64,000 nt of DNA from Pseudobdellovibrionaceae bacterium (GCA_018663505.1 JABJQG010000071.1:1-64000), one strand, 5' to 3'; positions 1-64,000 are shown, counted from the first letter of the stretch. Notes: generated by a model from the sequence alone, not told the origin. Translations and numbers: made by a program.

Positions 1-47
1 AATATTAGATGAAAGAAAGCAACGATTTATAGGTAAAATGATGTTAT

Positions 48-95
48 AGTGTAACCCATGTTGTGACCAGAAAGTGTAACCTATGTCGTGACCAG
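48..95. repeat. Two tandem copies of a 23-bp direct repeat
   Basis: Two near-identical 23-bp units (48-70 and 73-95) begin AGTGTAACC and end GTGACCAG. They differ at two positions and are separated by 2 bp. The stretch 1-210 shows no coding potential that I can support. The TGTAACCTATGT-like core resembles terminal sequences of some IS481-type insertion sequences, so this could be a remnant of an element end, but no transposase is visible here. Confidence 0.5.
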
Positions 96-216
96 TTACA
101 CCTTTAGGCCCGATCTCCCATGGATGGAAAGGTGCCAAGTAGAAAACCCGTACCTCAAAGTCACCCATTTATAAACCCATACTTAAGAACTTCCAAAAGT
201 GTCGTTAAATAAATAA

Positions 217-240
217 AAAACGCCCCTTTCGAGGCGTTTG
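217..240 (-). terminator. Rho-independent terminator of the CpxP/Spy-like gene
   Basis: A hairpin with arms AAACGCC (218-224) and GGCGTTT (233-239) is followed, on the minus strand, by a T-rich tail. It lies about 27 bp past the stop codon of the minus-strand lipoprotein gene, where an intrinsic terminator would be expected. Confidence 0.75.
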
Positions 241-266
241 GTTTAAAGTGATAATTTGAGTGTAGC

Positions 267-698
267 TTACCAGTGATGGCCTCTCCCTTTTTTACTGTGA
301 AATTTGTCCATAAACTTCACTAGTTTCTGCTTTTGTTCCACACTAAGTGTTGCGTGTAAGTCTTGAATCAATGGAAATACTTTATCAAAGTTGCCTTCAA
401 ATTTCGACCTATGTTCCGACATCAAACTCTTTGCATCAGCTGCGATCAGTTGTTCACCTAATATCATAGCTTTAAATTTTTCTTTATTCTTTCCTTTGCT
501 CTCTTTTTTCGACTTATGTATCTCCAAAACAGCTAGCTTAATTTTTTCTAATTTTGCTGTTTGAATTTCGTTAAAGTCTAATTTACTGGCTATTTTTCCA
601 GTAATTTTTTCTGCCATTTTTTCCGGAGACCTGTTGCATCCTATTAGTAGTGTGCTTGCTCCAACTAATACTATTATTGATTTTACTATTTTGTTCAT
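267..698 (-). CDS. CpxP/Spy-family periplasmic stress lipoprotein
   Basis: A 143-residue exported protein with an N-terminal hydrophobic segment ending in lipobox LIGC (Cys21), so probably lipid-anchored. The body is highly charged and helical, with two LTXXQ-like motifs (LDFNEIQ near residue 41, LSVEQKQ near 119). These are the hallmark of the Spy/CpxP/CnrX chaperone-sensor family, and a His-rich tail (GRGHHW) could bind metal. The start is set by AGGAGG 6 nt upstream. It is transcribed divergently from an OmpR-type regulator and kinase, the same arrangement as cpxP-cpxRA in enterics, so it probably damps the kinase and is induced by the regulator. The lipoprotein form differs from soluble E. 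coli CpxP. Family call good; exact orthology not established. Confidence 0.7.
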   Translation of the reverse strand: MNKIVKSIIVLVGASTLLIGCNRSPEKMAEKITGKIASKLDFNEIQTAKLEKIKLAVLEIHKSKKESKGKNKEKFKAMILGEQLIAADAKSLMSEHRSKFEGNFDKVFPLIQDLHATLSVEQKQKLVKFMDKFHSKKGRGHHW

Positions 699-760
699 TT
701 GAACCTCCTGTGGTTTAAATAAATAATAGAGCTATTCACTCCCTAAATCCTATCTGGGAG

Positions 761-785
761 GTAATTTTTTGTAACAAATTGTAAC
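761..785. promoter_or_regulatory. Three tandem GTAA(C/T) repeats at 10-bp period (CpxR-box-like)
   Basis: GTAAT (761-765), GTAAC (771-775) and GTAAC (781-785) each start 10 bp apart with 5-bp spacers. The known CpxR box is GTAAA-N5-GTAAA, so this matches in spacing and nearly in sequence. It lies between the divergent CpxP-like and CpxR-like genes, where autoregulation of both promoters is expected. Binding is inferred. Confidence 0.6.
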
Positions 786-826
786 TCCTTGATTTATTGG
801 AGTAAAATAGTGATATTATCTAATAT

Positions 827-1513
827 ATGGAAGCACAAAAGCTATTTATAATTGATGACGATGTGAAACTAGCCACGGTGCTGGCTGCCTATTTAAGTAA
901 GTTTAACTTTAATGTCACTCACTTTGCAGACCCTAATCTTGGTCTAGAGGCAGTAAACACAAGCCCTCCTCAGCTCATTATACTTGATATTATGATGCCT
1001 CATAAGGATGGACTACAGGTCTGCCGTGAAATTCGTCAAAGCTCCAACATCCCTATAATTTTCTTATCTGCTCGGGGTGATACCACTGACCGTATTGTGG
1101 GACTAGAGCTGGGTGCAGATGATTACTTAGCAAAACCCTTCGAGCCTAGAGAGCTTGTAGCCAGAATTGAATCCATATTAAGACGTACGCCAAAAAACGA
1201 AACAACCCCCACTGATCCCTTGTTTTTAAATGAAGACACCATGGAAGCAAAGCTAGAAGGAAAATTAATTGACTTCACTGCTACCGAGTTCCAAGTTCTT
1301 CTTTATCTTTATAAAAATAAGAACAAAATCATATCTCGTGATGAACTGCTAACTCACCTCCAAGGAATTGATAGCGAGGTTTATGGTAGAGCCATTGATA
1401 TTTTAATTTCACGGATTCGACAAAAATTAAATGATACCCCCCAACAAGGAAGTTTTATTAAAACAGTTCGTAGTCAAGGGTACAGATACATAGGAGAAGC
1501 CAATGAAACATAG
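827..1513 (+). CDS. OmpR/CpxR-type response regulator
   Basis: A 228-residue two-component regulator. The receiver domain (about 6-118) shows the acidic pair D10-D12, phospho-acceptor D54 in LILDIMMP, and the K103-P104 pair. The C-terminal winged helix (about 130-224) has the typical DFTATEFQVLLYL start and ends with VRSQGYRYIG. It overlaps the downstream kinase gene by 11 nt, so the two are translationally coupled. Position opposite a CpxP-like gene points to a CpxR role in envelope stress, but RstA or another OmpR subfamily is possible. Confidence 0.85.
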   Translation: MEAQKLFIIDDDVKLATVLAAYLSKFNFNVTHFADPNLGLEAVNTSPPQLIILDIMMPHKDGLQVCREIRQSSNIPIIFLSARGDTTDRIVGLELGADDYLAKPFEPRELVARIESILRRTPKNETTPTDPLFLNEDTMEAKLEGKLIDFTATEFQVLLYLYKNKNKIISRDELLTHLQGIDSEVYGRAIDILISRIRQKLNDTPQQGSFIKTVRSQGYRYIGEANET

Positions 1514-2771
1514 TTCTCCACCAAGAGCAAGAGGGCTTTTTGCTCCACTTCTTCTTATATTTTTTGGTTTAGCTACTGCCATTATATTTTCAATATTTTT
1601 AAGTTTTCATTTTTTGAATAAACAGCCCGTCCATCATGCTATTTATAAAAACCTAAAAAACTATGCACAATACTTAATAAGTGATCTGGGGAAACAGCCC
1701 AACCAAGAACAAATTAAAAATCTAGCAAAAGAATATAATTTACTTATAGGTGTTTATGGAAAAGATATTGACCTAAAATCTTCTGATGCCGTTCCCAGCC
1801 TAGAAAGCATTAAAAATCGTCATTTTGAAAAAAACCACAAGAAAAAGCCTCGAAATAGGAGGCATTATATTGTCATCAAAAAACACAGCTTAACTTACTT
1901 TTTTGGGTTTGATAAATCTAGTTTTAAACCTACCTATTGGCCCTTTGCCCTCGCCTTACTTTTATCACTATTTTTTATTACCATTGCCTACCACCTGGTT
2001 CAGAAAATGTTTAAACCTCTGGATGATATTAAAATTGCAGCGAAAGAGTATTCCTCTGGTAATTTTAATCACACTCTTAATACACAGGGATTCGGTATTC
2101 TTAAAGAACTCTCTCAGTCGATTCAGGAAATGGCTGTAAAGATTCAGTCCATGCTAGATGCTAAAAAAGAGCTATTACTTGCCATTGCCCATGAGCTGCG
2201 CACTCCTCTTACAAGAGCTAAACTTCATATAGAGTTTTTAGAGGATTCTACAACTAAAGATAGCTTAGGTGAGGAAATTAATGAAATCTCGCAACAAATT
2301 TCAGACATCCTTGAAAGCGAAAGACTAAATGGCAACCACAATAACTTAGATCTTAAAAAAACGGACCTAATAAACCTATGTGAAAAAGTGTCGCAACAAT
2401 ACTTTAGCAAACATAAAATCCAAATTGAATCTGCTACCCCAGTAAATGTAGAAGTAGATCCAAATAAATATAGTTTAGTCGTTAAAAATTTACTACAAAA
2501 TGCCATCCAATATGGACAGGACAAGCCAATAACAATTAGAATTGATAAAAGTTCGCTGGCCGTAATAGACCATGGCTGCGGTATTGCCAAAGATGAAATC
2601 AATAAAATTACTGAAGCTTTTTATCGTGTAAACAAAGACCGAGAGCGATCCACCGGCGGAGTAGGCCTTGGGCTATATCTAGTATCAAAAATACTCCAAG
2701 CTCATGGCCATGATTTAAAAATTGAAAGTGACAAAAACACCACTTTCACAATCCTGTTTAATATAAATTAA
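1503..2771 (+). CDS. Sensor histidine kinase (CpxA-like)
   Basis: A 422-residue inner-membrane kinase. Two transmembrane segments (about 12-37 and 146-166) enclose a periplasmic sensor of roughly 105 residues rich in Lys/Arg near its end. HAMP (about 165-220), the H-box IAHELRTPLTR with phospho-accepting His230, N-box Asn333, G1 DHGCGI (356-361) and G2 GGVGLGL (385-391) are all present, so it should be an active kinase. It partners the overlapping upstream regulator. The periplasmic domain would be the place where the divergent CpxP-like lipoprotein acts; that link is inferred. Confidence 0.85.
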   Translation: MKHSSPPRARGLFAPLLLIFFGLATAIIFSIFLSFHFLNKQPVHHAIYKNLKNYAQYLISDLGKQPNQEQIKNLAKEYNLLIGVYGKDIDLKSSDAVPSLESIKNRHFEKNHKKKPRNRRHYIVIKKHSLTYFFGFDKSSFKPTYWPFALALLLSLFFITIAYHLVQKMFKPLDDIKIAAKEYSSGNFNHTLNTQGFGILKELSQSIQEMAVKIQSMLDAKKELLLAIAHELRTPLTRAKLHIEFLEDSTTKDSLGEEINEISQQISDILESERLNGNHNNLDLKKTDLINLCEKVSQQYFSKHKIQIESATPVNVEVDPNKYSLVVKNLLQNAIQYGQDKPITIRIDKSSLAVIDHGCGIAKDEINKITEAFYRVNKDRERSTGGVGLGLYLVSKILQAHGHDLKIESDKNTTFTILFNIN

Positions 2772-2776
2772 ACTTA

Positions 2777-2803
2777 AAGGAAAGGCTATGACGGCCTTTC
2801 CTT
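2777..2803 (+). terminator. Hairpin after the two-component operon
   Basis: A perfect 10-bp stem AAGGAAAGGC / GCCTTTCCTT with a 7-nt loop lies 5 bp past the kinase stop codon. The tail is only moderately T-rich (CTTAAGT). It separates the operon from the convergent EF-hand gene. Confidence 0.6.
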
Positions 2804-2819
2804 CTTAAGTCTTCTAAAA

Positions 2820-3122
2820 TTAGTTATTTTTATTTTTATTCTTTTTATACTTACCTTTTCTTTTTTTATGATGAGCTTTCATTTCTTCAGGCGTAATAAA
2901 TCCATCAGAATCAGCATCTATTTTTGCGAATCTCATTTCATTTTTTGCCGTAAACTCTTCTTTAGATGTCTTACCATCTCCATTTAAATCCATTTTTTTA
3001 AAATACTTTCCCTTACCCTTATGCTTACCACGGTCACAACTCTCTCCGTCACAATCTCCACAATTTGCCAAAGCAATGGACCCACTCATTAAAATCACTA
3101 ATATTGCACTCACTAATTTCAT
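2820..3122 (-). CDS. Small exported EF-hand calcium-binding protein
   Basis: A 100-residue protein with signal peptide (MKLVSAILVILMSG... cleaved near ALA-NC). It has a Cys-rich mature N-terminus (CGDCDGESC), two consecutive EF-hand loops (DLNGDGKTSKEEF and DADSDGFITPEEM, each with Asp at 1, 3, 5 and Glu at 12) and a very basic C-terminus rich in Lys. The start was chosen at the Met with AAAGGAGATTAT upstream; eight further codons upstream lack a site. It probably binds Ca2+ in the periplasm or at the cell surface; function unknown. Confidence 0.75.
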   Translation of the reverse strand: MKLVSAILVILMSGSIALANCGDCDGESCDRGKHKGKGKYFKKMDLNGDGKTSKEEFTAKNEMRFAKIDADSDGFITPEEMKAHHKKRKGKYKKNKNKNN

Positions 3123-3235
3123 ATAATCTCCTTTTTGGTTTAACAATAATTATGTAGTTAAATAAAAAAATTGTCACTGGTAATTTCAACCACTCACCCT
3201 TGATCTGGAAGCTTTAAAATCAATACCCATGCTCA

Positions 3236-3370
3236 GCTATTAGGTTCAAATGTCCCTGGCATTTCATCTAGCACAAAAAGCGAGTTCAGCGCGGAGGCCA
3301 AAGGCCGAGCACTGCCTGTCTGAGTATTTTTGGGTTAAATGAAATGCCAGGGACATTTGAATCTAATAGC
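3236..3370. repeat. 135-bp intergenic element with 32-bp inverted-repeat ends
   Basis: The left arm (3236-3267) and right arm (3339-3370) are reverse complements with one mismatch over 32 bp; the core is TGTCCCTGGCATTTCA. The 71-bp interior is GC-richer than its surroundings and holds its own small hairpin GGCC-AAA-GGCC plus a weaker outer pairing. Nothing in it looks coding. It resembles the GGTGCCAGG palindromes elsewhere in this window and may be a mobile palindromic repeat or a structured RNA. Confidence 0.75.
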
Positions 3371-3405
3371 GAACCTGAGTTCTCAAGTAAGTTTTGTTAA
3401 ATAAC

Positions 3406-3756
3406 CTACTCAGCCTGTTGAGCACAAGAAATACAAGCCAAGGACTCTGGCCTAATCATCAAACGATCAAAAGCAATGGGCTCTTCACATTGAATACAAA
3501 TTCCAAAATCATCAGAACCTAGTCGCTGAATAGCACCTTTCACCATTGAAAGTCGTTTTTTCATTCTTCTCACTACAGCGGCTTGCATTTGCTGTTGTTG
3601 AATAGCGTCAACTCTAGATACCCGTCCAAATGCTTGTTGATCCAAAGTCACTGGTTGGCTACTTTTTTCCGCCTCTTCAATGTCTTGTTCCAAACTTACT
3701 AAAAGATCTTTGAGTGTCTTAGAAACCACATTATGCTGTTGTTGAGTTAATTCCAT
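3406..3756 (-). CDS. TraR/DksA-family zinc-finger protein
   Basis: A roughly 116-residue protein with a long helical N-terminal part (Gln/Glu-rich, coiled-coil-like). The C-terminal four-Cys zinc finger has pattern CIQC...CISC, and its RLMIRPES stretch is typical of the TraR/DksA family. Such proteins enter the RNA polymerase secondary channel or act as relatives of unknown target. The tip Asp motif of DksA is not evident, so canonical DksA activity is doubtful. The start is uncertain: an in-frame TTG at 3795 and an ATG at 3768 also exist; none has an ideal ribosome site, and this ATG has GGGGAG 12 nt upstream. Confidence 0.75.
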   Translation of the reverse strand: MELTQQQHNVVSKTLKDLLVSLEQDIEEAEKSSQPVTLDQQAFGRVSRVDAIQQQQMQAAVVRRMKKRLSMVKGAIQRLGSDDFGICIQCEEPIAFDRLMIRPESLACISCAQQAE

Positions 3757-3972
3757 AGGTATATCCATCTCCCCATATAGATCCTTAAATTTCAAGCTCT
3801 ATTGAACCCATTAGCCCTTTGACTAATCTCATTAAATTTACAAACTTTACTCATGATATTACTCGCAACACAGTGTATAATTTTATTCTTCCATATAATT
3901 ATTTCATACAACTAGGGATTAATTCACTAATTCTTAAGTTCGTATTATTAAACAGTTTTTAAGGAGACCATA

Positions 3973-4932
3973 GTGCAATTAGACGAAAACATACAGCTTT
4001 TAGAACAATTAAAGGAAATCGCAACATCTGACATCGATTCGGCATCTCACAAGTTTAATATTCCAGTTAGTGTTATTAAAAAAGTAAGAGAAAATGCCAA
4101 AGGCGTGATGGTTAATAAACATTATCCATATAAGTCAAAAATGCGCAGAAAAAAATACGATGAAAGAAAATCTGATCTACAGGTTGAACTTGTAAAACTT
4201 CATAATTGGATAAAAAAAACTGAGCATAAAGTTGTAATGATTTTTGAAGGCCGTGATGCCGCCGGAAAGGGTGGCACCATAAAACGTTTTATGGAACATT
4301 TAAATCCACGTGGAGCACGTGTTGTGGCCCTAGAAAAGCCTTCTCCTAAAGAATTGGGGCAATGGTACTTCCAAAGATATATTGATCACCTACCTACTAA
4401 TGGCGAAATTGTTTTCTTTGATCGCTCTTGGTACAATCGTGCTGGTGTTGAAAAAGTAATGGGATTTTGCACTCCAAAAGAATATTTAGAATTTATTGAA
4501 CAGGTATCGTCCTTTGAAAAAATGTTAATCAACAGTGGTGTCACCCTAATTAAATTTTGGTTTTCAGTGAGCAGAGAAGAACAGTTGAGACGTTTTATTT
4601 CTAGAACCCATGACCCTCTTAAACAGTGGAAATTAAGCCCTATGGATGTCGCATCTTTGGGACGTTGGGATGAGTATACAGAGGCCAAAGAAGCTATGTT
4701 TTACCATACAGATAAAACTTTTAGCCCGTGGATTGTTGTACGTTCTGATGACAAAAAAAGAGCTCGCCTAAATGCTATGCGATATGTTTTAGATAAATTT
4801 GACTATGATAACAAAGATCACAGGACTATTATACCTATTGATCACCAAATTATTGGTCGAGCTGAAAGCATTTATGAACCAGACGAACTCATACACAGAG
4901 GCTTTTTTCAGGAAAATGAAAACAATATATAA
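3973..4932 (+). CDS. ppk2: Polyphosphate kinase 2 (PPK2)
   Basis: A 319-residue enzyme that transfers phosphate between polyphosphate and nucleotides. Walker A is EGRDAAGKGGT (about 92-102), Walker B is FFDRSWYNRAGVE (148-160), and the lid RTHDPLKQWKLSPMD (211-225) is intact; all are diagnostic of PPK2. The basic N-terminal helix region (about 50-70) is usual. A GTG start is chosen because AAGGAG lies 6 nt upstream. Single-domain length fits class I or III; the nucleotide preference (ADP or GDP versus AMP) cannot be read with confidence. Monocistronic, ending in a terminator shared with the convergent gene. Confidence 0.9.
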   Translation: MQLDENIQLLEQLKEIATSDIDSASHKFNIPVSVIKKVRENAKGVMVNKHYPYKSKMRRKKYDERKSDLQVELVKLHNWIKKTEHKVVMIFEGRDAAGKGGTIKRFMEHLNPRGARVVALEKPSPKELGQWYFQRYIDHLPTNGEIVFFDRSWYNRAGVEKVMGFCTPKEYLEFIEQVSSFEKMLINSGVTLIKFWFSVSREEQLRRFISRTHDPLKQWKLSPMDVASLGRWDEYTEAKEAMFYHTDKTFSPWIVVRSDDKKRARLNAMRYVLDKFDYDNKDHRTIIPIDHQIIGRAESIYEPDELIHRGFFQENENNI

Positions 4933-4937
4933 ATAAT

Positions 4938-4973
4938 GAGACAGCTTCTGCCTTAGTTAAGAAGCTGTTTCTC
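4938..4973. terminator. Bidirectional terminator between PPK2 and the GAF gene
   Basis: A stem of about 12 bp with one bulged base: left arm GAGACAGCTTCT (4938-4949), right arm AGAAGCTGTTTCTC (4960-4973). It sits exactly between two convergent genes. Confidence 0.65.
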
Positions 4974-4983
4974 AAATAATTTT

Positions 4984-5757
4984 TTATATTTTTAGTTTTT
5001 TAGAATCACCAGATTTTGTATACTCTTCGGTGGTTAAATCTTTTTTCTCAATGACATGATCGATTTTTTTAACAATATCTTTAATACGAATTAAAGCTTC
5101 TTCAACTTTATTCATTCGTTTTTCCTCAGCTCCATGTTTCTGCATAATATTTATATGCCCCAAGGCCACTAATAAGGGGTTATTTATCTCATGATTTAAA
5201 GAAGTAATCATGGTTTGCGCCACATCGTACATAGCAAGCTCAACAGCCCTTTCATGCAATAAAAACTTTTCACAAATTATACCTAAACCATAGGCAATAT
5301 GTTGTAAGAATCCAACTTCCTTCTCTGAAGATTTATGTCCATGATCTACATATAAAACCAAAACACCAGCTAACTCACCACCAGATATAAAAAAGGGAAT
5401 ATTATAGTGTCCATGAGGTGTCATAGCGTCAAATGTAATATGGTGATTATCATCAACACAATCAGCAAATCCAATTTTCTTGGATTGGGCAGCTAAACCA
5501 CATAGACATTGTCCATAATCTATTTTCGCACATAGATTCAGCAACTCAGGAGAAAAATTATCAGTATAAATGCTCAACTTTATCTCATCACGATTAGGGA
5601 CTTTTAAAAAAATACCCCCTTTTGGATGAACAGGCAAAAAGGGCATTTTTACAACTTCATTTAAAAAACTCTCTAAGGCCTGATTTTTATCAGTGCAAAC
5701 AGCAATTATCTGTAAAACATTTGATAGAATCTCAATATCTTGCTTAGGTAAGTTCAT
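4984..5757 (-). CDS. GAF-domain protein with HisKA-like helix and no ATPase domain
   Basis: A 257-residue cytosolic protein. An N-terminal GAF sensor domain (about 10-165; CLCGLAAQSK, FADCVDDNHH, PHGHYNIPFF) is followed by a helical region. That region contains SLNHEINNPL, which looks like the H-box of a histidine kinase, and then a charged coiled tail. No HATPase N, G1 or G2 boxes follow, so it cannot phosphorylate by itself; it could be a phosphotransfer or dimerising partner of another kinase. The Met is chosen because TTTGGAGAAC lies just upstream; a longer form starting at 5787 lacks a site. Function unknown. Confidence 0.65.
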   Translation of the reverse strand: MNLPKQDIEILSNVLQIIAVCTDKNQALESFLNEVVKMPFLPVHPKGGIFLKVPNRDEIKLSIYTDNFSPELLNLCAKIDYGQCLCGLAAQSKKIGFADCVDDNHHITFDAMTPHGHYNIPFFISGGELAGVLVLYVDHGHKSSEKEVGFLQHIAYGLGIICEKFLLHERAVELAMYDVAQTMITSLNHEINNPLLVALGHINIMQKHGAEEKRMNKVEEALIRIKDIVKKIDHVIEKKDLTTEEYTKSGDSKKLKI

Positions 5758-5896
5758 TAGTTCTCCAAAGGCCGGTCCAGATAACATGCCATTATTAATC
5801 GAAAATCTTTAAAGCCAAGACTCTTTACTAATATAGTAATACACACAATAAGCTCAAAACAGCAGTTATACTTCATTTTCTTAATGAAATTAATAT

Positions 5897-6784
5897 TTAC
5901 GTCCTAATATCACCATAAGTTTTTTTCTTTAAAAAAGTTAAAACTTCTTTATAAACATCTGTATCATACAGAATCTTTCTGTGCCCTAGACCTTGAGTAG
6001 TTAATAACTTTGCTTCAGTTCCATCAAGAAGCAAAGTCAAGTTAGCGTAACTACAGTGAGGGTCTTCTTTGTCATGAATAAACAAAAAATTTTTATCAAT
6101 TTTAAATTTATGATTACATGGCCTCAGTTCATTCCATTTTTGATCAAAAGTAGCGGATACATCCGCTAGTAACTCAGCAAATATTCTTTTACTTATACCT
6201 ACTCGATCCATTCTTGCAAACATGGATTCAAAAAACAACACAGGCGTAGCGAGTACTATAATTTTTCTTGCGTTTAAATACTCATGATCAAGATTTAGGA
6301 GAGCTGCACCTCCCATAGAGTGTGACATGATGGAGAATAGATCGAAGCCCTGACCCTTAATAAATTTAATTACATTTTTTAGACCATCTATATATCCGAA
6401 CAAATGAGAAACTTTGCCGTCAGACTCACCGTGGCCAATATGGTCAAAACACCAAACAGAGTAACCGGCCAGCTGTAAACGCTGTATTATTACCCGAAAG
6501 CTTCTGCTGGTATCCGCCCAACCATGGGTTAATAAAATATGCTTATCGCCACCACTAAAGTGGTAAAGCTGCACATCACCAATTGTAGTCTTAACTTTAT
6601 ATCTTTCAGTGGGAGCAATTTTATCAAATTTCACCTCTCTTCGACTGTGTGGGTTTGCAAGTAAATGGTATGCTAATTTTAGAACCGATCGAGGAGCTAA
6701 TGTAACTGCAGACTTAGTTAAAAGCTTAATTATTTTCTTAGTTAACGCAGATGGCTCTGTATTTTCAAAGTAGAACTTCTTCAT
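5897..6784 (-). CDS. Alpha/beta-hydrolase (serine esterase/lipase-like)
   Basis: A 295-residue protein with the alpha/beta-hydrolase fold. HGW oxyanion-type strand (LLTHGWADTSRSF, about 85-97), GHGESDG, nucleophile elbow SHSMGG (Ser about 156), later Asp in HDKEDPH and a C-terminal His in GLGHRKIL are all seen. An amphipathic N-terminus but no clear signal peptide. It follows the PhnA/YjdM gene by 12 bp on the same strand, so they are probably co-transcribed. The substrate cannot be inferred. Confidence 0.75.
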   Translation of the reverse strand: MKKFYFENTEPSALTKKIIKLLTKSAVTLAPRSVLKLAYHLLANPHSRREVKFDKIAPTERYKVKTTIGDVQLYHFSGGDKHILLTHGWADTSRSFRVIIQRLQLAGYSVWCFDHIGHGESDGKVSHLFGYIDGLKNVIKFIKGQGFDLFSIMSHSMGGAALLNLDHEYLNARKIIVLATPVLFFESMFARMDRVGISKRIFAELLADVSATFDQKWNELRPCNHKFKIDKNFLFIHDKEDPHCSYANLTLLLDGTEAKLLTTQGLGHRKILYDTDVYKEVLTFLKKKTYGDIRT

Positions 6785-6796
6785 ATGAGCATCCGT

Positions 6797-7150
6797 TTAT
6801 TTAGATTTTTTAACATATTCTGACTTTAACTGCATGGCCCCAATACCCTTAATTTTGCAATCAATGTCATGGCCATCGTCTCCGTCAATAAGACGAATCC
6901 CCTTAACTTTTGTTCCACCTTTAACAACTAATGAGGTGCCTTTAACTTTTAAGTCTTTTATCACAGTGATGGAATCCCCATCTTGAAGTATATTTCCATG
7001 CGCATCTTTAAACACATTTTCTTCATCTGTTGTTCCACCCATAAGGTCTGTCTTTGACCACTCATGAGCACACTCAGGACATACCAACATGTCTCGATCT
7101 TCATAAGTGTACATTGAATTGCACTGGGGGCAGCTAGGTAAATCACTCAC
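6797..7150 (-). CDS. yjdM: PhnA/YjdM family zinc-ribbon protein
   Basis: A 117-residue protein. The N-terminal zinc ribbon has CPQC (about 7-10) and CPEC (24-27). The C-terminal beta-barrel domain carries the family signature around [15 protein letters not shown] and GTKVKGIRL. The name PhnA is historical; the family is not proven to act in phosphonate metabolism. Upstream member of a two-gene unit with the hydrolase. Confidence 0.9.
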
Positions 7151-7343
7151 ATGGGCTCCTTAGTTTAAAACTCAGCTTATAAAAAAACTAAATATGAAGC
7201 AACGTGTTTCTATGAGAAAACATTCTCAAGGACAAAGGATACTCATGATAAGATAGAAATTCTAAAATGAGTAAGATGATTGTATATTTGTGAATATGCC
7301 TTATACATTAACTAGTACTATTAAAAATTATTCCGCTAATTCA

Positions 7344-7733
7344 TTAATTTTGTGGTTTCTTAAAAACTACTTTGCCTAAGCCAAAGGAAATAAACACCCA
7401 AAATAATGTTCTAAATATTATGGCTCCAACCGTTCTTACCTCATAAAGGCCTCCAAGAGCCACATGAAAACCAAAAGCAGCAAACACGATAGACGTTAAG
7501 ATAGCTAGAGTTATGGCAGCTTTATAGGTCCATGTCTTTTTAAAATATATTCCTATACCCGTGATAAAATAAAAGAAACCTGCAATAAAGTTAAACCACA
7601 GTACAAATGGCACATAATCCCCAGCAGCAATTTGTCCTTCAGGTGTAAATAAAAATAGGGCTCCTGTTTTTATGGTCAGAATACCAAAAATTGCGCTGAT
7701 TAAAGCTAAAAAAATATGTAATTTATTTTTCAT
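7344..7733 (-). CDS. Small four-helix inner-membrane protein
   Basis: A 129-residue hydrophobic protein with four predicted transmembrane helices (about 5-27, 42-62, 70-90, 103-123) and short loops. A strong AGGAGG site lies 6 nt before the ATG. It lies about 50 bp beyond the C-terminal end of the large efflux gene, on the same strand, so it could be read through from it. No family recognised. Confidence 0.6.
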   Translation of the reverse strand: MKNKLHIFLALISAIFGILTIKTGALFLFTPEGQIAAGDYVPFVLWFNFIAGFFYFITGIGIYFKKTWTYKAAITLAILTSIVFAAFGFHVALGGLYEVRTVGAIIFRTLFWVFISFGLGKVVFKKPQN

Positions 7734-7783
7734 TTCATACCTCCTAATTTAAATATACCCCTAAAACTAACTCATAACAAAAC

Positions 7784-10700
7784 CTATATAGTTCTAGATT
7801 TTAAATATAAATCCATTCTTCCCAATAATTTATATAAATTAATTGCTAATAATTCATTAGCATATTGCAAATTTATAGTCTGCAACAAACTTCTATCATA
7901 GGCATCTTGAAGCTTAACATAATCTAAAGTTGTAATTTTGCCATTTTTAAAACGTCTTTCTTCAATTTTTAATATACTTTTTTGTTTCTCTTTAATTTCA
8001 CTTAGAGAGTTAACTTGGGATACATTTGACTGAATTTGTTTTTTAATTTCAAAATAAATAGCAGTTAATCTTTTCTTCAGCTGATTTTTCTTTAGCCTGG
8101 CTTGAGATTTGCGACTAAGTAACTTTCCTATTTCACTAACTTTTACCGTATTTCCTAATTCGAAATTCCAAGATAAACCTGCCATAACCTCATACTTATC
8201 CAAGGTATTCTCAGATAACGATGCACTGGCATCTTCCCCCCGACCATAACTTTTCATGGATACAAATAAATCTACATTGGACTTTTCTTGTTCTTTTTCA
8301 AGATTAATCAAACTATCTATAAGCTCTTCATTATTGCTTGCTAATCTAGTGGTATATCCTTTCTTAATAATATCTTGCAATTCATTATCAGAAAAACTCA
8401 AAGCTGCAGAATGCGTATCCATATTTGGTGAAATTTGAGATAATAAAATCTTCTTATCAACTTCCAATATTCGATTAAACTTAATAAGTTCAATATCAAT
8501 AAGTGATGTTAACTTAGCCAGTGTTTTATTTCCATTTATAAGTTCAACGTCAGATGTTAAAAGTTCCGATTTACTAATAATCCCAGACTTTCTTTTTGTT
8601 TTATTTAATTCATGAATTTTTCTAAAGCGTTTAATTGAAGATAACGTAATTTCTCTTTCAGACCTACTCCTAAGAAGTGTCCAATAAGAGACTACAGCAT
8701 CTACTAAAACCCTCTCTTTACCATCCTTAGATTTTAATCTGAAATCAACTTCTTTTATTTTTGCTGTTGATTTCCTTAAATAATACTCACTACTGCCAAA
8801 GTTTCTATTTAAGGGAATCCCTATTCCTGCACTATAAACACTGTCCATAGCATCTAAGGAAAACTGAGAGTTCTGGGGTGTGGTACCCATCATTCTATCT
8901 TCTAGTCCTATGCCTACGTCATACTTAAATCCCAGGGATGTCATTTTTGAGAAATCAACACTTAAACCATAACTGTCTTTTTTAGAATCAGCAGTTATTG
9001 GCGGGTTAGGATAAGCTTCTGAGGAAAAAGAATACATTTTACTAGATATTCGGCCGTCCAACATGCCTTCCACAGCTTTTGATTGAAACTTTGATTGCTT
9101 TATATTTTCATTTTGTACTTTATATTCATTAGAATTATCTAATATTTTTACTATTTCATTAATCCCAATCTCCTCTTCTGCTTGAACTAAATTTGGCTTA
9201 AATGAAAATGAAAATATAAGTAACGCTGTGACTATAGCTGATACACTGGTAATTTTTTTAGTATTTATTTTTTCGCCAATTTCAACTCCAATATAAAATA
9301 GTGAAGGGATAAAAAGCAACACAACAGTTGTACCAAACATTAACCCATACAAAATTGCCAATGAAAGAGGCGACAATAAATTGTCATATCCACCAATTGC
9401 ATAAGCTGTAGGAGCCACAGCAAGCACTGTGCTTATGGTAGTTAAGGTTATGGGTCTCAATCTTTCCTTGGCTGCCCTCACAAGAACCTCTTTTGAAAAT
9501 CCACCATTATTTTTTATAAGTTCCGACAAGTGGTCTATCAAAACAATAGAGTCATTGACCACAATCCCAGAGAGCCCAATGAGTCCCATTCCAGCAAACA
9601 TTGACATTGGAAGTCCGTGAAAATAAAAAGATATAAAAATACCCACAATACCAAATGGTATAACCGCCAAAATTAAAAATGGCTTACTATAGGAATTAAA
9701 CATTAAACTCAAAATAAAGTAAATACCTAAAATGGCCATTAAGCCTGCAGAAATTAAACCACCAAATATTTTAGCTTCCTCAACAGGTCGGCCACTAATA
9801 ATGAATTTTACATCTTTCGTATCTGTAAACTCTGCCTTAAAGAGATCAAGCATTCCCAAAACCGTTACTTTGTTTGGATCAATACCTCCTGTAACAGAAG
9901 TGGACCTTGCTCCATTAAATCTTTTTATTTCTGCATAGGATGGTTTCTCCTCGTACTTAATCATAGTTTCTAACTTAATCAACTGACCCCTTCTATTTGC
10001 TATTGGCAATTTAGAGATAAAATCTAAATCTCCTCTTGTTTTCTTGTTTAACCTTAATCTGTAATCATAAGTTTCGTTAACTGAGGTAAAATCTGTTACA
10101 ACCTGGCCATCAAAGGCTATCCTTAGAGTTCTAATTATATCAGCAGGTGTTAAACCTGCTTGAGCTACCTTTTTGTAATCAAGTTTTAAATTAATTTCAT
10201 CTTTACCCGGAATGTAATCATCTTTAACGTCATACACTCCATTCATTGAACTGATAAATGCAATAACCTTATCTGAAAACTTTTTTCTTATACTATCGTC
10301 ATTAGAAGACACTATAATTTCAAAGTCCTCGCCAAGAGGAGGACCCACTCGCATGAGTTCAAATGCAACCTCATATCCTTTGACCGAGAATTTATTTCCA
10401 ATTTTTTGTTTAATATCATCTATTATATTGTTTGCTGTTCGATCTCTATCACTATAAGCCGTCAGATAAACAATCAATGTGACCAAGTTTTCTTCAGTTC
10501 CATAGCCCGTTAAAGAGCTGGCGCTATGGGTACCTAACCTGGATGTATACCCCTCAAGTTCGTTCTTAGGTAGTTCATTAAGGTAAACTTCAAGCTCCTC
10601 AACCACGCTTTCAACTTTTTCTGGAGCTACACCTTTTTCAAGAGTCATATTAATAACGAAACCTTCTGATGCTTCTTGCGGAAAGGCATCTTTCCTAAGC

Positions 10701-12313
10701 TTCTTTGCCCCAACAAATGCACTGGCCATAAAAATAATCACAAATAGGCCAACCACATAATACCTAAAATCAAGCAGCTGCATAAGAACCTTTTCATAAA
10801 AATTCTCCCAAAAAACTACTAGCTTATTCTTTTTCGTACCATGCTTTGATACTTTTGAATGCGCTAAATGTGCTGGCAACAGAATATAACAATCAATTAA
10901 GGATACCAACAATGCGATCATTACAACCACGGGCATTTGCCAAATAAACTTTCCTGGTAACCCACCCAACGAAAGCAAAGGTAAAAATGCGGTAATAGTC
11001 GTTAAAGCAGCTGCAAAAACAGGTTTCCAAAGTCTTCCCACAGCGTTACTTGCTGCTTCTTCCGGTGGATCGCCATTTTCTAAATTCACATCATATCTCT
11101 CACTTATTACCATAGCATCATCCACAATCATACCGAGTATGATTACAAAAGCCCCCATAGAAACCGAGTTTAGAGTAAAACCTAAAGGAGCAAAAAGAAT
11201 CATGCTACCAAAAATAGAAAATGGAATTCCAAAGGCTGTCCAAAAAGCTGTTCGACTTCCTAGAAAATAAAACAAAAGGATAATAACCAATACAAAACCT
11301 AAAATTCCATTTTTCTTTAACAGATCAAATTTACTTCTCGCTTTGTCTGACACGTCATTATTTATTTGATACTTAACTCCTGCTGGAAATTTTATTCCAT
11401 CTAAATATGCTTTAAGCTTATCTGAAACCTTTAATTGATCCATTCCACTACGAATGGCAATCAATATTGTTGCGCCTCTTTCTCCATTATTTCTAACAAT
11501 AAGCTTCTCGTCCTTGGCATGATAACTGATTCCTGCAACATCTTTTAAATAAACACCCTGACCATCTGGGGACATTCGTATAATAGTATTTAGTACATCG
11601 TCGGCATGTTCAAACTTGTTAAATGAAACTATTTTCTTTTGTGAGACAAATGACTCTAATGTCCCGCCTGTTCCCACTTGATTTCGTGCATTTATTGACT
11701 GAAAAACTGTATTTAAATCAATTTCTTTCTCTAGCGCTTTTATAGCATCCACTTCAATATGAATTTCTTCATCAGCAAGTCCCACCGTATTTACACCAGA
11801 TACCCCTGAAATTTTCCTAAGACCTCTCTCTATGCCTGGAACAATACCCCTTAAATTTCTATACTCACCTGTAAATGCAACTTCCATAATTGGACGATCT
11901 TCTGTAGTCACACTTGTGATAATAGGCAAGCCATCAATATCAGCTGGAAAATCATCAATTTTATCAATCTCAGTTTGTACATCTGCAACTAAATCTTTAA
12001 ATTGTAGTTCATTAAGATCATCATCAGCAAATACTGTTACACGAGATACACTTTCTATGGAGCTTGATCTGAATTCTCTTATCTTTCCAATTTCAGATAG
12101 CCGGTCCTCAATCTTAGTCGTGAGATTTAGTTCCACGTCTCTTGCCGATGCCCCCGGGTACTTTGTCACAACAATAATTTGATTCATAGAAACCGCTGGG
12201 AAAGACTCCTTGGGGATTTTATATAAAAAATATCCGCCAAGTGCAAAATTGAGTACCAGTATAAAATTGACTAATATTGGTCGTCTAATAAAATATAGTG
12301 AAATCTCTTTCAT
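7784..12313 (-). CDS. RND efflux permease fused to a TolC-like outer-membrane factor
   Basis: A 1509-residue polypeptide. Residues 1 to about 1015 form a complete RND permease: TM1 at 11-30, periplasmic porter domains, a five-TM block from about 335 with the proton-relay pair D398-D399 (GMIVDDAMV), TM7 near 510, a second porter domain and a final TM block (about 855-1010). A Lys-rich hinge, a hydrophobic stretch and LVQA then form a signal-peptide-like segment (about 1018-1045). Residues 1046-1509 resemble a TolC/OMF: beta and long coiled-coil helical segments with the internal duplication typical of the family. No adaptor (HlyD/MFP) gene is adjacent. The TetR-type gene lies 8 bp upstream. 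Both halves are full length. An assembly or indel error is not excluded, but no ATG, GTG or TTG start exists in frame near the OMF's signal segment. Confidence 0.8.
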   Translation of the reverse strand: MKEISLYFIRRPILVNFILVLNFALGGYFLYKIPKESFPAVSMNQIIVVTKYPGASARDVELNLTTKIEDRLSEIGKIREFRSSSIESVSRVTVFADDDLNELQFKDLVADVQTEIDKIDDFPADIDGLPIITSVTTEDRPIMEVAFTGEYRNLRGIVPGIERGLRKISGVSGVNTVGLADEEIHIEVDAIKALEKEIDLNTVFQSINARNQVGTGGTLESFVSQKKIVSFNKFEHADDVLNTIIRMSPDGQGVYLKDVAGISYHAKDEKLIVRNNGERGATILIAIRSGMDQLKVSDKLKAYLDGIKFPAGVKYQINNDVSDKARSKFDLLKKNGILGFVLVIILLFYFLGSRTAFWTAFGIPFSIFGSMILFAPLGFTLNSVSMGAFVIILGMIVDDAMVISERYDVNLENGDPPEEAASNAVGRLWKPVFAAALTTITAFLPLLSLGGLPGKFIWQMPVVVMIALLVSLIDCYILLPAHLAHSKVSKHGTKKNKLVVFWENFYEKVLMQLLDFRYYVVGLFVIIFMASAFVGAKKLRKDAFPQEASEGFVINMTLEKGVAPEKVESVVEELEVYLNELPKNELEGYTSRLGTHSASSLTGYGTEENLVTLIVYLTAYSDRDRTANNIIDDIKQKIGNKFSVKGYEVAFELMRVGPPLGEDFEIIVSSNDDSIRKKFSDKVIAFISSMNGVYDVKDDYIPGKDEINLKLDYKKVAQAGLTPADIIRTLRIAFDGQVVTDFTSVNETYDYRLRLNKKTRGDLDFISKLPIANRRGQLIKLETMIKYEEKPSYAEIKRFNGARSTSVTGGIDPNKVTVLGMLDLFKAEFTDTKDVKFIISGRPVEEAKIFGGLISAGLMAILGIYFILSLMFNSYSKPFLILAVIPFGIVGIFISFYFHGLPMSMFAGMGLIGLSGIVVNDSIVLIDHLSELIKNNGGFSKEVLVRAAKERLRPITLTTISTVLAVAPTAYAIGGYDNLLSPLSLAILYGLMFGTTVVLLFIPSLFYIGVEIGEKINTKKITSVSAIVTALLIFSFSFKPNLVQAEEEIGINEIVKILDNSNEYKVQNENIKQSKFQSKAVEGMLDGRISSKMYSFSSEAYPNPPITADSKKDSYGLSVDFSKMTSLGFKYDVGIGLEDRMMGTTPQNSQFSLDAMDSVYSAGIGIPLNRNFGSSEYYLRKSTAKIKEVDFRLKSKDGKERVLVDAVVSYWTLLRSRSEREITLSSIKRFRKIHELNKTKRKSGIISKSELLTSDVELINGNKTLAKLTSLIDIELIKFNRILEVDKKILLSQISPNMDTHSAALSFSDNELQDIIKKGYTTRLASNNEELIDSLINLEKEQEKSNVDLFVSMKSYGRGEDASASLSENTLDKYEVMAGLSWNFELGNTVKVSEIGKLLSRKSQARLKKNQLKKRLTAIYFEIKKQIQSNVSQVNSLSEIKEKQKSILKIEERRFKNGKITTLDYVKLQDAYDRSLLQTINLQYANELLAINLYKLLGRMDLYLKSRTI

Positions 12314-12321
12314 TCTTTCCC

Positions 12322-12951
12322 CTAATGCTGAATAGTCAGCCCTTTTAATGTAATATCCACTCTCTGGTTCAAAGCCTTGTCTGTAGCTAAATTTTTACTT
12401 AAAGCCCCTAAACCAATATTAAACGCCTTAGACATCCCCAAACGTTTTAAAAACTCTGGAATTAAGTTTGATAACCCAATGCTGCCTGCTATTTGAGTAA
12501 TTAATAATGGCAGGGGGGCGTCTATTATCAAGCCGTCTTTTTGGCACTGTTTTATAGTTTTCCCTAAAATCACTAAATGTTTTCTCATTTTAGTTCGAAC
12601 AAACTTCTGCACTACTTTTTCCTCATTTAAGACATCACCAAATAGAGATAAAATTAGCGTTCGGTTATCGCGTGCAAAGGTTGTTGTGACTAAAAGCTGG
12701 ACCCTTAGCTTTTCTAATCCTTCCCCCGATTCCGTCTGACCAAGGTCAGTAATAAAGTCGTGATATATTTCTTCTAAAACTATTTCCACAAAATTATCTT
12801 TTGTTTTAAAATAATAATTAAACAGTCCTAAATTAACACTGGCTTTATCTACCAACTCTCTTATACTAAGGGACGATGCACCTTTTTTTACTAAAAGCTT
12901 ACGTCCCTCGAATATTAATTTTCTATCTGTACCCGATGCCTGTCTGGTCAC
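12322..12951 (-). CDS. TetR-family repressor of the efflux operon
   Basis: A 209-residue regulator with an N-terminal TetR helix-turn-helix (about 8-58; SIRELVDKASV then LFNYYFKTKDNF) and a variable helical ligand domain. It starts at GTG and ends 8 bp before the RND-OMF gene, so it is the first gene of the operon. Two tandem palindromic 16-mers lie immediately upstream and are its likely operator. The inducer is probably a substrate of the pump (inferred). Confidence 0.85.
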   Translation of the reverse strand: MTRQASGTDRKLIFEGRKLLVKKGASSLSIRELVDKASVNLGLFNYYFKTKDNFVEIVLEEIYHDFITDLGQTESGEGLEKLRVQLLVTTTFARDNRTLILSLFGDVLNEEKVVQKFVRTKMRKHLVILGKTIKQCQKDGLIIDAPLPLLITQIAGSIGLSNLIPEFLKRLGMSKAFNIGLGALSKNLATDKALNQRVDITLKGLTIQH

Positions 12952-12973
12952 AAAATCGCCCCTATTGACTTAG

Positions 12974-13005
12974 TTATACACATGTGTAATTATACACGTG
13001 TGTAA
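12974..13005. promoter_or_regulatory. Tandem palindromic operator, probable TetR-type binding site
   Basis: Two adjacent 16-bp units, TTATACACATGTGTAA (12974-12989) and TTATACACGTGTGTAA (12990-13005), differ by one base. Each contains a TACAC/GTGTA-type palindrome. They fill the 88-bp gap between the TetR-type gene and the divergent cytochrome gene, so either or both could be controlled. Confidence 0.65.
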
Positions 13006-13039
13006 CTATAAAGCAAATTTTAATAAAGGATGAATCAAA

Positions 13040-13468
13040 ATGAAACGAACTAGCATATTAATATTACTTACATTTTTAAGCTTTAGCGTAGCTCAGGCCA
13101 ATCAGACTAAACATCCAACACTTAAGTCTGTGATGAGAGACCTTGCTCGAGCAGTAACCACTCTAAATAATGCTATATTTTATGAGGATTATTCTGCCAT
13201 AGAAGCTGCTGCTCATATTATCGCCAATCATCCTAAACCTAAAGGTCAACTTCCAACTGTCATTAAAACTTTAGGGCCTAGAATGAAGCAATTTAAAAAA
13301 GTCGATGCGGTAGTTCATAACTCTGCTATGTCTATGGAAAATTTTGCTAAGAAAAAAGATATAAATGGGATACTTAAAACTCAAGCTGCAATGACTAATA
13401 GTTGCGTCGCTTGCCACAGTCAGTTTAGAAAAGAAATATCAAAAGTGCTTGCAAAGTCTAACTGGTAG
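13040..13468 (+). CDS. Periplasmic cytochrome c'/c556-like protein
   Basis: A 142-residue exported protein: signal peptide 1-20 (cleavage after AQA), four-helix pattern, and one haem c motif CVACH at 122-126 near the C-terminus, as in cytochrome c' and c556. Met33 in the first helix is where a sixth ligand sits in c556. AAAGGATGA precedes the ATG. It may carry electrons or bind NO in the periplasm; a NorE/NorF-like pair lies 2 kb downstream, but a link is only suggestive. Confidence 0.75.
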   Translation: MKRTSILILLTFLSFSVAQANQTKHPTLKSVMRDLARAVTTLNNAIFYEDYSAIEAAAHIIANHPKPKGQLPTVIKTLGPRMKQFKKVDAVVHNSAMSMENFAKKKDINGILKTQAAMTNSCVACHSQFRKEISKVLAKSNW

Positions 13469-13485
13469 TAATATCACGCCCAAAT

Positions 13486-13507
13486 GGTCATTACTAATAT
13501 GATGACC
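13486..13507. terminator. Hairpin between the cytochrome and acetyltransferase genes
   Basis: Arms GGTCAT (13486-13491) and ATGACC (13502-13507) are followed by a T-run, with A-rich sequence on the other side. The hairpin lies between convergent genes, so it could work in both directions. Confidence 0.5.
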
Positions 13508-13518
13508 TTTTTGATAAG

Positions 13519-14115
13519 TTATTTTCCTAAAATTATATCTCGGATTTCATCGTCGGCAATTGCTCCAGCTCGATAGTTGGCGACCCTATTTTTTAAATCA
13601 TTATGATGATAAGCTAACTTAACAAGATTTCCATAATTTACATTAGATTCAAAACCATTTATATGAAACTTTAATTTTAACTTTGCAACGATCACTGGAT
13701 TATTCATCATTATATGGGTAGACCAAATAGACTGAAATCCAAGTTTATCCGTAATTTCAATAACCTTTTGAACCAATTGAGTATACAAACCTCGATTTCG
13801 ATAGTGAGGCAAAACCACTGATGCACCCATAAAAAAGCTGGCATAATCAAAGGAATCCTGCCATCCATATGTCCAACCAATAAGCTCATCATCTTTTAAC
13901 AAGGCTAGCCTCAGTTCATACTTTCCTTGAACGTTTGTCTTAAGTAGTTCAACTTTATCCAGCTCATTTACAGTTAGGTGCTTACGCCAAGGGAGCATGG
14001 GGTAGTCTTTCATTAAATAGGAACGAGCTTGGGCATTATATAGACCCACGGGAAACTTATCAACTTCAGCTATTGTTATGTTCTCGCCAATATTCCACTC
14101 ATTCATTTTATTCAA
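13519..14115 (-). CDS. GNAT-family acetyltransferase
   Basis: A 198-residue protein with the acetyl-CoA binding motif A at ASVVLPHYRNRGLYTQLV (about 94-111) after a GWTYGWQDS strand. The acceptor is unknown. A TTG start is used because AAGGA sits 8 nt upstream; an in-frame ATG three codons later would lack that spacing. It is monocistronic and convergent with the cytochrome gene. Confidence 0.75.
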   Translation of the reverse strand: MNKMNEWNIGENITIAEVDKFPVGLYNAQARSYLMKDYPMLPWRKHLTVNELDKVELLKTNVQGKYELRLALLKDDELIGWTYGWQDSFDYASFFMGASVVLPHYRNRGLYTQLVQKVIEITDKLGFQSIWSTHIMMNNPVIVAKLKLKFHINGFESNVNYGNLVKLAYHHNDLKNRVANYRAGAIADDEIRDIILGK

Positions 14116-14314
14116 TTTAATAGTCCTTATAAAACACTAAGTATTTAACATAGCACAGAAGCTTTTTTACAGAAGATGCAATGCGTTTTTAATTTTCTTT
14201 AAGTCAGTAATTTCGGCATGACTCCTAATCAATTAAGTATTAAATATTAATAACAAAAGCTTATTTCAACCCTAATGTAGTACTACTACTACAAATGAAA
14301 TATTGAGAGTAAAC

Positions 14315-14932
14315 ATGGAACAAAATAAAAAAATGGCATTTTCACCTTCAGCTGATAGAAATAAAGAACCAATACTTAATGTTTTGAACGAATATATTCA
14401 GGAGAACAAAAGGCTTTTAGAAATTGGTAGTGGCACTGGGCAACATGCCATATACTTGGCCCAACACAATAAAACTTTGCAGTGGGTGACCTCTGACGTA
14501 AAAGCCAATCATTTAGTAATAAAATCTTATTTAAAAGAAAATAAACTCGGTAATATTCATGGCCCAGAAACATTAAAAATAGGAGTAGATGATTTCCCAA
14601 AAGGGAGTTTTGATTACATCTTTACAGCTAATACTCTACATATTATGTCATGGAAAGAAGCAAAAACTCTTTTTAAACTACTAGGAAAAAGGCTTAGAGC
14701 CGGCTCTTTATGTTTTTTCTATGGCCCTTTTAATTATCAAGGGAAGTTCACAAGTCCAAGTAATGATGAGTTTGACCAACTCTTAAAAAGTAAGGACTCA
14801 AAATCTGGTATACGAAATTATGAAGATATATTAAAAGCTATGCAAAGCAGTGGCTTTAAAATGATTAAGGATCATGAAATGCCAGCAAACAACAGACTTC
14901 TCGTCTTTGAACGCCTAACACATAAAAAATAA
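14315..14932 (+). CDS. DUF938-type SAM-dependent methyltransferase
   Basis: A 205-residue protein. SAM motif I LLEIGSGTGQHAIYLA (about 34-49), motif II TSDVKAN and the TANTLHIM strand fit DUF938, a Rossmann methyltransferase family of unknown substrate. FYGPFNYQG and SGIRNYEDI are also characteristic. The ATG at 14315 is preferred over an upstream TTG at 14303; GAGAG precedes it. Confidence 0.8.
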   Translation: MEQNKKMAFSPSADRNKEPILNVLNEYIQENKRLLEIGSGTGQHAIYLAQHNKTLQWVTSDVKANHLVIKSYLKENKLGNIHGPETLKIGVDDFPKGSFDYIFTANTLHIMSWKEAKTLFKLLGKRLRAGSLCFFYGPFNYQGKFTSPSNDEFDQLLKSKDSKSGIRNYEDILKAMQSSGFKMIKDHEMPANNRLLVFERLTHKK

Positions 14933-14939
14933 ACCTTAA

Positions 14940-15347
14940 TCATTCTTCATAGCTATCTTGAAAAGGCTGGGGTACTCTGTCTTCGCTTACAGACACGTAA
15001 GTAAAGATGCCTTCAGTTACTTTTTCCCGACCTTCTTTGTACTGGCGAGTCACCCAGGATTCAATTTTTACAGTAATAGAGGTTCTACCCGTTTTTAAAA
15101 TCTCCACATAACAACAGAGGGTGTCGCCCACAAGAACCGGTAAATGAAACACCATGGACTCCACAGCAACCGTGACCGTTCTACCTTTAGCAAATCTTTT
15201 AGTTACCAACCCACCAGCAATATCCATTTGCGATAAAACCCAGCCTCCAAAAATATCACCTGCAGGGTTCGTGTTTTCTGGCATAGCTAATACTCGAATA
15301 GCTAAATCACCTTTTGGTGTTTCCGATTCACTTTTTACTTCAGACAT
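14940..15347 (-). CDS. yciA: YciA-type acyl-CoA thioesterase
   Basis: A 135-residue hotdog-fold thioesterase. The signature NPAGDIFGGWVLSQMD (about 27-42) contains the catalytic Asp, followed by the DIAGG helix and a GDTLCCYVE strand, as in YciA and BFIT-like acyl-CoA hydrolases. These cleave acyl-CoA to fatty acid and CoA in the cytosol. Length fits the family. Convergent with the methyltransferase gene, 7 bp apart. Confidence 0.88.
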   Translation of the reverse strand: MSEVKSESETPKGDLAIRVLAMPENTNPAGDIFGGWVLSQMDIAGGLVTKRFAKGRTVTVAVESMVFHLPVLVGDTLCCYVEILKTGRTSITVKIESWVTRQYKEGREKVTEGIFTYVSVSEDRVPQPFQDSYEE

Positions 15348-15498
15348 TCAAACTCCCTATTATCAGTCTCAACTGTTATAACACTAGATTTATAAATCTC
15401 AAAATTTAATTTAATACTGATTTTACTCATAAACTATTACTAGCTTATGAAACATGATACAGTTACAGTGCTCTTTCTTGACGTTTAGGAATTATCTT

Positions 15499-16101
15499 AT
15501 GAATGAAACTACTGTTGATTTAAGCGCACCTAGCAAGGATGTATCTAGTTTATTCTATCCCCATGGAGGGCTAATGATCTGGATGTTTGTGGTCTTAGAA
15601 CTCCTTGTTTTTGGTATGGCCTTTGGTGTTTATTTTTATTTAAAAAACCAAGAACCCAATTTATTCTACGAATCTCAAGCTCATCTTAATCAACAATTAG
15701 CTACGATCAACACTCTTCTCCTGATCTCCAGTGGGTATGTTCTCGCCATTGCAAACCGAGGCTACAAGCAGTTTTCCTCCAAAACTACTGCTCTCTTAAT
15801 TCTTATCACTGCAACTCTTGGTATTGCATTCTTAATCATTAAGCTCTCTGAATATAAAGAAAAAATGGATGCTGGTTTAAATCTTGGTGTGAATTCATTT
15901 TATGATGTCTATTGGTTACTCACAGGGTTCCATGCAGCTCATGTACTTGTGGGTATAATTATACTTTTTTACTTTTCATATCTGTTCTTTTCCAATAAGC
16001 ATAATTCAGAAGGGGATACTAACTTTGATACAGTAGCGGTCTACTGGCATATGTGTGACATCATATGGATACTTCTTTTTCCAATAATCTACTTACTCTA
16101 A
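15499..16101 (+). CDS. norE: NorE-like haem-copper oxidase subunit III family protein
   Basis: A 200-residue integral membrane protein with five or so helices. GGLMIWMFVVLELLVFG at the N-terminus, GFHAAHVLVG and the C-terminal YWHMCDIIWILLFPIIYLL match the cytochrome c oxidase subunit III family. No subunit I or II is in the window and the partner downstream is a subunit-IV-like protein, which is the NorE-NorF arrangement of nitric oxide reductase loci. The start is chosen at the ATG with TAGGA 8 nt upstream rather than an earlier Met at 15454. It could instead be part of a cytochrome oxidase encoded elsewhere. Confidence 0.7.
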   Translation: MNETTVDLSAPSKDVSSLFYPHGGLMIWMFVVLELLVFGMAFGVYFYLKNQEPNLFYESQAHLNQQLATINTLLLISSGYVLAIANRGYKQFSSKTTALLILITATLGIAFLIIKLSEYKEKMDAGLNLGVNSFYDVYWLLTGFHAAHVLVGIIILFYFSYLFFSNKHNSEGDTNFDTVAVYWHMCDIIWILLFPIIYLL

Positions 16102-16113
16102 AAAGGAAAATTT

Positions 16114-16374
16114 GTGAAAGACTTAAAAACCAATTTTTGGCTCAAAGACACCATCGTCTGGGCAGCTTTATGTTGCTTAACAGTCCTGAGTTATTTACAA
16201 TTTGAAGCGCAGACGAATTCTCACCTGGGTAGAGGAGTCATTTTTCCATTAGCTGTGTTTAAGTTTTTACTGGTTTTTCTATTTTTTATGAGAATGAACA
16301 AGGCTAATATTATGTGGCGCATCTTAGCTATGGCCTACTTATTTATTATCTTCATTATCTACTCGGTGTTCTAA
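16114..16374 (+). CDS. norF: NorF/COX subunit IV-like small membrane protein
   Basis: An 86-residue protein with three helices, of the prokaryotic cytochrome c oxidase subunit IV type; the central FPLAVFKFLLVFLFFMRM segment is characteristic. A GTG start with AAAGGA upstream lies 12 bp after the NorE-like gene, so the two form an operon. It is inferred to assist or stabilise a haem-copper enzyme. Confidence 0.65.
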   Translation: MKDLKTNFWLKDTIVWAALCCLTVLSYLQFEAQTNSHLGRGVIFPLAVFKFLLVFLFFMRMNKANIMWRILAMAYLFIIFIIYSVF

Positions 16375-16503
16375 AGTGACTCAATAGACATATTTAAAGG
16401 ACTTTAACTGCAACATCGTTGTTTTAGGTGCAATAACTTGTTTTTTCTTCAAATTTATTGATATTAAGGTGCTCCTCATCCAAAGAAAGTCTATGGTAAG
16501 CCT

Positions 16504-17148
16504 ATGAATACTAAAAAGCGATCCACCAAACCTCTTTTACGTGGTTACTTCCACCAAGAAGCCTTTTATACAGCTTTAGGTGCCTGCATATTACTTATGG
16601 CAAAAAGCTCAAACAACATGAGTCTCATAGCCAGCATTATATATTCCATAGGGCTTTTAATGATGCTTGGAGTAAGCGCCATATACCATCGCCCCCACTG
16701 GGAGCCTAAACCAAGAGCTTTTCTAAAACGCTTAGATCATGCTGCCATATTTGTTTTAATTGCTAGTACTGCCACGCCACTTTTTCTCCTTACAATTTCT
16801 GCCAAATCTGGAAATCAATTTATCATTGTCATGTGGGCAGTGGCACTTTTGGGAATCCTACAATCTATCTTTTGGATCAAAGCTCCGAAATTTCTTTCAG
16901 CTGCTTTTTATGTTGGAATGGGTTGGATCACTTTCCCTTACCTTTCTGAACTTAAAGTTTCTTTAGGAAGTACTAATTTATGGCTCATTATTTCTGGTGG
17001 CATCACCTATACAGCTGGCGCAGTATTTTATGCCTTAAAAAAACCAAACTTGTGGCCAAGAATCTTTGGCTATCATGAAGTTTTTCATATTTTTACAATC
17101 ATTGGGGCAATACTTCACTTTATTGTTATCTACCAACTCATTAAGTAA
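16504..17148 (+). CDS. Hemolysin III/PAQR family membrane protein
   Basis: A 214-residue protein with seven hydrophobic helices and the PAQR conserved polar residues: SAIYHRPHW (about 58-66), LDHAAIF, and C-terminal HEVFHIFTIIGAILHF. PAQR relatives are thought to be zinc-dependent hydrolase-like membrane proteins; bacterial members (YqfA, HlyIII) have roles in membrane homeostasis. The hemolysin name is historical and does not imply a toxin. Confidence 0.85.
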   Translation: MNTKKRSTKPLLRGYFHQEAFYTALGACILLMAKSSNNMSLIASIIYSIGLLMMLGVSAIYHRPHWEPKPRAFLKRLDHAAIFVLIASTATPLFLLTISAKSGNQFIIVMWAVALLGILQSIFWIKAPKFLSAAFYVGMGWITFPYLSELKVSLGSTNLWLIISGGITYTAGAVFYALKKPNLWPRIFGYHEVFHIFTIIGAILHFIVIYQLIK

Positions 17149-17405
17149 GTTCCTTTTGCTTCATACTAACTACAAATGCATGGAAAAATTTAAAAAATAC
17201 TTATTAGAGGACTTTTATGCTATATTATTAAGCAATTTGAACACTTGTTGGTGACCCAATTTTGTTTCATTTAGCTAAATCAAACGTCAAAAATTTAAAC
17301 AAAAAAATCAACATTTCATTGTTTAGCTCATTTCCTGTTAAATAATTCTAAAATTTACATGGCACACATATGGCAATCATTCATAGAAACTCAACTAGGA
17401 GATTT

Positions 17406-17801
17406 ATGAAACGCAACATTGCAATATCACTATGTATACTCTTTTCTTCAATAATATTTGCTCAAAATGATATTAATAATCAATTGAAACACACCACTCC
17501 TCAAGAAACTTGCAAAATGCCAACTTCTCTAACCAACAAGACGATGGCTTCTTGGTTAGTTAAGGAAGTTGACTCTCTAGGAACCTGTATCGTCTTCAAA
17601 GCTCGAACTAATGAGGTGAATACAACTAATCTGTATGCCATCGATTTAGCTGCAACCACTTATGACCCTATTCTACAAACCATAATTCCGCTGCATATAG
17701 AGTCTCCATCACATGAATTTCTGCAACACAGCCAAGGGCAACAGTTCTTAAGGGACTTTAAGGTCTTAATTGAAAAGGGAAGTTGCGCTTGTCCTGATTA
17801 A
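17406..17801 (+). CDS. Small exported protein of unknown function
   Basis: A 131-residue protein with a signal peptide (MKRNIAISLCILFSS, cleavage near IFA-QN). The mature part has four Cys (ETCKMP, GTCIVF, SCACPD) and no family I recognise. AGGAG ends 4 nt before this ATG; an earlier Met at 17370 lacks a site. It is the only gene between two long gaps. Confidence 0.55.
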   Translation: MKRNIAISLCILFSSIIFAQNDINNQLKHTTPQETCKMPTSLTNKTMASWLVKEVDSLGTCIVFKARTNEVNTTNLYAIDLAATTYDPILQTIIPLHIESPSHEFLQHSQGQQFLRDFKVLIEKGSCACPD

Positions 17802-17860
17802 TTAAATAACAAATAAGATTTATATTTTCTTGGTAGTATAAAACCAAACTAAATAATTTA

Positions 17861-18544
17861 TTATTTTGAAGCTGGTGTACGGCCTTCGTCATTAGACAAA
17901 TCATCATCAGCAGCTGCCCTTGCATTTGTAGAGGCATTCACCATAGCTTTTCTATGAGTTGATGTTACTGATTCATCAAATTTAGTGCCAGAAGTATATG
18001 CCGCTCCTGTGACTACAATAGATTTCATATTTGACTCTAAGTGTGCACCTTTAATATTAGATTTCTGGAACCTAGTTCCGCTAAGCTCAGCATCTTTAAT
18101 TTTAGTTCCACTAAGATTTGAGTTATAAAAATTGGCTCCATTAAGTTGAGCACTATTAAAATTTGATCCTGACAAAATTCCCCAGGATAAGTCGGCACCA
18201 TTCATTTTTGATTTTGAAAAATTCGTTCCTCTAGCTTTCACTGAATTTAAATCAGTTCCATTAAAATTTGCCCCTTCAAAATTCACTCCATCTAAGAAGG
18301 AACCTGACAAATCCTTTCCACTTAAGTCATAGTCACTGAGATCTAAGCCCCGAAGGTCACCACATGGACCAACATAAAGTGGATTTAATCCTCTTTTTTT
18401 GGTTTTACTCATACAAATTCCTTTTTTCTTAGCGCTATCCCAATGGAAGTCATAACCAGCATATTTGCCATTTGGAGTTTTTTCATCAGCCGAACTGGCT
18501 TGGGCCCAAAATAATAATGTAGATAGAATAAGTAATAGCTTCAT
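17861..18544 (-). CDS. Exported pentapeptide-repeat protein
   Basis: A 227-residue protein with signal peptide (cleavage near ASS-AD). A lead region with two Cys (GICMSK, GPCGD) is followed by about 20 tandem A(D/N)LxG-type pentapeptides (about 66-175), which fold as a right-handed beta-helix, then a basic, Ala- and Ser-rich tail. GGAG lies 7 nt before the ATG. Being exported argues against the gyrase-protecting Qnr type; role unknown. Confidence 0.75.
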   Translation of the reverse strand: MKLLLILSTLLFWAQASSADEKTPNGKYAGYDFHWDSAKKKGICMSKTKKRGLNPLYVGPCGDLRGLDLSDYDLSGKDLSGSFLDGVNFEGANFNGTDLNSVKARGTNFSKSKMNGADLSWGILSGSNFNSAQLNGANFYNSNLSGTKIKDAELSGTRFQKSNIKGAHLESNMKSIVVTGAAYTSGTKFDESVTSTHRKAMVNASTNARAAADDDLSNDEGRTPASK

Positions 18545-18707
18545 GATTTATCTCCTTCAGATATACACCCACTACATATCGACCCAATTTCCTAAGGCTT
18601 TAATCATCATCAGAAGTTTTACTTCAAACTAGACTTTTTTACCCGGCTAGGCTTAAGTCTTTATAGATCTTTCGACAAGCTTGTTTTAATGTGCTAATTC
18701 TCCAGGC

Positions 18708-20246
18708 ATGGATGATAAAAGAAAAGATATAGAAGCTGAGTTTACCTCTGAAGAGATTAGTATGGCCATTCAGGTGCTGAAAAGTTTTTCAGAAAAAAGT
18801 GAGCAGTTAAGCCTACTTAGTGAAGACCAACGCGTGGATATGCTAAAGGCATCAGGTATTATATCGCGCCCTGACCGAACTGAAATTCGAAAACGACGAG
18901 CTGACAAAAGCCACCTCAAAAATCAAAAAACCCGCCTTGTAAATAAAATGGCGCGAAAAGCCACCGGAATTCGATCCGCCAGAGAAACTGATATTTTTAT
19001 TGCTCCAGCAAAAATTGAAGGTGCAGATAATCCACCTAAAGATCGTGAGTATAGTTCCGAGCATAATTGCTACGTATGTAAGGATAAATTCACTAAAGTT
19101 CATCATTTTTACGATAGTATGTGTAAACCTTGTGGCGATTTAAATTATTTTAAAAGGTACCAAAAAGCCGACCTTACCGGACAAGTGGCTTTGATTACAG
19201 GTTCTCGTTTAAAAATTGGTTATCAGGCCACTGTTCTCTTGCTACAAGCAGGTGCCACTGTCATAGCAACTACTCGATTTCCTGTAGATTCCGCAATTAG
19301 GTATGCCAAAGATCCTGGATTTAAAGACTGGGGACATCGATTACAAATTTATGGTTTGGATTTAAGACACACTCCTAGTGTGGAAATTTTTGCTCGTTAC
19401 GTTGAAGAAAATTATGATCGTTTGGATATATTAATAAATAATGCTGCTCAAACAGTCCGTCGTCCCAGTGGTTTTTACTCCCACCTAATGTCTAACGAGC
19501 GCTTGTTAGCTAGTGAACTTTCTAATGACACACAATCATTATTGAGCAAACATAATTCTTTTATTTACCAATTAGAAGATAAAAATGTTGAAAACAAAAA
19601 TCTACCTGTAGCTTGGCATAACAAAGCGCCTGGTGTGGGTATAAGAGCCTCGGCAGAACTTTCTCAAATCCCATATAGTTTCGATAACTCTTTAGTTGTA
19701 AAAGATGTCTTTCCCCATGGGAAATTAGATGCAGATCTTCAACAGGTGGATTTAAGAAAAACAAATAGCTGGAGACTACGTCTAGGAGAAATTCAGGTTC
19801 CTGAAATGTTAGAGGTTCAGCTAGTTAATTCTGTGGCTCCCTTTGTTCTTGTAAACCGCCTAGTTTCTTTAATGAGAAAAGAGAATACTGGTAAAAAGCA
19901 TATTGTAAATGTATCAGCCATGGAGGGTAAGTTTCATCGCTTCAAAAAGGCTGACCGTCACCCACATACCAATATGGCTAAAGCAGCACTAAACATGATG
20001 ACCCATACTTCTGCCGCAGATTTTGCCAAAGATGGAATATTTATGAATGCTGTGGACACCGGCTGGGTCACTGACGAAGACCCCGACATTCTGTCAAAAA
20101 AGAAACAGGAACTACATGACTTTCAGCCACCACTGGACATCGTTGATGGCGCTGCCCGAGTTTGTGATCCATTTTTTGATGGCATTAACACTGGCAAGCA
20201 CTGGTGTGGCAAGTTTCTTAAGGACTACTTTCCCATAGACTGGTAA
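18708..20246 (+). CDS. Zinc-finger short-chain dehydrogenase of unknown substrate
   Basis: A 512-residue protein. Residues 1-115 are charged and helical. A four-Cys zinc finger (CYVCK... MCKPC, about 122-142) precedes an SDR Rossmann domain with [14 protein letters not shown] (TGxxxxIG, about 162-175), NNAAQ and VNVSAMEG. The catalytic YxxxK is replaced by TNMAK (Thr at the Tyr position), although Ser and Lys remain. A large insertion between NNAA and VNSVAPF has no counterpart in simple SDRs. This zinc-finger-SDR layout is a recognised but uncharacterised family. The missing Tyr suggests non-classical chemistry or a binding role. Confidence 0.75.
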
Positions 20247-20292
20247 TTATTCAGTTATCGTTGCTTTTGATATAAAATATTTCCCAAAGTAC

Positions 20293-20775
20293 TTACCTGC
20301 GAGCATGAGGGTCTAAGGGCACCGCTGTTCCACTCCAAATTAATTTTTTATATGTGCCCTTACCTACTTTTGTTGACTTTAGATCAACATCTACGATGGT
20401 TTTGAAACCATCTCTAGCAGCACTGAACGCTAGGTGCATTAAAGCTTCTTTACGATCGTCACAATCTTGAACTTTTAACAATTTTGCCGTCCTACGCATC
20501 AACCTAGTTTCCGAGCTTTGCTCTACGCCATAAACATCCACATCTTTGGCTCGTATTAATGCCTCTTGGAACTGCTCTAGCTCATCTGCGACATTATCAT
20601 TATAACAATTGGGGCAAAATGCCTTACCTCTCATGCTATCTGGTAGGAATTTAAAAAGTTCAAAGCTATCTTCATCAATAAAATAACAACAATGCTTACA
20701 ACTGTGTTGGTCACAAGAATCACAAAGGATCGCCGTTTTGTTAGTACAGCAAACAATACAAGTATCTTTTTCCAT
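20293..20775 (-). CDS. Cys-rich zinc-finger protein of unknown function
   Basis: A 160-residue protein. The first 63 residues hold eleven Cys and two His in CxxC pairs (CIVCC, CDSC, CKHCC, CPNC), like a B-box or similar cross-brace finger. The C-terminal part (about 95-155; KEALMHLAFSAARDG then TIVDVDL) is a helix-strand fold faintly like the YbjQ heavy-metal-binding family. Weak GGAG upstream. It lies just after the zinc-finger SDR on the opposite strand. Confidence 0.55.
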   Translation of the reverse strand: MEKDTCIVCCTNKTAILCDSCDQHSCKHCCYFIDEDSFELFKFLPDSMRGKAFCPNCYNDNVADELEQFQEALIRAKDVDVYGVEQSSETRLMRRTAKLLKVQDCDDRKEALMHLAFSAARDGFKTIVDVDLKSTKVGKGTYKKLIWSGTAVPLDPHARR

Positions 20776-21078
20776 TAAACTAGCTCTCCAATATATTTTA
20801 AAATCACGTATGACTCTAATAATGCATATGCCTTATTACCACCATTTTACTCATATTCTTATTACTAATAAGAACCCTGTAATTTTCTACCCAAGTTCAG
20901 ACCAGTATATGGCCCCTAATTCTTATTTTACGTAATATTTACATATTTTTAGCCTGGGCTCTCCATGCTCAAGAACTGTAAAAGTAAAATTGTGTGTAGA
21001 TACAGTTGATGAGCTATGTTATTTTGATCTTCCAAACTGTAAAAAAATGATTATTAATAACAGATTCAGTAGGTAAAC
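20776..21078. other. Non-coding gap between divergent genes
   Basis: A 303-bp AT-rich gap upstream of two divergent genes. No convincing RNA, repeat or conserved operator was seen; promoters for the Cys-rich gene and RapA must lie here. The only partial repeat is AACTGTAAAA-like, twice. Confidence 0.4.
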
Positions 21079-23838
21079 ATGTTTAAAAAAAATCAAAGAG
21101 TGGTAAGCCGAACAGAACCAGATCTTGGCGTGGGGCTAATTAAATCTGCCACCAGCCAAGGTAGAGTTAATATTTTCTTTCCTCTTACTGAAGAATCACG
21201 TTCTTACAACACTCTATCTGGTAGTCCTATTCAACGATATATTCTGCATCCAGGTGACACAGCTTACTTACCTGACGGATCCACCTTTAGTGTGGAGCAA
21301 GCTGTGGATGAAGATGGGTTATATAAATATGTCGGTGAAGAAAAAGAACTCTGGGAATGGGAACTTGGGGATCAAGCCAGTGATCTTGGAACCTTAGATA
21401 TGTTTTTAGCAGGCCAATTTAGCCATTTTCATGCTTTTGATTTACGAAAAGAGGCTTGGCAAATACGTGGTGAATCTCGCGCCTCTGGAGTAATGGGCTT
21501 TGTGGGTCCAAGAGTCACCCCCATGGCTCATCAACTTTATATAGCAAAAACTGTTTTAGCTCAGGCAAACCCTAGAGTTTTACTTTCTGATGAAGTGGGA
21601 CTAGGTAAAACCATAGAAGCTGGCTTGATTTATAGTGGCATGCGATCATTAGGTCGTGCCCAGAGAGTTCTTGTTCTTGTGCCTGAATCTTTAACCCACC
21701 AATGGTTAGCAGAGATGTTTCGTCGATTTAATGAATTGTTAACTGTACTAGATCTCGACCGTTGCCAAGAGGAAGAAGCTTCTCAAGGGCAAAGTGCATT
21801 TAGCATAATTAATCGAGCTATTTGTTCCTCTGAGTTTCTACTAGCTAACCCCGAGTATATGCAACAAGCTCTCTCTGTGGATTGGGATCTAGTTATTGTA
21901 GATGAAGCTCATCATTTGAAGTTACCAGATGAGGATAACCAAATCACAAATTGGAGTTTAGTAAAAGGGCTCAGTCAAAAAACACGAGGCCTCTTACTTT
22001 TAACAGCCACTCCTAGGATGTATGGGCTTGAATCTCAGTTCTCTCTACTGAATCTTGTTGATGCCGAACGCTTTAATGATTTTTCTGTATTTAGTGAGCA
22101 AGCCTCTGAAATGAAAGAACTTGCAAAAATTGCCCACAAAATTGAAACAGATGGTTTTAGCAAAAAAATGATAAAAGATTTAACCCATATGTTTCCTGAG
22201 GACACTAGCCTTTTAAAACTTTTCAACCTTCCCTCTCCGAACAAGGGTGTTGTTTTGCGTGCGCTTGTTGATAGACATGGAACAGGCAGAGTCTTTTTTA
22301 GAAATCGACGAGAACGGTTAAAAGGGTTTCCTCAACGTATTTTAAAATCTGTAATTATTGAACCCGGTCTTAACCATCGTATGAAATGGCTGGATGGCTT
22401 TTGCTCTCAGCTGGGTAAAGAAAAAGCCCTGATTATTTGTTCTTCAAAGAATCAAGTTTTAAAAATTCAGCGCTGGTTTCATGCTAATTCTCAATATAAA
22501 ATATCGGTCTTTCATGAAGATTTATCCATTGTAGAAAGAGATATAGAGGCTGCCCAGTTTGCTCAAAGCAGTAAAACAAATATTCTTGTGTGTAGTGAAA
22601 TAGGTGGCGAAGGAAGAAATTTTCAGTTTTGTCACAACCTAGTGCTTTTCGATCTTCCAATGCATCCCGACCTTGTGGAACAAAGAATTGGTCGTCTAGA
22701 TAGAATTGGCCAAAACCAAAATATTAAGGTGCACACATTATGGACCCAGCAAAGCTCTGAAGAAGTGTATTTTAGGTGGTACCATGAAGGATTAAATTGT
22801 TTTGAGCAATCCTGGAATGGTGCAGATATTATTTTCGAAAAATTTGCCCAGCAAATTGAAACTCTATCTGATAAATTTGATAAACATACAAACAATGATA
22901 ATCAATCCGCTTTAGACCAACTTATTGAAGATACAAAAAAAGAAACCACTCGTGTAAGGAAGGCTCAGGCTGAGAGCGTAGATGTATTGATGGATATCAA
23001 TTCCTTTAATGAGGATAAAGGACACCAATTAGTAGATAACATTGATGATAAAGATGATGATCCAGCTCTGGAATTATTTATAAAAGCATTGTTTGATCAC
23101 TATGGCATCCAATATAAAGATTTTGATGACAGAGGCACCATCATTGTTAACGGTGAGTCACTTAGCTTTATAGAAAACTTCCCTGGTATCAGCTCCGAAG
23201 AAGATACGGTTATTGCTTTTGACAGGGCCGTGGCCTTAGAACGCGAGGATGTAACTTTTGTATCTCAAGACCATCAAATTGCGGAAGAATCATTAAGTCT
23301 GCTTCTTGACAGAAACGAAGGTGTTGCTGCCCTTTGTAAATGGCAAGAATCACCTTATGGTGCCGGAGCTTTGGTGGAAGTCTCTGTGGTATTACAAGCC
23401 TCTGGACCAAAAAGTTTAGAGCTTGATAGGTACCTACCTTTAAAAATAAAATCCTTCGTGGTGAATCACAAAGGTCAGGATATTGAAAACAGTCCCCACC
23501 TGAGTGACCCAAGTGTACTCAGGGAACTGAGCCCTCATGAAACTCCTGGAGATGGCGAGAGAATGGCTCAGTTTATCAACCCCATTATGGAAAGAATTGG
23601 CGATGAATCCATAGACTGGGCCACTCCGCAAATCAAAGAGGCTCTTAAAAATGCTAGTGCGCAGTTAAATGAGGAAAAGCAAAGACTGGAATATTTAGCC
23701 AGTGTAAACCCAAATATGAACCATGGTGAAATTGAACACTTCCAGGTCAAAATGGATCAAGTCACAGAACATATTCAATCTGCAAAACCAAGAATCGATG
23801 GCATACGTGTGATTTTCACTGAAGCCAGAAGCTTTTAG
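21079..23838 (+). CDS. rapA: RNA polymerase-recycling ATPase RapA
   Basis: A 919-residue SNF2-type ATPase. N-terminal Tudor-like domains (about 1-110), then the helicase core: GLGKT Walker A (174-178), DEAH (275-278), LLTATP motif III, and C-terminal motifs EIGGEGRNFQF and QRIGRLDRIGQ, as in E. coli RapA (968 residues). RapA binds RNA polymerase and helps release it after transcription. It is slightly short but full. It is followed 93 bp later by the CvfB gene. Confidence 0.93.
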   Translation: MFKKNQRVVSRTEPDLGVGLIKSATSQGRVNIFFPLTEESRSYNTLSGSPIQRYILHPGDTAYLPDGSTFSVEQAVDEDGLYKYVGEEKELWEWELGDQASDLGTLDMFLAGQFSHFHAFDLRKEAWQIRGESRASGVMGFVGPRVTPMAHQLYIAKTVLAQANPRVLLSDEVGLGKTIEAGLIYSGMRSLGRAQRVLVLVPESLTHQWLAEMFRRFNELLTVLDLDRCQEEEASQGQSAFSIINRAICSSEFLLANPEYMQQALSVDWDLVIVDEAHHLKLPDEDNQITNWSLVKGLSQKTRGLLLLTATPRMYGLESQFSLLNLVDAERFNDFSVFSEQASEMKELAKIAHKIETDGFSKKMIKDLTHMFPEDTSLLKLFNLPSPNKGVVLRALVDRHGTGRVFFRNRRERLKGFPQRILKSVIIEPGLNHRMKWLDGFCSQLGKEKALIICSSKNQVLKIQRWFHANSQYKISVFHEDLSIVERDIEAAQFAQSSKTNILVCSEIGGEGRNFQFCHNLVLFDLPMHPDLVEQRIGRLDRIGQNQNIKVHTLWTQQSSEEVYFRWYHEGLNCFEQSWNGADIIFEKFAQQIETLSDKFDKHTNNDNQSALDQLIEDTKKETTRVRKAQAESVDVLMDINSFNEDKGHQLVDNIDDKDDDPALELFIKALFDHYGIQYKDFDDRGTIIVNGESLSFIENFPGISSEEDTVIAFDRAVALEREDVTFVSQDHQIAEESLSLLLDRNEGVAALCKWQESPYGAGALVEVSVVLQASGPKSLELDRYLPLKIKSFVVNHKGQDIENSPHLSDPSVLRELSPHETPGDGERMAQFINPIMERIGDESIDWATPQIKEALKNASAQLNEEKQRLEYLASVNPNMNHGEIEHFQVKMDQVTEHIQSAKPRIDGIRVIFTEARSF

Positions 23839-23931
23839 CTTCTGCTTACATTTTTTCATGGTTACAGCATCATTGCTCTTATGCTTTAACTATTTATTGG
23901 AGAATAATACATTCTATGTAATAAGGGTTCT

Positions 23932-24765
23932 ATGATAAAACTTGGAAAATTTAATACATTAAAAGTACTTCGTCGTGAAGAGCAAGGATTCTACCTTGAG
24001 GGCGATGAGGAGTGGGGTAATATTTTACTCCCCAATAAGTACATTCCTGAAGGGCTAGAGATTGACCAAGATATTGAGGTTTTTATTTACTTTGATTCTG
24101 AAGACATCATTATTGCCACAACTAAAAAACCTTTAGCTACAGTTGGGGAATTTGCCTCTCTAAAAGTGGCTCAAGCTGCTGAATTTGGAATTTTCTTAGA
24201 TTGGGGTTTAGAGAAAGATCTCTTTGTCCCCTTTAGAGAACAAATATTTAAGATGGAAGTGGGTCAAAGCTATGTGGTACACATCTATGTGGATAGTAGT
24301 AATCGTATATCGGCCTCTACCCGCTTAAATAAATACCTAGGTCGTTCCCTGGCTCAGTTTAAAGAAGGTCAACCAGTGGATCTTCTGCTTTATCAAACCA
24401 CAAGCATGGGTTATAAAGCGATTATTGATGGCTCACACTCTGGTTTAATATTTAAAGATGATATTGTTAATAATTTGAGAATTGGCCAAAAGGTAGAAGG
24501 CTTTATCAAAAAAATAAGAGAAGATGGCAAGTTTGATCTCTCTCTGCGCCCTCTAGTTAAAGCAAAAACTGATGACCTATCTGCCCAAATTATTGAAAAG
24601 CTTAAAGAAGCTGGCGGAACACTAGATATAAACTCGAAATCATCAGCAGAAAGCATTAATGCCATGTTTAACGTGAGTCGTAAGAAATTTAAGGTGGCAT
24701 TGGGAGCTCTATATAAAAAGAAAATTATATCTACTGATGACTCAGGCATACAGTTAATAAAGTAA
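23932..24765 (+). CDS. cvfB: S1-type RNA-binding protein CvfB
   Basis: A 277-residue protein of the CvfB/YitL family: tandem S1-like OB folds (about 1-65, 67-130, 140-210) and a C-terminal winged helix with VSRKKFKVALGALYKKKII. The family regulates virulence and RNA-related functions in other bacteria. It shares a strand with RapA, and its gene ends 10 bp before a convergent small gene. Confidence 0.88.
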   Translation: MIKLGKFNTLKVLRREEQGFYLEGDEEWGNILLPNKYIPEGLEIDQDIEVFIYFDSEDIIIATTKKPLATVGEFASLKVAQAAEFGIFLDWGLEKDLFVPFREQIFKMEVGQSYVVHIYVDSSNRISASTRLNKYLGRSLAQFKEGQPVDLLLYQTTSMGYKAIIDGSHSGLIFKDDIVNNLRIGQKVEGFIKKIREDGKFDLSLRPLVKAKTDDLSAQIIEKLKEAGGTLDINSKSSAESINAMFNVSRKKFKVALGALYKKKIISTDDSGIQLIK

Positions 24766-24775
24766 CAGGCAATAT

Positions 24776-25207
24776 TTATTGTAATTCAGACATGCCCTTT
24801 TTAATACGATCCTTGGTTAAAATCATGGATGCACAGTTATTTATTTCTGAAGTATAAGCTTCTGAAACACAATTACTTTCTCCCAATGTCCCCGAGCAGT
24901 TCTGTTTTATTCTCTCTAATTTAGAAATTGTAATAATCGTTTCAGATATTTTTAAGTTTGAGTCTCTCAACTCGAAAGTATCTGTATACTCTGCTTGATT
25001 AATGCAAAGATTTAAAATATCAATTTTTATTTGAGGAGATAAATCAGAGTGATTTAAAACTGACAAGTTTTCCACTGAAATTGACTGAGAAGGCTCACTC
25101 ATTTCATCCCAAATACCGCTACTTAATGCGGGTGATGTATATGCAAAAATCATGGTAAAAAGTGTCCATAATCCAATGTTTTTAGCTTTAAAAATAGTGT
25201 TCTTCAT
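24776..25207 (-). CDS. Small exported protein of unknown function
   Basis: A 143-residue protein with signal peptide (cleavage near ALSSG). The mature part is helical with four Cys (LCINQ, NCSGT, NCVSE, NCASM) that could form two disulfides. GAGGAG lies 8 nt upstream of the chosen ATG; a longer in-frame form lacks a site. No family recognised. Confidence 0.55.
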   Translation of the reverse strand: MKNTIFKAKNIGLWTLFTMIFAYTSPALSSGIWDEMSEPSQSISVENLSVLNHSDLSPQIKIDILNLCINQAEYTDTFELRDSNLKISETIITISKLERIKQNCSGTLGESNCVSEAYTSEINNCASMILTKDRIKKGMSELQ

Positions 25208-25412
25208 AGATTGTTCTCCTCTTACATATTTAATTTGCAACAAGAATACCTCTGTATATGGAATAAAACTGACTTCACTTCTAAATCAGTTACTTTGCCG
25301 TAAAATGTAATCAATATGTGAGTTTCATCTACAGTAATTAAGGTCTTTATCTTTTTTGTGGGAGAGCTCACTTACAGCCATCTCATTATTATAGAATTCT
25401 GAGTTTAGATAA

Positions 25413-25700
25413 CTAAAGATTAAACTTCTCACGCTCATTCACACAATCATAATCCCCGGCCTGATATTCGCGGCAAAGATAGGGGCGTTTTTCATAAATG
25501 GTACAAAGCATTGTGGCCGGGTTAAGGGCCAAGCACCAGCCATTGTCAGCTTGCTTCATTCGGGTGTAAAGATCTTCGGACTTTTCTGTAAACTCCTCTG
25601 GTACCTGATCGTCAGAATCGTCTATAAGCCTAACCTCTAGACGGCAACAAAGTGCCTTGCAGGTATCACAGGTAATTTTTTTAAATTTATTATTACTCAT
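25413..25700 (-). CDS. YkgJ-family Cys-cluster protein
   Basis: A 95-residue protein with conserved Cys pattern CDTCKALCCRLE at the start and WCLAL, MLCTIYEKRPYLCREY, DYDC later. This is the YkgJ (UPF0153) pattern, thought to bind zinc or iron. The Met is chosen because GGAT precedes it; a TTG four codons upstream is the alternative. It lies 21 bp behind DbpA on the same strand, so they are probably co-transcribed. Confidence 0.85.
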   Translation of the reverse strand: MSNNKFKKITCDTCKALCCRLEVRLIDDSDDQVPEEFTEKSEDLYTRMKQADNGWCLALNPATMLCTIYEKRPYLCREYQAGDYDCVNEREKFNL

Positions 25701-25721
25701 CAAATTATCCAAAATTAAAAA

Positions 25722-27101
25722 CTAAGCGTGCCCTACTTTAAATTTTCTTTTTTTGATTCTCCCTACTTTCAGTTTTTCAATGGCCTGCTCTATACGATGA
25801 CTTCTTATTGCCACATAGCTAAGTATATTCAATACAGCAATATTGCCAACATCATTGACGTCCAGCTTAGCTTCACCCACAAGCGCACCCACGATATCTC
25901 CTGGACGTAATTTATCTTTTTTACCTCCACTAATAAACATGGTCTGCATAGGGGGAACTAAATCATATTTTTTAGAATAAGTAACTTGAGTGGCATCTTC
26001 CACCTTACATTTTTTACGTGTATAGGCTTCGATCTCCTCTAAACGATGTTCCTCACCTGGAGAGTAAAAACTAAATGCCAGGCCTTTATGCCCAGCCCGA
26101 CCTGTTCTGCCAATACGATGAATATAAGCTTCAGCTCCTGAGGGTAAGCTATAGTTCACCACTGCCGTAAGCTCTTGAATATCTAACCCTCTTGCTGCCA
26201 CATCTGTGGCTACTAAAACTGATAAGCTTTCGTTAGAAAATTGAATTAAAACTTTTGTTCTTTCACTTTGATCAAGGTCTCCATTGATACATTTTGCAAA
26301 AATCCCTCTGTTATGTAAAAACTGAGAGATATCATAAGACTCTTTTTTTGTTCGACAGAAAACAATGACTCTGTCTGGACGGAATTGGCCTAGGATTTTA
26401 AAAAGCAAATGGTTTTTATCTTGATCTGGTTTTACCTCATAAAACCTTTGATCAATATTGTCTGCAGCATGGGTGATATCCACTTTAATTTCCACTGCAC
26501 TTTTTTGAATTTTTGCACTAAGCTGTCTAATTGTCTCGGGGTATGTGGCTGAAAACAGTAATGACTGCCTTTTCTTTGGCAGAAAAGAAGATATTTTCAT
26601 AATGTCTTCATTAAACCCCATCTCCAACATTCTATCAGCTTCATCTAAAGTAAAAATCTTAACCTGCTCCACATTTAATGCGTCATTTTCTAAAAGACTA
26701 AGCACCCTTCCTGGTGTGCCCACTGCAATATGAACACCTGATTGTAAAGATTTTTCTTGGATGGACTCTGAAATTCCTCCACAAAGAGTGAGAATTTTTA
26801 AATTATTTAGAGTTCTACCTAGAGATCTAAGATCCTTGGCCACCTGCTCGGCTAGTTCTCGTGTGGGACACAACACTAATGAAAAAACTTCTTTATTAGA
26901 AATATCTAAAGCGTTCAAAATTCCCAAGCCATAAGCGGCCGTTTTCCCAGAACCGGTTTTTGCCTGAGCTATAACATCTTTTCTAGCTAAGATCACAGGA
27001 AGGCTCTCAGCTTGTATTGGAGTCATAGAATGAAAATCTAGATTTTTTAAATTAGCTAAAAGATTCTTTTTCAAAGGTAGTACGTCAAATTTATCACTCA
27101 T
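25722..27101 (-). CDS. dbpA: DEAD-box RNA helicase DbpA
   Basis: A 459-residue helicase with Q-motif, GSGKT (50-54), DEAD (153-156), SAT (184-186), RGLDIQ and HRIGRTGRAG. The C-terminal domain (about 385-459, FISGGKKDKLRPGDIVGAL) is the DbpA-type RRM that recognises 23S rRNA hairpin 92, so it probably acts in 50S ribosome assembly. AGGAAA precedes the start. Confidence 0.93.
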   Translation of the reverse strand: MSDKFDVLPLKKNLLANLKNLDFHSMTPIQAESLPVILARKDVIAQAKTGSGKTAAYGLGILNALDISNKEVFSLVLCPTRELAEQVAKDLRSLGRTLNNLKILTLCGGISESIQEKSLQSGVHIAVGTPGRVLSLLENDALNVEQVKIFTLDEADRMLEMGFNEDIMKISSFLPKKRQSLLFSATYPETIRQLSAKIQKSAVEIKVDITHAADNIDQRFYEVKPDQDKNHLLFKILGQFRPDRVIVFCRTKKESYDISQFLHNRGIFAKCINGDLDQSERTKVLIQFSNESLSVLVATDVAARGLDIQELTAVVNYSLPSGAEAYIHRIGRTGRAGHKGLAFSFYSPGEEHRLEEIEAYTRKKCKVEDATQVTYSKKYDLVPPMQTMFISGGKKDKLRPGDIVGALVGEAKLDVNDVGNIAVLNILSYVAIRSHRIEQAIEKLKVGRIKKRKFKVGHA

Positions 27102-27455
27102 GAGTTTTCCTGTGCTCTAAACTATTTGTTAAGTAGAAAGGTTTTACACTTATATATCCACTAATTACATAAATGTCATTAAATGCTTAATAAGCTCCAG
27201 GTCCTACACCTTCTATCTGAACGGTAAGAAACAGGACCTGGTACCATAAAAAAGAACCTAGCTAGTGCTTAGGGTCTTCAGATGCTTTTTTTGTTTTACT
27301 AATGCATTTATCTATAATGACAATGAAGAATTTAGACACATAGACAGCTGCCCAACAATAATTGTCACTCAACTTGATAGCATCTTCTACAGGCAACTAA
27401 TTGCAGAGCAGCTGGTATGTATTATGCTTCTATTCTAAGAAAAGGAGCAATTATT
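27102..27455. other. Non-coding gap holding a palindromic repeat
   Basis: A 354-bp gap between divergent genes. It contains a degenerate palindromic element (27197-27241) but no gene or RNA I can support; the rest is AT-rich sequence that must contain promoters for both neighbours. Confidence 0.5.
27197..27241. repeat. Palindromic intergenic repeat, degenerate copy
   Basis: Arms CCAGGTCCT (27197-27205) and AGGACCTGG (27233-27241) are perfect complements. The right side continues AAGAAACAGGACCTGG, matching the 30638-30692 element, while the left side has decayed. Confidence 0.7.
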
Positions 27456-27881
27456 GTGAAAAATTTAATTTTAATTCTTGTGCTACTCGTTGAAACCAAT
27501 GCATTTGGGTCAAACTTTGATGGAAAATGGAAATTAAAGGCTACTTACTGTATCTATCAACACGCACTGATTCCAAGCGCTAGTAAAGACCCAACCTATT
27601 CTTCAGAGCTCGAAATCTTTGGCTCAAATCTACATCAGAAAGTAACAAGATTAAATTGCCAAACCCAGACAAATTATAACTTAATATTTGATCCTCATTC
27701 TAAAAACCTGGTAGCTAATGACTCTCAGGAACTAGTTATAGAAAATAACTGCAAAACGAGTCAGAACAGAGAATTACCGACAACTTACTCAATACAAAAC
27801 TCACAAAGTAAATCGTTGTTTGCAGTAATAACTAATGGCTGTGACGATTTAAGCCTATTATTAGAATACGTTCGAAAATAA
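27456..27881 (+). CDS. Small exported beta-sheet-like protein
   Basis: A 141-residue protein. A GTG start is chosen since AAGGAG lies 8 nt upstream. Signal peptide (KNLILILVLLVETNAFG) then FDGKWKLKATYC; the mature part has five Cys. The strand-rich pattern and GKW start resemble lipocalin-like or DUF proteins. A similarly built exported protein (LNGTWKGLC) lies at 47510-47965. Function unknown. Confidence 0.55.
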   Translation: MKNLILILVLLVETNAFGSNFDGKWKLKATYCIYQHALIPSASKDPTYSSELEIFGSNLHQKVTRLNCQTQTNYNLIFDPHSKNLVANDSQELVIENNCKTSQNRELPTTYSIQNSQSKSLFAVITNGCDDLSLLLEYVRK

Positions 27882-27914
27882 CTGATTATTATTCAGAAAT
27901 AGTCATGACTGTTA

Positions 27915-27940
27915 TGGAATACTAAACTGCCAGTATTCCA
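27915..27940. terminator. Hairpin between convergent genes
   Basis: Arms TGGAATACT (27915-27923) and AGTATTCCA (27932-27940) pair perfectly with an 8-nt loop, between two convergent genes. There is no strong T-tract, so termination is only probable. Confidence 0.45.
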
Positions 27941-27976
27941 TTGAGTTTCAAAAATATTTTTAACAAAACCAAATGA

Positions 27977-28930
27977 TTAGAAAAAAAGTTGGTGACAAAT
28001 TACTCCAGGCCTAAGCCTCTCTACTTCTTTGACAATCATATCTCTTTTTTTAAATATTTTTTGAGTATCAACGCCTAGTCCATCAAAATCAGAAGGCTTT
28101 AATTTAATTAAGCGCCTCAGAACCTCACCATCAGGGAGAGACTCAAGTTGCATGGTCAACTTTGCCCCAGTTAGCAAAAATGAAAAAAAATTAAATACTC
28201 GCCCATTCAAAGAAGAGTCATGATCGATAGCAACAACATGCCCCCCTGGTCTTTTGAACCAATTATACCCATGCCTATCCATATTGTTGAGAAGATAGTC
28301 TAACAACCACATACCATTTTGGTTTTTTGGATATCCGTATTTTCGAAAGTTTACATCTCTGCCTCTTGCGGAGTCATTTTTTTTAACGTTTTTAATATAG
28401 TATTGCATTGAACCTCGGCCATACTTAGGATGATTATAAAAAAAAGTTAGTGGGACAATATTCAAACCAAGAAGTTTATCTAATCGATATGCCAGAACTT
28501 CATTTTCAAAGCCCTCAATAGTTTTGAAAACACCCTCAGCATTATTACTTAGAACTTTATTGTCGCCGAATCTGCCAATAAAGACGTCGCCAAAGCCGCC
28601 TTCTTTACTTATATTAAATTCGTTAGATAGCATAACAGATTTTAATGTGTTTTCGAGAGTCTCTGCTAGATCAACTTTGCCAATTTTTCTAAATGTCCAA
28701 ATGGCCTCTTGAAATCTCTGATTTCTTAAATAAACCCTAGCTAATTCAAAGTTAGCCTTTTTTTCCAAACTAGTTCCTTGAAATTTTGAGGCAAGATCCT
28801 CAATAACATCAAAATCGACAGCCCGATGTTGACTAAAAGCAGTGTTAGAATAGCCAAAAATTGTTAGGCAGATGTAAACTAAAAAGCACCAAAGTGCTGA
28901 TTTAGCCCTGAGAACTGATATTTTTATCAT
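27977..28930 (-). CDS. Exported FAM20/HipA-like kinase candidate
   Basis: A 317-residue protein with a signal peptide (about 1-33, cleavage near AFS-QH). A short helical TPR-like region (about 36-100) precedes a kinase-like core: Gly-rich loop EGGFGDVFIG (110-119), Lys136 in GVFK, Glu144 in ENEVLAYRLDKLLG, catalytic NNMDRHGYN (Asp218, Asn223) and metal-binding AIDHD (Asp236). The DRHxxN plus DxD arrangement is that of FAM20C, HipA and PI3K-like kinases, not of Hanks kinases. All catalytic residues are present, so activity outside the cytosol, as in eukaryotic FAM20C, is plausible. Domain assignment rests on motifs only. Confidence 0.65.
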   Translation of the reverse strand: MIKISVLRAKSALWCFLVYICLTIFGYSNTAFSQHRAVDFDVIEDLASKFQGTSLEKKANFELARVYLRNQRFQEAIWTFRKIGKVDLAETLENTLKSVMLSNEFNISKEGGFGDVFIGRFGDNKVLSNNAEGVFKTIEGFENEVLAYRLDKLLGLNIVPLTFFYNHPKYGRGSMQYYIKNVKKNDSARGRDVNFRKYGYPKNQNGMWLLDYLLNNMDRHGYNWFKRPGGHVVAIDHDSSLNGRVFNFFSFLLTGAKLTMQLESLPDGEVLRRLIKLKPSDFDGLGVDTQKIFKKRDMIVKEVERLRPGVICHQLFF

Positions 28931-29085
28931 GATATGTATAGGAGCAATTGATATGCCAATCTACATGCTTATTCGATTTTTTAACCCAATGCTAAAAATA
29001 CTCACTTGAGCATATATACAGTGTTCAAGTGGTTGATTTTATTATCCGGAAGATTTCATATAATATTTAAATTTGTCTTTCTGCC

Positions 29086-30048
29086 TTATAAAATAAAATT
29101 AAATACATAACCTAGAACTACTATAGAGATGCCAACCGCGCCAAAGTAAATTGCTACTAGTTTTAATTTCATAACTCTCTTTAACAGTAGAGCTTCTGGT
29201 AATGATAAGCCCACTACTGCCATCATAAAGGCCATTGCTGTGCCTATTGGTATGCCTTTTGCCACTAGACTTTGAATTACAGGGATAACACCCGAGGCGC
29301 TGGAATACATTGGAATTGCCAACAATACAGAAATAGGGACGGCAAAATAATTCCCTTTTCCCATATATTGCTCAAAATAACCTGCCGGGATAAAACCATG
29401 CATGAGTCCACCAATAGCTACCCCACCAATTACATAGGGCATAATTCTTTTAAATGTACTGATGGCATCGGCTTTAATTTCAGGAATTCTTTGCTTAAAT
29501 GAACGGGAGTCTTTAATAGCGGCTTGCCGAAATTTTTCCTTTAACTGATCTTTAACCCACTCTTCCAAGTGCTCTTCTAAACCTAATTTACTGAGAGCAA
29601 ACCCCACAACAGCACCCACTAAAATTCCCGCAACAGCGTAAATGATTGTGATTTTAATTCCAAATATACCTAAAAACAAAACAACGGCAACTTCGTTCAC
29701 TAATGGTGATGTTATTAAGAAAGACAAGGTCACTCCTAATGGAATCCCTCCTTTTAAAAACCCAATGAAAAGTGGTATGGAGGAGCAACTACAAAATGGA
29801 GTAATTGCACCAAATCCTGAGGCCAACAAATGCTCCAAACCATAAAGCTTTTTATTGGTTAAAAAGTCCCTCACTTTATCCACAGGAAAGTATGAATTCA
29901 CAACGCCCATAAATGAAATAACAAATATAACTAAAAAGCCGATTTTAAGAGAATCGTATATAAAAAAATGTAAGGCTTCTACCCAATGCTCACTAGCATT
30001 AAGCGCCATCCAATCATAAACTAAAGTGTCGGCTATTAGCTGAAACAT
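29086..30048 (-). CDS. arsP: ArsP/DUF318-type permease
   Basis: A 320-residue membrane protein with eight or so helices and the signature TPFCSCSSIPLFIGF (about 84-98) shared by ArsP permeases, whose Cys pair is needed for export of trivalent organoarsenicals. It is the last gene of an ArsR-led operon, 3 bp behind the thioredoxin-like gene. A generic DUF318 permease for another substrate is possible. Confidence 0.85.
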   Translation of the reverse strand: MFQLIADTLVYDWMALNASEHWVEALHFFIYDSLKIGFLVIFVISFMGVVNSYFPVDKVRDFLTNKKLYGLEHLLASGFGAITPFCSCSSIPLFIGFLKGGIPLGVTLSFLITSPLVNEVAVVLFLGIFGIKITIIYAVAGILVGAVVGFALSKLGLEEHLEEWVKDQLKEKFRQAAIKDSRSFKQRIPEIKADAISTFKRIMPYVIGGVAIGGLMHGFIPAGYFEQYMGKGNYFAVPISVLLAIPMYSSASGVIPVIQSLVAKGIPIGTAMAFMMAVVGLSLPEALLLKRVMKLKLVAIYFGAVGISIVVLGYVFNFIL

Positions 30049-30051
30049 GTT

Positions 30052-30282
30052 TTATGCTAAAAACGATTTAATTTCGTTAACATCATTTACTTTACCAAAT
30101 GATACTAACTTTTCATCAATCACAAGGGCGGGGGTTTTTAAAGCGTTGTATCTTGCTATATCTGCAAAATCAGTCACCTTAACAACATCAGCTTGCATAG
30201 ATAATTCAGTCAGTGCCTTTTTTACATTTTCTTCTAAATTGGAACAATTTTTACAACCCGAACCTAATACTTTTATCACCAT
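30052..30282 (-). CDS. Small thioredoxin-like redox protein
   Basis: A 76-residue thioredoxin-fold protein with the active-site motif CKNC (about 10-13) and the cis-Pro segment TPALVI; this is the 'redox-active disulfide protein 2' family often found beside ArsP/DUF318 permeases. The start chosen has AAGGAG 6 nt upstream; five further codons upstream encode that site. It could deliver or reduce a metalloid for the permease (inferred). Confidence 0.85.
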   Translation of the reverse strand: MVIKVLGSGCKNCSNLEENVKKALTELSMQADVVKVTDFADIARYNALKTPALVIDEKLVSFGKVNDVNEIKSFLA

Positions 30283-30297
30283 GTCATTCTCCTTCAT

Positions 30298-30573
30298 TCA
30301 TAAATCTTCAATACACTCTAAAACATTATCTAATAAACAAGGCACTCTCAGGGAGTAAAACACTTGCATGGATTTTTTTTCACTTTTTAATACTCCAGCA
30401 TCCTTAAGAACTTTCAAATGTCTGGATAATGTGGACTGATCTATATCCACAAATTCATTCAACTCACAGACACAGAGTTCTTTCTTCTTTAACTTGTGAG
30501 CAAGCATTAACCTTGTGGGGTGTCCTAAAGACTTAAAAATCTCTGCATGTTTTTCATAATTAACTGCCTTCAT
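30298..30573 (-). CDS. arsR: ArsR-type repressor
   Basis: A 91-residue ArsR/SmtB winged-helix regulator. The metal-sensing motif ELCVCEL (about 32-38) is the arsenite-binding signature; the recognition helix region is DQSTLSRHLKVLKDAG. It leads the operon with the thioredoxin-like and ArsP genes. A palindrome lies directly upstream (30590-30613). Confidence 0.9.
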   Translation of the reverse strand: MKAVNYEKHAEIFKSLGHPTRLMLAHKLKKKELCVCELNEFVDIDQSTLSRHLKVLKDAGVLKSEKKSMQVFYSLRVPCLLDNVLECIEDL

Positions 30574-30589
30574 AACTCACCTTCATCAT

Positions 30590-30613
30590 GTATATGTCAA
30601 TATAGCCATATAC
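30590..30613. promoter_or_regulatory. Likely ArsR operator
   Basis: Perfect arms GTATATG (30590-30596) and CATATAC (30607-30613) with a 10-bp spacer, 17 bp upstream of the arsR start. The position and shape fit the autoregulated ArsR/SmtB type. Confidence 0.65.
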
Positions 30614-30637
30614 ACATACGCAAATCAATCTTTAAAA

Positions 30638-30692
30638 AGGTGCCAGGTCCTGTTTCTTCTCACACCGCAAGAAGAAACAGGACCTGGCACCT
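30638..30692. repeat. Palindromic repeat with perfect 23-bp arms
   Basis: The left arm (30638-30660) and right arm (30670-30692) pair over all 23 bp, with a 9-nt loop. The arm begins AGGTGCCAGGTCCTG and ends in TTCT. A related half-decayed copy is at 27197-27241 and a variant at 38610-38667. It could also work as a terminator, though the T-tract is poor. Confidence 0.85.
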
Positions 30693-30787
30693 AAAATAAT
30701 GGCATGACTTTGGCCTGGATGCTTGTTAAACCTGCATTTCCACACTATCAAAACAGCTACTTATCTAACAAATTACTGGAGATCCTT

Positions 30788-31261
30788 TTGACGAATAATG
30801 ATACCTTAAGAAGCCTACGCTATACCCTTAATTACAATGATGCTAAAATGATTTCCATGTTCACTCATGTGGACCATAAAGTGACTCGAAAGGAAATAAG
30901 TTACTGGCTAAAAAAAGATGAAGACCCTGAATACAAAGATTGTGGAGATGTGGAACTTGCTACTTTCCTCAATGGACTTATTTGTGAGAAGCGTGGAAAA
31001 AAAGATGGTCCTCAACCCGAACCAGAAAGCAGACTGTCCAATAATATTGTTTTTAGAAAATTGAAAATCGCTTTTAATCTTAAAAATGAAGATGTAGTAG
31101 ATATTATGGCACTAGCGAATTTTGAAATGAGTAATCACGAACTCACTGCCTTCTTTAGACGACCTGACCACAAGAACTATAGACCATGTAAAAACCAAAT
31201 GTTAAGAAATTTCTTAAAAGGCCTGCAGGTTAAGTATCGCCCTAGTGAAAGTGACTCGTAA
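30788..31261 (+). CDS. yehS: YehS/DUF1456 family protein
   Basis: A 157-residue cytosolic protein made of two copies of the DUF1456 helical unit. Hallmarks are LNGLICEKRGK and PDHKNYRPC. I prefer the TTG start at 30788: it has GGAG 7 nt upstream and gives the family's usual length of about 156, while an upstream ATG at 30704 would add 28 residues and reach almost to the palindrome. Function unknown. Confidence 0.85.
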   Translation: MTNNDTLRSLRYTLNYNDAKMISMFTHVDHKVTRKEISYWLKKDEDPEYKDCGDVELATFLNGLICEKRGKKDGPQPEPESRLSNNIVFRKLKIAFNLKNEDVVDIMALANFEMSNHELTAFFRRPDHKNYRPCKNQMLRNFLKGLQVKYRPSESDS

Positions 31262-31315
31262 GACTCTTTGTAAACCTCGAGTAGCAAGGTTAAAAACTCA
31301 GCTGCTTTATTTTAA

Positions 31316-31654
31316 TTAACCACCAGTTTTTTTCCATTTTAATGATTTAGCGTCTAGCAGAGTCATTACTTTTTCAATTTTCTCACCATGCAGTTCAATT
31401 CTACTTTTTTTATAAGTGCCTCCAACGCCTAAAGATTTCTTTAAATCCTTAGCAAGAGCTTCACACCACTTTTTATTATCAGGAAGCCCTGTGATTTCAA
31501 TAACTGTGCGGCCCTTACCGGAAGTAAGACGGCGCAGCTTTAATTCTAAAGATTTTTCCACCACTGTAGCGGAAAAACTTTGTTGAGTGTCTGAGGCTCC
31601 AGATTTTCTAACATCCCCATTATCGTCTGACCAAACTAACCGTTTATTACTCAT
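31316..31654 (-). CDS. yciH: SUI1-family translation factor YciH
   Basis: A 112-residue protein with the eIF1/SUI1 fold; the signature KGRTVIEITGLP and CEALAKDLKKSLGVGGTYK are present. Bacterial YciH is linked to selection of initiation sites under stress. The start was chosen for AAGGAG upstream; a longer upstream form lacks it. Confidence 0.9.
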   Translation of the reverse strand: MSNKRLVWSDDNGDVRKSGASDTQQSFSATVVEKSLELKLRRLTSGKGRTVIEITGLPDNKKWCEALAKDLKKSLGVGGTYKKSRIELHGEKIEKVMTLLDAKSLKWKKTGG

Positions 31655-31795
31655 AATAAACTCCTTAGGTGTATTATATCTTTGATTACAATAAAGTTCA
31701 TTTATTAATTTTATTCTATACAACAATAATGATAGGGTTTACAAAAATAGATGCTTATAAACTTTTCTCAAATATACTCACCATAGGAGATATTT

Positions 31796-32452
31796 ATGCC
31801 AAACAAAATACAACTCTACTCTCTAGCAACACCTAACGGCCAAAAAATTGGTATCGCCTTAGAAGAAATGGGCATTGAATACGATGCACACAAAATTGAT
31901 ATTTCAAATGGAGCACAATTCACTCCAGAATTTGTTAAAATAAATCCTAACTCAAAAATACCAGCTATTGTGGACCCTGTTGGTGATAACGGTGCTCCTT
32001 TATCAATTATGGAGTCCGGTGCCATTTTAATGTATCTTGCAGAGAAGTCGGGTCAATTTTTACCTCAAGACCCTGTTAAGCGAATAGAAACACTACAGTG
32101 GCTCTTCTTTCAAGTGGGCGGCCCCGGTCCACTTTTTGGACAATTTGGCCATTTCTATAAACAAAAAGATAACGACGCTAACACCAACTACCCGCTTGAG
32201 CGGTATGCAACAGAAACCAAACGTTTACTTAAAGTTATAGATAATCAGTTGATTAATAAAAAATGGATTATTGGTGAAGAAATCACCATTGCCGATTTTG
32301 CCTTAGCGCCATGGGTAGATTGCCTGGATGTATTTTTTAAGGCCAGTGACTACCTTGAGCTTAATGAATATAAAAATATAAATCGATGGTTAAAAGCCTT
32401 TTTAGATCGTCCAGCAGTTATTTCTGGACGCAAAGTATGCAGTAATAACTAA
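31796..32452 (+). CDS. Glutathione S-transferase, YfcG/Ure2-like
   Basis: A 218-residue GST. The N-terminal thioredoxin domain shows TPNGQKIGIALEEMGIEY and NPNSKIPAIVDP, which matches YfcG (disulfide-bond reductase) and Ure2p rather than classical GSTs; ESGAI is the glutathione gamma-glutamyl site. The C-terminal helical domain follows from about residue 90. AGGAG precedes the start. Confidence 0.88.
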   Translation: MPNKIQLYSLATPNGQKIGIALEEMGIEYDAHKIDISNGAQFTPEFVKINPNSKIPAIVDPVGDNGAPLSIMESGAILMYLAEKSGQFLPQDPVKRIETLQWLFFQVGGPGPLFGQFGHFYKQKDNDANTNYPLERYATETKRLLKVIDNQLINKKWIIGEEITIADFALAPWVDCLDVFFKASDYLELNEYKNINRWLKAFLDRPAVISGRKVCSNN

Positions 32453-32625
32453 AAAGTTTTCCAAAATAGAAATATTTATCAGTCCATTCCTTAACCGGCT
32501 AGAACAGGTCAGTTTTTATCCAAAGAAAGAATAATATTTATAGGATCTTATAAGTATTACAATCAATAGTCCCCAATTGAAAACCCCAGATAAGTAAGTG
32601 TAAGTTGAAGCCGGGAGGGGGGCCC

Positions 32626-34155
32626 ATGAGGATATCTATTGCTCTATGCATTTTGTTAAGTCAGATTTGCTTAGCCAGTGAAGTATGCCATGAGTCCGTT
32701 AGCCAAGGTGGATCTAGGTTATCAAGCTGCTCTCAAAACAATAGACTCATTATTACAGATTATTTCCAAGATGGAATTCACCCATCAAAAATACAAACAT
32801 TTGATAACGGCACACTCTCACGTGAGGACAGCTATAGTATCACAGGAGATCTAACAACGCGTACAGATTATGATTATGAACTCGATGGTAGTTATTTTAA
32901 AAGCTACTTCCAATCTAACTTTACTTTTGAAGACCGAAAAGAAAAATTTCATATTATAAATGATCAAGAAATTTTATTAGAGAATTATGGGTTTAACTCT
33001 AAAACTCATGAGCTTGAAAACATTGATATCTATGACGAGGGCCTTGTGGTTACCAGAAAAGTGATTAAATATAATAGATACGCATTCCATTACAATTTTA
33101 TTTACGATAATCAAAGGGTTATTGGTTTTGAAAGTTTTGTGGAGCATAAAAAAATTGGTGATTACTCTCAAACTTCGGTGCAACAACTTCCCAACAACCC
33201 CTCAGACATTAGAGTTAAAATTGCTATATTGGATTCTGGGTTTGATCATGAACATCCTCTTGTAAGAGATTCCATATACCTTAATGAGGATGACCCCATA
33301 GACGGTCTTGACAATGACCAGGACGGATTTATTGATAATTATTTAGGAACTTATTTTAACGAGTACGGAGACCTCAAGTTTTCCACAGGCATTACTGAAT
33401 TCAAACAAAGCGAATTGGTTAAGAAAAAGTATTTCTCCATACCTTTTGAAACTATTGATTTAACAAAAACCGGCATCATAGACTCCCACGGAACCCACGT
33501 GGCTTCCCTTGCTTTAAATAATACTTCACATACTATATTGTACCCATTTGCAGGAGACTATGGCAGCAGTACTTACTTAGATAAAATCTCAAAAAAAATA
33601 AAAACGGATAAAGTTGATTTTGTAAATATGAGTTTTTCATTTCCTCATATGGCAACAAGAGATGTTGATAGAAAAACTTATACAAGCCTAAAAAAACTCA
33701 TCACCTCAAACCCAGAAACTGTTTTTTTTGTGGCCGCAGGTAATGACGGAAACGAGCTGCAACATAACCGATTCCATTGTTTGTACCCGGCTTGCTACAA
33801 ATATCAAAACCTTGTTACCGTGGGAGCCACTAGTGATTCTTATTGGAGATCTGACAACAATTACCAGATGGCCGATTATTCAAATTACAGCTCTAATTTT
33901 GTACATCTCTTTGCTCCAGGAACTCAAGTGAAAGGAGCTCTTATTGGAGATATGGAAGTTCAATACACAGGAACATCAATGGCTACCCCAATGGCCATGA
34001 ACATAGCTATAAAGCTGAAGGAGGAATTCCCACAACTTAGTGCCTTAGAAATCAAAGATGCTATGTTTAAAACAGCCATTTCCAATGATAATATCAAAGC
34101 TAAGTACGGGGTTATTGATTACAAAAAATCTAGAGAGCAATTGTTGGAGCACTAA
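32626..34155 (+). CDS. Secreted subtilisin-like serine protease
   Basis: A 509-residue protein with signal peptide (cleavage near LAS-EV), a pro-region of about 190 residues and the S8 catalytic domain: Asp203 in AILDSGFDHEHPL, His288 in DSHGTHVASLA, oxyanion Asn in AAGNDGNE, Ser451 in GTSMATPMA. The triad is complete. An Asp-rich DNDQDGFIDN segment inside the domain looks Ca2+-binding. A strong GGAGGGG precedes the chosen ATG. Probably an exported protease. Confidence 0.88.
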   Translation: MRISIALCILLSQICLASEVCHESVSQGGSRLSSCSQNNRLIITDYFQDGIHPSKIQTFDNGTLSREDSYSITGDLTTRTDYDYELDGSYFKSYFQSNFTFEDRKEKFHIINDQEILLENYGFNSKTHELENIDIYDEGLVVTRKVIKYNRYAFHYNFIYDNQRVIGFESFVEHKKIGDYSQTSVQQLPNNPSDIRVKIAILDSGFDHEHPLVRDSIYLNEDDPIDGLDNDQDGFIDNYLGTYFNEYGDLKFSTGITEFKQSELVKKKYFSIPFETIDLTKTGIIDSHGTHVASLALNNTSHTILYPFAGDYGSSTYLDKISKKIKTDKVDFVNMSFSFPHMATRDVDRKTYTSLKKLITSNPETVFFVAAGNDGNELQHNRFHCLYPACYKYQNLVTVGATSDSYWRSDNNYQMADYSNYSSNFVHLFAPGTQVKGALIGDMEVQYTGTSMATPMAMNIAIKLKEEFPQLSALEIKDAMFKTAISNDNIKAKYGVIDYKKSREQLLEH

Positions 34156-34221
34156 AATATGGGTACATTGTGATGCCTACGTCAACTTCACGTAATGACA
34201 TACACTCTCTCGACTGTTCAT

Positions 34222-34929
34222 TTAAAAATTCATTAAGCTAAACATTCTTTTGTCATACTCAATGAGGTTTGGATACTCCATAACTTTGTTATTAATTTTA
34301 GGACCAAGTTCAGAGTGAATCATACTTGCTACAAATGCATATGCCGTGGAATCATATGATGAAACTTGATTTCCTAACAAGTAATCATTCTCGCCCAAAA
34401 TATTTGACAGCGCATCTATGCTCTCATAACCAAGTTCAAAAATTTCAACGTCAGAATGTCTGCCCATGCCATGACCAACAGTAGCTGCTTTTAGCTTTTT
34501 ACGAATCATTTGAGTAACAAAGCCTCTCATAAGCTTTGGTATTTTATTAAAGTACTCATCCCTTAGTTTTCCCCAATTCTCCTCAATAAACCATCTTTCA
34601 TGGAGCACACTCCAGTAAAGATACTGTTCTAGCATTTTAGTATAGGCAAATCCTTGTGCTTTTTCCTTATTTGACAAATGCGAGTCTAAACTTACCTTAA
34701 ATTCTTTCTCTAAAAATTTTTGAATAAAACCAGAGTCTTCTACTAATTCGTTATTAAATTTAACAACTGGAAGTTTAGCTTTAGAGAATTTGCTTGGGTT
34801 TCCCTCAAAGTTTTTCACCTCATAATTAATATTAGCTAGTCTTAAAAAAACCTCTGTCTTAGAACAAAATGGGCTGTTATTTATTAATTTTGAATTATTT
34901 GATTTTGGGTACACAATGAGTTCTATCAT
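34222..34929 (-). CDS. Metaxin/FAXC-like glutathione-transferase-fold protein
   Basis: A 235-residue protein. SPFCSKTEVFLRLANINYE, KLPVVKF and EDSGFIQKFLE form the N-terminal thioredoxin fold. The C-terminal part has GHGMGRHSDVEIFELGYES and GNQVSSYDSTAYAF, as in the failed-axon-connections/metaxin-like group. The start has AAGGA 6 nt upstream. The enzymatic role is unproven; a GST-type fold is secure. Confidence 0.8.
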   Translation of the reverse strand: MIELIVYPKSNNSKLINNSPFCSKTEVFLRLANINYEVKNFEGNPSKFSKAKLPVVKFNNELVEDSGFIQKFLEKEFKVSLDSHLSNKEKAQGFAYTKMLEQYLYWSVLHERWFIEENWGKLRDEYFNKIPKLMRGFVTQMIRKKLKAATVGHGMGRHSDVEIFELGYESIDALSNILGENDYLLGNQVSSYDSTAYAFVASMIHSELGPKINNKVMEYPNLIEYDKRMFSLMNF

Positions 34930-35067
34930 CTCTAGTCCTTTTGAAGTGGAGTCTAAAGCTAAACAATTAATTATCAATATGTAAACAAATAAAAAAATTA
35001 TTAATCTCCAAGAGAACTTAGAAAAGTTAAACGTAAATACTAATTAATAATAATAATTTTTAAAATG

Positions 35068-36192
35068 TTACATTAATAGCTGAAAATTACTTTTGCCCAT
35101 GGAGATACCATTTACAACTATCTCTAAGCTATGTTGCCCCGGATAATACACTCTTGTGGTTATTTTTTTCATTGGATGTTTTTTAATTGCATGGATATCT
35201 TTACCTTTTTGCAAGTCCACAACTTTCCATTTAAACACCTTAGGAGAGGTGGTCCCATTAGACTTTTGGTGGTGAACAATATAGTCAATCATCAAAGGCT
35301 GGCTTTTATTTGCTGTGGATGAGAACTTAAGCTCAAACTCCAATACACCACCAAATTTTACTTTATTATTTAGAATACGTATTTTTACTTTATCCACTTT
35401 TGGTAATTTATATCCAAAAGCTCTGAGCGTTTTAGTATGTCCAGATTTGAGCAGTGAACGGCAGGCATGTCGGACGAGCTTTCTTCTATGCTCACTGGGA
35501 TTCACCAACCATTGAGCTGCAATTTTAGATACAAGATGAGGATGATCTTTGGAGATATCATTTAAACTATTGGCCACTGATCTTCGAACATACTCACTCT
35601 CATCGTCTTTCAGTAATTCTAAAATTTCTAAAATTGGCTGGGGATCACTAATGAATTCTGGCAACCTCTTTGCCCATGGCAAACGCGGTCGAGAGCCCTC
35701 AGAGGCTAAACGCCTAACATGCGGTTCTTTATCTTTTGACCATTTTTTTAGAACCTTAAGTGTCTTGTTTGGTGACTGAATCAAAAAATGACGAATAGCA
35801 AATTCGGAGGAAAAGCGCTTGGTCATTTCTTTCAATAAATTCATCGACAAGTTAAAGTGACCCTGCCCTTGAAACGCCACATAATCTGCCATGGGCATCA
35901 TGGCCCAACCAGATAAACCTTTCTCGGTAGTTTCCCCAGCGGTAACAGCTTGGCCTGACTCATTTCCCAAACTTGCCAAAAGTATACTGGCGGAGCTCTC
36001 AAAATCTGAAGGTAGAAACTCCTCTAACGCTTCTGTTATACGGCTCGAGCGTTGTTTTAACTCTAATGAAGATAAGTCTTTAGAAGCAAATTTAATAAAC
36101 CCCTTTTCATCAAAATCAGTAACGTGTTTTGAAATATGATGGGCTATTTCTAAAATAAGTTTTTTACTTAATAAATTTTTAAACGGTTCCAT
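35068..36192 (-). CDS. alkC: AlkC-type DNA alkylation repair glycosylase
   Basis: A 374-residue protein: a HEAT-like repeat domain (about 1-240) containing SRPRLPWAKRLP, a strong marker of AlkC, then a C-terminal Ig-like beta domain (about 250-374) that AlkC uses to encircle DNA. The family excises N3-methylated bases such as 3-methylcytosine and 3-methyladenine. A second alkylation enzyme, AlkD, lies about 20 kb away. Confidence 0.83.
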   Translation of the reverse strand: MEPFKNLLSKKLILEIAHHISKHVTDFDEKGFIKFASKDLSSLELKQRSSRITEALEEFLPSDFESSASILLASLGNESGQAVTAGETTEKGLSGWAMMPMADYVAFQGQGHFNLSMNLLKEMTKRFSSEFAIRHFLIQSPNKTLKVLKKWSKDKEPHVRRLASEGSRPRLPWAKRLPEFISDPQPILEILELLKDDESEYVRRSVANSLNDISKDHPHLVSKIAAQWLVNPSEHRRKLVRHACRSLLKSGHTKTLRAFGYKLPKVDKVKIRILNNKVKFGGVLEFELKFSSTANKSQPLMIDYIVHHQKSNGTTSPKVFKWKVVDLQKGKDIHAIKKHPMKKITTRVYYPGQHSLEIVVNGISMGKSNFQLLM

Positions 36193-36224
36193 AGCTTTTC
36201 CTTTAAAGGCTAATATCTATGTTC

Positions 36225-36572
36225 CTAGCTTAATAATTCTAAAACATTTTCTGGAGGTCTCCCTAGGACCGCTCGTTCAGCTGAAACCACTAATGGACGT
36301 TCCATCAGTTTAGGGAATTTCGCTAGGACCTTAACTATTTCCTCATGAGAATCTATGGAAGGTTTCGTTTCTTTAAACACCTCTTCTTTCACTCTAACAA
36401 GTTGCTTTCCATCTCCCCCCAATTTTTGAAGAATAGATTTTAGCTCAAACTCATTTAAAGGATTTTTTAAATACTCAACAACCTCTGGTTCAACTCCTTT
36501 ACTCTTTAGAAGCTCTAAAGTTTGCCGACTCTTACTGCACTTGGGGTTATGGTAAATTACAATGTTGCTCAT
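36225..36572 (-). CDS. arsC: Glutaredoxin-type arsenate reductase ArsC
   Basis: A 115-residue protein with catalytic Cys in YHNPKCSKSRQ and the RPLVVSAERAVLGRPPE segment typical of this family, which reduces arsenate with glutathione and glutaredoxin. The start chosen has GGAGG 6 nt upstream; a longer form would begin inside the inverted repeat. It is not part of the ars operon 6 kb away. Confidence 0.88.
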   Translation of the reverse strand: MSNIVIYHNPKCSKSRQTLELLKSKGVEPEVVEYLKNPLNEFELKSILQKLGGDGKQLVRVKEEVFKETKPSIDSHEEIVKVLAKFPKLMERPLVVSAERAVLGRPPENVLELLS

Positions 36573-36585
36573 GTCAGGCCTCCAA

Positions 36586-36821
36586 AGGTACGGACACACC
36601 TTGGTGTCTACACCATGTTAATTTTAGTTTCACACAAAGAACCATACAATAATTATTTAGTACTTGTCCAAGTCAGAGTAACAAAACTATAATCAGTTCT
36701 TTTTTTAAAAGTAAATCTTGCTAAAGGCGCTATCTCTTTATTCATTGTTATAAGGCCCGAAAGCAGGTGAATATTTGAAATATCTATGACACCCTGTGGT
36801 CACCAAGGTGTGTCCGTACCT
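36586..36821. repeat. 236-bp element bounded by a perfect 21-bp inverted repeat
   Basis: The left arm (36586-36606) and right arm (36801-36821) are perfect reverse complements; the arm starts AGGTACGGACACACC. The 194-bp interior is AT-rich and not coding. The left end abuts the arsC start and the right arm reaches into the stop codon of radD, so the element fills the whole gap between these genes. It looks like a MITE-type insertion. Confidence 0.75.
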
Positions 36822-38556
36822 AGAATTCTTCAGCGAAGATTTTTTCCGTGATTTTCCAAAATTTCCCTTGTTTTCTGGCTATCACATACGAGGGCATTCG
36901 GAAGTTCTCTTGGGCTTTCACCACTTGATCCACAGATTTTATATTCATTCTTAATTCTGGTTTTTTCATATGCGATCTTAAGAAATTAATATTAAATTTT
37001 TTAATACTGCTTTGATTATTTAAATAATGGTATTCTGCTAAATGCTGAGCATCATAGTCGTAATACTTAATCTCTAAAAATGGGTTGCCATTTTTATCCG
37101 AACGTTCCAGCATTTCAATGGAGTCTGGAGTGAGTACATGTGCATTTTTAGAGAGTCTGGCTTGTTTTAGTTTAGCGTCCGCATCGATGAGAACATTGCC
37201 ACAGCTGGTACACTCACGTGCTGTAATATCATTTTGCTCAGAACACTTGTTGCACACTTTAAATCTAAAACGATAACCGCAAGGCTGGAACTCGAATGTG
37301 TCGGGGTCTTGTACCCCACCACGACATTTTCTTCCAAAGTGTTCTACTACCTCACCGAACTCATCCATCTTGCCCCAGAAATCATTAACAAAACCACAGT
37401 CTGGGCAAGTCACTTGCACTGCAACAGAATCTGAAGTTGTTTTTTTATCACTAATCTCTGGACTGTAAATATCATGTCCCATGCCTGTGTAGTCCAAAAC
37501 AAAGCATTCTTTTTTATTATCATCTAAGCGCAAACCACGTCCAATGATCTGTTGATACAAACTAACAGATTCTGTGGGTCGTAATATAGCAATTACATCC
37601 ACATGTGGGGCATCAAACCCTGTGGTTAATACAGATACATTAACCAAATACTTAAACTTCTTTTGTTTAAAATCTTCAATAATACGATCTCTCTCACTAT
37701 CCTCAGTCTCGCCAATAACAATACGAGCTTCACCTTTAGGGAGACACTCTAGAATCTCTTGAGCATGCTTGACTGTACTACTAAATATCATGACCCCTTT
37801 TCGGTGATAAGTTTCCGAAATATCAACAATATTTTTTACTATAAGTGGAGTTAGTCGCCTTTGTTGCTTTAATAGTTCCTCTACTTGGGCCGTAGTATAA
37901 GATCTATTCCCCTCTGTGAGTTCAGAAAAATCATAACAAGTCACAGGTATATCCACCGTGACCGGAGGTGTAAGATACTTGTGTTGAATCATATACTGCA
38001 ATGAAAGTTCAAATACACATTGTTTAAAAAAGCGATGTTCTTGGGTTTGTACAACTCCTAGATGATTGTAATTATATATCCACCCTACACCTAATCGATA
38101 TGGGGTTGCCGTTAATCCTAAAATACAAATATTCTTATTATTCTCTCTAAGAGCTTTTGTTACTTTTCCATACTGAGTGTCCGTTTCCAAACTAACCCGA
38201 TGACATTCATCAATTATGAGAAGGGTAAAATCATTAAAAAAACTGAGGTCAGCTTTGGCCACAGATTGAATACTACCAAAGATCACTTTTTGCTTGGATT
38301 CTTTTCGGTTAAGTCCTGCTGAGTATACACCGGCTTCAATACCATAACTTTCAAATTTTAAGTGATTTTGTTCCACAAGTTCTTTTACGTGAGCTAACAC
38401 TAAAACTCGCCCCTGTGCAACTCTGGCAAGCTCGGCAATCACCAAACTTTTCCCAGATCCTGTAGGCAAAACGATCACCGCTGGATCTCGTTTCTTCTTA
38501 AAATATTTGATAGTATTATCAACCGCTTCTTGTTGATAGCTGCGAAGTTTAAACAT
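36820..38556 (-). CDS. radD: Helicase RadD (YejH)
   Basis: A 578-residue superfamily 2 helicase: PTGSGKS (31-37), DECH (116-119), LTATP, and GRGLRLD motif VI. The C-terminal part has Cys pairs ([27 protein letters not shown]) forming zinc sites, as in E. coli RadD (586 residues), which helps RecA-dependent recombination and repair of double-strand breaks. Its stop codon overlaps the inverted repeat arm. Confidence 0.92.
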
Positions 38557-38609
38557 AAAATGATAATATATATTTAACAGGTTTTGTCACCAAGAAAAAC
38601 TCACCGTCA

Positions 38610-38667
38610 AAAGGTGCCAGGCATCTTTTGCGGATGCAGTGAGTCCCAAAAGTGAGCTGGCACCTTT
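38610..38667. repeat. Palindromic repeat with 11-bp arms
   Basis: Arms AAAGGTGCCAG (38610-38620) and CTGGCACCTTT (38657-38667) pair perfectly and flank an inner CTTTTG/CAAAAG pairing. The right arm reaches into the stop codon of the epimerase gene. It is a variant of the 30638-30692 type. Confidence 0.75.
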
Positions 38668-39520
38668 ACCCCAGCATTTTTGGTAACCAAGCCTCTATCT
38701 CTTCACCCTTAAGACCCAACTTAAGTAAACCTTCACTATTCATAAACCAATCTGAATCTATACCGTATGGCGAGTGAAATTCCTCAGATTCATCATCTGT
38801 TGAAATCATTTTTTCGCCTACATGATTCTCGATAATTTCAATAAATCTTCTTAACTTTATTGGCTTAAAACTGGCGGCATTTAGTGGTCCTTCAAAACTA
38901 GAATCAAATAGTGCTGTAAGTACTTCTGCTGCAAAATCAGATGTAATAAATGTTATGTTGGCATCTAAATTTGGGAAGTATATAGGCTGTTTGTTTTTAA
39001 TCCGCTTAATATGAAACTTAAACCTTTCCGTATAGTCATCGTGACCAATTACAATAGGAAAGCGGACAGAAACCACAGGGAATTTTGCATAACGATAAAA
39101 TCCCACCTCAGCTTGTCTTTTGGCTTCCGCATAGTTACTGGAACTCGTTTCTAGTTTGTCTACCAAATGCTTGCTGGGGTCAAAATCAGCCTCTCTAAGG
39201 TTTTCCCCAGGCTTATACACAGATTTTGATGATGTAAAAATATATCTTTTAGTTTTCCCGTAAAAAACATCACATGCTGTCTTTGCCATATCGAAATCAA
39301 AACAAATTTGATCGTAAACCACATCCCAAGATTGGCCTGCAATGGCCTGATCAAAAGCTTCTTTGTCATTACGATCACACTTGATCCTACTTACACGATC
39401 TGCAAAACCATCATCTACATTACCACGATTTAACAATGTAACTGTGTGATTTTTCTCCAATAACCGGGCTGTTAACTTTTTACCAAAAAAGCGGTTTCCA
39501 CCTAATATTAAAACATTCAT
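38666..39520 (-). CDS. NAD-dependent epimerase/dehydratase
   Basis: A 284-residue extended SDR. The Rossmann motif GGNRFFGKKL (about 6-15), FTSSKSVYKPG, and YAEAKRQAE (YxxxK) are in place, and the C-terminal domain fits atypical SDRs near CSP41-like proteins. The ATG at 39520 has GGAG upstream; a GTG three codons earlier is the alternative. Follows the nitrobindin-like gene by 16 bp, so probably in the same operon. Confidence 0.78.
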   Translation of the reverse strand: MNVLILGGNRFFGKKLTARLLEKNHTVTLLNRGNVDDGFADRVSRIKCDRNDKEAFDQAIAGQSWDVVYDQICFDFDMAKTACDVFYGKTKRYIFTSSKSVYKPGENLREADFDPSKHLVDKLETSSSNYAEAKRQAEVGFYRYAKFPVVSVRFPIVIGHDDYTERFKFHIKRIKNKQPIYFPNLDANITFITSDFAAEVLTALFDSSFEGPLNAASFKPIKLRRFIEIIENHVGEKMISTDDESEEFHSPYGIDSDWFMNSEGLLKLGLKGEEIEAWLPKMLG

Positions 39521-39536
39521 TATATTCACTCCAACC

Positions 39537-40100
39537 CTACAACAACCGTCTCATTACATTTTTCTCTGTATGATGAAAAATATCATTTTGGTTTTTAATT
39601 TTTATTTGAGTGTCTTCATCATATGAGAATGAGTTTTCATCTATCTGAGCAATTTCAATTTCATAAGAAACACTTTTAAACTCTTCATCAAGAAACTTAT
39701 TAGAACAAATGCCATATGTTTCTGACCCTAACTTGGCCTCCACTTTAAACTTTTTCGCATCTGAGCTGGAAGTCCCACCAGCGTTTACACTAATACCTCT
39801 GGGTACAATAAAGCTTTTGAGAACTTGTTTATCCTGAGAATCCCAGATCCAATAGCCCACTTCTTCATGAAAGGGATCAGTACTCCCCTCCTCCCAAGCC
39901 ATAGTTTTATATCTCAAGGCAAAGAGAACTTGTTCGTGGTTTGCCACATCCCCAATGGGCTCAAAAGTCATTTCTTGTTTAAATTTTGTATTCTCTACAT
40001 TTCGATCTGGATCAGGAGCACGATTTTCTCCACTACATTCACTTCCGTTATCCCAACACCCTATTAGAAATGCCAAAGGTCCATATTCTTCATTACTCAT
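39537..40100 (-). CDS. Nitrobindin/THAP4-like heme-binding beta-barrel protein
   Basis: A 187-residue protein; PLAFLIGCW, EVGYW and the strand-rich body match the nitrobindin/FABP-like beta-barrel family, which binds heme or a small ligand. HEEVGYW holds a conserved His. First gene of a pair with the epimerase. Confidence 0.75.
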   Translation of the reverse strand: MSNEEYGPLAFLIGCWDNGSECSGENRAPDPDRNVENTKFKQEMTFEPIGDVANHEQVLFALRYKTMAWEEGSTDPFHEEVGYWIWDSQDKQVLKSFIVPRGISVNAGGTSSSDAKKFKVEAKLGSETYGICSNKFLDEEFKSVSYEIEIAQIDENSFSYDEDTQIKIKNQNDIFHHTEKNVMRRLL

Positions 40101-40194
40101 GATTATCTCCTTATTGTTTCGGTGGGTATATTACCATATAACTATAAAAACTTTTAATGAAAATATATCTTATATCTAGAAAGTCTCAATTTTC

Positions 40195-40734
40195 TTAAAA
40201 AGAAGACCCCGGTGTTTGTAAAAATGAAATTTCAGACTCTGTTGATTTTCTCCCAAGAATCTCATTTCTATGGGGGTAGCGACCAAATTGCTCAATAATT
40301 TTTTTATGTGCCAACTCAAATTTTAAATTATTCTCAAGTCCAGGTTGTGAAAAAAGCCTTACTGCCTCTCCATGGATAAGCAAAGATTCACTATGCATAT
40401 ACGGCATATACAAAAATGCTCTTTGTACTATGGGTAAACTTTGAGCCTCATCGAGCACACTGGCTTCTTGGGACAAAACTAAAGCTAGGTCATCATACTG
40501 GAAAGCCTGAGCCTTATTTCGAAAAATATTACGAGAAAATTGATCTAAGACTAATATCTCGGCTAACCTGCCCTCAACAGTTTTTCTCCATGAAAATAAC
40601 TCACCTCTAATTGCTTGCTTATATGTATCTAAAAATCTGTCTTTTATTTTAATATCTAAATCTAGATTTTTCTTATACCAATCTTCAGCACTAAGCTCAT
40701 CAAACCAAAAATCAAGTACTTTTGCTTTATCCAT
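40195..40734 (-). CDS. DUF924 family protein
   Basis: A 179-residue helical cytosolic protein. VLDFWFDEL, WYKKNLDLD and LAEILVLDQFSRNIFRN mark DUF924, a TPR-like family. The function is unknown. It is a short solo gene between the nitrobindin-like operon and the metallo-beta-lactamase-fold gene. Confidence 0.85.
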   Translation of the reverse strand: MDKAKVLDFWFDELSAEDWYKKNLDLDIKIKDRFLDTYKQAIRGELFSWRKTVEGRLAEILVLDQFSRNIFRNKAQAFQYDDLALVLSQEASVLDEAQSLPIVQRAFLYMPYMHSESLLIHGEAVRLFSQPGLENNLKFELAHKKIIEQFGRYPHRNEILGRKSTESEISFLQTPGSSF

Positions 40735-40792
40735 TACTCACCCCTGTTTAAAATGATAATTCAATATTATATGTGAAAAAATAATATGATAC

Positions 40793-41929
40793 TTACTTTT
40801 TTGCAGGCAACAGATTTTTCCACCAAGGGTTAAATGTATCTAAATTATTCAGATCTATCAACTGGCCAATTTTTGGAGTTAAAAGATTAATGTTTCTTTG
40901 CTCTGCAAATTTTTCGATTTCCTCTATAGGATCATACCAATTATGTAGGGCCATATTAAACATGCCCCAGTGTATGGGTATCATAGCCTTACTCTTTAAA
41001 TCAAAATAAGCTTGAGCTGATTCACTTGGATGCAGATGTACTGGCTTCCACTGATCATCGTATTGGCCATTTTCAATTAATGAAATATCAAATGGACCAA
41101 ATTTTTCACCAATTTCCTTAAAATGAGGCCCATACCCCGAATCTCCACTATAATATATGTTATGTTGATCAGACTTCATAATCCAAGATGCCCATAAAGT
41201 TTTATTTTCATAGGTACTGACGCGTCCAGAAAAATGTTGAGCTGGAGTACAAACAATCTCAATACCCTCCCATAGAGTGCTTTCCCACCAATCCAGTTCT
41301 TGGATACTAGTTTTCTTTATTCCCCAACTCTCTAAATGAGAAGCAATCCCAAGAGGAACAAAAAAATGAACTTCGCTACCTTTAAAAGATGCAATGGTCC
41401 GTGAATCTAAATGGTCATAGTGATCATGTGAAATCACTATAGCATCAATCTTTGGAAGATTCTTTAGCGCAACAACAGGATCTTGAAACCTTTGTACTAA
41501 AAAGTCTACTGGCGAAGCTGAATTTGAAAACACAGGGTCAATCAAAATGATTTTACCATTAATATTTATAAGAAATGTAGAGTGACCAAACCAAATAAGC
41601 TGAACCCCTTCTTTTGCACTAGCAAATTGATTTAAGTCTGGAATGACCTGTGGTATTTTTTCTTTTGGTGTCACTTGGTTCTTGGAAAACAAAAACTCAA
41701 ATAAAATCTTCCATGTATCTACATTTTTTTCAGCTTCAATGATTAAGGACTCTTGAAAGTTTACAAATTTACTTTTTTTCTTATCATAGTTAGGTGATGT
41801 GGATATTTGGCTCAAGTATTTGCCAGATGGATTGGCTCCCAGTCTTGGACGAACTTTTATCCAAAAATAGGAAAAAAATATTATACAGATAACACTTAAA
41901 AATACAAAAATTTTCAACAACATACTCAT
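40793..41929 (-). CDS. Membrane-anchored metallo-beta-lactamase-fold hydrolase
   Basis: A 378-residue protein with an N-terminal membrane anchor (about 3-22) and metallo-beta-lactamase fold: GHSTFLININ, SHDHYDHLD (HxHxDH), YYSGDSGYG and later IPIHWGMF. The pattern matches the UlaG/NAPE-PLD-like group, which hydrolyses phosphodiester or lactone bonds. The substrate cannot be told. The anchor suggests it faces the periplasm. A second Met two codons on is possible as start. Confidence 0.82.
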   Translation of the reverse strand: MSMLLKIFVFLSVICIIFFSYFWIKVRPRLGANPSGKYLSQISTSPNYDKKKSKFVNFQESLIIEAEKNVDTWKILFEFLFSKNQVTPKEKIPQVIPDLNQFASAKEGVQLIWFGHSTFLININGKIILIDPVFSNSASPVDFLVQRFQDPVVALKNLPKIDAIVISHDHYDHLDSRTIASFKGSEVHFFVPLGIASHLESWGIKKTSIQELDWWESTLWEGIEIVCTPAQHFSGRVSTYENKTLWASWIMKSDQHNIYYSGDSGYGPHFKEIGEKFGPFDISLIENGQYDDQWKPVHLHPSESAQAYFDLKSKAMIPIHWGMFNMALHNWYDPIEEIEKFAEQRNINLLTPKIGQLIDLNNLDTFNPWWKNLLPAKK

Positions 41930-41994
41930 CCAACTGTTACTTTAAATATCCATCTAGAGCATCCCTCAAATATACTAAAGCATCAAGATATGTT

Positions 41995-42333
41995 CTAAAT
42001 AAGTTTAGATATATAGGAATGAATAAAATAACCCGCTCCAAGCAGCACCACACCACTTGTATAGCATGTCCAAAAATTTAAATTAAATCTATTAGACAAC
42101 AAAAATGGAACAAAAAAGAGTAACGAGATCGGAACGGCTACAAATACACTTTTAGCATACTCCATGGATTGCTTTGTATCCCCCCACTCCAAATGAGAAA
42201 AAGCCAAAGCTATTAATGTTGTCAGTGGCAAAGCTGTTAAAAATCCAGCCATCCCTATTTTCTTACCTGAAAGCCATGAAACAAAACTAATTAATATTGC
42301 CGCAACAATTACTTTTCCTACAGCTAAAGCCAT
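41995..42333 (-). CDS. GlpM/DUF3147-type inner-membrane protein
   Basis: A 112-residue protein with three to four helices. ISFVSWLSGKKIGMAGFLTALPLTTLIAL is like GlpM, a membrane protein linked to alginate or glycerol metabolism in Pseudomonas. The start has GAGGAG 6 nt upstream; a longer in-frame upstream form adds an unlikely polar stretch. Confidence 0.65.
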   Translation of the reverse strand: MALAVGKVIVAAILISFVSWLSGKKIGMAGFLTALPLTTLIALAFSHLEWGDTKQSMEYAKSVFVAVPISLLFFVPFLLSNRFNLNFWTCYTSGVVLLGAGYFIHSYISKLI

Positions 42334-42649
42334 ATCATTCTCCTCAAGGTATCTCTTAGGCTCAGTATTCAGTGGTCCACAAACTATTGGTAGATATAAC
42401 GCGTTATAGTGTGCTAAAGTCTGAAAATAAGAAAAATGCCTGTTCACCTTTCTGTACTCTTACAGAGTTTCATTTAGACACAACTTATTTTGATTTTTAA
42501 CCTCATACTTGATGTGAAACTAAAATCACTTTAATATTTGACAACTTTACAGTCAAATATTTAGCGGGTAACCTATGAATATTAAGCTATAGAAGCACAT
42601 TAACATCCGTTAATTTAACTAATTAGTTTTTTGACCAATCAGGATTAAA

Positions 42650-43444
42650 ATGAAAGAAAAATTACATGAAATTATTTTTGAAGCAGAAACAAAGGTTGGG
42701 CGACTTTTTGATTTAGTGCTTTTGTGGCTTATCGTTCTTAGTGTTTTAACTGTGATTCTAGAAAGTGTTGAATCTTTAAATCAAAAGTGGCATGCCATTT
42801 TTGATTTCTTAGAATGGGCCTTTACAATACTCTTTACTGTTGAATACCTTATTCGCATATATAGTGTTCAAAAACCAACTCGATATATATTTAGTTTTTT
42901 TGGTCTAATCGATTTAATAGCCATAGTTCCTGGCTACCTAAGCCTTTTTGCTTTTGGAGGTGGCTCACTATTAGTCATCCGTGGATTTCGATTATTAAGA
43001 ATATTCAGGTTACTTAAGCTTGGCCGCTACGTGGGTGAGGCTGAAGTTTTACTATCTGCTATTAAATCCAGCCGATATAAAATAACTGTTTTTATAGTCA
43101 CTGTATTAAGCATGGCCACTACTGTAGGCGCAGCAATTTATTTAATAGAAGGTAAAGAACATGGATTCACAAGTGTGCCACAAGGAATTTACTGGGCCTT
43201 GGTGACCATGACCACCGTAGGCTACGGTGACCTTGCTCCTCAAACATCAATGGGGCAGTTTTTAGCGTCCGTCGTTATGATTATGGGTTATGGGATCATT
43301 GCTGTTCCCACAGGCATCGTTTCTGTAGAGTTAGCTGAAGCTTATAAAAACAAGCCATTAAATACAGAGGCTTGTCCACATTGCTTACTAGAAGGTCACT
43401 CTGCAGATGCTGTATACTGTAGAGTTTGCGGTAACAAGATTTAA
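42650..43444 (+). CDS. Voltage-gated-type K+ channel with C-terminal zinc ribbon
   Basis: A 264-residue channel. Six helices (about 20-40, 55-72, 80-100, 110-128, 145-165, 203-225), an S4-like helix with Arg111, 114, 117 and 120 every third residue, and the selectivity filter TVGYGD (189-194). The pore helix TMTT precedes it. A zinc ribbon with Cys242/245 and Cys257/260 (ACPHC..YCRVCG) ends the protein. The ribbon is unusual for a bacterial Kv-type channel and may gate in response to metal or redox. Confidence 0.85.
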   Translation: MKEKLHEIIFEAETKVGRLFDLVLLWLIVLSVLTVILESVESLNQKWHAIFDFLEWAFTILFTVEYLIRIYSVQKPTRYIFSFFGLIDLIAIVPGYLSLFAFGGGSLLVIRGFRLLRIFRLLKLGRYVGEAEVLLSAIKSSRYKITVFIVTVLSMATTVGAAIYLIEGKEHGFTSVPQGIYWALVTMTTVGYGDLAPQTSMGQFLASVVMIMGYGIIAVPTGIVSVELAEAYKNKPLNTEACPHCLLEGHSADAVYCRVCGNKI

Positions 43445-43553
43445 CTAGCGACTTTAAAAAGTATTTATTACGACCTTATAACTCCAAAATAAGTTCCAAA
43501 GGTTATTGGGCATGATATTATTTTTTGTGAGAAAACCTATAAATTAACTAAAA

Positions 43554-45800
43554 TTATAAACCCTGCACATACTGTGCGTGAGTTGAGATGGTAACCATTT
43601 TTTCTAATACATTTTTTGGCTGTTCCACATCGCTGATAAACTTCTCAAATTCTTTAATCAATTTGACCTTATCTGGCTTATCTTTTGAGCCTGATCCAAT
43701 GTCTGTAAGGTCAATAAAAAACTCATCAAACAGTTGGGAAAAATCCCTAACAATTTCTAGGTTTAAAAACTGTTCGTGATTGTAGATACTGGGGTAGCCT
43801 CCCTTCTGTTTATCAACAGCAAAAGATACTCCTTTCACATTGGTAATTGTTGTGGCCTTTTCACAACCCAACATGCAACCATTTTCTATACTTGGCTTTT
43901 TACAGCCAACTGTCCTTTGAAAAAAGCACTGCCGACTAGTCATTAGTAACACCGGATGATAAATGCTATATAACAGTTTAAAGTTTTTAGGTGGAACTAT
44001 ATTTTTAATCTGATTGGCATTGATCTCATTAGAAATAAAAGCGCCAGAACAGTTGAGTGCCTCCTTTAACGTCACAAGTGCATGAGAATTAGTTGTGTTG
44101 AGAAAAGGACCCGCTACCCAATCAATGCCCAGCTCAAAGGCTTTATAAGCTATACCTGTATTATTTGAAACAATTCTTGTAGGTCGAACAACTTCTAATA
44201 ATTTTATTGCTTCTTCATAGTCCTTTCCAATAAGTACTGCGGGAAACCAGGGTATTAATTGAGAATTTCGCTGAAGGAGCTCAATATTTTTAGTGCAATC
44301 TTTCTTGAAACTTTCAGGTAGCTTAAAATAGATATGAGCATCAGTAAGTTCACAAAGTTGTACATCCTTTTCTTCACTAATCAAAATGGATAAAGAAAGA
44401 GGTGTATCTGGCTTAGTATTTTTTACAAACTTAGGTACCTCAACTTGTGGAATCATTTCTATGGACCCATTTAATAAACAGGCCAATTTATTTTTCATAA
44501 TCGTGAGTTCTTTAAATGGAATAATTAGTTGCTCATCAAACTGTGTAAAATCAAATGAAGCCTGGGCATAGGATCTATTGTTAATATTCTTAAATCTTTT
44601 AGTTAATGCATCTGCAGTCAATGGAGCATCCAAGGCGGTGGATAAATTCATTGATGACTTAACTGAAAAATTATCGCTGCTTGTAATTACTTGAATTCTC
44701 AGTGGTTCACCTAATTGAGCAGTAAAACTAATCTCAAGATCCTCTTTGGCAATACTTAGATTTTTGATTTTATGAGCAAGAGTAGTTCCAAGCACTTTTC
44801 TGTCTTCGTATAACTCATTTTTGACATCGCACTTTTGAGTTTCAGATGCGGCACCGCTTTTCTCTAGGGCATGTTTAGCACTATAGTCTCGTGGACTATC
44901 TATAAACATATCTTTAGACAGTTTTCCTTTTAAAAAGGAATTGGTAAAACTCCGGTTAAATACTTTATGTAAATTAGAATCATCACCCACTAGTTTACCA
45001 GAATCTATAAAGCTATTAATTTGCTTACGCCAAGTATCAACCACTGTGTATACATATTGAGCTCCCTTAATTCGACCTTCTACCTTAAGTGAATCTACTT
45101 GCGCATCTACTAATTCCGGTAAATCAAAATATGCAGAGTTATCCTTAAGGTTAAGTGGGTATCTATTACCAGCTTCTGTTTCAACATACTCATCACGACA
45201 AGCCTGACTACATCGACCACGATTACCAGAGTTTCCTACACTTACTGAGCTTGAGTAACATTGACCTGAAAAAGAGATACATAAAGCGCCATGCACAAAG
45301 ACTTCTGTCAACATGTTATGCTTATGGGCCAACGCTGTTAAATTTTTTATTTCTGGTAAATTTAACTCTCTAGATAAATTGACTCGAGACGCACCTATTT
45401 TATCTAAAAACAAAATCTGCCCTTCATTGTGCGTTGTCATTTGCGTGGATGCATGAATATATAAAGTTGGAAAATACTTTTTTACAATATTAAAAACTCC
45501 CAAATCTTGTACAATAATACCGTCCACACCACTGTTAACAATTTGGTTAAGTAATTTCACCAATACTGGGGTTTCATACTCTAATATAACTACATTAAGA
45601 GTCAGAAAAACTTCACAGTCATACTTGTGGGCTAAGCGGATTACTCCATTAAGCTCATCAAGAGACAGGTTTGCGGCACGATTTCTGGCATTAAATACAT
45701 CTAACCCACAATACACAGCATTAGCCCCTGCTACAATTGCAGCTTTTATGGCCTCAACATCTCCTCCAGGAGCTAATAATTCAATTTTTCTACTCATCAT
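43554..45800 (-). CDS. rlhA: U32-family protein, RlhA/YdcP-type
   Basis: A roughly 748-residue protein. The N-terminal (beta/alpha)8-like U32 domain has HASTQ, NLSRELNLP, FVHGALCISFSGQC and GRCSQACR, with the Cys cluster typical of YhbU, YegQ and RlhA. The C-terminal half contains a second Cys-rich region (CFFQRTVGC, NGCMLGCEKA), as in YdcP/RlhA, which hydroxylates 23S rRNA C2501. It is longer than E. coli RlhA (653). The first of two adjacent ATGs is used; the upstream extension starting TTG at 45851 lacks a site. Confidence 0.78.
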   Translation of the reverse strand: MMSRKIELLAPGGDVEAIKAAIVAGANAVYCGLDVFNARNRAANLSLDELNGVIRLAHKYDCEVFLTLNVVILEYETPVLVKLLNQIVNSGVDGIIVQDLGVFNIVKKYFPTLYIHASTQMTTHNEGQILFLDKIGASRVNLSRELNLPEIKNLTALAHKHNMLTEVFVHGALCISFSGQCYSSSVSVGNSGNRGRCSQACRDEYVETEAGNRYPLNLKDNSAYFDLPELVDAQVDSLKVEGRIKGAQYVYTVVDTWRKQINSFIDSGKLVGDDSNLHKVFNRSFTNSFLKGKLSKDMFIDSPRDYSAKHALEKSGAASETQKCDVKNELYEDRKVLGTTLAHKIKNLSIAKEDLEISFTAQLGEPLRIQVITSSDNFSVKSSMNLSTALDAPLTADALTKRFKNINNRSYAQASFDFTQFDEQLIIPFKELTIMKNKLACLLNGSIEMIPQVEVPKFVKNTKPDTPLSLSILISEEKDVQLCELTDAHIYFKLPESFKKDCTKNIELLQRNSQLIPWFPAVLIGKDYEEAIKLLEVVRPTRIVSNNTGIAYKAFELGIDWVAGPFLNTTNSHALVTLKEALNCSGAFISNEINANQIKNIVPPKNFKLLYSIYHPVLLMTSRQCFFQRTVGCKKPSIENGCMLGCEKATTITNVKGVSFAVDKQKGGYPSIYNHEQFLNLEIVRDFSQLFDEFFIDLTDIGSGSKDKPDKVKLIKEFEKFISDVEQPKNVLEKMVTISTHAQYVQGL

Positions 45801-46090
45801 GGGTCGCTTTCTGAATTCAGTGACTCTACTTATGTTAAAAAAGCCTGCCAAGCTAAAAACACTAGTGGAGTTAAATTAAATAGGTGGTCAACCCAAGATA
45901 AATCGTACGGCTAGTGAGCCATATGGCTCTACTTGAAAACTACATGAGATTTAAGTGATCTTGAACATTAGGATCTCTTTATGCTCTTTCAATTAATGAT
46001 AATTAAGACCAGTATTCCAGGTAACTACATGACTTTCTTGTCTCTGGATTAATATAATTTAAGTATAAAGTCTGAAAAGGTATTCAACTT

Positions 46091-46600
46091 ATGAAAAAGC
46101 TAATTATAATTCTCGTTTGGGTCATCTTAACTGGATTTATTTTTTTAGCCATCGAAGGAAATGACATGAAAGAAATTCGCACAGAAATAGAAATTGCCGC
46201 TCCACCAACAAAAGTTTGGAGTATTCTCACAGACATAGACAAATGGCAAGAGTGGAGCCCTGTAATTAATAAATCCAAAGGTACAGCTACTCTAGGCTCA
46301 AAACTTGATATAACCATGTGTGGAAAAGAAAAGGGCACCGATGGCCCTAGATATTACCCTAAAATTACAAAACTTGATAAAGATAAACTACTTCAATGGA
46401 GTGCTAAAATGATGGCCGGGTTCATTATGACCAACGGCAAAATTTTAAAACTTGAGGAAACCAGTACTGGGACAAAGCTTATTCATAAAGAAACTTTCAG
46501 CGGTATGATGGTACCCATGATGTGGAGCCATATGGAAAAGGGTGTTCCTCCAATGCTCAATTCTATGAATGAAGCTTTAAAGGAATACGCGGAAAAGTAA
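46091..46600 (+). CDS. SRPBCC-family protein (START-like ligand-binding)
   Basis: A 169-residue protein with N-terminal hydrophobic anchor (LIIILVWVILTGFIFLA). The SRPBCC fold shows IEIAAPPTKVWSILTDIDKWQEWSP and ends in MEKGVPPMLNSMNEALKEY. Probably binds a hydrophobic ligand. The anchor suggests membrane attachment. It lies upstream of a 309-bp gap. Confidence 0.8.
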   Translation: MKKLIIILVWVILTGFIFLAIEGNDMKEIRTEIEIAAPPTKVWSILTDIDKWQEWSPVINKSKGTATLGSKLDITMCGKEKGTDGPRYYPKITKLDKDKLLQWSAKMMAGFIMTNGKILKLEETSTGTKLIHKETFSGMMVPMMWSHMEKGVPPMLNSMNEALKEYAEK

Positions 46601-46909
46601 TTATACCCACTAAAGAAAAACGCTGTGTTGATTTTCAAATTGCCATATTTTGATTTCAAGATCTAATCACAAAGTAATCAAGCTCATGTAAAATCATAGG
46701 CTCTATCACCTAGACAAAGAGCTTGAACATTTGCTCAAACTACATAATTTTGTGACTAAATACCATATAAATATCTGTATATTCTTACTTTTAGGCACCC
46801 ATACTTTTAAGAGAAATGAAGACGAAGGTATTATTAGTAGTAGTTTTTAATACACATCGATAACATATTACTCTACCATTTTGTTTAGAACTAAAGGTGA
46901 GGTCAGAAT
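46601..46909. other. Non-coding gap with a weak inverted repeat
   Basis: A 309-bp gap between two genes on the same strand. It contains an 8-bp inverted repeat, TCAAGCTC (46678-46685) and GAGCTTGA (46719-46726), and nothing else I can name. The gap must hold the promoter of the lipoprotein gene. Confidence 0.4.
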
Positions 46910-47464
46910 TTGCAAAAAAATCTAAATAAGCTTATTTTGCTCGTCACCTCCATTCTGCTCATGAGTTGTAGTGATGATGATAGTGCTAAACTAACTGTAT
47001 CTATTCTACCCACAGACCCGATTGTTGTCGAAAGTGATATTTCGGTAAATGGTGATACTGTTTCTGGACCTTGGTTTAAATTTAAATATGGATTTAAAAA
47101 TACTGGAAAAGAGTGTTTAACAGTAATCTACTTTACTGTTGAAGTAACAGCTGGAGGTAATAAATCAAAAACTACTTACAGTATCATGCCAAGTGATTTT
47201 ACTACTCCCAGAGACTACCTCTCTATTTTAAGCTACAAACAAGAGGACGGTACATTTTTTGACTGCCTAGACACAAATACCTCTGAGGATGAATCAGACA
47301 CATACTCCACAACCCAATCTCCAACAATCTTTTTAGGGGGCATTCATCGATTAAAAGAGGGGCAGTTCGCCTACAATGTAGTTTTAACGGCTATTGGTTG
47401 GGTAGGAACTGAGTATGATCAGATTGGCCGACTGACTTCACAACTGTCATTTGTTACTCGATAA
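46910..47464 (+). CDS. Lipoprotein of unknown function
   Basis: A 184-residue protein with lipobox LLMSC (Cys20) after a short hydrophobic stretch, followed by an acidic tether (SDDDSAK). The mature region is strand-rich, with ECL and DCLD Cys pair, and probably forms an Ig-like or similar beta domain. A TTG start is used because AGGTGAGG sits 7 nt upstream. No family recognised. Confidence 0.6.
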   Translation: MQKNLNKLILLVTSILLMSCSDDDSAKLTVSILPTDPIVVESDISVNGDTVSGPWFKFKYGFKNTGKECLTVIYFTVEVTAGGNKSKTTYSIMPSDFTTPRDYLSILSYKQEDGTFFDCLDTNTSEDESDTYSTTQSPTIFLGGIHRLKEGQFAYNVVLTAIGWVGTEYDQIGRLTSQLSFVTR

Positions 47465-47509
47465 TTCTGGGGACTTTGAACTGGTTTTGTAAAGTAACCT
47501 TTAATGCAA

Positions 47510-47965
47510 CTACTTAATTTTTAGAAATTTACACTTTCGAATAGTTTTCTCATAATCTCCTTGGCGGCTACGTGAAGAGTAACTTCGAAGATATTTCATC
47601 TCTTTATTATTCAAACGAATAGCACCAAGGCCTTCTCCTGTGGAAACAATGTTTTTGTGTTTCATCCATCGAATACGATCAACATTAAAAAACAAACTCT
47701 GGCCATCAGCGCCCCAATATAGATTATAAATATTAACTAAACGTTCATAAAAGTCCTCACCACGCTGTTCATAGGGTTCTCCTATTTTATAATCAATTCC
47801 ATAAAAATTTATATGTTTACAATTATTTTGTTTGATCACAATAGACTCTTCTCTGACACTGCCATCACGATCACACAAACCTTTCCAAGTCCCATTTAAA
47901 TCGAGACAATGTGCCCCTAAAACAAACTCTGGTAGTAAAATTAGAAAGATTACAAATTTATTCAT
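47510..47965 (-). CDS. Small exported protein with LNGTWKG start
   Basis: A 151-residue protein with signal peptide (cleavage near VLG-AH) and strand-rich mature region with Cys pairs (HCLDLNGTWKGLC, NNCKH, KCKFL). The layout is like the exported protein at 27456-27881. It ends convergently with the lipoprotein gene. Function unknown; 29 bp behind the DoxX-like gene, so possibly last gene of the pirin operon. Confidence 0.55.
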   Translation of the reverse strand: MNKFVIFLILLPEFVLGAHCLDLNGTWKGLCDRDGSVREESIVIKQNNCKHINFYGIDYKIGEPYEQRGEDFYERLVNIYNLYWGADGQSLFFNVDRIRWMKHKNIVSTGEGLGAIRLNNKEMKYLRSYSSRSRQGDYEKTIRKCKFLKIK

Positions 47966-47993
47966 ATGAATGCCTTTCCCAGAGAGTTCTTCC

Positions 47994-48386
47994 TTAGATT
48001 ATTTCTGCTTTTTTAGTCAAAATGCCTTTATAATATTCTTTATAACCATATGCCACTATGCCATGCAGCACATGAAGAACTATCATTATTGGAATGCCGG
48101 CAGGGTTTAAAAACAAATGAATTGTGGTAATGCCAACTAGAATGGGTGCAATAAGTACTATTGCTAAGGGTGCAAATAAATTAGCAAGGAGTAAAACTCC
48201 CACACTTATTTCTATAATCTTAATCATGGGAAAAAAGTAACCCGTGTTAGCAAAAGCTCCCATTAATGCTCCAGCTTCTGGTGTGGTAGGTGGATTTGGC
48301 ATAAATTGTAAAAAACCATTAAGTCCAAAAATAAAAAATCCTAACCCGAATAGTATTCTGGCTCCCATATATATTTTTTTGTTCAT
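47994..48386 (-). CDS. DoxX-like membrane protein
   Basis: A 130-residue protein with four helices, GLGFFIFGLNGFLQF (about 13-27) and the DoxX family layout. DoxX relatives are tied to thiol-disulfide or quinone chemistry at membranes. AAGGAG lies upstream. It is 21 bp behind pirin and so belongs to the same operon. Confidence 0.78.
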   Translation of the reverse strand: MNKKIYMGARILFGLGFFIFGLNGFLQFMPNPPTTPEAGALMGAFANTGYFFPMIKIIEISVGVLLLANLFAPLAIVLIAPILVGITTIHLFLNPAGIPIMIVLHVLHGIVAYGYKEYYKGILTKKAEII

Positions 48387-48407
48387 TTTATTTCTCCTTT
48401 TTGTGAG

Positions 48408-49295
48408 TTAAAGATTTCCCATTTTTCCATTTTGGTAATCCTGAATTGCTTCATTAATTTCTTGTTTTGTATTCATAACAAATGGACCATGAGCAACCAT
48501 AGGCTCCTCTATTGGCTCACCATTTAATAGTAATCCTCTAAATTTTTTAGATGTTTCAAAATTAATTTCTTCACCTTCTTGATCAAATATCAAAATAGAT
48601 TGATCCTCATATTGTTTGTGGTTAAGCGTAATCTCTCCTCTTAATATTAGCAATATAGTATTGGTTCCTTTATCCAAAGAAATCGATAGGCGATCCCCTT
48701 CATTACTTGAAAGATCAAATATATTAATTTTTGTAAATGTTGTAGCTGGCCCTTTAGTACCGCCAAAGTCTCCAGCAATGACTCTTAGCTCTGAAGTGTT
48801 TCCCAACTGTATTTTTGGAATATCTTGACTTGATAGGCCTTGATACTTTGGGTCCGTCATTTTGTATTTTTTAGGAAGATTCACCCAAAGTTGAACCATT
48901 TCAAAAACCCCACCCTTTTGAGAAAACTCCTCTGAATGGAATTCATCATGGACAACACCTTTGCCAGCAGTCATCCATTGAACATCACCTGATGTGATAA
49001 TCCCGCCTCCCCCAGATGAATCTCGATGCTCAACTTCTCCCTGATACGAAAATGTGACTGTTTCAAAACCTCTATGCGGATGTTGCCCCACACCTTTGGG
49101 TTTGTTTGATGGCGAAAAATGTTTCGGACTTGCATAGTCCATTAATATGAACGGACTTATATATTTGTTTATACCATGGGAGGGGCGCAATAATCCGTGA
49201 ACATGAAAACCATCACCTACCCAATGTTTTTCCTTTACCATATAAGTAAACTTAACACTTTTCGCTTTAGACTCTTTATTTGCTTGTAATTTCAT
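48408..49295 (-). CDS. Pirin-family protein
   Basis: A 295-residue bicupin. The first cupin has metal ligands in QHPHRGFETV and KGVVHDE; the pirin signature GDVQWMTAGKGVVHDE is intact. Bacterial pirins such as YhhW are quercetinases or regulators of redox metabolism. It lies between the DoxX-like and YqjG genes. Confidence 0.92.
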   Translation of the reverse strand: MKLQANKESKAKSVKFTYMVKEKHWVGDGFHVHGLLRPSHGINKYISPFILMDYASPKHFSPSNKPKGVGQHPHRGFETVTFSYQGEVEHRDSSGGGGIITSGDVQWMTAGKGVVHDEFHSEEFSQKGGVFEMVQLWVNLPKKYKMTDPKYQGLSSQDIPKIQLGNTSELRVIAGDFGGTKGPATTFTKINIFDLSSNEGDRLSISLDKGTNTILLILRGEITLNHKQYEDQSILIFDQEGEEINFETSKKFRGLLLNGEPIEEPMVAHGPFVMNTKQEINEAIQDYQNGKMGNL

Positions 49296-49319
49296 AATAT
49301 AACCTCTGTTTGTTTAATA

Positions 49320-50252
49320 CTAAAAAATATCACTTGGACCTCCGGGAATAATTCGAAAAGGGTTTATGCTTTTATGACTATAGTAATAATGTCTTTTAAT
49401 ATGATCTAAGTTGGTGGTTTCTTTTATTTCAGGTAGCTCATAGAGCTCTTTTGTGTAACGACTTAAATTTTTGTAATCCTTAATTCTTTTTATGTTACAT
49501 TTAAAATGCGTGACGTACACAATATCAAAACGAAGAAGTGTTGGAATAAGACGCAGATCAGCTTCTGTAATTACATGTCCAGTAAGATACCTATTTGTCT
49601 CTAACAAATCATCAAGCTCACCTAATACACTAAATAAACTTTTTACAGCTTCATCATACGCTTGTTGAGTTCTTGCAAAACCCGTCCTATATACTCCATT
49701 GTTAACGGCTTCATAGATCTTCTCATTAAGAAAATCTATTTGCTCTCTAAACTCTACTGTGTAGTAATCCTCTATATTTCCAGTTAGCTCATTAAAGCTT
49801 TTATTAAACATTCTTATAATTTCAGAAGACTCGTTATTAACAATAGTATTCGTTTTTTTGTCCCATAATATTGGGACAGTTACGCTTGTGGTTACATCAG
49901 CGTCTGCTTTTAGATATACTTCACTAAGGCGTTTAGAGTGGAATAAATGATCTTTGGTTGATCCAGGATAGGAATCATCAAAAACCCAACCTTCACTTAA
50001 CATATCAGGATTTACCACGCTGACAGAAATATGATTCTCAAGACCTTTTAGTCTCCGATAAATAAGAGTCCGGTGAGCCCAAGGGCATGCATAACTAACG
50101 TAAAGGTGGTACCTATTAGATTCTGGCTTAAAAACAGGATGCTCATCACTAACAAAGTCACGAAAGGACCTTGGTTGACGATCATAAGCTCCCTTTTTGT
50201 CACTTTTAATTATTGAACCTTTAGTCCACTTTCCATTAATTAACATACCCAT
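49320..50252 (-). CDS. yqjG: Glutathionyl-hydroquinone reductase YqjG/ECM4
   Basis: A 310-residue Xi-class GST. The catalytic Cys is in YACPWAHRTLIYRRLKG, and NNESSEIIRMFN and FDIVYVTHFKCN further match YqjG. The enzyme removes glutathione from glutathionyl-hydroquinones. It is followed by pirin after 24 bp and preceded by a desulforedoxin-like gene. Confidence 0.93.
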   Translation of the reverse strand: MGMLINGKWTKGSIIKSDKKGAYDRQPRSFRDFVSDEHPVFKPESNRYHLYVSYACPWAHRTLIYRRLKGLENHISVSVVNPDMLSEGWVFDDSYPGSTKDHLFHSKRLSEVYLKADADVTTSVTVPILWDKKTNTIVNNESSEIIRMFNKSFNELTGNIEDYYTVEFREQIDFLNEKIYEAVNNGVYRTGFARTQQAYDEAVKSLFSVLGELDDLLETNRYLTGHVITEADLRLIPTLLRFDIVYVTHFKCNIKRIKDYKNLSRYTKELYELPEIKETTNLDHIKRHYYYSHKSINPFRIIPGGPSDIF

Positions 50253-50278
50253 ACTAGACCCTTCCTTTTAATTTTTTA

Positions 50279-50398
50279 TTATTTCTTTGGTGTCATATGC
50301 TGCCCACAACAATCAATATGTGGGTTCCCACCTTCTTTTGTAACCTTCACTTCATTGCCACATTTTTCACATACTAAAACTTCATCTTTTTTTGCCAT
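50279..50398 (-). CDS. Desulforedoxin-like 39-residue protein
   Basis: An easily missed 39-residue ORF with four Cys, VCEKCG near 10-13 and DCCG (29-31), spaced like the rubredoxin-type Fe(Cys)4 site of desulforedoxin and the N-terminal domain of desulfoferrodoxin. AAGGAG lies 5 nt before the ATG. It leads the YqjG-pirin-DoxX operon, 26 bp upstream of YqjG. Lacking the superoxide-reductase domain, it could be an electron carrier or iron-storage-like protein. It could also bind zinc. Confidence 0.75.
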   Translation of the reverse strand: MAKKDEVLVCEKCGNEVKVTKEGGNPHIDCCGQHMTPKK

Positions 50399-50487
50399 TA
50401 TTAACTCCTTTGTAGTTTAATTGTTTCTTCTACAACTAGTATCGTTCAAAACACAGTGTTGCAAAAGGAGACAAATTCGAGTTATAC

Positions 50488-50506
50488 TGTTGCAAATGGA
50501 GCAACA
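50488..50506. promoter_or_regulatory. Possible LysR-type regulator binding site
   Basis: Perfect TGTTGC-N7-GCAACA palindrome 5 bp upstream of the LysR start. A second TGTTGC half-site at 50457-50462, with TGTTGCAAAAGGAG around it, is a direct repeat 31 bp upstream. It lies between divergent genes, as expected of LysR autoregulation. Confidence 0.6.
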
Positions 50507-50511
50507 ATCAA

Positions 50512-51372
50512 ATGGATTATAACTTATTGAAAACCTTCTCTAAGGTTGCCGAATTAGGAAGTTTTACCCAAGCTGCTAAGGTATTAAATCACCCAAAGTC
50601 TCGAGTCAGTCGAGCAATTTCAAGGCTTGAAAATGAACTAGATGTGCAGCTCATTCGAAGAACTACGCGAAAAACCACCCTCACAAGTAGTGGACAAGAG
50701 TTTTTCCATAATATTCACCCACTTCTAAACAGCATCAATAATGAAATCACTAAAGTGAGCAACCAACAGCATGAAATGTCTGGGACAATCCGTATTACCA
50801 CATCTCAAGATATCGGCCAGGCCTTAGTTTCAAAAGTAATTTCATTATACAATTCTAAATATCCAAACGTTCAGTTTGATACAATTATCACAAATGATTT
50901 TTTAGATTTAGTTAAAGAAAATATTGATATTGCTATTAGAGCTGGAAAACTTAAAGATTCTACTTTAATTCAAAAGAAATTTATCAGTACTCATTTCATT
51001 ATTGTCTGCTCTAAAAAATATTTGGAGAACTTTGGATCCCCCACAACTTTAGAGGATTTAAAAAATCACAAATTTCTGTCTTTTAAAGGTTTAGAGAGAG
51101 AGTTCTTTAACAAGTCCATAAGAATTACGCCAGTTGTGACTACAGATAGCATTCCAATGCTCTTAAATATGATATTAAACAATGATGGCATTGGAATTTT
51201 ACCTAGTTTTTTCTGTAAAGAACATTTAGAAGATAAAACACTTGTGCAAATCATACCAACATGGAAATCAAAGACAGGGCACCTGCGTATTCTCTATCCG
51301 CCTAATAAAAATATTCCTCATAAAGTTAAAGCATTCATTGATATAGCTACTTCAATTTTTAATAATAACTAA
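50512..51372 (+). CDS. LysR-family regulator of the quinone-stress operon
   Basis: A 286-residue LysR protein. The N-terminal helix-turn-helix (about 1-60; FTQAAKVLNHPKSRVSRAISRLE) and the effector-binding domain (about 90-285) are normal. It is divergent from the desulforedoxin-YqjG-pirin-DoxX operon, so it probably controls it in answer to a quinone or electrophile. Confidence 0.85.
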   Translation: MDYNLLKTFSKVAELGSFTQAAKVLNHPKSRVSRAISRLENELDVQLIRRTTRKTTLTSSGQEFFHNIHPLLNSINNEITKVSNQQHEMSGTIRITTSQDIGQALVSKVISLYNSKYPNVQFDTIITNDFLDLVKENIDIAIRAGKLKDSTLIQKKFISTHFIIVCSKKYLENFGSPTTLEDLKNHKFLSFKGLEREFFNKSIRITPVVTTDSIPMLLNMILNNDGIGILPSFFCKEHLEDKTLVQIIPTWKSKTGHLRILYPPNKNIPHKVKAFIDIATSIFNNN

Positions 51373-51394
51373 AACTAATTGCAAACAGACGCAA

Positions 51395-52543
51395 CTAGAG
51401 TGAACAATATTGACCTTCTCCCTTAAACTTCAACGTTTTTCTTATTTTTGGATGACTGAGAAATATTCTTTCTAATCGGAAATTATTAGTTGGGTAACTA
51501 GAACCTACGCGTAGCTTCTTCGAGGCACATAAATCAGTTCTAGTATTTCCACTTAAATATTTGTACTCAGAAGTCACTTCAGCAGAAAACCAATCCGCAA
51601 AAGATTCTGGAGCTTGATCGGACTGCACCCCAATTGGTGGGTACTGGATTTTATTACAAGTTGGATTCAGCTTTAATGCCATAGCCAACTCTTTTGATAG
51701 CTTTCCAGCCTGAACCATCTTTTTCATTTTTGAATCATCCCGCTTTTTAGCTTGCACACTATTTTTTCCCCTCAAGCAAGTTATCACCTTCTCAAATGCA
51801 AAAGAACCTTTGAAAAAAGCTCCCCATCGACATGGATCAAAGGAATGCCCTATTTCATGGGCGAACACCGCAAACAATGTTTCATCGCTAGAATACTGTA
51901 AGACTTCCAGTCCAATATTTATTTCGTTTGGAGCTGGATCATAAGCTACTCCCCAAGAAAATACCTCTAAGGGTTGTTTCTTAAATTTTGACGATTCAAA
52001 TTTTTTCATCCAGTAAAGTTTAATTGCTGATACTCTTGAAAGAATTTGTGACTTTTGATCAGCTTTTATTTTAAATGATTTAATTTTGTGAATAGCTAAG
52101 GACTTTGCCTTATGGAATACAGCCTGAATTCTTCCCTTCTCCTTTTTTGGCAAAAACTGAGAATAAAAATTTTCTATAAATTCTTTAATGAGCTGATTAA
52201 CCTTTTGATCTTTATTTGGATATTTCCCTAAAACAAAATTTTGAGCATAGTATACTCTCCATTGCTTAACGATATCTGCTTCAGTGGCATTGCCTAATAC
52301 TCTCTTATTCATCCAGTTTCCAATTATTTTACTTTTTGCAGCTATTAAAGTAGAAAGAGTATGATCAGCCTTAGCTGCAATCTCCTTTTTATTTGAGAAC
52401 TTCCCTAACTCTGTATCTCTAGCGTTTAAAAGATTTTGAAACTTCTTGTTTACTGCAATTGGTTGACTACAAATAGGGTTGGAAAACCCTCCTTTAGTGT
52501 AGAAATTAATTAACAAAAATAGACCTAAAGATAATAACCTCAC
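51395..52543 (-). CDS. Exported zinc metalloprotease (HExxH)
   Basis: A roughly 382-residue exported protein. The signal peptide is followed by a helical region rich in Lys and a zincin motif FAHEIGHSFDP, then ESFADWFSAE as the likely third zinc ligand about 90 residues later, as in gluzincins such as M13. Four Cys near the C-terminus may form disulfides. A GTG start is preferred, because GGGGG lies 5 nt upstream; a TTG four codons earlier is the alternative. Substrate unknown. Confidence 0.7.
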   Translation of the reverse strand: MRLLSLGLFLLINFYTKGGFSNPICSQPIAVNKKFQNLLNARDTELGKFSNKKEIAAKADHTLSTLIAAKSKIIGNWMNKRVLGNATEADIVKQWRVYYAQNFVLGKYPNKDQKVNQLIKEFIENFYSQFLPKKEKGRIQAVFHKAKSLAIHKIKSFKIKADQKSQILSRVSAIKLYWMKKFESSKFKKQPLEVFSWGVAYDPAPNEINIGLEVLQYSSDETLFAVFAHEIGHSFDPCRWGAFFKGSFAFEKVITCLRGKNSVQAKKRDDSKMKKMVQAGKLSKELAMALKLNPTCNKIQYPPIGVQSDQAPESFADWFSAEVTSEYKYLSGNTRTDLCASKKLRVGSSYPTNNFRLERIFLSHPKIRKTLKFKGEGQYCSL

Positions 52544-52710
52544 TAATACCCCCAAAAATGAATTTAAGTGACTTTCAGCTTATCATTTTGTTTTATGAGA
52601 AACAAAATTTTTGTATTTCCCGTTTTTAAATTCAACTCAAAGCTTGCTATTGGTACAGTTTTCCTACTGCAGAAGTGTTGTGTGGAGACCTTACTCTTAG
52701 AAATCACAGA

Positions 52711-53427
52711 CTAAAACTTTCCATTATCATTTTTCCAATTAATCTTAGGTGGAACCTTTTCTGTGGTATCCCAGTGCTCTACAATTTTCTTATCTTCAAC
52801 TCTAAAAAGATCATAAAATGAAGTGAGGGCTGTGTCATCGTACCCCTCGGCGACAGTAAGAACAAAGTTCCCCTCAGCTAAAATTCGATGAACTTTTTTA
52901 TAATCCATATTCTTTATTTTTTCTGCAAGACTTAGTAACGGGCTATGATTTATAAAACATTCAACATTGACAAAATTAATTATTTTCTCAAGTTGCTTTT
53001 TAACAAAAACTTGATTCATTAGCTGCTGTACGACTTCCCGATTATCCTCTGTTAAATCAAGGTCAAACACTTCAGTAGAACCCTCAACCATAGTTCCCAC
53101 TCTGGGCTGTATATTGTCCCAATGCTCTACTACATAATCGCCCTCGTACCTAAAAATTTCAAAACCAATTCTAACTGAAGAGAAATCATAAATAGTATGT
53201 CCAAATACAAAATCACCATCTTCAAAAAGTCTAACTATCTTAACCTTGGGATTGGTTTTAGATAATCGATCAAAGAGTTGAGCCAAGCCTTCTCCACCTT
53301 CGTGAGTTTGTGGATTATGTTGGATATACTTATCTTCATTAACAACTTTTACTGAATTAGGGTCACCCGTTTCTATACCTTTAAGTAAATTGTAGATTTT
53401 TTGTTTTCTCATAGTGTCCATAATCAT
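52711..53427 (-). CDS. Protein with two tandem SnoaL/NTF2-like domains
   Basis: A 238-residue protein built from two similar halves (about 8-110 and 130-230). Each has the SnoaL pattern: HNP or HSP near the start of the pocket and an EHWD strand at its end. SnoaL-like proteins bind or cyclise small substrates. The duplication is visible by eye: VEHWDN and VEHWDTT. Function unknown. Confidence 0.75.
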   Translation of the reverse strand: MIMDTMRKQKIYNLLKGIETGDPNSVKVVNEDKYIQHNPQTHEGGEGLAQLFDRLSKTNPKVKIVRLFEDGDFVFGHTIYDFSSVRIGFEIFRYEGDYVVEHWDNIQPRVGTMVEGSTEVFDLDLTEDNREVVQQLMNQVFVKKQLEKIINFVNVECFINHSPLLSLAEKIKNMDYKKVHRILAEGNFVLTVAEGYDDTALTSFYDLFRVEDKKIVEHWDTTEKVPPKINWKNDNGKF

Positions 53428-53660
53428 TCACCAGAAAGCTTATCTTTATCATTGGTTAAATACTTGAAGAATAATGTAATACTTTCCACAGGATCATCCA
53501 AGATACTTTTACAATAAATAAATTCCTCTATACGAACTAATCAATTTATAGATATCATCTACTTATTGTGTAGCTTCATTACAGGCAAATTTACCCCTAC
53601 TCAATTAGCATGAATCTAGACTTGTGACAAAGAAACTATGGTGTTAATTTACACTACAAT

Positions 53661-56012
53661 ATGAAAAAAAATATGTCACAGCTCCCCAAGCAACTTAAAT
53701 CCCTTGTAAGAGACTTTACAACTCTCCTTGGTGAAGTTGTGCTAGAAGAGGCTGGTGCTAAGAGTTTTAATTTGGTAGAAAACATTCGTCTAGATATGGT
53801 CACCTACCGTAAAGCCTCCAAAGAAAAGCAAAGAGAAATACTTTCAAAGCTTTATGCCCAACTTGAAATAAAAGATAGTAAAAGACGAAACGAAGTAGCT
53901 CATGCTTTTACCCTTATGCTTGAGATTATTAATTCCTGTGAAATCGCTTATCGCACTTACCGGCTGAAGGAAACCAACACAGGCATAAAGTTTAAAAAGC
54001 AAAGTAATTCTCTTGTATATGTACTTACAGCACATCCTACGGAGGCACGTACTCCGCAAAATATTGATTTATTCCATCGCATACAGAACATCGCTGTTCG
54101 CTTATTAGATAACCGAGCTGAAAAGGATTATTTACTTTCTATCGTCAAGCATAATCTTAAACTCGCTTGGCTTATGCCCATCACTCGTCATACTAAGCCC
54201 CAAGTAATTGACGAAGCCAACCATCTTTATTCCATTATTTTTAGACCTGATATTTTTGATACTATTTTACGATCTAACCGTGATCTTGGGAATGTCCGTG
54301 TTCGCACATGGGTTGGTGGAGATAAAGATGGCCACCCTGGTGTTGACGAAAAAGTAATGGTTCGGTGCTTACAAGCTTCACGAGATCAGTTTCAGAAAAT
54401 TATTTTAGGTTTTTTTAATTTGCTCGAAAAAGATCTCAGCTATCTTAGTTTTGACGAACTCAATGGCCAAGTAAAAGATGTCAAAAATTTACTTAAAAAC
54501 TTCAAACAAATTAAAAAAGGCGACGCTCTAATGATCAGGGAATTTCGTAAAAGCTTAGAAAAGTTATATCAGCTTTACAAAAAGTCCGTTGGAGCCGCTA
54601 ATCCTCGAATTAGGAAAATTTTTTCTGTTATGGAAATGTTTCCAGGTTTAGTCATTCCCCTTGAATTACGTGAAGACAGTGAAATAATAAGCCAAGCCCT
54701 CAATGCTACAAAACCGCTTGCTATTTCTCGTATGATTCGTACCCTAGATCACATTACTCAAGGTGGAGAACTTTGCAACTATGCCCAAGGGATGATTATC
54801 AGTATGTGTGAAAGTTTTCCTGATATCTCTAATACCATCAAGCTAATGAAGGCTAACCTCACACATGGGAAAAAATTAACAATCCCCATCGTACCGCTGT
54901 TTGAGACCTCTTCTGCACTTGAAGCATCTACAAATATCGTACAACAAGCTATAAATGATAAAGAGTTTAGCTCATACCTTACAAAAAATTGGAATAATAA
55001 TTTTGAAATCATGCTAGGTTATTCGGATTCCTCAAAGGGAATGGGGGTTTTAGCCAGCCGATTAGGCATAGCCAAAACAATGCGCTCACTTGATTTGATT
55101 TTACGAGAGAAAGAAATCAACCCCATTTTCTTTCATGGATCGGGAGGATCTATTGACCGAGGAGGCGGTAGCTTACAAGAGCAAACCGCATGGTGGCCAC
55201 GTTCTGCATTAGATTTTTATAAGGCCACCATACAAGGTGAAATGGTGGAAAGGCAGTTCTCTTCTCCAGAAGTACTATTGTCTGGCGTTCATAAGATTTT
55301 ATCTAGCCTTGATACTGCTAAGCCTAAAGAAGGTGAAGTAAAAGTTAGAAAAATTGTGAACCAGTTTGCTGAATCTGTCAGTCTATACTATCAACAAATG
55401 ATCACCGATCCTGATTTTTTCAATATGGTGGAACAATCAACACCCTATTCATACCTCAAGGTACTCAAACTTGGGTCACGACCTTCAAAAAGGGCAAAGG
55501 CTGCAAGTCTTGATTTTAGTTCAATACGAGCCATACCCTGGGTACTATGCTGGACCCAAACACGTACACTCTTTCCCACATGGTGGGGGGTGGGTAGTAC
55601 TTGGCGTGAATTCAAAAAAAGTGATTTAAATATAAAGCAACTCAAAGAAGCTTATAAAAACAGTAGCATCTTTGCCTCTTTTATTCGTATTCTGGGCTTC
55701 ACATTAAGTAAAGTGGATTTAGAAGTGTTTCACCTTTATTTAGAAAAGAGCTCATTAACAAAAGAACAAAAAGAAAGTGCATATAAAAGCTTTAAAACCG
55801 AGTTCCAAAATGCTTGTCATTTTACACAAAGTATAACCGGAGAAAAAAATATTCTATGGTTCCGACCCTGGCTGCACGAATCCATTCAACTCCGTTCCCC
55901 TATGATCCATCCTCTTAATGTACTGCAAATTTTGGGGCACAATTCACAGGATGTAAATCTTGTAAGAAAAGCAACAGCAGGAATTTCTTCTGGCATGCTC
56001 ACTACAGGTTGA
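53661..56012 (+). CDS. ppc: Divergent phosphoenolpyruvate carboxylase
   Basis: A 783-residue protein of the PEPC family: TAHPTEARTPQ holds the first catalytic His, then RVRTWVGGDKDGHPGV, LREDSE, GYSDSSKGMG and RAIPWVLCWTQTR. It is shorter than E. coli PEPC (883). The canonical loop FHGRGGSIGRGG reads FHGSGGSIDRGG, so the Arg that binds PEP-derived carboxyphosphate is Ser. The C-terminus ends GMLTTG rather than RNTG. PEPC makes oxaloacetate from PEP and bicarbonate; with these changes, activity cannot be assumed. Confidence 0.8.
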   Translation: MKKNMSQLPKQLKSLVRDFTTLLGEVVLEEAGAKSFNLVENIRLDMVTYRKASKEKQREILSKLYAQLEIKDSKRRNEVAHAFTLMLEIINSCEIAYRTYRLKETNTGIKFKKQSNSLVYVLTAHPTEARTPQNIDLFHRIQNIAVRLLDNRAEKDYLLSIVKHNLKLAWLMPITRHTKPQVIDEANHLYSIIFRPDIFDTILRSNRDLGNVRVRTWVGGDKDGHPGVDEKVMVRCLQASRDQFQKIILGFFNLLEKDLSYLSFDELNGQVKDVKNLLKNFKQIKKGDALMIREFRKSLEKLYQLYKKSVGAANPRIRKIFSVMEMFPGLVIPLELREDSEIISQALNATKPLAISRMIRTLDHITQGGELCNYAQGMIISMCESFPDISNTIKLMKANLTHGKKLTIPIVPLFETSSALEASTNIVQQAINDKEFSSYLTKNWNNNFEIMLGYSDSSKGMGVLASRLGIAKTMRSLDLILREKEINPIFFHGSGGSIDRGGGSLQEQTAWWPRSALDFYKATIQGEMVERQFSSPEVLLSGVHKILSSLDTAKPKEGEVKVRKIVNQFAESVSLYYQQMITDPDFFNMVEQSTPYSYLKVLKLGSRPSKRAKAASLDFSSIRAIPWVLCWTQTRTLFPTWWGVGSTWREFKKSDLNIKQLKEAYKNSSIFASFIRILGFTLSKVDLEVFHLYLEKSSLTKEQKESAYKSFKTEFQNACHFTQSITGEKNILWFRPWLHESIQLRSPMIHPLNVLQILGHNSQDVNLVRKATAGISSGMLTTG

Positions 56013-56115
56013 CTGAGGTACACCGTACCTATTGGTTTAGCTAAGTGTTATAAATACAATTTTTTTCTGAAAACTGGGCGAGTCTGATAAAAGGTGTCTA
56101 TTTTATTACAACTTA

Positions 56116-56817
56116 TCAAATTATTCCTTTTAAATACTTCTGTCTCAATGGTTCTGGAAATTTTTCAATAGAGTATCTCAGCATAGTTCGGGGCATACTT
56201 TTATAATGTTTCTTCAAAAAAAATTCCAACTTTTTAAGATCTTTTTTACCAGCTTCTCTTAACATCCAGCCAACGACTTTATGTATGAGATCATGTTCAT
56301 CATTGAGAAGTAGTTCAGCCATTTTAAACACTTCTCGTAAGTCACCTTTTCTGATAAACCACCAATTTGCTACCATGGCTATTCTTTTAGTCCATAAATG
56401 ATCTGACTTAACCCATGTGTATAATATTTTACGATCTCGGTTTAGAAGATATGTTCCAACAATATAAGGGCTGCTACAATCTACAAGATCCCAATTATTT
56501 ATATATTTAAACATTGTTAAATAAATCTTATAAACCTTTTCCCTCTCTTCTTCTGACTTAGCCTTTTCGTATTTATAAACAAGGATCAAGAGCCCCAAAG
56601 CTCGTTCTTCGTGAACTTTGGATTTAATTAAAGATTTTATTACCCTTACACCTAAAGTAATATTGTTTTTTGCTAATTTCCTTAAATCTGCAGATCGTAC
56701 TCCAATAAAAATATCACCATAGCCATATTCTCCTTTTCCAGTTTTAAAAAAATACTGATTTTTCTCGGCCACCTTAACATCTGCATGCTTTCTGAGATCC
56801 ATTTGTATTTTGTTCAT
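56116..56817 (-). CDS. alkD: AlkD-type DNA alkylation repair glycosylase
   Basis: A 233-residue HEAT-repeat protein. The catalytic strip NNWDLVDCSSPYIVG holds Trp109 and Asp113, the positions known in Bacillus AlkD. The family removes bulky and positively charged alkyl bases. The start is the Met preceded by GGTGAAG; an upstream extension is not likely. It follows the thioesterase gene, 28 bp away. Confidence 0.88.
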   Translation of the reverse strand: MNKIQMDLRKHADVKVAEKNQYFFKTGKGEYGYGDIFIGVRSADLRKLAKNNITLGVRVIKSLIKSKVHEERALGLLILVYKYEKAKSEEEREKVYKIYLTMFKYINNWDLVDCSSPYIVGTYLLNRDRKILYTWVKSDHLWTKRIAMVANWWFIRKGDLREVFKMAELLLNDEHDLIHKVVGWMLREAGKKDLKKLEFFLKKHYKSMPRTMLRYSIEKFPEPLRQKYLKGII

Positions 56818-56845
56818 AACTTCACCACAACACCCTCTCAGAACA

Positions 56846-57376
56846 TTATCTAGGTAATAAAATATTATCCAATTCAATTTGTTTTTTTGCTAATTCTGTT
56901 AACTGGCTATCAACGTGTTCCTCACCTACAAAGCTATACAACTCTTTAGGTGAGACAATCCCTCTTCGTCCTCTTTTTTTAAAACAAGCTCGAACATTTG
57001 CCGAAGCAATTACATTTTCCTTGTGAATAAATTTTTGAGTAATGTAAATGAAGTTTTTATCCCAACTCTTTAGTTGTGTATGAACCTCATACTTTTGAAG
57101 GTAATTAAGGGCATTTTTAAAAACCATAGATTCAGACAACACAACAGGGTAGTAACCATTTCTAAATAACTTATAAAAATGTCCAGTTCTCATCAACATA
57201 TCAAAACGGCCTAGGTCCATAACTGAAAAAAAACGGCCGTTATTCATATGAAAATTTAAATCTAGATCTAAAAAACTCACTCTAAAATTCGACACACATG
57301 TCTCTGTTAAAACTTGCGTTTTTTTTCGAAACAATCTTTTTAAAATCAGAATTAAAAATTTAAAATACAAATTCAT
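56846..57376 (-). CDS. Hotdog-fold acyl-CoA thioesterase
   Basis: A 176-residue protein of the FcbC/THEM6-like group: VSFLDLDLNFHMNNGRF (the Asp-Asn region is the active-site loop), MDLGRFDMLMRTG, and a final basic segment. A hydrophobic N-terminus (about 3-15) may attach it to a membrane. It sits upstream of AlkD on the same strand. Confidence 0.78.
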   Translation of the reverse strand: MNLYFKFLILILKRLFRKKTQVLTETCVSNFRVSFLDLDLNFHMNNGRFFSVMDLGRFDMLMRTGHFYKLFRNGYYPVVLSESMVFKNALNYLQKYEVHTQLKSWDKNFIYITQKFIHKENVIASANVRACFKKRGRRGIVSPKELYSFVGEEHVDSQLTELAKKQIELDNILLPR

Positions 57377-57428
57377 TATTAAATTCCTTTTTCATAGAAC
57401 CTTTTGACTGCACATACTCAATTATTTA

Positions 57429-58091
57429 TTACCAAGGTAGTTTTTCACCATTAGTATGCCAAAATCCACCTGAATTTTCTAGACTCAACTTATCCATTCT
57501 TTTAATCAAACCTTGAACGGCCTCAGGAGCCTCAATCAAGCCATTGAACTTTGTCATTTTAGTTTTAACATAACCGGGATGAAGCATGGCTACTAATATA
57601 TTTTTATCCTTTAAATCTATTGAAAGATTTTTACCAAGCATGTTCAGGGCTGCTTTAGATATTCTATATCCATAATTATCACTTGAAGTATTATCCGTAA
57701 CTGACCCTACTCTCGATGAGACTAGACCTAACTTACTTCCCTCCCCTAGGAACTTTTCAAAGGCTTTAACTATTCGATAGGGGCCAAGCGTGTTGACTTC
57801 AAATTGTTTCAATATTTCTTCACCACTTGAGCTTTCATAATTGTCCGACAGAAGCATCCCCGCGTTATGTATTAAAATATCAATCTTATCCCCAGGCCAA
57901 ATTTGATGAATTTTGTCTATGCAAGCATCAGTGGATACATCAATACCCTCAAGAATATTTGTGTTTAATTGATTGAGTTCATTAGATGAAGTTCGACAAA
58001 CTCCAAATACCTTATTGCCAAGCTCTTTATACTGTCTACAAAACTCCAGTCCAATACCTCGATTAGCTCCTACAATGACAACTGTTTTCAT
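57429..58091 (-). CDS. Classical short-chain dehydrogenase
   Basis: A 220-residue SDR: GANRGIG (8-14), IHNAG, catalytic Ser in LVSSRVG and YGYRISKAAL (YxxxK). Substrate unknown; similar to C-factor-like or carbonyl-reductase-like SDRs. Same strand as the thioesterase, 52 bp apart. Confidence 0.88.
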   Translation of the reverse strand: MKTVVIVGANRGIGLEFCRQYKELGNKVFGVCRTSSNELNQLNTNILEGIDVSTDACIDKIHQIWPGDKIDILIHNAGMLLSDNYESSSGEEILKQFEVNTLGPYRIVKAFEKFLGEGSKLGLVSSRVGSVTDNTSSDNYGYRISKAALNMLGKNLSIDLKDKNILVAMLHPGYVKTKMTKFNGLIEAPEAVQGLIKRMDKLSLENSGGFWHTNGEKLPW

Positions 58092-58151
58092 TTATTCTCC
58101 TGAACGAACATTCACCAACACATAGACATCTAGTTTATATTCAATTTTTAT

Positions 58152-59405
58152 TTACCAAAATCCCTGATCTGTGGAATGAATCCTAAAGTAGTCTGTGGGA
58201 GTTCCGGTGAGTTCAATATATGACTGTATTAATCCTAAGTCATTAATACTCTGATGATATGTGCAAGCTCCATTGAATATATTAGAAGGCTGAACATAAG
58301 AAATATATTTTGATGGCACACCACTAACCTCCTCCAGAGTACCGGAAGATATACTTGAAAATTTATATACTTCACACCCGTTATAATCACTGTCTGGACC
58401 AGACCCAACAAGCATGACTGGTGTTACAATGACATAATACTCAGAATTATATTCAAACAAATTGGGGGCGTCAAAAGTGAGGTAGCTGCTATCAATAGAC
58501 TGTGCCTTAGCATCAGAAAATATTTTGCCAATATAGGTCCACGAAGATGGATTAGTAGCATCACAGGGATTTGTACACCTAAATAAAACAATATTTCTAG
58601 AATTACTGTCAGAAAAATCAGAGCAAGTAAAACTTAAATAAAGAGCATCACTAGCCGCTAGGGCTCCAGGCTCATGTAGACCTCCACATTGAGTCAAGTG
58701 CCCTCCAGGATCAGTAGATGTAAAATCTGTGGTTATATCAATGGCTGCATCCCCACTAACCGGCGAAAAGGCAGGTGTTCCTATGCTATTTGCCGCTGAG
58801 TTATAAGCAAATCCTTTCATGAGTTTTTGCTCAGTTGCAGTAGCTAATCCAAGTGGTGAGCTTGCCGTTTTATAAGCAATCCACCCGAGCTCTACAAAAT
58901 AGGATAATGTTGTCTGAGGGGTAGCCGGATCTTTGTCTGCAACCATATAACGCCAAAATATGAGCTTCCACCTTTGGTTACTTGGGGCACTGGCATCATA
59001 AATAAGTGATGAAGTTTCGCTCTTCCAGCTTGCTGGCTCATTAATAACATCATTTATTAAATCTATAGTACCTGAAGTGAAGTCTGCGTAAGAGCTTAAG
59101 GTTTCACCTGAATCTATCCAAGTAACTCCGTTGTCTATGGAGCTTGCCAATTTTAATTGAACAGTTTGTTCTCCAATATGAGACTGGTCCACCACGGAGT
59201 AACTCATCCATAGAGTGTCCGTGAATGGATCTCTAGCTATGGAAGGATCAAAAATGCCATAGTAGCTCACACCTGAAATATTTATTCTATTTAAATTTAC
59301 CGGTGGAGCTGTTTTTACAGTATTGCCTTTATCTTCCTCCTTCGTACAACCCAGTACCAAAGCTAGCACACAAATAATCTGAAAAAACATTCTAAACAGT
59401 CCCAT
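58152..59405 (-). CDS. Beta-propeller-like surface lipoprotein
   Basis: A 417-residue lipoprotein with lipobox LVLGC (Cys20) and acidic linker KEEDK. The mature region holds repeated short strand motifs; DPSIARDPFTDTLWMSYS and DAPNLFEYNSEYYVI resemble GH43/GH32-type beta-propellers, but the catalytic residues cannot be placed. It probably sits on the outer membrane and binds or cleaves a glycan, though this is uncertain. Confidence 0.55.
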   Translation of the reverse strand: MGLFRMFFQIICVLALVLGCTKEEDKGNTVKTAPPVNLNRINISGVSYYGIFDPSIARDPFTDTLWMSYSVVDQSHIGEQTVQLKLASSIDNGVTWIDSGETLSSYADFTSGTIDLINDVINEPASWKSETSSLIYDASAPSNQRWKLIFWRYMVADKDPATPQTTLSYFVELGWIAYKTASSPLGLATATEQKLMKGFAYNSAANSIGTPAFSPVSGDAAIDITTDFTSTDPGGHLTQCGGLHEPGALAASDALYLSFTCSDFSDSNSRNIVLFRCTNPCDATNPSSWTYIGKIFSDAKAQSIDSSYLTFDAPNLFEYNSEYYVIVTPVMLVGSGPDSDYNGCEVYKFSSISSGTLEEVSGVPSKYISYVQPSNIFNGACTYHQSINDLGLIQSYIELTGTPTDYFRIHSTDQGFW

Positions 59406-59531
59406 GTTGTCATTGTCCTACGGTTTATCTAAGATGTAAAGTCACGAAAGACTCCTCATGATCCATCAAATTATTAACTTCTCAAAAGTAAGCCCGCTTA
59501 AGTTTCGTGTTTTTATAAATACAGTTTTTCA

Positions 59532-62366
59532 TCAAGGGTCATATTGCCTAATAAGTTTCATAGGATTACTGCCAGTACCTTTAGCTATACCAGGATTTAA
59601 ATCTACTACAATATGTGTTCCCGCTTCTGTGCCATCACTGACCCATAGTTCTTCGCCATGATCTACATCATCTAATATAAAGTAAAAATGCCCATCCCCG
59701 GAAGAACTTAAACCCCAAATCCCATCTTCGGATGCCACTTTAGATATTGATTTCAAAATTCTTGTTCCGGCCTCTGTACCATCACTCACCCAGAGTTGAG
59801 TCACGCTTTCGCTATCGACCCCTGTTTGCACCATAGAAAAATACATTTTTCCTTTATGAGAAATAATTTCATATAAATTGTTTCCAACAAAAGATTTTAA
59901 TAAAACAAATCTACTGCCATCAAAATTATAAAGACCTGAAAGTAGTGAAACCATATCCTTTCCTAAGAAGTAAACCACATCATTATGAGCGATAGCACTA
60001 AAAACCTGAAACGGAGTCTCTAGTGGAAAGGCACTAATAGCATCACTTTTCCAAATTTTATTTTCAACACCATCCCAGCCTCGAAAAAATAAATGCGTAC
60101 TGTTGGTTGCCAACAAGTCAGTACTGTTACCTGCTGACAGATATGGATCAAACAAAACTTTGGTACCATCAGCTGTACCATCACTAACCCAGGTTTCCAT
60201 TTCACCCTTAGCGGCCTCAGCTTTGAAAATCATTTTATTAAGTCTAACAATAATTCCTTCACGGGTTTGGTTTGTTCCATTTGGATTAATTGTTTTTACA
60301 ATTGAAACAGAAAAATCATTAGTATTTAATTGATAAAGACCAAAACCATCAAGCAAATGATGAGCTAAGAAGTATAAATTATTGTTGTAAGATGACAGGC
60401 CATTAACTCTAAGTGAACTCACTGTGTTCATAGTTGCTGCATCTAGTACCCTTGTTGTATTTTCAGAAGTCCCATCCGTACGCCAAATTCCATCAACGCC
60501 ATTTGAATAGCCAATATTAAAATATACAAAGCCATTATGCTCAACAGAGAAACCTCCTCCGCCATCACCAGGTATTCTTTTGATTTCCATTAAACTATCA
60601 GTTTCAATTTTAAAAAGGGCCGTGCCCCCATTGTCTGTGCCTATAATATATTTATTAACTCCAATAGAAAAGAATAAATCAAAACTAGTATCTTTGTTTC
60701 CTTGATTAATATCAGAAATCATTTTTGTATTAGAAGCTGTGCCATCGCTTAACCAAAACTCATTACCATGAACACCATCATTTGCTAGAAAAAACAATTT
60801 GTTGTCAAACTTGTCTAAGCTACCATATCTATAAAGTGCATTTCCCTTATTGTTCAAGTCTGTAACTCGATCAGTTCCTGCCGTAGTCCCATCACTTGTC
60901 CATAGTTCTGATCCAAAAATATCTGAACCTATAAAAAATAATCTATTGTTATGTTCGACTAAGCTATTCAAACCACGGTAATAATATGATGTGAAAGTAT
61001 CAGAGACTCTGCTTGCATATACACCATCATGTTGCCATAATTGAAAACCATTAACCGTGTCAAAAGCAAAAAAGTATAACAAATTGTTATATACCAATAA
61101 ATCCATGGCTAACGAAGCTGTTCCCACTTCAATATCTATTAAGCTTACACTATCAGAGTCCATCACCCAAAGCTCTTGCCCATTCACACCATCATTTGCT
61201 TGAAAGTAGAACTTCCCCTTATACTCAGTAAAATACCTAGCATTTGGTGAACTATTAGTATTGGCTAAACTGTATTTTTTTGTACCACCTGGAGTACCGT
61301 CTGATTTCCATATTACATAATTATCTGCATCATCTTGTGTTACTATAAAAATAGAATTACCAGCAATATTACTTGGATAAATATTTATTCCTATATTATT
61401 TTTAGTATTTAACAAAGCAATTTCTGATGGGGCACTTACGCCATCAGTTACAAATAGCTTACTTCCCTCAGGGGATCGAACTGAAACTAAAATTTGGTTA
61501 TTTACTACTAATGCCCTAACTAAACTTCCCGCTGTAAATGTAGACAAAACTGAAGTCTCTAAATTTGATCCACTAATCTTCACAATATCCGTGAAATTGG
61601 ATATATAATACAAGTCTCCGGATAATTTAAATGGCTGAAAGGGGTCATCTGTGGAAAACTGTGCCGTCCCAGATATGCTTCCATCTGTTTTCCAATAACT
61701 AAGAAGCGACCCCGTTTTAGATGAGAATAATATATTTCCTTGAAACTCAATAAGTTGACCAATACTGTTCGCACTATGTATGGAATATGTCCCTGAATCT
61801 GTGCCATCAGACACCCATAACTCATTTAAAGTTCCCCCTTTAGGCTTTATGACAAAATACAATCTATTATTTAGTACAACTCCAGATCTATAATCGTTAA
61901 TAGTCTCAACAGTTTTAGAGGAGAGAATATCAAGATCTCCATCTGGCTCAATATTTTTTACCAAACTAGCACCGCCTGAATCATATTTCCACAATTCAAA
62001 ACCATTAATATTATCATTAGCTAAAAAAAATATTCTTCCGTTACCTAAGTCCCATTGGGAATCATCGCTATAACTACTATCTCCGTTATTTGTTAAGTCT
62101 TGAACCATAGTTGTGCATTCAGCTTCTCCATTTGATTTATATAATTCATTACCACTTGTACCGTTATTTAAAACTGCATAAATATATGTACCACTTTTGC
62201 ATGCCAAACTTTTAGAGGAATCATCCGGAAGGGCTCCACCGCCTCCTCCTCCACCACTATTATTTGACTTACTGCAACCCTGTCCTAGAAAAACTGTTAA
62301 TAATAATGTAATTAGGGATAAAGCAGCAATTATTAAATGTGTGGAATATTTTTTTATACTTAACAT
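59532..62366 (-). CDS. Large ELWxxDGTxxGT-repeat lipoprotein
   Basis: A 944-residue protein with an N-terminal hydrophobic stretch, lipobox GQGC (Cys31) and a Gly7 tether, then about 16 irregular repeats carrying ELWVSDGTEAGT or degenerate forms with 50-60-residue spacing. Each contains an FFxANDGxxGxE-like strand, so a beta-propeller or solenoid is likely. These repeats are known from surface or secreted proteins in predatory and gliding bacteria. GGAG precedes the start. Confidence 0.8.
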   Translation of the reverse strand: MLSIKKYSTHLIIAALSLITLLLTVFLGQGCSKSNNSGGGGGGGALPDDSSKSLACKSGTYIYAVLNNGTSGNELYKSNGEAECTTMVQDLTNNGDSSYSDDSQWDLGNGRIFFLANDNINGFELWKYDSGGASLVKNIEPDGDLDILSSKTVETINDYRSGVVLNNRLYFVIKPKGGTLNELWVSDGTDSGTYSIHSANSIGQLIEFQGNILFSSKTGSLLSYWKTDGSISGTAQFSTDDPFQPFKLSGDLYYISNFTDIVKISGSNLETSVLSTFTAGSLVRALVVNNQILVSVRSPEGSKLFVTDGVSAPSEIALLNTKNNIGINIYPSNIAGNSIFIVTQDDADNYVIWKSDGTPGGTKKYSLANTNSSPNARYFTEYKGKFYFQANDGVNGQELWVMDSDSVSLIDIEVGTASLAMDLLVYNNLLYFFAFDTVNGFQLWQHDGVYASRVSDTFTSYYYRGLNSLVEHNNRLFFIGSDIFGSELWTSDGTTAGTDRVTDLNNKGNALYRYGSLDKFDNKLFFLANDGVHGNEFWLSDGTASNTKMISDINQGNKDTSFDLFFSIGVNKYIIGTDNGGTALFKIETDSLMEIKRIPGDGGGGFSVEHNGFVYFNIGYSNGVDGIWRTDGTSENTTRVLDAATMNTVSSLRVNGLSSYNNNLYFLAHHLLDGFGLYQLNTNDFSVSIVKTINPNGTNQTREGIIVRLNKMIFKAEAAKGEMETWVSDGTADGTKVLFDPYLSAGNSTDLLATNSTHLFFRGWDGVENKIWKSDAISAFPLETPFQVFSAIAHNDVVYFLGKDMVSLLSGLYNFDGSRFVLLKSFVGNNLYEIISHKGKMYFSMVQTGVDSESVTQLWVSDGTEAGTRILKSISKVASEDGIWGLSSSGDGHFYFILDDVDHGEELWVSDGTEAGTHIVVDLNPGIAKGTGSNPMKLIRQYDP

Positions 62367-62606
62367 TAAATGCTCCTATTGACTCAAAATCAAATAGCTG
62401 TAGATTTCAAAAACCTTATATAATTACGATACATAAGTATAAAAAATTTGTAAACTGGACACAAATCTATACCCCATATAAGCCTTATAATTATTTAATA
62501 GTCTCAAAATAATACAAATTCATATATTTGCATTAAACTCTTTTTTGTAATGCCGAATACAGTTTGTTGCTCAAAACAACGTTTTGATAGCTCGATCAAA
62601 GGCTAA

Positions 62607-63020
62607 TCAAATTAATTTTTTATTTAAGTGATAGGTTAATGCTATTAAAATACAATCTTGAATTTCCTTAGTTGGAATTTCATCATCTTTAAAAAAGATT
62701 ATGGCCCTCTTCCCTTCATATTTAAATATACCAGGGTACTTTTTTTTAAATTTTGAAATCAATGTTGTTTGACAGCTAAAGTAGACAGCATACTGATTTG
62801 GCTTGGAGTTAAGCCAATGAATTCTCACTGTTGTACCCACGCCCTTCTTCAGTGGTAAATAACTTGGCTCTCCCCATTTCAAAGTTTCTTCAAGAGCACC
62901 AATTTCAGGATTTCTTTTCCCAACCTTTAAAATTATTTTTCTTAAACCTTCCAATTTTTTTCGAAAAACAGGAGGGTATTCCGCAAAAACACTCACAACT
63001 TGTTGATTAATAATTTCCAA
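62607..63020 (-). CDS. DUF1801 family protein
   Basis: A roughly 137-residue cytosolic protein. EYPPVFRKKLEGLRKII, LKWGEPSYL and RAIIFFKDDE are typical of DUF1801 (YdhG-like). Function unknown. The TTG start is chosen because AAAGGA lies about 6 nt upstream; a TTG nine codons earlier (63047) lacks a site. Confidence 0.78.
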   Translation of the reverse strand: MEIINQQVVSVFAEYPPVFRKKLEGLRKIILKVGKRNPEIGALEETLKWGEPSYLPLKKGVGTTVRIHWLNSKPNQYAVYFSCQTTLISKFKKKYPGIFKYEGKRAIIFFKDDEIPTKEIQDCILIALTYHLNKKLI

Positions 63021-63153
63021 ACCAGTTCCTTTTTTTATTAAAATCAAAGTTTAGTGTTTTCAGCTAGTTAATCAACCTACATGGTGTCAAAAATAGTTAA
63101 CGTGTTGAAAATAAAATTGTGTTAACTAACTAAGTCCTCTATATATTAGTGTT

Positions 63154-64000
63154 ATGGAAATACACTCATTAACGACCACTGAAATGTTTAAAAATCTCGG
63201 ATCAAAGCCCCATGGATTAAATTCTTCTGATGTTATAAATAAAACAGAGCTATATGGAGTTAATAAACTTCCAACAAGAAAAAACACTACATTTTTGACT
63301 ATAATTTTAAAACAATTTCTAAATCCTCTCATTTACGTATTATTAATTGCAGCTGTAATATCTATTTTTTTAGGACACATATCTGATGCTGGATTTATAA
63401 TATTTGTTCTTTTGTTAAATGCAATAATTGGAGCTGTACAGGAGTTTAAAGCTGAAAAAAATGCCTTATCTCTTCAAACTATTGTCCCTACAATTGCATT
63501 AGTTGAACGAGATAACCAATTATACGAAGTTAATACTGAGGAATTAGTACCTGGGGATATTATTTTTTTACAGTCTGGAAACAAAGTGCCCGCAGACATT
63601 AGACTCATTGAAACTCATACCCTTATCATAGACGAGTCTTTACTAACGGGAGAATCCATTCCTGTCACTAAAAATAGTGATTTAGTATTAACAGCTGAAA
63701 CACCCGTTGGTGATCGTGTGAATATGGCTTTTGCCGGGACCATGATAACAAGTGGCCGCGGAAGAGGCGTCGTTAGCTCTATTGGCCTTAAAACAGAGCT
63801 TGGTAAAATTGCCAAAGATTTGCAAAAGCCCAACTCTAAAACACCTCTCATCATAAGGATGGAAACTTTCACCAAGAAAATCTCTGCCCTTGTAGTTCTT
63901 ATTGTAATCACTATGGGCACCATTTTTTACCTTCAAGGTAACCCGCTTGTTGATGTCTTATTACTCTCGGTAGCCATTGCTGTTGCGTCAATACCCGAAG
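63154..64000 (+). CDS. P-type cation-transporting ATPase, 5' part
   Basis: The first 282 codons of a P2-type ATPase cut by the window end. Two N-terminal helices follow an amphipathic cation-ATPase N-domain, then the A-domain with VPGDI, PADIRLIE and LLTGESIPV. TM3-4 reach SVAIAVASIPE, the start of the PEGL metal-binding helix. It resembles Ca2+/Mg2+ or Na+/K+ P2 pumps; the phosphorylation Asp lies outside. No clear ribosome site is seen before the ATG. Confidence 0.88.
   Translation, partial: MEIHSLTTTEMFKNLGSKPHGLNSSDVINKTELYGVNKLPTRKNTTFLTIILKQFLNPLIYVLLIAAVISIFLGHISDAGFIIFVLLLNAIIGAVQEFKAEKNALSLQTIVPTIALVERDNQLYEVNTEELVPGDIIFLQSGNKVPADIRLIETHTLIIDESLLTGESIPVTKNSDLVLTAETPVGDRVNMAFAGTMITSGRGRGVVSSIGLKTELGKIAKDLQKPNSKTPLIIRMETFTKKISALVVLIVITMGTIFYLQGNPLVDVLLLSVAIAVASIPE

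Follow-up and report, generated by a model that had tools for sequence, protein, structure and literature searches.

A single gene joining an RND permease and a TolC-type outer-membrane factor through a putative internal signal peptide in a Pseudobdellovibrionaceae bacterium

In the stretch of 64,000 nucleotides from a Pseudobdellovibrionaceae bacterium analysed here (GCA_018663505.1 JABJQG010000071.1:1-64000, called the window throughout this paper), an RND permease and a TolC-type outer-membrane factor are encoded by one open reading frame of 1509 codons, which begins with ATG on the minus strand and contains no internal stop (Table 1). The same in-frame fusion was found in six other Bdellovibrionota genomes, namely G015, G186, G187, G199 (L042), G200 (L041) and L043. 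The gene probably encodes a TetR-linked efflux pump whose permease and outer-membrane factor are made as a polyprotein, with an internal signal peptide that is cut by signal peptidase I. If this is true, two parts of an envelope-spanning machine that belong to different membranes are produced as one chain, sorted by an internal signal peptide, and fixed in their ratio.

The fusion gene and its junction

The first-pass annotation had proposed that a permease and a TolC-like factor form one polypeptide, and the unbroken frame with its Pfam ACR_tran and OEP matches confirms it. The permease part covers positions 2-1019 of the 1021 positions of the ACR_tran profile (E 7e-157), which is a full-length match and places it among the RND permeases of HAE type, and it is homologous to MexB, MexK, TriC, and AcrB (E 1e-65 to 1e-75). 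Alignment with MexB revealed that the proton-relay Asp pair of TM4 is retained (D398/D399, invariant in all eight orthologues) and that the TM10 Lys (K939 in MexB, K940 in AcrB) is replaced by Asn920, the Asn being invariant in the orthologue family. Because of this replacement, the permease was not filed as an AcrB orthologue. The AlphaFold model of the permease was unusable (mean pLDDT 47).

The C-terminal part is matched by OEP in two stretches (E 3e-13) and thus has the two repeats per protomer of TolC and the outer-membrane factor family. The AlphaFold model of this part has a TolC-like predicted fold of long periplasmic helices and outer-membrane strands at a mean pLDDT of 75.6, the strand regions being less sure, and a Foldseek search with the model returned TolC, CmeC, OprM, and CusC (E about 1e-12, TM-score 0.6-0.7), the best matches being all members of the TolC family. 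Since a sequence-profile search of the outer-membrane part against the PDB gave no match, its fold assignment is based on Pfam and Foldseek. No Rfam family was found in the window.

Table 1. Features of the fusion locus, in window coordinates
Feature	Position	Strand	Basis
RND permease::TolC-type outer-membrane factor fusion ORF, 1509 aa	7784..12313	-	single open frame; Pfam ACR_tran and OEP; orthologous fusions
RND permease domain, residues 5-1008	9290..12301	-	Pfam ACR_tran; MexB alignment; invariance across eight orthologues
Hinge and internal signal-peptide-like segment, residues 1014-1045, EKINTKKITSVSAIVTALLIFSFSFKPNLVQA	9179..9274	-	motif, hydropathy, orthologue conservation, split-orthologue alignment
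TolC-type outer-membrane factor, residues 1046-1509 (mature form if cleaved)	7787..9178	-	Pfam OEP (two matches); AlphaFold; Foldseek
TetR-family regulator, 209 aa	12322..12951	-	Pfam TetR_N; stop 8 bases upstream of the fusion ATG
Small hydrophobic membrane protein, 129 aa	7344..7733	-	downstream of the fusion, same direction

The junction of the two domains reads GVEIGEKINTKKITSVSAIVTALLIFSFSFKPNLVQA↓EEE (the arrow marks the predicted cut). The Lys-rich hinge, the hydrophobic segment, and LVQA-EEE with Ala1045 are all present exactly as the first-pass annotation had described them. The signal peptide was judged by motif, hydropathy, and conservation: a positive n-region is followed by an h-region with a mean Kyte-Doolittle hydropathy of 2.43 and by a V-x-A site, and a signal peptidase I cut is predicted after Ala1045. 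A net-positive stretch, a hydrophobic core (mean hydropathy 2.4-2.8 over 12 residues), and an A-x-A type site occur in 8/8 orthologues. The residue at -1 is Ala in every one of them and that at -3 is V, V, T, T, V, A, A, and V, while the linker positions -26 to -2 drift freely, with 3-6 residue types per column. The invariant Ala at -1 together with V, T, or A at -3 fits a signal peptidase I site. The L043 contig stops just beyond the junction, so that the junction is visible and the outer-membrane domain is absent from the contig; its site, PIPVMA↓QEKLN, conforms to the motif. RND permeases end in the cytoplasm past TM12, and for this reason a positive and then hydrophobic segment is correctly oriented as an export signal. 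An internal Sec signal peptide with release of the factor by signal peptidase, as had been suggested at first pass, is the best-supported reading, as the motif is the sole invariant part of the linker and, in the only split relative, the matching position is taken by a normal N-terminal signal peptide.

From these features we infer the following insertion topology, cleavage, outer-membrane location, and assembly. The permease would insert co-translationally and end in the cytoplasm after TM12, and the Lys-rich stretch and hydrophobic segment would serve as an internal Sec signal peptide, N-in and C-out, that carries the outer-membrane factor across into the periplasm. A cut by signal peptidase I after Ala1045 would free a normal TolC-type protomer, and the permease would keep about 37 additional residues. 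The released factor would assemble in the outer membrane by the usual route and then 3:3 with the permease; both would be made 1:1, in keeping with the trimer:trimer arrangement seen in known pumps.

The hydropathy of the core is also high enough for a membrane span, and the segment could instead be a thirteenth transmembrane helix of an uncleaved two-membrane protein in which the factor stays tethered to the permease. This is improbable, for a mere anchor gives no reason for a strict Ala at -1 and a small residue at -3 within a drifting linker. Such a tether would also be too short, because in known structures several nanometres separate the inner membrane from the TolC N-terminus, which lies above it in the periplasmic barrel, and the modelled helix of the outer-membrane domain begins within a few residues of the site.

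The absence of a start codon near the signal segment, claimed in the first-pass annotation, holds for the window, in which no in-frame ATG, GTG, or TTG occurs at residues 1000-1079. No canonical in-frame start lies between TM12 and the hydrophobic core in the window, G199, G200, or L043. An in-frame ATG is present upstream of the signal segment in G015, where it is preceded by AGGA, and in G186, where AGAGGTGCTAAAATG stands in frame right before the segment, at the same place as the start of the split gene described below; two loci of a second fused family, L100 and L105, likewise have an in-frame ATG ahead of the signal segment. These codons speak for two products being made from one frame by internal translation initiation, alone or mixed with proteolysis, but the window, G199, G200, and L043 would need non-canonical starts for it, and as an account of the fusion it is quite unlikely. 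Judged by canonical starts, additional internal initiation is possible in G015 and G186 and not in the window, and G186 could produce the fusion plus a separate outer-membrane factor.

Conservation of the fusion and the split relative

The orthologous fusions in G015, G186, G187, G199, and G200 are 1508-1512 aa long, and the whole proteins of G015 and of G199 and G200 are 63% and 59% identical to that of the window, respectively. G186 is a 100% complete genome in 5 contigs, and both G186 and G187 come from another family of the phylum. The 38 codons of the window junction contain no stop in frame 0 and three stops in each other frame. All seven fused genomes are stop-free over the 38 junction codons in the fusion frame and have 2-6 stops in the other frames; the chance that 38 random codons are stop-free is 3-5% for each genome.

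At first pass, a sequencing or assembly error was considered, namely an indel at the A-rich run around 9240-9270 that merges two genes. There are A-rich runs at the junction, and the split orthologue is one base off the fused frame in an A8 run. A single-assembly indel near 9260 is ruled out by the same in-frame fusion in the six other genomes; these were assembled separately, most are 50-70% identical to the window, and they are stop-free in the same frame, which refutes such an error for the clade and makes it hardly credible overall.

The outer-membrane part is 44-50% identical to that of the window and the permease 65-71%, so the former is evolving faster. This difference might point to a decaying, non-functional fusion on the way to a pseudogene. 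Comparison of G199 with G200, however, gave dN 0.010 and dS 0.09 for one part and dN 0.015 and dS 0.12 for the other. In both comparisons dN is far lower than dS, the mark of purifying selection on each part; 7/7 fused genomes keep an unbroken frame and the cleavage motif is conserved, and decay is very improbable.

One relative has separate genes. In G008 (L044, JAUVAX010000049.1), the permease and the outer-membrane factor are two genes that overlap by ATGA: the permease ends at the TGA within AAAATGA, and the ATG of the same motif opens a 490-aa outer-membrane factor, with GAGGTG upstream. This factor starts with MKKTTLLIIFSIILGSPLSNMVYA↓KD, a textbook N-terminal signal peptide, and in the alignment it coincides with the internal segment of the fusions. 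One extra A in the A8 run of this locus would regain the fused frame. The permease tree places the G008 gene together with G186 within the fused clade (four-row clade 96/99), and a tree that holds the fused rows together without G008 was rejected (AU test, p 0.007). The split form as the ancestral state is disfavoured by this result, and the split state hangs on one base in the A8 run, on a contig assembled from a metagenome.

At first pass, the existence of relatives whose two genes are separate, the outer-membrane factor having a clear start, had been named as evidence against a genuine fusion. One such relative does exist, but it is nested within the fused clade and one base away from the fused frame, and we read it as a derived fission or else as a frameshift site. 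The fusion looks ancestral because the split form is nested within the fused clade, and the simplest history would be one old fusion followed by one fission; misassembly or frameshifting at A8 may instead account for the G008 split. Since genes from two families of the phylum are intermingled in the tree, the cassette probably moved between lineages.

Neighbouring genes and the adaptor

Orthologues of the TetR-family regulator, 52-62% identical, adjoin the pump in L042, L043, L044, L076, and L077. The small membrane protein (about 130 aa) lies downstream in five loci (window, G015, G186, G187, and G008), its orthologues being 39-53% identical; it matches no Pfam family over the cut-off, and no equivalent is present among the ORFs listed downstream of the L042 pump. 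With the regulator upstream and the small membrane protein downstream, the window locus has no adjacent adaptor gene, in agreement with the first-pass annotation, and the same was found at every relative's locus examined, the split locus included.

Elsewhere in the window genome, the profiles TIGR01730, PF16576, and PF13437 detected one adaptor over the cut-off, on contig C58 beside a heavy-metal-type pump, and one weak, partial TIGR01730 match on C41; the completeness of the genome is 97%, and an adaptor of highly divergent sequence could escape a profile search. At least six RND permeases are encoded in this genome, two of which, other than the fused one, lie directly behind a TolC gene, again with no adaptor next door. 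In G187, G199, and G200 there are several adaptors elsewhere in the genome, so adaptor sharing is possible in these organisms. Our conservative guess is that the periplasm is bridged via a borrowed or unrecognised adaptor. A two-component RND pump, in which permease and outer-membrane factor at 1:1 would engage directly without a dedicated adaptor, perhaps aided by the downstream small membrane protein, is a bolder and rather doubtful proposal. The adaptor-free locus makes the question of an RND pump without a dedicated adaptor testable.

Relation to known systems and to other fusions

The window pump resembles AcrAB-TolC, MexAB-OprM, and CmeABC in its homologous permease, its TolC/OprM/CmeC-like factor, and the adjacent TetR-type regulator. 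It differs from them in being one ORF with an internal signal peptide, in having Asn for the TM10 Lys, and in the absence of an adaptor gene from the locus. FbcH of Bradyrhizobium japonicum is a cytochrome b/cytochrome c1 polyprotein with a polytopic inner-membrane part, an internal signal sequence, and a signal-peptidase cut. Both of its products stay in the inner membrane, whereas one product of the window fusion would reach the outer membrane, and the proteins are unrelated. Components that are usually separate are also found in one chain in fused adaptor dimers such as DSY0927 (PMC4446572) and in the joined SecD-SecF of Thermus (PMC8277102). In these cases like is joined with like in one compartment, while the window fusion links components that belong to two membranes. 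A search of open-access papers turned up no account of an RND-TolC fusion. Both halves belong to known families, and a processed two-membrane polyprotein is undescribed as far as this literature shows.

A fusion found by chance, G200:C10, was searched against 291 genomes of the phylum. In this second Bdellovibrionota RND family, fused frames of 1475-1501 aa are present in six genomes (G200:C10, G201, G273, G319, G347, and G350), and about 40 homologues are unfused. The layout of one RND::TolC ORF is shared with the window, but the family is mostly unfused and in G200 an upstream adaptor gene overlaps the fused copy. The junctions in G200, G201, G347, and G350 consist of an Arg-rich stretch, a hydrophobic core, and an A-x-A type site, for example GFSCSLAQA↓KEM and FFPAKTSA↓VE.

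Outside the phylum, CusA-like proteins of about 1450 aa in Bacteroidota plasmids were looked for as candidate CusA-type fusions and were not confirmed; in the six Bacteroidota loci examined, either CusA was split into two pieces or the genes were separate in the ordinary way. A Parabacteroides plasmid match covering 97% of the query is actually three ordinary separate genes. In two Persicobacter species (Bacteroidota), ACR_tran and OEP are encoded by a single ORF (1466-1467 aa) that includes an internal signal peptide, on the plasmids CP012860.1 and NZ_AP025295.1 (WP_338399011.1). These fusions share the one-ORF layout with the window; they differ in their RND subfamily, in an upstream adaptor gene that overlaps the fusion, and in the predicted cuts, SSG↓Q and SWG↓Q. 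Gln following the cut is expected for Bacteroidetes signal peptidase I substrates (PMC5837995).

A positive stretch, a core, and an A-x-A type site were found in five of the independent fusions, and the RND::TolC fusion with an internal signal peptide arose separately in three RND lineages. Since three unrelated fusions carry the same device, processing is favoured over tethering. The recurrence suggests a general evolutionary route: because the permease has its C-terminus in the cytoplasm, a neighbouring signal peptide need only be fused to it. The single-base step between the fused and split forms makes this route directly testable. Automatic annotation hides such fusions, the Persicobacter one being labelled merely as a permease subunit.

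Split relative and spread of the pump cassette

In the permease tree of the fused family and its split relative (L044), two families of the phylum have their genes interleaved, which suggests that the pump cassette was moved by horizontal transfer. Read in the frame of the permease, the A8 run in the split relative includes an A_AAA_AAA heptamer; this is a possible -1 frameshift site, which would yield a fused product there too.

Other RND permease arrangements

A second RND::TolC fusion family, unrelated to that of the window, was detected in the same phylum; about 40 of its homologues are unfused, and an upstream adaptor gene overlaps the G200 copy. The Persicobacter fusions (Bacteroidota), annotated as permease subunit only or not at all, carry Gln directly after the predicted internal signal peptide. 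In several other Bacteroidota, a CusA-like permease is split over two adjacent genes (~430 and ~640 aa), after which come one gene for TolC and two for adaptors.

Adaptors and a small membrane protein

No adaptor gene was found next to the RND permeases at L059 and L060 in the window's own genome, which seems poor in adaptors relative to its number of RND pumps. The small membrane protein may be a general efflux accessory, because it is also present in a different efflux-type operon, in G164, with genes for TetR, an outer-membrane-like protein, an HlyD-like protein and an ABC transporter (judged by sequence start).

Features of the window and compared loci
Feature	Location	Remark
A8 run (CAAAAAAAAG)	L044:11040-11072	immediately ahead of overlapping stop/start
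Second-family RND::TolC fusion	L100:5021-9514 (G200:C10)	(-)
Further second-family fusions	G201:C85, G273:C286, G319:C190, G347:C34, G350:C33	
Persicobacter RND::TolC fusions	L087:3953-8353; L089:4001-8404	plasmid
Two-gene CusA-like permeases	L090, L091, L093, L094, L095	plasmids of Pontibacter, Runella, Hymenobacter, Haliscomenobacter
Further own-genome RND permeases	L059 (C24), L060 (C19)	each directly behind TolC-type gene
Small membrane protein	window 7344-7733	downstream of pump
Its counterpart in G164	L101:4925-5347
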